Positions 1 to 64,000 of a DNA stretch of 64,000 nt are shown here, one piece after another; positions within the stretch are counted from its first letter, which is position 1; every line of letters starts with the position of its first letter. Made by a program: the position numbers and the translations under genes. The notes below the pieces were generated by a model. The model was not told the DNA's origin. It saw only the letters and a list, made by a program, of their open reading frames with translations, and did no database searches. This stretch comes from Centroberyx gerrardi. Its lineage: Eukaryota > Chordata > Actinopteri > Beryciformes > Berycidae. The stretch spans positions 27,323,492 through 27,387,491 of the forward strand of contig NC_135998.1 of assembly GCF_048128805.1 (NCBI RefSeq), written 5' to 3'.

Positions 1-1800
1 AATTACAACTAAATTTCTTGCTACTGGCCTTACGTTGGCAAGACAAAGTACCTAATTCAGAGTGGATCAATTAGTAGACAAATATTTAGTCAATATTTAG
101 CTCAGGGACCAATTATTATTATTATGATTATTATTATTATCATTATTACAAAGTAAGAATATAATATATATATTGGAGACACAACTTGACACAACAAGTT
201 GTAAATGATTTATTTGAGGTTATCTTCCATCCATATATTCAAAGAATAAAAAAAAAGCCCTAATTGATACTGAGGATAAAGGCTTTAAATTTAATCAAGT
301 CAGCACAGTGTGCTGGGTAGCAGCTTATTGCCTTAGACATTTTAATGTGCTATAGCTCTGACTGATCTGTTCATCTAAAATGCTGCTGTGTATGAATTCA
401 GATTGGATCTGTGTTATTGTGTAGTGACCTCACGCTCGTGCTTCTCATAGTGCACAGAGGAATGTAGCACAGTGTGAGACATAAGGCCGTTCCCCAAGGC
501 TGCAGTGTTTTGGTTTTGCATGAAGTCACCTGCTGACTCAGCGTCTGCCAGGGCAACACATCATCTGTCCTTTTACAGAAAGAAGAAACGGGACATGTGA
601 GGACAGGATCTACATATTGAACAATCCTCCATCATTATGCTCAGGCCATGATAGATGGCTCTGAATAGATTTACAGCGTTATCAACCTGTAGTTTGCTCA
701 CACCAAATGAATATACGTATGAATATTTATGAATTAAAATGTATGAATCAACTGTGAACAAGGATGTATTGTAGTTCTCCATATATCTCTGCAACAAAGT
801 CACCAACACAAATTCCTGTACATTTATTGTACCTGAACACAACACTGTTCGTCTTGGATATAAAATGCATTAATCTTGACCCATTTGTATACAGTGTGTA
901 ATGTTCTTGATATTCAATAGAGTTTAGCATGTAGCTGCTGTGTAATACGGTTTAGAATCACCTGCTAACAAAGCTTTACATTATTAATGGCAGAAGGTGA
1001 GTCAGTATTGAAAATGGAGAAGTCCAGACAACTGACCTGCAGTCAACTGACCTGCAGCGTCACTGCAGCACCGAAACAGGCTGCTACAATTAAACAGGCT
1101 AGCCTATTTCACAGGATGAAGACCTTATATTTGTATTGCTCAACACTTTAAGCTCTCCACACCAAGTCTCAGATTTGATAGTAATAGATAGGCGTACCTA
1201 ATAAAGTGGCTACTGAGTGAAATTAGCCACATTAGGTGTACACCATGACTTCATCATTACTTCACACATGAGATCACCATTACGTCCTAATTACTTGACT
1301 GAGTTGTTGTGTCCCTTTAAGTAAAGTCATGGCATGATACAAATTCTGGAAATGCTTACTTAATGTACATCGATAGGAGACAAGTATTTGTCAGTCATGA
1401 GTTCATCATTACTTAATCAAGAGTTCAATGAATTCCTTCAAGTAAAGTCACACAAAGTTCTTTATAGTAATGATGAAAAAAAAATGAGGCTGCTATTCAG
1501 ACTGTCTGGAGTGACTAGTGGGCACTAGATGGCACTGTAGTTGTAACATGCTGAGTGAGCTGCGGGCCCTAACAGTTTCCCTGCAGGGTGAAGGATAAGA
1601 GAACTGCTCGATCAAACAGGGATGGAGATCATGAGCCGAGCTACAAGGAGAGCCACTCACATGAGTCTTCACCAGTGTCAGCTCAGTCTGGGGTGCTGCC
1701 ACCCAGTAAAACCTCCATCAGCTGCTGTGAGACTGCTGGAGGCGTGAGGTAGGCAATGTGACAACATAGACAACTTGATAACATGTAGCCTATGTATGTT
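1..1800. other. intergenic, AT-rich, no gene recognised
   Basis: No coding exon or RNA gene can be supported here. There is an (ATT)n run near 117-148. Two imperfect copies of a phrase resembling 'ttcatcattactt' followed by 'aagtaaagtca' lie around 1,245-1,330 and 1,400-1,450, suggesting a decayed local duplication. A 69-codon minus-strand ORF at 1,493-1,702 matches no family I know and lacks splice or promoter context. Confidence 0.6.
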
Positions 1801-1802
1801 TT

Positions 1803-2420
1803 ATGTATGTATGTCTAACTCATGTTGGTAGTGATGAATTCAGAAGGGTAGGACTGCTGCCAGTACAGCTCAGAGTAGAACAACAGAAGCTGCATCATAT
1901 GTACAATATTATCAATGGGTATGCTCCTCAATACTTGTGTTCTCAGATAACAATGGTCCATACTCAGCATAACTATAATACCAGGGCCAGTGTGCGTTCA
2001 TGTCAAGTGCCTCGAGTGAATAATGTAGCTAGAAGTTCCTTTTTTTACACTGGTGCCATGTTGTGGAACGGCCTTCCATTACACATCAAGTTTTTAAATA
2101 TGAGAGGGGCTTATAGAAGTCAGGTTAGGACTTTTTTATGGAACAGGGTAACAGATTTATAATGAAATCTGCAATGACATTGTTACTTTAGCTGTCCTTT
2201 TTCTGATGTGGGAGTTATTTTTTATCTTTTAAATTGTGGTGATGTGTTTTTGGTTTTTCAGAATTGTGTTTGTTTAGTTTTTATGTTCAATGTCTTGTGC
2301 TTCCTTGTGTTTTCTTTGTCTTTTAACATCTTGGGACCATGTTGGAAATAAGTGTTTTTCACTTTAACATGTTATCCTTTGGATTTTTTGTTTTGTTTTT
2401 GTCTGCTAATCCACAAATAA

Positions 2421-2455
<35 letters not shown>

Positions 2456-2456
2456 G
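1803..2456 (+). mobile_element. 3' end of a non-LTR retrotransposon (LINE), 5'-truncated
   Basis: Positions 1,803-2,162 keep a 119-codon open frame. Its content matches the C-terminal tail after the reverse transcriptase domain of fish CR1/L2/Rex-like LINEs: a phrase like LxHMYNIINGxAPxYL, then NTRAS, VPRVN, then LWNGLPLHIK and a closing TFLWNRV. A 3' UTR of about 290 bp follows, with AATAAA near 2,418 and a (CAAT)n tail at 2,424-2,455, the usual microsatellite end of such elements. The polymerase motifs are absent, so this is a dead 5'-truncated insertion. The LINE class is clear; the exact clade is inferred. Confidence 0.75.
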
Positions 2457-2879
2457 TCTGTATGTCTGTCTGTATGTATCAATGTATGTATGTATGTGGG
2501 TGTATCAGGGTGTCACTGTTATATATATTATATATATAGTATTACAATAATTTCCCAATTGATTTTTTAAAATTGAATATATTTTTAATTAATCAAAATG
2601 TATCAAAATTTATCAATTGTTTGTATTTAATTTTCAACTTATTCTGACAATGGCCTATATATAATAGAGTTTATTTTTCAATAATTATGGGACCTATGAC
2701 AACTATTGATAAGCCTTCCTTATGTATTTAAGATGGGATGTACAAGTCATGTTTAACACCTTTTCATTATGGCTGCATGATTCCCATATAGACAAATGTA
2801 TAAATTGTTGATAGCTTATACCACTGCATGAGAATATGATACTGATTCTTGCATAGTTATTATTTAAAATGTTTTATTT

Positions 2880-2990
2880 TTAGGCATTTTATGCTTTATT
2901 GATAGAGACAGTGTTAGAGAGAGACAGGAAGGTATGGAAGAGAGGTCATACAGCGGAGGACCATGGGCCAGATTCGACCCAGATAGTTAT
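2880..2990 (+). repeat. SINE-like / common fish interspersed repeat fragment
   Basis: The stretch reads as the widespread fish repeat with 'gatagagacag', 'gagagagacaggaag' and 'ccatgggccagattcgaccc'. The last part resembles a tRNA B box (GTTCGANNCC-like), which suggests a tRNA-derived origin. No TSD or A box was identified. Recognition is from memory of similar fish sequence. Confidence 0.4.
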
Positions 2991-3669
2991 TATTTGATCA
3001 CAATAACTGTTTATTAGTTTTCTGGTTAAGGCAACTAATGGTGACTGAAAGGAATCTCACTAGATACAACTTAGTTAGAAGTAGTCTGATATTTCTGTTT
3101 TTTCTTTTATGCAGAACAACAAATTGATTTCTCACCATATTCTTATGGAAGCCTATTAGGTAGTCAGTGGTGTTAAGACATGCAATGGTGTTTGTGGAAA
3201 AACAAGTTCAGAAAGTGTTGCACTTGAAGTGTTTATCTAATTGCATGGTAAACCTTATTAAATGTTATGAGACACTAAAGCAGTTTTTTAAGATTATTTG
3301 TTTCCAGTATTTTCATCTTAAGAGCTTGTGATTTCTCAACAGAGTTACAGGGAAAACTAACAGCTACTTTGGCCTCATCCAGTGATATTGACATTTAGGA
3401 ATAGGTCAGGATGTTAGAGCTTATATGGGAAATTAAAAAATGACACATGAACTTTGACCTGGAAATGATAACATATGGTTACAAACCCTCCCTTTTTGTT
3501 TTTTTTTAATCTTTTAGGCCTTTTTAATTGGGTCAAGGGTTGGGTTTCCCTGGCGTCACAAGCTTAGTATTCACAATGGCGTGTAAAGGATTAATAGTGA
3601 TAATATAATAGCCTGCTTCCATGGGCGACAGTGGCTGGACAGTGGGATCTGGAAGAGGATGCAATAGGT

Positions 3670-4010
3670 CAGTGGTTCTCAACCTTTTTCATATCAAGGA
3701 CCCCTAATCTAGTCCACATTAGGGCCCCAGACCCCCATTTGATGAGGTTTTGTCTCTTGGACCCAAATCTGAGAATATTTGTATTGCTAGATATGATTTT
3801 GTCCAGAATTCCATGACTATTTGTATTGCAGGTAGAGAGATAACAGTGACACTATGATCAAACTAGTCATTCTTCTACATTCTCTAATTGTGTTCACTTC
3901 TTGTAAATGAAATAATGGTGAAGTTTAATAATGCATCAATTTGCTGGGGACCCCCTGGAACCCCCTCAAGCACCCCTGGTGGTCCCCGGACCCCACGTTG
4001 AGAACCACTG
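3670..4010. mobile_element. 341-bp non-autonomous hAT element (MITE) with TIRs and TSD
   Basis: The element begins CAGTGGTTCTCAAC and ends with its inverse GTTGAGAACCACTG. It is flanked by 8-bp duplications CAATAGGT (3,662-3,669) and CAATAAGT (4,011-4,018), differing at one base. Eight-bp TSDs and CAGTGG-type termini are diagnostic of the hAT superfamily. There is no transposase ORF. A second, inverted copy of the same family is at 53,981-54,288. Confidence 0.85.
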
Positions 4011-4018
4011 CAATAAGT

Positions 4019-7000
4019 AATAGTTCATATTGGTGGATGGCTATATGTAGCCTACATGGTTTATTTCTTGTCTTGCGCTATGTGTCGGTTTTCTCGGCTC
4101 AGTTTTGCCGGTAGACGCATGTTGAAGTGATCCTCGTGCCTCTGAGCGGCCCGTACCTGCTGTCCCACTAAAGCAGCGTTTGCTTTCAGACAATAGTAGT
4201 ATATCAATATTTATCATGCATCTCTGCCTCTGCCACAGAAAACATAATCGCTGGCCGGACCTTTGGAGAGAGCGAATGTTCTGCAGAGGGAGCGGGTGGG
4301 TACGACCTATTTTTCAGCATCTCGCTATATTGTTTGAAGGCTATTTTCAGCGATGCGTCTGAAAGTTGGAGTAGGCTACGTTGCAATGCTACACATGGAC
4401 TTTGCCTCGCAGTGGGTCGAGAGAGAGATGAAGTCAAAGTTAGGGGTCAGTACATCTCTTTAAATGTTGTTGCAGGCTGTGGTGGCATCTTAGATCCAGG
4501 CATCCTGTCCCAGTTTTTTGAATGAATCGTCAGGTAAAACTATTTTCGTTTGCTTTCTTTTAAAGTCTTTAAGTTGTCATGTCTAAACAAGATAGTCTCA
4601 TGTACCCCAATGCAAACGCGTGGCTTCTTTAAAACAGGTGTAAATCTGATGCTAAAATGAAAGTTGAAAGAATTGTTTTAATGTGTTGCTCAGCTTATTC
4701 TGGTAGTTTAACATCGTCTCGGTTTACTTGAGGCCGCGTTCACTGTTCAATTACAATATTTGAAATGGCAACACTGGGTGATGGTTGTAGACTGCAAGGG
4801 TGGGAACTGAAATCCACTATTATAGACAGATGGCGTTTCCACTGTAATTGTTGTGAAATGACAAGCACAGCATGGTTTCACCCTCAGCATCAGCAGTGGG
4901 ATCCCTGACTGAAGTGACATGTTATTTTCTAACTTTCCCCAACTAAAGCAGTTTGTTCCACTGGGCCAGACAGCAACAAGCTGGAAGAGGAGCCAGGTCA
5001 GCAGCTTCCATCCCCAACACAAGCTCAAGTTTAGTTGTCTACTGCACATTTAAAGAGCTGTGTTACTCATTAATATCACATTAATCAATACCAGTTTACT
5101 TGGAATCTTATAGATGTTTTTATATGATAGAGCAAGCAATGGCAGTTGGTATTGTCAGTGATCACAGATCCTGCAAGACAAGCTGATCAGAATTCTGATC
5201 AAATCAGAATTCTACCTTTTTATATCAGACAGGTACATTTTAATGATAGAACACAGAAATCTAGTCAGGGGAAATTAACACCTAAACTAAATTCCTGTCA
5301 CCCTTTCACCTGGCCATGTAACCTATGGATTAATTAGTCTGAGTCAATACTTACCACTTACATAAAATCTAAAATGGAATATAAAATGGATTTCATTTTT
5401 CCTGCATCCTGTCAGCTCTATATTTTGTGCCCAAGTGAATCATGAATCATGAATCTGCGCCTTTAATGAAAGTGAGATCAATTTATACAATATAAATAAA
5501 CTAATATTTATTAGAACCAGTCCATTCCTTAAGCTTTACTAGATTTTTGTCAGCTCTCTGAATTGCTATATCTCCTGCCCATGTTTTCTAGACAATCCAT
5601 CTTTTGCTTTCCTCTTAGTGTCCGTATTGATTGAAACAACCTAGATAGATAAACGTATAGATAAAACAAGGATGAGGGATTCAATCACTGTTAAATTCAA
5701 TAAGAACAATGTCCTCTATTTGGGAGTCACTTAAAACTACTGCAGTGATGATGAGCACAAGCCAAGCAAAATGCAGTATTTGGCAAAGAAATTTCTCTCA
5801 CATATTTAAGCACATGCCTCCCAAACAGTTCCAAGGATCTGGGCAGAAGGAAGACTGCAGTGAAAAAGTCATGAAAAGGTTTTGCCCTGCTAATTGAGAT
5901 GCAGTCAGGCATTTGTTTTGTTGCACCTCTCAGATAGGTAGAATGCATTTTTGTGTGTGTTTATTTTTAGAAGGAGCGGGTCGAGTGAGATACAGTATTC
6001 AGTATCTGTGTATGGCAAAACAGATGCTGCTCGTACTTATAAGCAGAAGTATTCTAAATTTGGGCTAACCTATACCAAAGCTAAAAATACTGTGCAGGCC
6101 ACAGAGATGATTTTCAGGCAACATTAAGGACTTTCATGTGCTTATAATTCAAAACTAGCAGTTCAGACTTTAGTTCTCAGTAAAGTCTGGATGCACACAT
6201 TCAAGATTTTTGTAACTAGATAATTATTTTTTCCACATTGTTGAAGAAAAACCAGAGGAGGAAAACCAAGGACAAGGAATTTTCTCTCTGATGAAGTATT
6301 TTCGCTCCACTATTGAGAATTTGTATGTATTTTGTATTTATAGGAGGCTATTATTACATAAACCTTATACAAATCATCTGTCATAAAGGACATGAGATGT
6401 TGAACAAATGTGAATTTTCATCACCATTAGTTCTGAACTCATCAACTAGACATAGACACAGAATTTGCTTCTATCTCCAAAATGTCAATTTTTCAGGAAC
6501 TAAGAAAAACAGCCTTAGTTTAGCCTGACTAACATGCATTTTTTAGTTTATCTAATTGGTTTTGAAAAGGTTTAACAAACCCAAGAACTGTAGAATTTCT
6601 CAACCCATAGAGGAGCTTGTAATCCTCCAGTTGAAGTTAAAACGTGAAAATTTCATTCATTTCACCTGACGACAATATGCTGCTGTCTAGTACTATTCCT
6701 TATCTTTGTATGTTTCTCTTTTTTTTCCAACCAAGTAATGATGCAATTACTCTGTTTCGATCTATAACACTGCATCTAGACATGACTAACAGAGAGCTGA
6801 TCTCATAGACCAGAGTACAGAGACAGGAAAGATCACCTGCAACATATATCATCTGCTAGCAGGCTGCCTGGACTGTATTTGATAATTTGAAACAAACCTG
6901 TGTTAAATGAAACTTTTCCATGACTGTAAATAGCATAAACAGTTGTGGAAAATATTCTTTATGGTGAATCTTGGGAGTTTGGACAATTTGGACTTAAAAA

Positions 7001-7096
7001 AAAAAATGTTCCTGTTGTTATATAAATATCTGCACTTGATTATGGGATATTTATGATGAAACATTTCGTCTGTCCATCCTCTCCACTGTCTCCCAG
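4019..7096 (+). other. hic2 upstream region; candidate 5' non-coding exon and promoter near 4,080-4,534
   Basis: The stretch 4,080-4,540 is richer in CpG than its surroundings and ends with a plausible donor (cgtcag|gtaaaa) at 4,534/4,535. The hic2 coding exon begins at an acceptor (ctcccag) at 7,096. Joining these leaves no upstream in-frame ATG, so an exon here would be 5' UTR only. This is inference; a cDNA 5' end would settle it. From 4,540 to 7,090 I see AT-rich DNA without a recognisable gene. Confidence 0.3.
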
Positions 7097-7119
7097 GTGT
7101 GTATGCCAAAGCCGTTGAG

Positions 7120-9375
7120 ATGGAGCAGCCAAATTACGCCAAGCAGCTTTTGATGCAGTTGAACCAGCAGCGATCCAAAGGATACCTGTGCGATGTGATC
7201 ATCGTGGTGGAAAGCGCTCTCTTCCGGGCGCACAAGAACATCCTGGCGGCGAGCAGCAGCTACTTTAAATCCCTGGTTCTCCACGACAACCTCATCAACC
7301 TGGATACGGAGATGGTGAAGCCCTCAGTGTTCAGACAGGTGAGCAACCTGAAGAATCAACGTACATATCCAGTATGTATGCAGAGGTGTGACCAACTTTG
7401 CTCGAGTCCCAAGTCAGTCTCAAGTCTTGAGGCACAAGTCTCAAGTCAAGTCCCAAGTCTAAATGTAGATCAGCAAGTCAAGTCCATGTCATTAATGTCA
7501 AGTCTCAAGTCTAAATGTAGAACAGCAAGTCAAGTCAGAACAAATCAAGAGTCCAGTATCAATTTAATATCTTAAAGAAAACTAAATATCTAGGACTTTT
7601 CAATGCAATATGGTTTTAATAGGATAAAAACTTGGTAAGAGCATCATGAGTTTGATTTCTGGAATCAGTTTCAACTTCAATAAATTCAATCATTCCATAC
7701 AAATTCAGAAAACAGAATTTAAATTCAGTCGTCTGCTGGAACAAATCTCATCACTTTCAATCTAAGTCATTTACACAAACACAAGATCTCAAGTCAAGAC
7801 TTTAGAAACCTTTTCAAGTCATCAAAGTACAAGTCAAAGTCAAGTCCCAAGTCACCAGAACCCAAGTCAAGTCAAGTCTCAAGTCTTCTCTTCATGCATC
7901 AAGTCAAGTTTCAAGATTGTTTGTGTTTCACATGACTGATTTAAGAGTGTATAATGACAGTGACGTGGAAGTTCTCCCTCCCCTCCCTTCCTCTCTCACA
8001 TTTCTTCTAGGTGTTAGACTTCATCTACACCGGCCGGCTGCCTCACTCTGACCACATTAGTGACCCGGGCGTCTCTGCCCTCCTCACAGCTGCCTCCTAC
8101 CTCCAGCTGTCGGACCTCGCGACTCTCTGTCGCAGGAGACTCAAACTCTCCAGCTCAAGCAAGACTCCCTCCTCCACCACCTCTTCCCTGACCCCCAACA
8201 GGCATTTGTTCCACCCCCATCGCCTCTCCTGCGCCCCGCTGAGAGTCAGCCACAACTACCGCTCCGTGTCCATGGAGGTAGGTAGGAGTCAGAAAGAGGA
8301 TCTGTCCGAGGAGGAGCTGTTTATCGCACGGTGCGTGTCTCTCAACCCACCTCCAGGAGTTAAGGTCGATAACGGTGTTGAAATGGGGCTGACCGCGAAG
8401 AGTCCGACAGGTAGTACGGCCACGGAGGAAGTGAGCCCCAGCAGCCTATCATCTGATGATTTACCTTCTAACTCCACCTCAGCTTTCTGTAACCCAAGAC
8501 CGGAGCAAGGGGAAGATCAGTCCCAGCAAAAGGCTCGCAAGAGGTCCAGACCCGGCAGTGAGGGCTCTATGGAAAGGATGGCCAGTGGGCAAGGTAAGAG
8601 GCAAGTGGCAAGTGGAGAGCGGGTGCATGGAGAGGAGAGGGCATCGTCAGAGTTGGAGGACCAAGAGGAGGTTAGAGAAGGAGAGGCAGCCTTAGAGAAC
8701 GACCTGGAGAACAGCGAGGAGAGCGTCCAGAGCGAGAGCGAGGAAGAGGAGCCGAGGGAAAACAAGGATGCCGGCTACATTTACTATCAACCACAGCCAG
8801 GGTTTGAACCGGCTCTGGGGGACAACCTGTACGTGTGCATCCCTTGCAGGAAAGGCTTCCCGAGCTCAGAGCAGCTTAACGCTCACGTCGATTCGCACAC
8901 CGCAGAGGAGTTAAGCATCAAAGTGAGGGATGCGGAAGAGGGGAGGTCCGTCAAGGGTGAAGATCGAGATGCGTACCCAGAGAATCTGCCGTCGCAATCC
9001 ACGAAGGAGGACGCCAAATCGGACCAACTTCTGCCGTGCCACATCTGTTCCGTCTGCAGTAAGAGCTACGTGGACGCGGCGTTGCTACGGCAACACGAGA
9101 AGAGCCACTGGCTGACCAGGCCGTTCCCTTGCAGCATCTGCGGGAAGCTGTTCACCCAGAGGGGCACCATGACGCGCCACATGCGCAGCCACCTGGGCCT
9201 CAAGCCCTTCGCGTGCGAGGAGTGCGGCATGCGCTTCACACGCCAGTACCGCCTGACGGAGCACACGCGCGTCCACTCAGGAGAGAAACCCTATGAGTGT
9301 CGGCTCTGCGGGGGGAAGTTCACGCAGCAGCGCAACCTCATCAGCCATTTGAGAATGCACACGTCGCCCTCTTGA
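7120..9375 (+). CDS. hic2: HIC2-type BTB/POZ and C2H2 zinc-finger transcriptional repressor (two coding exons)
   Basis: Exons are 7,120-7,338 and 8,011-9,375 (phase 0, CAG|GTGAGC ... TTCTAG|GTG), giving 527 aa; human HIC2 is about 615. I chose the ATG at 7,120 because the protein then begins like HIC2 (MExPxxxKQLLxQLNQQR) and the frame has no earlier ATG after the 7,096 acceptor. The BTB domain is roughly residues 10-120 (YLCDVIIVVE, FRAHKNILAASS, SLVLHDNLINLDT, VLDFIYTGRL). The middle is serine-rich, then acidic (about 288-323). Five C2H2 fingers lie at about 349-369, 419-439, 447-467, 475-495 and 503-523; the last four form the conserved DNA-binding block, ending HLRMHTSPS as in HIC2. HIC proteins repress transcription in the nucleus through GGCA-containing sites. 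The family CtBP motif GLDLSKK is not recognisable. Adjacency to PI4KA supports HIC2 over HIC1. Confidence 0.92.
7339..8010 (+). repeat. hic2 BTB-splitting intron filled with a CAAGTC-type minisatellite
   Basis: This 672-nt intron separates VFRQ from VLDFIYTG inside the BTB fold. About 7,395-7,560 and 7,790-7,920 consist of short variant repeats built on 'caagtc', 'caagtctcaagtc' and 'cccaagtc', with a duplicated phrase 'ctaaatgtaga(t/a)cagcaagtcaagtc'. The intervening sequence is AT-rich. Confidence 0.8.
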
Positions 9376-10975
9376 AGACATTCCCGGGTGATGCCCTACT
9401 ACCTCATGTTCAGAACCAGCCTTACCTCAGCTACTGCATGTGCAGGCAAGTGCACACTTGTCTAAAGCTAAACCAAGAGTTTACCCATTCTTGCAGCATA
9501 TATGAATGCACAGACACATTCCAATGCAAAATAGACCACACCTCATACATACACATAAACATCTGCCTATCTTGTGGGCTTATATGCAATGAATTATGAT
9601 CCAATGAATATATACAGTACCGATAGACATTTCAAATGGAAAGTGGACCAAATGTGCAGAAACTTGCATATCTTTTCTCAGGTAAAGCCAAAGTGTTTTT
9701 ATCAGAAGTTCCTTTCACTAAGAATAAATTAGCATGGGTGAGAGAGCATGGGTGATCACCTAACTTGATGATTTGAATGTACATGGACGTAAATGAATGT
9801 CCAAACATACAGTCACTGTCATCAGTGGAGAGTTATTAACCAAAACTTTTCTTATGTATAAGATATGTTTTTTTTCTGTGAATCTTCAACAAACTGGATG
9901 TTTTATAATAATGTTGGGGGGTTTATTTGTTAATGCTGCTATAGTCCCTTTGCTTTTTCAATTTCTTCACTTACCATACCATAGATTTACCTTGGTAGAC
10001 AGTTTTATTTGACACAAACTGATGACAAATGGAGCTTGGAAAGTGAATAGAAATCCGAAGACAGCAACCATTCTCAACATCCTAACCAAAGTGACTGCAA
10101 AAGAAAATATCGCTTTACAATATGAATTATCACTCCAAGACCAATGGATGCATGAGAAATGATCTGATTTGTGCGCTGAAATCTTGCAGAATTCATTATC
10201 ATGGCCTCTGGAGTGTTTTTAGACCTATTAAAATTGTCATCCCTTCCATGGGATTTGTACAATTTATTTCAGGATCATCCCATTTGAGTCATTTGAGTAT
10301 ATAGGCCTATTTTGTAGAGACTTTGTAGACTGCATCTCAAGACATTTTGAACTACTGAAGTCTACTGGCAACTTTACCCCTACTCACTTATTTTGTACTG
10401 AATCCTTGATGTTGAATGAGATTATCTTTTTCTGTTTTCTTAGTTAACTTGCTTGTTAAGAATCTCTCTTGCACACATTCTTTCAACACACCTTCACTCC
10501 ACGCATTATTGACAGACACTTTTGGAACATGCAGTATACTATACGCAAAGCTTGTTTACTGTTTTTTTTTTTTTGTAAAGTGGAGTCTAAGGATGGAGTT
10601 GCCCTAGCTTCGAAAAACAGCCATCAGATAGGTGGGAGCTTCAGTTTCGTTATTTGACAATAGCTATGGGAAGGCGAAAAAACATAAAACCATTAAGTTA
10701 ACTTCTATCTTTTAAATGATCAGTGCTAGGAATTTGAATACATTTTGAATCATAAACTGAACAAATGAGAACATGTATGGAAAAACAGACCTTGTTCCAT
10801 ATGTATTTGCTAAGCTAAAGCACAGATGCTTCTTGAAAGGACGTTCATAATGTGCATACTATGCATTTAACTGGTCATTGACATAAACTCTTATGTGTCA
10901 ATCTTCAGGTGAGGAGGCATTTTGAGACAAAAAATGGTTTGAAAACAATAAATACTCAGGAGCAGCTTGTGATGT
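9376..10975 (+). other. hic2 3' UTR (probable)
   Basis: AT-rich non-coding sequence follows the hic2 stop codon. Candidate poly(A) signals AATAAA occur at 9,723-9,728 and 10,947-10,952. Either could end the transcript, and further AATAAA motifs occur past 12,800. The endpoint shown is a guess from the second signal. Confidence 0.35.
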
Positions 10976-13200
10976 GCTTTGCCTGCAATCATCCAAATAT
11001 TTCTCAAACATGAATGCAAACAGCTTATTCAAGAAATAGAAATTAAGACATTACTTTGAAACAGTTCAAAGTAGTAACCTGGTCAGGGATTTTATGAACA
11101 ATACCGCTTTTTAGATACTTTGATTTATGTTTTTATTCGCTGATTTTTAAATGAAGCCCAGACTGACCTCACTTTGGTATGGTGATGACTTTTACATGTA
11201 TCATATGTCATTTGAATGTATTTATAGGTTTGACCTTGTTTTTATTGCTTCATAAACTCTTATCAGGGGTTGAGACAAAAGGTCTATCCGTGTTTCTATG
11301 TTTTCTGTATGATTTGTACAATAGCTCAAAGCATGTTGAATACAAATATTTTGAGAACCCAGCTAGCTCTTCATTATGTTATACCATATTTGTGTGATGT
11401 TTGGTTTTTGCCATCTGTATACACCGTTGACTGCTATTTATTGTTATAGCCCATGAACATAGTTTCTGAGCATACATTCACTTACTCTGCTGGCTATTCT
11501 TTGAAACCTTTCAGTATAAATTATGGCAGAATTCAATTGTTTATTTGCATTTTTTATTTTATATATAACTCAAGGGAATTCAATTTGTAAACTTCACTAT
11601 AAAGTGCAATTAGGCCTCTTTGACTGTTAGCCACAAAGTCCATCTAGATACCAAGCTGATTAAAACACTTTTGACTGTGTGTGTGAGGCGAGTCTGAAGA
11701 GATATCTGAACCACTGATTAATGAGGGCAGTGAGGGGAGGGGACAGGCTCAAATCCAGGGGCCCCGGCCTCAGCAGAGCCTGATGAGGAGACAGAAGAGA
11801 CACGGGGGTTTGGTCCGCCAGCTGCGGGACGTCCTTTGTGCACGAGTCAAAGTTGCATTCCCAAAGCCGCCTCGCCCTTTGTGCTGCCTTGCATAATCTT
11901 TCAAGTTCTCCCACTTCACTGCTTGCTGTTTAGGAGAACATAACTAAGTGGTTGCATATTATGATTTAATCACTTCTTAATAATCTATTGATTGTAGAGT
12001 ACTGTTATTTTATGCATAAAAGTTCACTAGGCCTTATTGTTCTGCAGACATAATGCACACACAAGCACTTTCATGTGTTTTTGTCACTAAGCAAGGGAAG
12101 AGTGTCGCTTGTTCACTTCCATCAGCCAGATTTTTCCTAAAGTCTAACCTTGCAATGTTCCAGTCACACGCTTTCTTTTGCTAACATCAGCCTGCCATCA
12201 TGCAACATAATGTGACGGCCCCCTGTGGTGCCAAGCGCTTTGCGGGCCCCGCCTCTGCTGCGGCTGAGAGGTCGGAGGTCAACGCAACAGGCTGCACTTT
12301 CATGTAACCCTCCTATCTCCATTCGCCTCCATTCTTCCCACTGTCTTGAGAGGGCGGCCAGGCAGTAGAGGACAAGAAGGAGGACAAGAAGGCCCACATG
12401 TGGCAAAGGAAAACTGTCATTAATGCAGTTTGCTGCGTTTCATTGTGAATTAGCATTTTTCAGAACATGGCTGATGCTCATGATATAAGCAGATTTAAGT
12501 TTTCTAGAGTTGAGTAATTCTGTTATTTTTTCTCATAGCATTCTTTATATGATAAACACAAATGGGTAGACAGTGTTGTCCTGCTGCATTTATATTTGCT
12601 ATGGATAGATTGATGGAGAACTACATAACTACCACTGACATCTGCTCTTCCTTGTGATGTTCTCACAGAATTACTATTAAAAATGGCCAGGAAATCACTA
12701 TGCATTGCAGGGGCACATGCCGTCACGCACTGACGTCATATCAAAGAGGGAAAAATTTGATAACTCACATTAAACTAACTGGTTTGTGGATTTTGTTCAG
12801 TGTAATAGTAACTGAAAATAAATAGTTAAAAAAAAACAAAAAACGAACTGGTTTGATTTTAAATACCTGTGATGTTATAGTGTTTTCAATACCTTCCAAA
12901 TGTGCCTACTGATTCAACAAAAACATTAAAACTATTGTTTTCTCATTTCATTAGTTACTTTAAAAAATATAAATGCATGAGTGTGTAATAATGAGTGTAT
13001 AATAAAACAGAAAATGAGCTTGTTATGACTGTGCTGTTACTGAAAAACCTCACCTGTCAAGAAGTTTGTATTTTTGTACCGGAATATAAGACCCACAGCT
13101 TAAAAAGAAGTAGAATATACAATGGCAATACAAGAAAAGAGAGCATCATGTCTCGAAACATCACAACATGGCTGGTAACTGGTAAATAAATGTGCAAATA
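10976..13200. other. hic2-PI4KA intergenic or extended UTR, with two GC-richer islands
   Basis: Mostly AT-rich with no supported gene. Two stretches, about 11,670-11,930 and 12,170-12,420, are clearly GC-richer than their surroundings and hold incidental minus-strand ORFs (84 and 80 codons) that match no family. A perfect CRE-like TGACGTCA sits at about 12,731-12,738. The islands could be conserved regulatory elements; only comparative alignment would show this. Confidence 0.4.
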
Positions 13201-13204
13201 GGAG

Positions 13205-15118
13205 TAGTACAGTGTGCGGACTCTACTTTTATTTTTCATTGTCTTTTCCATTTGCCACCTGCGCCTTCAAGTAGATTTTCACAATACTGACAACAGACTG
13301 CCACTGATGAAATGGTAAACACATTTAATCTGTAACTAAGATGTAATGTTTCTACACAGGATCACAGAATGACACCTCCATCTGAACAACAAAGGGGCAA
13401 ATATATTCCCACAAACTGACAAAAGTGCACACGTAGATATTATGTACAGACCAAATGACCTTTTTCTACCTTAATATTCACACATAACATAACAGCGGTA
13501 GACATGAGGGATGATTAAAATATTTCAAAAGCAGTAAATGAATAAAATCAACTACAATAAAATGGCTTTTTCAAGAGATGTCAGCCATGACAACAGCAAT
13601 AACAGCTCTGTAAAGTATTTGCCTTTTTATACGCCATTAAAACACAGTTCTTCTCTGAATACTTAAAGACAGGTTCACCCCTAAATTATATTATGATTTA
13701 CAAACATATATGGATTTATAGATGCAACACAAAACAGTCGTCACACAAGAATCTGGAGGAAGATACAGCGACCTCATTTGTTGAACACAACATGAAAGAT
13801 CATTACACATGAATATATTGCATAAGATTGATTTTTTTTTTTTTTCTCAAGTATTACTACAGTTCTGTACCAAGGGTAAGAGAAATGGCTTTTTGGGTAG
13901 AATCGTCATCAGCATCAAGAACAGCAACAGCATCAAATAAAACCCAAACCCTGGAGGTTCAAGTACAGAGTCGGACAGAACTGAAATACTCTGAGCACGA
14001 AGAGGAATGTCTCAAAACAGGGACGCACGCACAGTAAAGGGAATGCAAACATGGAGTAACACCTGTATCCTGACACATCCTTTTGAAATAGGCTAAAATA
14101 GATCTATATTTGAAACATGCAGGTTGTGATGTAGAGCAGCGAGTGACCTGCAGGTCCACACTGTGCTGTATCACCTCTTTCCTAGATTAGTTTGAAATTT
14201 GTAGTCGATCTTCTCACAATAAATATGTTTTTCATATGATATGACTTGCTCTATCAGTTCCAAGTCAATCACAGTACAGTCACTGTGATCTTTATGTGAT
14301 TCTAAATACTACGACATAACTGTAGTTTATTTTCTAAATACTCTTATACTACTGAAGAGAAATTAAAGTAAGGAGGTTAGATGTTTACAGATTTGTCAAT
14401 GAAATTTTGATTTTTTTCCCGACAATACTGCCTTGTGTTCTTGCCTAAAATCAAGAAAAATTAAATGTAACTGATCAGCTGATCAAACTGCAGATTGTTT
14501 TAATCTCTGATTTCTATTGTTTAATCTCTATTTAAGCTCTTGATCGTAGGCAGGTGAGACCAATGAAATACTGTGATCTATAAAGTGCATAAAAGTGGAT
14601 AACAGCATAGTGTAATGAAATGTCTTGTAATAATGACAACGCCCGCTTTAACAAACACTATAAATATGGCTCCCTTTATGGACCATCGTCCTTTAGTGTG
14701 ACACTTCTGTTCAGGCTTTCGCTGTGTCACAAATAACAGCATCAACGACAAAATACTTAAAGGAGAATTCGAATACTTCTGAAAGTCAGGTGTTGTGCCT
14801 TACTCTCAAGTCAAACAACCATTTAACTATCACATGAAAAGGTGGAATTTTCCTTTGATATTTGGATGCACATTGTAAAATTCTGACACTTTGTCTAAAT
14901 CTGGAGGATTAGGATGACGGTGCCACATCACAGTTTCTCTCAAGAGGCTTTTATGGAGTACCCCGGGATAGAAAATTGTCTGGGACAGCAATCTCAGTTC
15001 AGAAGTAGTTTGATAACTGTTGAAAGGTGCAAAGCTAAGATCAAAGCCTGCGTCTGTTTCCATTGTTTGAGAAGAGAGCTCTGCATCGTGTGCAGAAGTT
15101 CCGCAGGAGAGGAAGTCT
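13205..15118 (-). other. PI4KA 3' UTR (probable)
   Basis: Sequence downstream (minus strand) of the PI4KA stop codon at 15,119-15,121. Minus-strand AATAAA signals occur at about 14,326 and at 13,228-13,233; the latter would give a 1.9-kb UTR. A plus-strand AATAAA at 13,185-13,190 lies next to it, which fits the convergent arrangement with hic2. Neither end is proven. Confidence 0.4.
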
Positions 15119-38855
<23,737 letters not shown>

Positions 38856-39000
38856 GTTTAAATACGTTTAACTAGACTAAACAAATACAAGCATCTTCAT
38901 TCAGTCGTCCCGAGGAAGAGGACAAGCGTATACACTGACAACTACGGCAAGTGCAAGAGTCCAAACAGAGCACTGCAAGGTCATTATCAAAAAATACTGT
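38856..39000 (-). promoter_or_regulatory. PI4KA 5' UTR and promoter region (inferred)
   Basis: Sequence just upstream of the PI4KA start codon. No TATA box is obvious. The space available is limited: the slc25a1 poly(A) signal lies at 39,148-39,153, so promoter and 5' UTR must fit in roughly 300 bp or overlap the neighbour's 3' end. Confidence 0.4.
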
Positions 39001-39129
39001 CAACAATGCTATAACGTGACACTAGTGCATTGACACTCTGTTATTAATACCCATCTATACACTGGAATTATGTAATACTGTTTATAATAGTAATGGGAAT
39101 AATAATAATTGGACAAACACCACAAGTGC

Positions 39130-40696
39130 AGCAGTCCAAATCCACCGTTTATTTGTGAGCATGTTAGTTTTACTCAGACTGAAGGCACATAAACTGGGTT
39201 AACTGCCAGAACAAAAAAACATGTAGTCTTAACTTTCATTTGCTATGTGATTTTGTGGCAAAACAAGTTACTAAATAGTTTGCATGTAAACCTATGCCAT
39301 ACTCATACTCTACTAATAAGCTACAAACTCCAGTCTATAACATGGTATTAATGTTTCTGAGTGGAAGCAGTTGGCACATTGGAACCTCATTTGTTGTCAA
39401 AGTACAGGCAATTAATGTTACATAGATTAAAAATGTCATTAATCAAAACATGAATTATGAACTCATATTCTAAACGCAACTCCTTCTTCATGGAATGAGA
39501 TGGAAGGCACCATTAACGGCATTTCTCAAATAGGCATGTCTATGTAATAAATGCAAAGAAAACATGAAGCAAAAACACCAAGACGAGATCTGAAAAGATC
39601 AGAAATGCCACAGACAACACCTGGCATTAAACGTCTGGCACCATTGCACTGTGTGCAACTGAATCTAGTTTTTAAACATCATCATTTTTAGAGAATAAGA
39701 ACACATCTACATCAGACAACATTCAACAAAGATATTTCTCAGTCTCATAAAAGATTTCTAAATGAATCATACAACACATAGAGGCACTTTTATATAGCAT
39801 CAACTTAATAGGTAATTTGATTTACAACATCTCTGCAACTTAAAAGCGATCCCATCTTAGACCATCTCAGTCAGTTTAGTGGAAATGTCAATGGTAATTG
39901 GTAAAAAAAACTCACTCTACCTAACCTACAGTATCACCTTAACTCCAATATGAATTACTGCTTAGTAAATCTGATGACAAAATGACTTAAGGCATTTCAT
40001 TTTTAATTGCACTCCTTGATGTAATTCAGTTAATATACCTGTAGCCTCTGCATGACATGACATCTGAATGAAAATATCAAGTATAGTGATATCAGGTACT
40101 GAATGAAATAATGGTCTCAAATACTCTTGTGAAAAACGCCATTTCCTAAATACATCTACAAAAAGGCCTTTAGAATCATGATCTCTGTGATAATCTCTCT
40201 CATTTCAAGTAAAATTTGTTTGTCTATAGCCTACATCACATTATGTTGGGTTAAGTATTGGTTTCTCTTTGATTAAGTACATACATACAACATGAGCATA
40301 AATTAGCTCAAAGCACTGTAGGTAAAAGACACTTCTCTGTGCTGACAGTGTTCCCATTCTCTGGTCAAGCAGGTCTAGTCCTAAATAAATTCCTCGTTCC
40401 CTTCCCTGAGCTCTTAAGGAACTTCCTCTTTCTGGACTTTAAGAAGAGAGGGCAAGTGTAAGCGGTGACGCTGCATTTCGTAGCCTTTTCAACACAGATC
40501 ACCCTTACACTTGTAATAGCTGGGTTATAAATAGAATCTAGAACAGAGCAATCCCTTTCTTGACAGATGGAGTAGAGGTAGATATTAGAACCTAGAAGCA
40601 GGGTGGAGGAGGCTGGTTTGGGACTTGGCCTGGTTAAGGTTTTGGATGGCCTGTCCTAGGGCTCCTGCTTGTGTAGCATTCGCTGGTGTGTCCATT
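39130..40696 (-). other. slc25a1 3' UTR (probable)
   Basis: Non-coding sequence after the slc25a1 stop. The first well-placed minus-strand AATAAA is the complement of 39,148-39,153 (tttatt in ccgtttatttgtg), giving a UTR of about 1.55 kb. No other gene was seen in this stretch. Confidence 0.5.
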
Positions 40697-41750
40697 TCAG
40701 TCCGTCTTCCAGACCTTGTTGAGGACCTTCACAACTTCCTCATAGATGATGAAGACTATGGCCACGTCCATACACACCCGACCCAGCCGAGGCACAGTAC
40801 CTTTGTAGAACCTGAGTGGGACAGAATGAAGAAAAATGTGTAACTATATATAGAGTATTGGACGGCAGAGTCGCTTCCTATCGTCCATCATAGTCTGAAA
40901 ACTTAATTCTTCTGCTATCACTCTGTTAATGAGATCCCGCTCCCCCAATCTTCTCGTCTACTTGCTCCTGATCATGCTCCAGTCTTGTTCAAAAAAGAAA
41001 ATGTTACTCTTTCTATCATACAGGGACACAGGAATATTTGTTATATGTATTGTTTTGTTTGAGCTGTTTTAGCTGGGCGAGCTTCCAGAAATAGGTTTTG
41101 AGGTTGTATCTCACTTTGTTGGTTAAAAAAAGTGTTAATGATTGCCTATACAAGCCACCAGACTCTAACATTAACAATTTTACAGACAACCTTGCACGCA
41201 CTGTAGATTTTAATATCAAATGACTCAAAAGGGAGACGCACTCAGCAGATTTTTGAACAGTCTGTTCTAACTACTGTGTGTGTAAACACTCATTTCTAAA
41301 CCATCCTGAATAACCTCTTTTAATCTACAGTTCTCTCAGTAATGTGTTAAAGACTAGCATCCTACACAGTCAGTCATTTCTCTTCCTATTTTTCATTTTA
41401 ACATATTTTCTGGAATCTGTGCTTTTGTGGAATGTGCTCAAGTGGGTGACCCCAGTGCAGTTGATCATTACTTCATGAAACCAAATATGAAACTATGAAA
41501 GCACCACACCACTCTGTCCACAGCACCAAAATAATCTAAATGATTTTGTGAAAATCAGGTAGTAATCAAGCAAATGAAAAATGGTGACATAATCAGCAAC
41601 CACGGCAAAGTGTCTGAGTGGTCAGCTATGAAGCAGCCAGACCCACAACACAGGCCTATTCCATAAATAGGATTAGTAGAATATGGTACAGTTGGAAAAG
41701 AGGCCGCAAAATCACTAACTGCCCCTCTGTTGCACCTGTAGGTTCAGCTG

Positions 41751-41787
<37 letters not shown>

Positions 41788-44700
41788 AGTAGGATGGATA
41801 TTACAGAGAATGCAGAAGCCCTGGCAGTCAAGAGCTGCTACCTATTTTTTTATTGACTCCTCAAAAGCATTCATAATGGATCACGAGAAGGCAGGAAATG
41901 GGATATAGAAAGACATCAGGAAAATATCACCTCCTTTCATTTGTGACCTTTTCTGCTTCTGAGCCAAAGATTAGTGAGTTGGCCACAACTAATGGAGCTA
42001 AATTTTGATATGAGGCCAAACTCATTTTTTCTTTGCAGCCCATACACCCAGGTGTCTTTTCTGGGCCATTAAAGTCACACTGAAATGAAAAATGTCTTTT
42101 TTTTTCCTTTTATCATACCATAAACCTATTTGACAATTTCTGCCAAAAAAATGACAAAAAAATTATTTTCTTGTACTTTTATATCAAAATCTCATTACTT
42201 TTACTTCCTGGAAAACAGAAAATCTTTAGTGGTGACTTCATGTATCAGGGGCATACATAAAAATTCCAACCAATAAAACCACACAGATTTTTGAACAATC
42301 CCACCTCTCCACCCCTCCCATCAAATAAAACGGCCTCTCTCTCCCTAATTGATATCTCATTGGTTTAGACTTTTGAATGATCCCTTCCTGCGTTATGTCC
42401 CGCCCCAATATCCTGTTTCAACAGGAAATACATCACATTAAGGAAACAAGATTGATGCAAACTCTTCCATAAACAAGGCCTGAATAAAACATGTAAAATT
42501 CTTGTAGTGTCTGTTTGTCATCCTGCTAAATTTACCATATGCCTTACTGTATTATATGTATATATACATCATGCCATTTACTGTGTGAAGTGCATATGAA
42601 CTTACGCCACGGGTCCCTCATGCTTCATGATCTTCATCGCACAGTCCAGTGTGCTTTTGTACTTGTGAGCTTCGAGACCCTGTTGAATAACAAACAAACA
42701 GGTCAGTTTCATGGTAGACATTGAGTTCAGGGTCTGAGTAATTATGAGTGGTGAACACGACATTATTCGACAAATGTCTTACCTGCATTCTGGTCTTTAT
42801 AACATCCAGGGGAGTGTTTCCGAACACGCTGACAGCTCCAGCAATGGCTCCAAACAGTCCAGTTATCAGAGGGTTAATGGCTTTGTTGGGGTCATCACCT
42901 TGGTAATTCAAAAAACGAGAGCTGATGTTGAGCTGCATTATTGATCGTATATGTTGAATATAAAGCAATGAAACATTCACTCTCTCACTCACACGCACAA
43001 AATTGCACACACCTTTGTACCAGTTCCTCATGGAAGTCATGACATAGAAGCGGATGGCCTGGTTGGAGCCTTGTTTCAGTACTGTGGCTGTTAGGCCTTG
43101 GTAAGTCCCCTTCAGTCCTGGGGATGCATCAGTAATATCATGTCAGAGAGTGCAGAATCCATGCAGTGTAAAACCTTCACAACTTGGTGGTTTCATTTCA
43201 ATGTCAGAAACACAAAAATAAATTAACTTTACAGGAGTAATGAGGTTGAGGGAAAATATTATCTTCTACAAAATGACTCAAATCAATGGAAATGTGTGGT
43301 GGTGAAGGAGCAGCAGGTGGCAGTAAAATACAAACCAAACCCTGCACAAATGAAGAGATCTGCCCTCCTTACCTTGAGTTCTAACAATCTCCCTCACCCC
43401 ATGGAAGAATCCCCTGTACTTTGGGTTTGCTGATGTCTGATCATGGATGAATTTGACCTAAAACGGCATCATAACAATAATAAACAAATACTGTATGCCA
43501 AAATACAAAGTGCTGTCAGATAAGCAGGACATAAAGGAAAGACGTAGTCCAAAGATTTTAAGGGTTGTGCAGACATTGAAAGTAGCGCTGTAATGTGCAA
43601 AATGACTTTCAGAATAATTTACTTGTATGGTAATTAACAGTAATAGCAAAAAAGTAAAAGGGGGGGGGGTGTAGGGTGACAGATCATTACTGATCTACAA
43701 AAATGGACTAGAAGACCAGGACTAGGACTAGGCAGGAGACGTTCCCATCCCACTGGACGGTGGTGGTGATGGTGGTCCTGAGGAACCTGAAAGACTGTGC
43801 TGGGTCCATAATTGAGCTGATGATCTCCAAGGGTAGATGAGCAGTCAAATTATTTGGAAATTGATCCTCAACTCAACAGTTTTAAGTGTTCATCTCCAAG
43901 TTGTCAACAGCACAGCCTAATGTGAAGCAGACACCTCTCTTCTGTACACAAACTCATCATCTGCAAACTTGAGCAGTTTAACAGATGAGTGGCCGAAGGG
44001 ACAACTATTTTGCGAATGATAGACAAGTCTGACTTTACCTTGACAGTCTCCATGGGACAGACCACAACCACAGCCTCTGCCACTCCAGCCCCAAGACCAC
44101 AGAGGAGTCCTCGCGTGCTATCTAGTTTACCAGTCTCATCACGCATCTTGTTACTAAGGAACTCAAAAACCCCAAATCTGTGATAGAGATGGAAGAAAAA
44201 AAAAGAGGGTAAACATTACAACTCGTGTCATGTTTGAGAATGGAGGCTTTGCAGTTACAAATCTCTTAGCAGCCATCATGGAGGTCCAGCAGAGAATTGG
44301 CTGTGCACAAGTAACAGCTAATTATATAACAACTGGGTGAGAAAAATAGGGATACCTGAAAAAGATTGTTGTGGTGTGGGTGTAAGTCAAATCAGTTATG
44401 TTAGAAGTAAAAGTGAATGGTCTGATGAGGTAAGTTTGTTTCCAAATTCGCCATAGGGTGACCTGAAAGCCCTCTATATTATCAAAGTGAATACATGTAA
44501 TTGTAAGTGTGTGTGTTTGTGTGTGTGTGTGTTGGGGGGGAAGAGTACCTGACAGCTGCTTTTGGGATGGAGCCATAGAGCAGTGAGCTGAGGCCCCTGT
44601 AAAGACCCCTCACCCCATGATTATTCACTGTCTGCTTCACACAGTCAACTGTAGGAGAGACAGAGGGATGGAGAGGCAGAGAAACAGGGAATAAATTAGA

Positions 44701-46206
44701 TGACAAGAACAGAGTAAGACGAAAAAGAGGCAAGCTGACCAAAACATTAATTACGGCACTCTGTCAGAAATACGAATATTGCACTGCTCCCAAGAAAGGC
44801 TGCTGCTAGATTAACTTAATGAGTAGCTGTACTGTTAGGAAAATCAGGATACAAGATATAATTATGACTATTTAGGTCTATATAATCTCTTTTGCAGCCC
44901 AAATAGCAGCCCTTCACACTGAGCAGCAGCAGACAAACATAATCTATGCCAAAGTTCACAAGTTCTCATCAAACAGATAACAGCAACTGAGGAACTTCCT
45001 GAATACACATTGGTTCATTCGAGCTGTTTGTACTCATGTTTGCTCTTGTGCACGTGTCTGCACTTACTAGGGATTGTTACTCAAGCAGAATAGATCAACT
45101 GCTGTAATCTAAAGGCCTGTATAGTGTCAGTCAACAGTCAACCACCAATCAGCTCCCCCAGGACCTGTAGACACCACTTATATTCAAGATGTTTTCATTT
45201 CTTCATTCACTTCCAAATGTTTTCATCACTCATTAACACATGTGGACATATGCAAACTACAGCAATTTAGGCTCTAATAATAATTACCTAACGCTTGATA
45301 ATGCTGGTTAATAATGGCTCTGTTTATATCACATTTAAACAAGTGGTGACTCTGTGGTGCAGAACACACTCACTGAATTTGTTCGCTCAGCTTTTTCCAT
45401 AAAAGACAGTAGGGCTGAAACGATTCCTCGAGAAACTCGAGTAACTCGATTACTAAAAATCATCGATGCAAATTCTTTGCATCGAAGCTTCGTTTAATCC
45501 ATATAACTATATACACGCTCAGTGTTTCGCACGGATGATTATTACTGTTACACAACGCGCTGGAGAAAGAGAGAGAAAATAGCGAGGGGCGAAGAGAAGA
45601 GACAGGCCAAAGAAAACAACAGAAAGTGTCCAAAGTTTCGGATCCAGTGTTGCCAACTTGGCGACTTTGTCGCTAGACTTAGCGACTTTTCAGACCCCCC
45701 TGGTGACTTTATTTCTCAAAAGCGAGTAGCGACAAATCTGCCGACTTTTTCTGACCATGGGAAGCAATGTTAATGTGTTGAATCCCAAAGCATTTGGCAA
45801 TAAATTGGTTCGGCTGATGCTGGTTTTCTCTACTTGCTTGTCTAATCCAGAGAGGTCTGACGGTCACAGCGCTTCCCACACACAGCGTAGCTCCCTCCCT
45901 CCGCTGAGAGCAGGGACTGTAGGATAGGGTCCACTTGTAATTGCTACCGGCGTACGCCGAAACTGGCCCGGGTGGGCGGAGTCAGCACTTAATATTAAAA
46001 CGGGATGAGATGAAGGCTAGTAAAGAATGCACGTTAATTATGGCTATATGTTATGGCTAGTTAAGAACGTAAATCAATATGGTGGCTAGTTATGATGTCC
46101 CTAAGTTAGCCAAGTTTTGCTCAAGAAAATAACCACAGAAAATAAAATGCTGCAGTCAATTTGTGAAAGCCTGAGCTTCATTCATGTTATTATTATGATA
46201 GTCACA

Positions 46207-46250
<44 letters not shown>

Positions 46251-49200
46251 CTCCCCTCACAGTGATGCATAAAATACCCCAGAAAGCAAAATATCAGGTG
46301 GTGTAAGTAGCAATTGGAGCCTAAAATGCACCAGTCCAATACAGCAGGTATATTCAGTTTAGTTTGATTGCAGTGAGTAGGGTCAGCAGGTGTAGGGCAA
46401 CCCTTCAACATAGTAAATAAATGTACATTAGCCAGTCTTATGAACTTGTATGATATTTAGGCCTAGTAATAAATATCAATAATAATTATTATTTCACCTC
46501 GTTTTCAGTAAATCACAGTGTCGTATGGACAGCTTCGTGCGGACAGCTTTTCTCTTTTGTATATTTACTATTGCTCTTTAATAAAGCAAAAGTATTTCTT
46601 ATCCGATTACTCGATTAATCGATGGAATAATCGGTAGAATACTCGATTACTAAAATAATCGATAGCTGCAGCCCTAAAAGACAGTAACATCTGGAACTTG
46701 AAACAAGCAGCAAAAGACGATGCACTATTTTTGCTGGTTTCAATTCAAAATTCTTAAGTGTATTTCAAATTAAATCAATTACACGATAACAATCGCTAGC
46801 CATTACATGTATAATACATACACTGTTTTTAATGCATTTTTCTTGTTGATTAATCTGAATGTTGTGGTTTTGCTGTGTGCCAATGCTGGGGAATTAATGT
46901 ACAGTAATTGTCCACCCATATACACAAATATTGTTTTCTTTTAGGTTGTGTAAGAATTCTTTGATTAAGCTCTAAAATCATTGCCAGTGTTGATGTTGTG
47001 GAAGTTATGGGTTAGATGCATGATTTTATAGTCTAGTTTATCAAAACGTATGCAGGAAAGAAAAAAATGCCTCATCATTGGTGGCTGTGCATCCCTGGAA
47101 CAACTCCCAATGGTAAACAGTCATTTAATTAATTTAATTAATTAAATGACTAATTAATTATTAATTAATGATTAATTAATTAATACAGAGGTATGCATAC
47201 TAAAACATATAAATACTCTACCAAAAGGAAATACAGCTTTATTATTGGACCACGTGACCTTAGTAAGGAAATAAAGGTTACCTTCACAGGCTAAAGCACA
47301 GGTTAACAGTGAAGCAAATAGTACTGGTGATCAGACGATGTCTCCATTCATCATTCTGATAGTCATCAGTATTATAGTCCTAGTTAATAGAACAGATGTT
47401 GACCAAAGACTCACCAATGCCTCTGTATTTGGGGGGGTTGGCCTTCTCATCTAGCTGCAGCTGTGTTTTCACATACTCTGTAGGGAAGGTGATGCAGATC
47501 TCTATGCCTCCTGCAATCCCACCTGAAACATCAGAAAAACAGCCTGTCAAGCTCAGACTCACTTGGCCACAAGAGCAAGAGCCAAGAAACATTAAATTTA
47601 AATTTTAAAAGTGTTTTCTGTCAACACTGCACAAGTGCATATCAGGAAGAAATGAACATTATTTGACAAATTGCATCAACAGACCAAGCCCTGCTAGCAA
47701 CTACTATAACTAGAACCAGTTACTGATTATAAAAATTATCTATCTGTCCTTTAGTCTAGTTCACCATCTATTTGCTATTCTGTGCTGCCTGGTAGACTTC
47801 AGCAGAATAAAGGCAATACTTGAAAATGCCTGTTTTGAACAAAGAAAATGTGAAATGTGTGGTTTTAATAGGCCAAGTTGCTAACTAAATTGTATCTTAT
47901 GTTTTTACACGTTACCAATCATCTTTTTTTTATTATCAGGAAATCAAACTCTATATTTTCTTTAATATATCTATATGACCGCTTTTGCACAAGAGCAGCA
48001 TTTCTGTAGTTCATCTACAATATGGCCTGGTTCCACCTTAAAAGCCAGGGTGTCACACATCTGCCGTTCAACAGCAAATAGAAACAGGGCAGCTGATTGG
48101 CTGATCTGATCTTAGTGTGATTCTGCCCACAAGATACTCCCCTTGGTCCTGCTCCAACTCAGGGGGTGTGTGGCTTTCAAAACACTGACTGTTCACCACA
48201 GTGACACAGACCTACAGATAGTGGTCTGATTCCACAAAGCCATGTGAACTTTAAAGTGAAATGCATCAGTCCAAAAAGCTCAGCGTGCAAAAGTTTTTGA
48301 AGTTTGACAAACTATCCTATTACTACTTTCGGTGGTAGTGGTAAATATTCAAATTAAAACTCCTCGTCGTGAACATCTAAAAATGGCCCTCTGTAGATGC
48401 TTTCAACTTAAACATGCATGCAGCTTCCTACCACACTGTCATGCAGGGCGCTCCAACCCGAGTGTTTCCAGCCTACGCTCACACATGCAAGGCCAGGCTC
48501 GTAGTGCATGTGCAATCACAGGAGGTCAGTTTAGCATTCTTCTTCATGGCAGTTAGACAAACCACTGTTTCTTCGCCCAGACACATAGCATTTGTCCAGA
48601 GACAAACAGCATTTTGGTACCAAATGGGAGCTATAACAGTGCTGGTTTTGACACACGCCAGCATTCCTTTGGTTAGAAAATGGCTTTAGGGCAGTGGCTG
48701 TACCTACACATTAAGAACAAATCAATCAACCAATCCACGTCATCACCTGCAATGTCAAGCCTTCATTCAGTACCTGAATTTCTTATATGTCCTGGTATTC
48801 AAGCTGGAAAGAAGAAATGCAGCCAGTTTATCAAGTCTAACATGTATGGACACTTGACTAATGGGTTTAGTGTGAGTGTGTGGTCAGGCTCATCAACTAT
48901 TGGACATATATTGCTCTTTGCAATAATGCTAAATTAATGTAGCAGATGCTTCTTCAGATTAAAGTCGTTACTGTTGGTCATGATTCAGTAGGATCTCTTT
49001 GTAAAAGTGGGCCCAGTCATGCCATGTTTTCCACTCACCCTGTTTCAAAAATCTTTTACATTTGCTAATACTGACAGTGCTTTTTGCTCAGTATAGGACA
49101 CATCATGACCACTAGGTTCAGCAAATAGCTCTGTGCCACTGCCATTTGTTTTGCTCCCTTCACTGTTGTTTTGTTAATTTATGCCTTCAGTGAAGTAAGT

Positions 49201-50678
49201 ATAGTATCAAACTATAGTGATTATAGAGTAATTCTAGTAATTCATGGACAAATTTCCTTGAACATTAGTATCCAGAGTCCATTTTTTATATTTTCTCTTA
49301 AATACTAACGTTTAAAGTCAAGTTCCAGCTTGACTGTCACCATTTAAAATACATTGTATGTGAATTTTGTGTGTACTACTGCATGGTTTTGGCCAAAATA
49401 AAGAAAGCATAACCATAACAATTTCTCTAAATACTTTACCCACACTGTAATAGTGTCGGCTTCTTTTCCCCAATGGTTATGTCCTACTCATTTCCGAAAG
49501 TGTTCTAATTCCTTTGCTGCTAACATCATGTTTTTGAATGAACATCCGGGCACTTACATCTTTGTGATATCAGTGGGAAAATACCATGTCAGATGCTGTT
49601 TCAGGGGGGATCATAGTTGTTTTTATAAGACCTTGGCATGTGGCTGATGTTGTCATTCTCTTCCAACCACTGGGTGACGACTGACTTGCTGACTTGCCTT
49701 GTCATCCTGTTAGACGCCACTTCTATCAAGGTAGACATCATCAATGATGCTAAGGTGGACTGTGCTTATAGTGATTAGAATTTGCCCATAAATCTCATAC
49801 TTACCATCTCTATCTCTATCCTTCCTACTTCTCTAGACCACCTTTCATGCAGATTTTGCTACGTTAAAATCAAAACTAGCCTGAAAATATTATCTTAACC
49901 GTATGTGACCCTGTATAACGAGGTCCTGAACTGAGCTGGGGATAGGCAGGTGTGTTGTAACCCAGGTGAATGTGTGCAGCGTGTACCAAGGCTGACTGAG
50001 CAATGTGCTTTGTCATCATGGCTCATGGAAATGAACAGAAAGCAGCGCAAGCCTCGGAGACCCTTCTGAGCACGCATTAAGGGCACTGGATCACTAGAAA
50101 ACACCAACAAAACAAATGGAAAAATAAAAAACCAACCAACCTTTTCTTTGAAGATTAGCGTTTAAATATGATCATGAAACAAATAATGACGTATATTCAG
50201 AAATAGTGCGATTGACTGTCTTTCTTTTGCACAGCCCTTTGTTGCATCCTATTGATGTCGCAATGTTGCCAGTAATTGGCTTGTAGTAAATGCTTGCAAG
50301 GTCTTATGTGAAATGTTTCAACATCTGTCACTGATTGACTATTAAGACAGGTCAGCAATATCCCTATCTGACTAAGAAGAGTCCAGATTAATCAAGTTTC
50401 TGTGAAGGAGTGTTTAAAAAAATCTGCAGCGCCAGTACACACAGCATCCACTGCAAAATAAAATAAGGAATGGGCATCTACAAAAAGAAGAGGCTCTTTC
50501 TCTGTGTTTAAGTTTATGGGTCCCAGAACTTATGAGACTGTCAAACCTCCAGTCGCAATTAACCTGCGTGAGTACAAATACCCACAGGCTTGGTAGGACT
50601 ATGGGATGAGGGGACTTGACTAAAACAAGAGGGAATGTAAATATGTGAACAAAATGCGCACGCGCGCGCACTCACACA

Positions 50679-50722
<44 letters not shown>

Positions 50723-51290
50723 GTAGTAGCTACTCTGCCCTAAGCTTGGACTAAAATGACAGCAGTGGTTGTGGTTCAAAAACACTTACAGGAATTTGCC
50801 CTCTATTTCCTGTTTTAACCCCTTGGTGTTGTTGTTTTTCCAATATGAAGCCGTTCTGGCGGCGGTGCCTTTAAGGGACTAAGACAAGCCGAGGAGGGCG
50901 AACTGTCACCATAACTATTCTGCCTTTCCCCTCCTGCAAAGTTATATGCAAACAACAAAACCTTTCCTATGCATGCTAGACCGCACACTTTCAGAGAATA
51001 GTGTTGTAGCCTACCGCTCACTTCTCCAGGCTTTGGTCATATCTGCAAACCATTTGACACGGGTCCAGTCTTGTAACTTGTAAACAAATAAAAACAACCC
51101 TCCTGCACGGTCACACCGAAGCAAGTGCCTGTCGAAAAAAACTTGGTGCTACTCGGGCCGAGAGCAAAACTTCCTTACCTGCCAGAATAGCTTTGCCGGG
51201 GTGCGTTAGCTTGACTTTCCCCGACGGGGCTGCAGCGGCCAGACACTGCGGTCTGCGAAACGGGCTCACAAACGGAGGGGCTCCCGACAT
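40697..51290 (-). CDS. slc25a1: mitochondrial tricarboxylate (citrate) carrier, complete, 9 coding exons
   Basis: Exons in transcript order: 51290-51179, 47522-47415, 44648-44549, 44177-44039, 43457-43373, 43117-43013, 42898-42783, 42679-42606, 40811-40697. They total 954 nt in frame and 317 aa (human 311). The carrier exchanges mitochondrial citrate for malate across the inner membrane, supplying cytosolic acetyl-CoA. Three Solcar repeats carry the signatures PTEYVK (repeat 1), PMETVK (repeat 2) and PLDVIK (repeat 3). Other landmarks are [73 protein letters not shown] and the end [12 protein letters not shown]. The N-terminus is divergent, as usual. Intron 2 holds a complete hAT element and intron 1 is 3.7 kb. 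No broken residues are seen; expected to be functional. Confidence 0.96.
41752..41782. repeat. (GT)n microsatellite, slc25a1 intron 8
   Basis: Pure GT run in the 1.8-kb last intron, which otherwise holds AT-rich sequence with no recognised gene. Confidence 0.95.
45410..46676. mobile_element. 1,267-bp hAT element with perfect 8-bp TSD, slc25a1 intron 2
   Basis: Termini are TAGGGCTGAAACGATT at the left and ATAGCTGCAGCCCTA at the right (inverse TAGGGCTGCAGCTAT). Identical AAAGACAG duplications flank it at 45,402-45,409 and 46,677-46,684. Subterminal regions carry repeated CTCGAGT/CTCGATT and AATCGAT motifs on both ends. There is no transposase: the longest internal ORF (45,522-45,773) runs through a block of short 'gcgactt(tt)' repeats at about 45,660-45,750. 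A (CA)n run lies at 46,202-46,247. Non-autonomous and, given the perfect TSD, fairly young. Confidence 0.9.
47119..47151. repeat. AT-rich palindrome
   Basis: Perfect 14-bp arms (agtcatttaattaa / ttaattaaatgact) around a 5-nt loop, followed by further ttaat repeats to about 47,183. It could form a cruciform; no function is inferred. Confidence 0.85.
47523..51178 (-). other. slc25a1 intron 1, no gene recognised
   Basis: This 3.7-kb intron separates the N-terminal exon from the first Solcar repeat. Short ORFs at 48,332-48,937 and 49,453-49,647 match no family. A CA/CG microsatellite spans 50,657-50,720. Confidence 0.5.
50657..50720. repeat. (CG)n/(CA)n compound microsatellite
   Basis: Short alternating CG followed by a CA run; alternating purine-pyrimidine throughout, so potentially Z-DNA-forming. 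Confidence 0.95.
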
Positions 51291-51560
51291 GTTCGCGGTA
51301 GCCTAGCCTAACTTATTTTGTCAGACGGTTCGTGCTCGAGCGCCGCAGACCAAGTCAGCCTTCAAGCCTTCATGCACTCTGGTGCTTTGGTCGCCGTGCG
51401 GTCACATACAAAAGGCCAGGCAGGGTTGACCATTGGACTTGGTACTGATCTGAAGTTGATAATGTCTGTGTACTTTTGACAGTGAAGTTCCCTCGCCGGC
51501 CCAGATGCTGATAGTGTCGAGTCAGTGTGCGCGCAGGGCGGGGCGCGACACTTTTCCCCC
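51291..51560 (-). promoter_or_regulatory. slc25a1 promoter/5' UTR, CpG-rich
   Basis: Directly upstream of the start codon, the sequence becomes rich in CpG and contains a GC box GGGCGGGGC at 51,536-51,544. A cattgg (inverted CCAAT-like) motif lies near 51,431. This fits a TATA-less housekeeping promoter. The transcription start was not determined. Confidence 0.5.
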
Positions 51561-52690
51561 TACACGGAAAAACGCCATGTTATTCACAAACATTTAAGGA
51601 GGACCGGAATAATGCTTAATAAGGGTGTTAATTAGGTCTCTAACTAGGGTTATTCCACCTAAATTCATGGTAAACTATTGTTATCATAGGCTGTTGATGA
51701 TATTGGTAATGGTCGCTCTTCTGAGAGTTCAGCCTCTTGGTAGGGTAAGTCATAATTTTAAGGAAGCCTAGCCTGCTCTAGGAGAAACACAATATGACTA
51801 TAATGGGAGCCCATGACTTTTGAGGCCCTATGCTCAATAGCCTATCACATCTACATTTAGGCTACATTTCACATTTTAGTAACAGTGCAATAATAGAATA
51901 TGTTTCAATCCCATAATCACTAAAAATTACAAGCAACCAAAAGTAAGGAGCGCAAAGGTGTGCCCCTAAACACTGGGACCATAGCAGGACAATGTTGGAG
52001 TGAGGGCCAAAAGATAGAATAAGAGCTAAGCAAAAGAGATAAAATAGTTTTTTCTATGTTTTTTCAATAGTTTACCAAAATTATGGACCTGTGGAATTTA
52101 GGTTCATGCCTGGATGTGGAAAGGGGAAATAGGCCTGCAGTATTTTCAAATTCAGAAATTCACACTTCCTGCCTGATTTACTGTATCAGTGGTCTCATCT
52201 TCAACTCTTCAACTCCATTTTAGGCCCTTCTTCCACTAAATGCTACTCATATCTCTGATGTTGCTTTTCTTCTGGCACAGCTGTGAGCCGATCCCTGATC
52301 TGACAGTAAGTTCAATGTCCTTTAGGCGTTTTTGTAGTTTCTTCAGGGAGTTCAGATATTGTACCACAGTCTGTGTACAGCTTTCCACAGCTAGATATGA
52401 TGAATATGATGGGCTTTTTGAAGCTGTCGTCACCTTGCAGTTTGTGTTTGGCATCTAAAGCCTTGCATGATCTGGGCTTCTACCTCTGTCAGCCAAAGTG
52501 AAGCCAGCTGTCAGAAAGTTAGAGTAATGTTTAATGCTGACTTCAGTTTTAATGTACAGGTGAAGAAAGTGGTGCAGTCTTGCTTCTTTCAGTTGAGAGC
52601 AATTTCCAAAAAAAATGTTGTTTGTATAATTTAGTAACCTAGAGAAAGTCATTTATGCCTTTGTCTCCTCACATTTAGACATGTAACTCT
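51561..52690. other. intergenic, no gene recognised
   Basis: AT-rich sequence between the divergent slc25a1 and vdac3 genes. A pair of opposite 72-codon ORFs at 52,236-52,458 does not resemble a known protein and I do not call it a gene. Confidence 0.5.
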
Positions 52691-53170
52691 TTCTTCTGGC
52701 ATCAATCAAAAGTCTCTTTCTCATCTCCAGCATGTACAAAATGCAGCAGTGGGGATTTTAACTGCTACAAACAGACAAAATAACATCACCCTAATTCTGG
52801 CATCCCTTCACTGATTACCTGTCAGGATTAGAATTGTATTGATCGCTTTTAAAGCATGGATAGGCCTGGCTCTAAGTTATATCACAGACATTTTAACCCG
52901 TATAAACTAGTGTGCAACCTCAGATCCTCGTTCCAAAGTCCAAAGGTGAGTTTTTGCCATCAGGCCCCTTTTGGCTCGGGAACAACTAGCCTGGGGAGCT
53001 TAGACTAGCAGAATCAGTGCCATCTTTTAAACCATTTCTTAAAACTCATTTATACTTGCTTTTATGTACCCGCTACTTATATCTTATTTTATGAGCATGA
53101 TGTTTGCTTTTATTTGATTGTTAAAGCACATTGCAGACTCTGTTTTAAGAGTTTTAAGAGACATATTTGT
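52690..53170 (+). mobile_element. degenerate LINE 3' end
   Basis: With frameshifts and stops, the plus strand decodes phrases typical of the region after the reverse transcriptase in fish LINEs: QNAA(A), 'LASLHWLPV', 'KAW.GLALSYI.DIL', then a region like 'LWNSLP' decayed to 'tagcctggggagctt', and 'KTHLY'. No open frame remains. Family is recognised from the order of phrases; clade is uncertain. Confidence 0.55.
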
Positions 53171-53980
53171 GCATTAGTGTTATGTCAATTGAGTTTCACA
53201 TCTGCATGGTAGGCTATACTGTGGATATATTTCTGTATGTTGTTTCTGGATAATTTAATTGAGATAAAATGCATGTAATAAGTGAATTATGATGGTTTTA
53301 TTATGCTCAGGCTCTTCTGGGTATTTTCGTATGAATTTCCAGGGTGTAAGTGAGAACCTTAAGTGAGATCCATGTGTATTTTTGTGTGTCCTATGGGTAT
53401 TTTTGCTCCCTTTGAGCCTTAATATAAGGCAGTTTCATTACTTTGTAACTTGTAATCCATATAAATTATTCTGAAACTGTAACACATAACTTTTAGTTTT
53501 CACTGGCACACTGCCATCTTGGATCAAGGCAGCACAACTGCAATACTACACTTACATATGGTATAATACACTAATATACACTAGTGAGTGACTGAATGAG
53601 AGTACATGTATTTGTCTGTGTGTGAGAGTGAGTAATGCCTTTTTTACCAATATGTTTTAGGTCAAAATGCAAAGCCTTGGTGAGGTCCATGGATAATGAC
53701 AGAGATTATAATCATTATAGTAGTTAAATGAGTAGAATTTCTGTTATATAAGTTTCTGATTGTGTGTTATGGCTGCTCTAAAGAATTGTTCTACCCTCCA
53801 ATAAAGGTGTGCTTTGATCTTGGCAGGATGTCTTGCATTCCTCTCATGCTGTCTCTCCACAGAGCATTACTTAACATTTTCTGGATGGTGAAAAAGTCCA
53901 CTGCTTTCTTCTTGTGAAGAGGCTGTGAATATGATTATAAGAGCTGAAATGACATCACATTTTGATAATCGAGTACTCTC

Positions 53981-54288
53981 TAGTGGTTCTCAATGTGGGG
54001 TCCGGGGACCACCAGGGGTCCTTGGGAGGGTTCCAAGTGGTCCCCAGCAAATTGATAAATTGTTAAACTTCACCATTATTTTTTATTATTTAGAGGCTGT
54101 TTTGATCATATTTGACTGTTATCTCTCTACCTACAATAGACAGTCAAGGAATTTTGGACAAAATCATATCTAACAATAAAAATATTCTCAGATTTGGGTC
54201 CGAGAGACAAAATCTCATCAAATGGATTCTGTGGCCGTAATGTGGATTAATTTAGGGTCCTTGATATGAAAAAGGTTGAGAATCACTG
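53981..54288. mobile_element. second copy of the CAGTGGTTCTCAAC hAT MITE, inverted
   Basis: Begins TAGTGGTTCTCAATGTGGGG and ends GTTGAGAATCACTG. Internal sequence (ggtccccagcaaattgat, ggacaaaatcatatctaacaat, tttgggtccgagagacaaaatctcatcaaat) is the reverse complement of the copy at 3,670-4,010 with many substitutions. No TSD is recognisable, so this copy is older or has drifted more. Confidence 0.8.
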
Positions 54289-54872
54289 CTGTAGATTATG
54301 GTTTCTGTCCAAGAGATTGCTAACTGACAATTGATGATTAAAGTCTTGAACTGCTGCTATTTTTATTTTCATATCTCCCTTGATATTAGATGAACTTTTC
54401 AGTATGCTCTTAGAGAGCTTGACCCCCAAAAAACTAGCACTATCCAGCCGGCTTTTCCGCTCCCCTGCCATGAATAAGCACCGTGATTCTTCCCAAAGGA
54501 CTCTGAGGACCAAACATGCTTACTCACGTGGATGGGAAGGAAGGGAGGAAGAGAGGAGGAGGGGAGGAGAGGAGCCACCTCCAACATACAGGCGAGTGTC
54601 TTCTTTCAACTCACCTCATAACACATTTTTTCAGGATTTCATGGATTTTGCATGTAGTTCTTTTATTCTCTTAGTATTCTAATGTTTTATTCATCTTATG
54701 TTACCTTGTCTCTAATTTTTGTCTGGAATTTTTTTTATTGTTTATCGTGTTGGTTTTGGGTTTTATTCAGTAGTTATTGCTTGTAAGACAGTTTGTTACT
54801 GTTTTGAAAAGTGCTATATAAATAAAAGCGCTACTGTGAGATGTTTATTCTTTCACTGTCTCTACCACCCGG

Positions 54873-54880
54873 CACGCACG

Positions 54881-54945
<65 letters not shown>
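54873..54945. repeat. (CA)n microsatellite
   Basis: Begins with CACG repeats and continues as a long pure CA run. Confidence 0.97.
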
Positions 54946-54947
<2 letters not shown>

Positions 54948-55149
54948 ACTGTTTAAATAGACCTCAGTTCTGGCATAGAACATACAACTTTACTCTACTC
55001 CAATTGTGCTTCATTCAATGACACTTTACAAAGATAATATAAATGGGAAGAAATAGCTGACTATAAAAACGTGTCCAGAAAATCTGGTACATAAAATTAG
55101 TGGCCGAAATCTTTTAGCTCATACATTGACTTTGTGTTAGCTACGTAAA

Positions 55150-56819
55150 GCTACACCAAAAACACGATCTAAGCAAAGCAAACACTTCATGGTGATCCTG
55201 GGGAGATGTGATCGAAATGTTCTGTTTCCATTCAGGTTTTCTAAACCCCAGCTTGTGAGTGTGGGATGTTTCTCTCACTCATGTACTTCCTCTTTGTTCG
55301 TGGTCCTTTGGTTTTTTTCTGCAGTCCAGATGATACCGCGCATGCTCCATTTGTCTCCTTCATTGTGCCCTATCCCCGTTAGACAGAGCTAAGCTAGGCT
55401 AGCTGTCAGTCCACTGAGCAGCATCAGGGGCACTCAAGGCTTTGCAGATTCTCCTTGCAAAAACAATTTGCACTGGTATGGGATATTACCGCTACTGAAG
55501 CATTTTAGTCGTAGCATTGAGCTAATAATAACTGTTTGACTAACTAGACTGTTAGGAGCTAATGTTTGCTAACGTTACATTTCTCTCCAAGGTTAGCCAG
55601 TTAGCTAGCATGTCGAGCTATTCAGCTAAGGTTAGCTATGTTATATAATGATGTTTAGCCTTGTAATGAACATTTTAATCCTCGGATGATAGGTTTGCCT
55701 TTGTGTTTGTGTTGAGATTCACAATTGTAACGTTAGCTACCCAAGTTAGCAACTTTAACATTGTGGTGGCTAGCTAGCTGGCTGCGGAGGGGTGTGTGTG
55801 TTGGGGCAGAATACTATGAACGCTAGCCAATGTACCTGGTGAATCCCTTTCTAGCTAGTTGAGTAGCTAACGTTACTGCAGCTCAGCCAACAGCTAGCTA
55901 GCTGTCAAGTAAACCCCCACACCTCTTTCACTGACCCATCTGCTGTCCTTTGTCCCAAATAAGCATAGTGGCACCACTAACCTTTTGTTCATAACAAAGG
56001 ATCTGTTAGGCACTTTTTTCTTCGTAAGTAACCTCAGCTTTCAAAAACGGTTATTGTTATAGTGGAGCTATATTCAGAAATCGTGTGCATTTGAGCGTCT
56101 TTATATGCCGAGGACGAGGTAGGGCCCTTTTTACAACCTTGAGGCATGTTGATCACAATACAAATTAACGTATTCTTCTGATGCTCAAACATCAGCAACC
56201 ATACCCATTTCATATATTTCTATTTTAATTTTGAAGTCTTAGTTTGAGTCAGATTTAATCTGGGAGGAGGGGGGCTGGTTCTTGCTCAGTGCACAAGCAG
56301 CATCATGGTTCAGTTGGGATGCAGACCTAGCTGCTGTTAGCAAGCTTCCCTCCTGGCTCTAAAGGAACAATATGTTCCCTTCAGCTGGAGCTCACTGGGG
56401 AACTAGTCACTTGCTTGTTGATGATTGATATATTCCAGTTTTTTTTGATTGCATGGGATACCTGACAAAACCACACTCATAGTAGGACAGTGCTGACTGA
56501 CATTAAATCTGCTTTGATTTTGTTGACTGCTGATTGCCCTGTGCTGTCACTTTAATTCAGGATAAGCTATTGCTAGTGGTGCACCATCACTGAAGACTCA
56601 ATGTAACGTTCATCCCTGACTGAATGATTATTGACTTACAGATCACTCGGAATGCCTGTGGAAGAGTGAAAATGTCTAGTTTGGCTTCTCATGCTGTCTG
56701 ATTTGTACAATTACATGTAAAATCGTGGTTGTTATTACAGAGTGAGTTAAAGAGACATGAGAGTCAGAGTCACTCATCACTTGACTCACTTGACACTTGT
56801 CTCTTTTTATTTTATCTAG
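55150..56819 (+). promoter_or_regulatory. vdac3 upstream region; 5' non-coding exon(s) expected here
   Basis: The exon carrying the vdac3 start codon opens at an acceptor (ttttatctag) at 56,819, four bases before the ATG, so at least one upstream non-coding exon must exist. I cannot place it. The stretch 55,540-55,910 is dense in gctagc, gttagc and taacgtta palindromic words. Confidence 0.35.
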
Positions 56820-56823
56820 CATA

Positions 56824-57435
56824 ATGGCTGTCCCTCCTTCATACTCAGACCTGGGCAAATCTGCCAAGGACATATTCAGCAAGGGCTATGGTGAGTACTC
56901 CAACAACCCTACTACAACCTGTTCAAACCTGGAGTTTCAGGGTGTCCAGCTGTGAGACCCATGTCCGGTGTGCGGATGTGCAAGCTAGAGAGATCCATAA
57001 AAATATAAATTTCATCTTGGTGGCAATGGGGCAATTTACAAAACAAGCTATCTTTCACAGGTGAAAATAAATATGTTGGCTTTAAACTACACATAACAAA
57101 AGTTCAGGACATGAAATTTCGCCATCTAAAAATATGATGATATGCATTGTGGAGTTCAAAAAATGTTAATGCAATCTCATCTGCGGTCTGATATCTAAGA
57201 AATGACATTCAGAATGGTCTTTTCTCTTTTGCATTGTTTGAACACTAGAGCATGTAAGGCATTGGAGATGAAATTGGTACTGAAGATTATTTGAATTGGA
57301 TTTACAAAGGTCTTAAAAAGTTTTAAATTTAACTTATAGAAACCGGTAGTCACCATGTTTATGATTTTTCCCTCAATAAAAAGGGATTTTTTTCAGTCAT
57401 AATTCAGATTTTGCTAAAAAAAAATAGTAATATAT

Positions 57436-57477
<42 letters not shown>

Positions 57478-60400
57478 ATATATATATATATGTGTATATA
57501 GTAATATTGAACCGTGAACCCAGTATTGTGTATCGAACCGAACCATGAGCTGAATGTAATTTCATCCCTACTTTAAACTTCATATCGACTTTACTTTGAA
57601 GTAATGCCCAGTCTGTTTTGTTGTATTTGATGTGATTAATTTGCTTGTTTTTGAGCACCTGTTGACTGCTTACACAAAACTCCATCTTTTGAACTCCACC
57701 AGGCTTCGGTGTCGTGAAGCTGGACCTGAAGACCAAGTCACAAAGTGGAATGGTGAGGAGACTTTCGCCTGTCTTTACCTTCTCTCACCCTCTGGATGCT
57801 TTCTACCTAATACATTTCCCCGCCCTGCCTTGTCCTGCCTTCACTCGGCATCATTTATGCAGTCTCTACCCCCCACCCCCCACCCCACCCACTGCCATCA
57901 TCACCAAAAGAGAAAGAAAGAAAACAGGAACATTAAAAAAAACCTTTAAAATCCATGCTTTTGTAACTATAAGTGAACTCCTTTGAGCTTTAAGGTTTAC
58001 AGGTTGACGACGAGTGGCGCTGACACTGCTGTGCTTGGCTTAATCTGTGCTTTATTCTAGAGAAACACGACAGGCCCGTATGCATTAGTGGCCTGTCTGT
58101 CTCTCTACCTGCCTTTCCTAACCCCTGCTCTGTCTCCACGCTGCTGCCCTCTGTCCTGGACTGCTCTCACTCTAATGTAGATGGTAAGACCTGGTCCCAG
58201 AGCTAACGGCTCCAACTGTCTGTGTGCTTGGAAATGCAAGCGGTTGTTGTCAATGGGTTTTTGTCCTGTTATTCAGTCATGGATGTTTTTCCATTGTTGT
58301 TGTTATCATCGTTCTTTCTTTGTGAAAATCATTTCATTATGATGAAAATCAGTGTAATTTCTAGCTTTTGTGTTTCTTCCATATTCTATTATACCACTAT
58401 CAGTCATTTCTCACTGTTCGTCATGAGTCTCATTTCTTTGTAGAGAATGTCTTTGGCTGTACTCAGTCCAAACGTCTTTTCATCATCATCTTTTCACATT
58501 ATAATTTGTCACAGTCTTTTGTGTTGTTGGTTCTAATTGGTATCTTATAGGGTTGCATGATTAATCACATTGAAATTGCTATGTGAACATCTAAAATTAT
58601 ATCTAAAACGCATAAGGCTACAATTTTAAAAGATATTATACATTTTCAATTTTACACTCTCAATTAAACAAGCTTGTTAGATACACATCTGTGGAAGAGC
58701 TGCACTACACATTTTCTGACAATCAGAAACCAGTCACCAGAGGCAAAGTTGAATAGGTAGAGAGGAGTGTGTGTGGCCAGTTGGGCACTGAAAGAAGAGG
58801 AGGAAGAAATGGAAATGTTGGAAAATGTTACAAAATGTGAAAATAATGAAAAAGTCCACAGCTGTATTGCCCAGTGGATATTTTGATCAGTTGTGGTGTA
58901 TAAACTTTTGAAAATAGGCTGCAGCTTAAATTATTTTCATATTCGTAGGATGTATTTTGTTATTATGATCTACATGTCTGTGGACATGTCATTTAACTCC
59001 CTTATATAACCGTATTTTATATACAAATTGTGTTCTTTCCCATGATGCATTTCTGTCGATGACATATATATCTAATTAACTATAAGTTAATTTAGATCTC
59101 AGCTCTCTGGCTCCCAAGTTGATCATCTGCTTTCATCTCTTGTACAGAGAACACAGTAATGTTAGGCAACTTGGCTTGCTTGTTAATGTTAGGAACTGAA
59201 CCGTTTGAAAACATATGTTATAACATACATACATACATGTGCTTTATTATAAAATGCAAGAGTGTGTGGTCTTACAATCATATAAAGATTTAGCTATTTA
59301 ACTAGCTCTTTAACTGTGTGCTTTGGCCTTGTCACAAGGAAATTTGAGATATTGTCTCAATTATATTGCAGTGCAAATCACAATTGCAATATTTATCAAA
59401 GCGCTCAGTGTGTTTTTGTCCATCTCACCCAGTCCTCATGTCTTGCATGGACTAGCATTACTGTTCAGGGTTTTCTCACAGTTCTCTGGCTGTCTTGCTT
59501 TACAGTATTGATGTATTTAATGTTACATGTCTGTCATCGTCCTAGCTGTCATCCTCCCATTTCTCACACTCTAATACTGTTTCTCCTTATTTCTTTACAG
59601 TTTCTGCTCACGTAGTTCATGAATCATTAAGTTTGGCCTCAGTTGTAGTTAGCACATTTTTTTTCCTAGTGTGTTTTCCCTCTGTAATTTAATGTCATGC
59701 TTTGGATATTCTATACACATACTCTCTGTATTAGTCTGTTTTATTATTTTCACACTTTTTGTCAGTCAGTGTATATTTGGCCTTTCTGACTGACTGTGAC
59801 ACACTAATGCTTCCTCCCCTGTGTCACCCTCCTCCTCCTCCTCCTCCTGTCAGGAGTTCAACACATCTGGCTCCAGCAACACAGACACAGGGAAAGCTGC
59901 AGGGAGCCTGGAGACCAAATACAAGATGAAGGAGCTGGGCCTCAGCTTCAACCAGAAGTGGAACACAGATAACACGCTCGCTACTGAAGTCACCGTGGAG
60001 GACCAGGTAGGTGTATGTCCAAAGAGAAAGTGTTGAAATTTGTTTAAATAACTGATGAAATTGCATTGTGCGTCTTTTCACTGGTATGTTGACGTTTTTA
60101 AAGGCTAAAAAACTGCAATGTTACTTTCTCTACAGCTGGCTCAAGGACTGAAGGTTGCCTTGGATACGTCTTTTGTACCAAATACAGGGTGAGTCTTAAT
60201 TCATTTGTATGAATGAATGACACATACTGGAAGTGACCCATCCCACACGGGATTACATGACACATTATGTAATAGATATAAAAATAAACAATGGGCAAGG
60301 CTTGGCAGGATTGGGAACCCTGAATGACCCAAGCACAGTGGGGAAAGCCCCGACTAGCACATCCTGGTTGTCTTTCCATCTTTTTGTTAATAATTAGCTG

Positions 60401-62092
60401 CTATCCTGATGCTTGAGTTAAACCCCACTGGGTTTTTGAGTAATCCCTTCTGCACTTAATCCATTTTTTTTTTCATTTTATTTTCCACTGGCCTATTGCC
60501 ACAAACATTAGAGTCCTACAGGAATCTAGGCAGCGAAGTGAGAATAAACCAACATCTATAGTCCATGTTATGTTCCTTTCCAGGAAGAAGAGCGGCAAGC
60601 TGAAGACGGGCTACAAGCGCGACTACATCAACCTGGGCTGCGACATCGACTTCGAGGGTCCCATCATCCACGCCGCTGCCGTGCTGGGCTACGAGGGCTG
60701 GCTGGCTGGCTACCAAATGGCCTTTGACACCGCCAAGTCCAAACTGGCCCAGAACAACTTTGCCCTTGGATACAGGGCCGGGGACTTCCAGCTGCACACC
60801 AATGTGTGAGTACCAGACCCCACTGCTCTGATTTTGATGAAACGTAGAGGCATGATGCGTCTTCGCACTGTGTTCCAGCGATCCTTACAAATGATACTGA
60901 TTGGCCTAATGGGGGCATTAAAATTAAAGGTCAAAATTTAAAACTCGCACATGATTCCTCACACACCACTGGTATCTTGATGACACTTGGAGGGATCATA
61001 CATTTTGGCACTGTGTTTTGCTGTTTAAAAAAATTAGACTGATTGGCCTGATGGGGATGCTATAATTAAAGGTCAAAATTTCAAACTTTGAAACTGCAAC
61101 ACCACTGGCCTGATTTTGATAAAACTTTGGGGGGGTGATGCATCTTGTTGCTGATTGTTGCTGAGGGATGAGAACAGATGAAAATTAGCCCTGTCAAATA
61201 AATGTAATAAATAAATAAATAAAGAAGTAAATTGGCCCAAGGGGTGCATGTATCATTAGTGGAGCATTACTATAATTTTTATTCAGACAGTGGGGACGTG
61301 GAAAGGGAGACACAGTAGTGAAGGTTTAGTGGGGGCACATGTGTGGTTTCACTGGTGGAATACTTAACCTCTGGACTATCTCTGGGCGTGCTATTGGTCC
61401 GGAAAGAAGTAGGTTTAATATCGTTCTTTCTCTTAATGACTGTCCCGTCTCCCTCAGTAACGACGGCACTGAGTTCGGCGGGTCCATCTACCAGAAGGTG
61501 AACGACGAGCTGGAGACGGCAGTCACTTTGGCCTGGACAGCCGGCAGCAACAACACTCGCTTTGGCATCGCCGCCAAATACAAGCTGGACAAAGACGCCT
61601 CTCTGTCTGTGAGTGCGCCGTCCATCCATTTACACTGTCGTTTCATATTCTGATCTATTGAGGTGCTCACAAAAACAACGTTGTGATGTCTCATGACTTA
61701 ACTTGTTGAACCCTTCAGGCCAAAGTGAACAATGCCAGTCTGATCGGAGTAGGCTACACCCAGAGCCTTCGGCCAGGTATGCTTTGAGCCCCAACTTTCT
61801 CTTATGTTTATTGTTATAACTCTGTATTAGTCGTACTTTCTTGCTCATGACTTCTTAATTAACTAACATTCTGTGTTGTTTGAAAGGATGAATTCTTACG
61901 CAAAGAAAATGTGATTTGGTAAACCGTTTCCGTGCCATTCGTGCTCTGCAAATTCTTTTGTTATTCCTCGTTCCTAAAATGTTCCTCACGCCTTTTGCAG
62001 GGGTCAAGGTCACCCTCTCAGCCCTGATCGACGGGAAGAACTTCAACGCCGGCGGACACAAAGTCGGCATGGGCTTTGAGCTGGAGGCATAA
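56824..62092 (+). CDS. vdac3: voltage-dependent anion channel, VDAC3 type, complete, 8 coding exons plus optional microexon
   Basis: Exons: 56824-56890, 57703-57752, [58181-58183 optional], 59854-60006, 60136-60188, 60584-60805, 61458-61608, 61719-61776, 62001-62092. They total 846 nt and 281 aa without the microexon (VDACs are about 283). This outer-mitochondrial-membrane beta-barrel passes ATP, ADP and other metabolites. It has the N-terminal helix ([20 protein letters not shown]), GLK at 94-96, and the end [17 protein letters not shown]3 is favoured by glutamine at position 73 (FNQKWN; VDAC1/2 have glutamate), [27 protein letters not shown], and the ATG microexon. The barrel is two residues shorter at CDIDFEGP (family CDxDFxxAGP). 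The MAVPP start resembles VDAC1, so a VDAC1/3 label swap is the main alternative. Confidence 0.93.
57430..57500. repeat. (TA)n microsatellite with TGTG interruptions, vdac3 intron 1
   Basis: Long TA run with short tgtgtg interruptions. Confidence 0.95.
57505..57571. mobile_element. terminal fragment of a hAT-like element, vdac3 intron 1
   Basis: The phrase 'aaccgtgaacccagtattgtgtatcgaaccgaacc' followed by 'catccctac' resembles the end of a common fish hAT family. The opposite terminus was not found. Confidence 0.4.
58181..58183 (+). CDS. vdac3: 3-nt ATG microexon of VDAC3 (alternative)
   Basis: The trinucleotide ATG lies between a good acceptor (ctctcactctaatgtag, pyrimidine-rich upstream) and a strong donor (GTAAGA), in the intron between codon 39 (exon 2 ends 57,752) and codon 40 (exon 3 starts 59,854). 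Mammalian VDAC3 is known to have a tissue-specific 3-base ATG exon at this position that inserts one methionine. Inclusion here would give Met39-Met40 before EFNTSG. Position, phase and splice signals all agree; usage in this species is unproven. Confidence 0.8.
58548..59406. mobile_element. degenerate hAT-like element, vdac3 intron 2 (tentative)
   Basis: The left end 'agggttgcatgattaatcacattgaaattgc' and the right part 'tgcaaatcacaattgcaatatttatcaaag' resemble the two ends of a common fish hAT family with AATCGCAATT-type subterminal repeats. A clean right terminus and TSD were not found. Confidence 0.35.
60825..61140. repeat. two to three diverged tandem units (about 130 bp), vdac3 intron 5
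   Basis: Units share the order: 'cactggcctgattttgatgaaac', 'gcatgatgcatctt', 'gcactgtgtt', 'gactgattggcctgatgggg', 'attaaaggtcaaaatttcaaac'. Copies begin near 60,815, 60,965 and 61,100 (partial). Confidence 0.7.
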
Positions 62093-63310
62093 GGGGGAGA
62101 GCGAGATCCACCAACAAAGAAGAGCCCAGAACCAATCGCCACACACTCCTCCGGTCCACAGACACACACACACACTCTCTCACACTATCACCCCAGTCCA
62201 CCACCACCACCATCAAGTAGCTCCTCCTCTCTGGTCCCCCTCTCTCTCTCACACACCTGTACATACAGCGATCCCCCTTACGCACACATTCAATGAGCAT
62301 TCTTGGCAGTAATAGGCGGGTCTCGGCATCATGTTTAAACACACCTGATAGGGGTAACGACAATGGAGACGGTGTGTTTTATTGATCCTTTTAGTTGACA
62401 GTGCATAGTAAGACTGTGGGTTCATGTCCTCTTATGGTTAATGAAGTGGCACTATTTATCTCCCTGTAGGTCTTGGCTGAAGTAGTCCTTGGTGTAAATG
62501 TGTAGCTCCTTTAAGCCTGTGTTGTTCCCGCCTTCCTTAAAGCATGTCTGAATGAAAACCTGGATGCAGAGCAGAACATTTGTTTGCTTGGTTAAAAATG
62601 GTGCTGACTGTCTTGTGTGTTTTTTGTTTTGTATCGGTTTGAGTCAGAACATTTTTGGTTTTGTTGTGGACCATTTAATCAATATAAATGTTTTATAAAC
62701 TGTTTATGTTGTTGAATTGCTGTGGGTCAAAGTTATGAGGGATTGTGAGTTTCAGCATAGGTGAAGACTGTTTCTGCTTGGATTGAGTAAAGGTCTGCGG
62801 AGGGTTCAGTTGTATTGTTACTGTCAGCATAGATAGTTTTAGAAGAGTATTGGAAATCTGTTCAAAGTAGTCCTAAATGGTCTCCTCTTTTAATCCTTTG
62901 TGACTACTCATAGGTGAAATCAATATAGTGGAATCTTCCAGTAGGTTGTGTAGTTAGTTGGCATTTCTACACTATTGTTTTCATCTGTCTATTTCAGCAC
63001 AGCAGTCACAAACGAAGTGATGTCACATGAGAATATTTTGCATTTGCTTGTTACCTTGCTTTAGGTATCGTGGCACCAGGCGTCAAGTCTTATTTGATGG
63101 AAAGTTGTTTGCTCATGTTGCTCGGGAACTGCGCTCATTGCTGTCACTGCTCTCTTTTCTTCAAACAATCTACACTCTTCAGACCAGTTCCCACTGTACA
63201 GAAAATACAGTTTATCGTCCTCTGAGTGATTCCAGTCCAAACAAGAGGTCGTTGTGTTCCACATGACTATCCTTTTCTTCCTTTTGGTAATAAATCATAG
63301 ATCGAAATGT
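62093..63310 (+). other. vdac3 3' UTR (probable)
   Basis: Non-coding sequence after the stop. A canonical AATAAA is at 63,289-63,294. A non-canonical AATATA lies at 62,681, which would give a 0.6-kb UTR more like that of mammalian VDAC3. Confidence 0.4.
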
Positions 63311-64000
63311 GTTTTTCCATCAAATTGTGTTGTCATTATTATAAGGGTCATTCCTTTGTTTCTTTGTCATCTCGACACACGTACCTCATTTTTCCAACGT
63401 CGGTTAAGGTAATTCTAATAATAAAAACACAATGTCTGAAAGTTGTCGTGATTCTTTTCTCGTCAAAATACATTGCTGCAAGCTATGAGGATAGTGAAGA
63501 CCTTCAGTGAGGTTGATATTTGATCAAACACTCTCAAAACGTTGTTTAAATGGAGTCTTTAATTGCAAGGCACTTACTGTACACATAAGCCTCATAATCT
63601 TAGAAATATAAAAAATATTTGGACTGGGAGATACCAGGACATTAAACATATTTATCACAAACAAAAACTCTTAAGGACTTACTATTATTGATTAGATTAT
63701 TATTGCCATTAATAGATGTTGCTTCCTGGTAGCATTAATTTGTAATGATAGTGCAAGTCATTAGAGTTTACATTAATCTCTGGGATTTGCATGCAGGTCT
63801 TTGCAAACAGATCTCTCGCTTATTCTTACAGATTACGGAACTAAATGTAATGGCTTGCAAGTGATATTGTTAGAAATGTTGACTTGCACTAGCATTGATA
63901 ACAAAAGTCAACAAGCTACATCCAGTTTCTCAAAAAACAGTGTAAAACCTTTTTGGATGGGATGTCCCAAAAGGAGTTCTTGTAAGTTTCTTCTAAATAT
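63311..64000. other. intergenic, nothing recognised
   Basis: AT-rich sequence to the window end with no supported gene, repeat or RNA. Confidence 0.5.

Follow-up and report, generated by a model that had tools for sequence, protein, structure and literature searches.

Whether a single ATG inside an intron of a fish VDAC gene is an exon in its own right is the question raised by a stretch of 64,000 nucleotides from the genome of Centroberyx gerrardi (hereinafter referred to as the window). In mammalian VDAC3, a single ATG forms a whole exon, as stated in passages of two reviews (PMC8374620, PMC7831034) that refer to Sampson 1998 and to Decker and Craigen 2000. The mammalian exon contributes a single Met at position 39 of the mature protein, and its relevance is given there as not established (PMC7831034). 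In the passage concerned, PMC8374620 describes the exon as giving a shorter protein, contrary to the title of Decker and Craigen 2000. An earlier, sequence-only reading of the window had proposed that a fish VDAC3 keeps this microexon.

Gene structure and the candidate microexon

A VDAC gene with eight coding exons was identified on the + strand of the window (56824-62092). The deduced protein of 281 residues matched Pfam Porin_3 (E 2.9e-95). Coding exon 1 (56824..56890) starts from the ATG, and its residues 1-24 were matched in the protein search of the genome. Exon 2 (57703..57752) ends with codon 39, which is ATG (Met39), and exon 3 (59854..60006) begins with codon 40. The gene continues with exon 4 (60136..60188), exon 5 (60584..60805), exon 6 (61458..61608), exon 7 (61719..61776), and exon 8 including the stop (62001..62092), all on the + strand.

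The intron from exon 2 (ending at 57752) to exon 3 (starting at 59854) was 2101 nt long. It contained the candidate 3-nt microexon, an ATG corresponding to one Met (58181..58183, + strand), in the arrangement TAG-ATG-GTAAGA, with the acceptor AG at 58179..58180 and the donor GTAAGA at 58184..58189. This was the sole YAG-N(3..27)-GTRAG arrangement within the intron. The position between codons 39 and 40, the preceding AG and the following GTAAGA were all verified as first read. Because exons 1 and 2 together comprise 117 nt, inclusion of the ATG would insert one Met, in phase 0, after codon 39. Codon 39 is itself ATG, and the inclusion form would therefore carry Met-Met, which bears out the isoform that had been predicted.

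VDAC genes in the genome

A protein search of the genome, in which only the best candidates were scored, yielded 24 matches, corresponding to five VDAC genes on C2 (the window), C8, C15, C20, and C11. In a tree of eight proteins, the window and C8 proteins were split from the rest at 100/99, and the C11 protein paired with PDB VDAC1, also at 100/99. The C15 and C20 proteins were placed with two PDB VDAC2 chains in a part of the tree without resolution. As the window and C8 proteins are split from VDAC1 and VDAC2, the two genes are classified here as VDAC3-type, chiefly by exclusion. In a tree with a provisional human VDAC3 sequence, the human protein joined the window and C8 proteins at 86/98 and the fish pair was recovered at 92/91, both values being under the tool's mark for firm support.

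The homologous intron of the C8 gene carried CAG-ATG-GTAAGA. AG-ATG-GT was absent from the homologous introns of the VDAC1/2-type genes on C15, C20, and C11. The wider arrangement YAG-N(3..27)-GTRAG occurred at three places in the C8 intron (the ATG, a 12-mer, and a 21-mer) and at one place each in the C20 (25 nt) and C11 (24 nt) introns, and was not found in that of C15. Conservation of the ATG microexon was found in this second copy, within the same genome only. The reading of the window gene as a VDAC3-type gene carrying a phase-0 single-Met microexon is thus supported by the sequence, the tree, and the second gene copy.

Frequency of the arrangement in the genome

In the 778,876,752 bases of the genome, AGATGGTAAGA occurred 195 times in the forward and 223 times in the reverse orientation (418 in all); the reversed-pattern control gave 159 and 165 occurrences. 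From the genome counts, the expected number per intron was 5.6e-4 for the window (2101 nt) and 3.1e-4 for C8 (1167 nt). When the introns were shuffled with dinucleotides retained, YAG-ATG-GTRAG appeared in 9 of 5000 shuffles for the window and 1 of 5000 for C8; a YAG-N3-GTRAG arrangement of any kind turned up in 409 of the 5000 window shuffles and in 380 of the 5000 for C8. The five VDAC genes yielded 34 introns totalling 16,412 nt (the border of C15 exon 6 is 6 nt off in this count, and corrected in the tree and the splice scores). Among them, YAG-N3-GTRAG was present in three cases, namely both sites of the ATG exon and a GTA in another intron of the C8 gene.

The GTA case, CAG-GTA-GTAAGA, lies in the fifth intron of the VDAC gene on C8 (L035, reverse complement, 4144) and is probably due to chance.

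Splice signals

Splice sites were scored with a matrix built from the 34 constitutive junctions of the five VDAC genes. The microexon donor scored 9.23 in both copies, higher than 23 of the 34 constitutive donors, and in each of the two introns it was the only GT to score as high. The acceptor scored 1.10 in the window and 9.37 in C8, exceeding 0 and 19 of the 34 constitutive acceptors, respectively; in the window intron, 32 of the 94 AGs reached at least 1.10. The acceptor had been called canonical in the sequence-only reading: its AG is present, but its tract is weak.

An AG-free pyrimidine-rich zone of 90 nt (58089..58178) precedes the microexon acceptor of the window, and an AG-free zone of 96 nt precedes that of C8. 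AG-free runs of at least 90 nt numbered three in the window intron and two in the C8 intron, and both acceptors end one, which is a post hoc observation. A CTAAC at 58118..58122 represents a possible distant branch point, its branch A lying 60 nt upstream of the microexon; the corresponding word lies at -54 in C8. These signals can fairly be read as those of a putative regulated exon whose branch point may be distant. CTAAC was rejected as evidence in itself, as it was found in 1853 of 5000 (window) and 280 of 5000 (C8) shuffles, which is not significant.

A UGC-type motif shortly before the acceptor is typical of neural microexons that depend on srrm3/4. TGC was located at -19, -36, -39, -55, and -71 relative to the window microexon and at -27 and -73 relative to that of C8. 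These words were also rejected as evidence in themselves, their numbers being 5 vs 5.5 in shuffled sequence for the window and 2 vs 1.6 for C8.

TGCATG words and dispersed repeats

TGCATG was present twice in the window intron (58554-58559 and 59444..59449), vs 1.08 expected by shuffling, and was absent from the C8 intron. In exons enhanced by RBFOX, a conserved downstream TGCATG is enriched over chance. The first of the two words had been proposed as an RBFOX-type site. The word does stand there, but the RBFOX reading fails, since TGCATG is not enriched, the named word lies inside a repeat end, and the C8 intron lacks it. The repeat end (58550..58565, + strand) holds the first TGCATG in GGGTTGCATGATTAAT, a form of GGGYTGYAYGATTAAT, for which 45 matches were found in the genome vs 1 in the reversed control; 9 of the 45 contained TGCATG. 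The likeness reached a copy on C6, with 76% over 79 query bases plus a second piece, and two other copies over 35 and 38 bases. We read the stretch around the first TGCATG as the apparent end of an old repeat and not as an enhancer common to both copies.

Two pieces within 58548-59353 of the window matched a locus on C6 (L010), their orientation relative to each other being the same there. Possibly they are the two termini of a single old element, which would then explain most of the difference in length between the window and C8 introns. Intron 5 of the window VDAC gene (60810-61160) contained repeated, diverged copies of a motif, probably a dispersed repeat, a relative of which was found near the C8 VDAC gene (L040, about 2389-2642).

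Duplicated block and age of the gene pair

In the window, VDAC3 is preceded by a zinc-finger gene and then a PI4KA-like gene. The zinc-finger gene (7060-9372, about 7-9.4 kb, + strand) encodes C2H2 fingers and is one that we take to be HIC-like, with a BTB domain; its closest relatives were found on C8 and C6. Its best match elsewhere in the genome was on C8 at 18.926 Mb (+ strand, 83%), the C6 copy showing 69%. The exons of the PI4KA-like gene (about 16500-25000, minus strand) gave a PI4K_N match above the cut-off and a kinase match below it, and the best match elsewhere in the genome was again on C8, at 18.971 Mb (minus strand, 93%). The C8 VDAC gene follows these copies at 19.12 Mb, in the order seen in the window; on C8, the VDAC gene is on the opposite strand. 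The same order of the HIC-like, PI4KA-like, and VDAC genes on C2 and C8 indicates a duplicated block, and we infer that its duplication was the teleost genome duplication. When the 20 kb beside the C8 gene were compared with window ORFs of at least 25 aa, no further common gene was found, only a repeat.

Given that the ATG exon is present in both VDAC3 copies of the duplicated block and that its chance expectation is low, the microexon most likely predates the duplication, to judge from the two introns. The longest word common to the window and C8 introns was 11 nt, which makes recent gene conversion unlikely. An 11-mer common to the flanks of both copies was matched in length by four other common words. 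Local flank conservation was rejected as added support, because the 120-nt tile over the microexon only shared about 12th place among 100 when gap scores were permissive.

Comparison with published microexons

As far as the reviews describe it, the mammalian VDAC3 exon resembles that of the window in gene type, in consisting of ATG alone, and in its site. Two differences were noted from the mammalian exon as described there: the codon before the insertion, codon 39, is itself ATG in the window gene, so that inclusion would give Met-Met, and two gene copies carry the ATG exon in C. gerrardi.

For zebrafish, Appendix 1 of PMC12626424 contains vdac3_mic (VastDB EX0084235) together with a deletion line; the main text of that paper names vdac3 three times, each time in this appendix. 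The set of that study, in the sections concerned, consists of 21 microexons selected because they are sharply included in neural tissue, depend strongly on srrm3/4, and have a regulation that is conserved in human. RT-PCR was reported for 21 of 21, gross morphological abnormality for none of the 18 deletions analysed, and loss of inclusion in srrm3/4 mutants is published for the selected zebrafish set (PMC12626424). According to our reading of its table, zebrafish vdac3 is a member of this set. EX0084235 is thus like the window exon in belonging to a fish vdac3, and by the criteria of the set it is neural, srrm3/4-dependent, and conserved with human in its regulation; the comparison covers gene and set membership. 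Two-copy retention is a feature of C. gerrardi, with no mention for zebrafish vdac3 in those sections of PMC12626424.

Of the further sources, PMC7821500 reports 402 microexon pairs common to zebrafish and mouse, "vdac" being absent from its main text, and PMC11505094 includes vdac3 in a splicing study of largemouth bass, with the event not named in the text available. The available parts of PMC6778102, PMC8784847, PMC5179545, PMC12626420, and PMC11506323 held nothing further on the VDAC3 ATG exon. Among the matches listed in the literature searched (titles and abstract starts), none concerned a microexon in duplicated VDAC3 genes.

A vdac3 microexon of zebrafish is in the literature, so that its conservation in fish is probably no longer new, and the fish-mammal conservation of the VDAC3 microexon is probably already in print, going by these sections. 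An origin before the fish-tetrapod split had been suggested from the window; the zebrafish microexon, from a set whose regulation is shared with human, agrees with it, but most of the implied novelty is gone. What is new here is the retention of the microexon in both VDAC3 copies, and the novelty is modest.

Alternative readings and proposed function

We read the observed arrangement, its intron and phase, the second copy, and the absence from the VDAC1/2-type genes as those of a real 3-nt cassette microexon, which is very probably orthologous to the mammalian ATG exon and was, on this reading, already present in the gene from which the duplication made the two VDAC3 copies. That the ag-ATG-gtaaga is a decoy without a splicing role could be argued from the 418 occurrences of AGATGGTAAGA and the weak acceptor of the window copy. 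Such an account is extremely improbable, as the ATG site recurs in the homologous introns of both VDAC3-type genes and is missing from the three others, the expected numbers per intron are far below one, and the site is the one described for mammals in the reviews. The C8 copy lends strong support to the microexon reading and makes a chance origin unlikely. It is scarcely credible, too, that the pair of signals serves stepwise removal of the intron and not a retained exon. Acceptor and donor nearly adjoin, but three in-frame bases separate AG from GT and the intron measures merely 2.1 kb; at recursive sites, AG is joined directly to GT, and such sites are known from very long introns.

The inequality of the acceptors (0/34 in the window vs 19/34 in C8) bears on the state of the window copy. 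An ancestral microexon might still be used in C8, the window copy having lost efficient inclusion through decay of its acceptor tract. We consider this improbable, because the donor, the AG, the exon letters, and the 90-nt AG-free zone of the window copy are all intact, and weak acceptors are usual in regulated microexons. Alternatively, the copies may have split their regulation after duplication, the window copy being strictly switch-like through its weak acceptor and the C8 copy more broadly included through its strong one, a suggestion that is rather doubtful at present.

If the cassette microexon is real, skipping would join codon 39 to codon 40 and give the common 281-residue channel, and inclusion would add one Met with the frame unchanged. 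The strong donor, together with a weak acceptor that follows a long pyrimidine tract free of AG, would set a default-off state in the window copy. In neurons, splicing to the weak acceptor would probably be promoted by an activator of the srrm3/4 type, the exon being skipped elsewhere. SRRM_C matches over the cut-off were found at two places in this genome. Judging from VDAC structures, the extra Met would presumably be located close to the barrel's first beta-hairpin, and may there affect the channel.

An exon of one residue that has been kept in two copies since the duplication, and that is common to mammals, points to a selected effect of the single Met. The unequal acceptors of the two fish copies would provide a clean comparison for this effect in a mitochondrial channel and, if the regulation of the copies has indeed been split, the pair would constitute a natural experiment on one extra Met in the channel.
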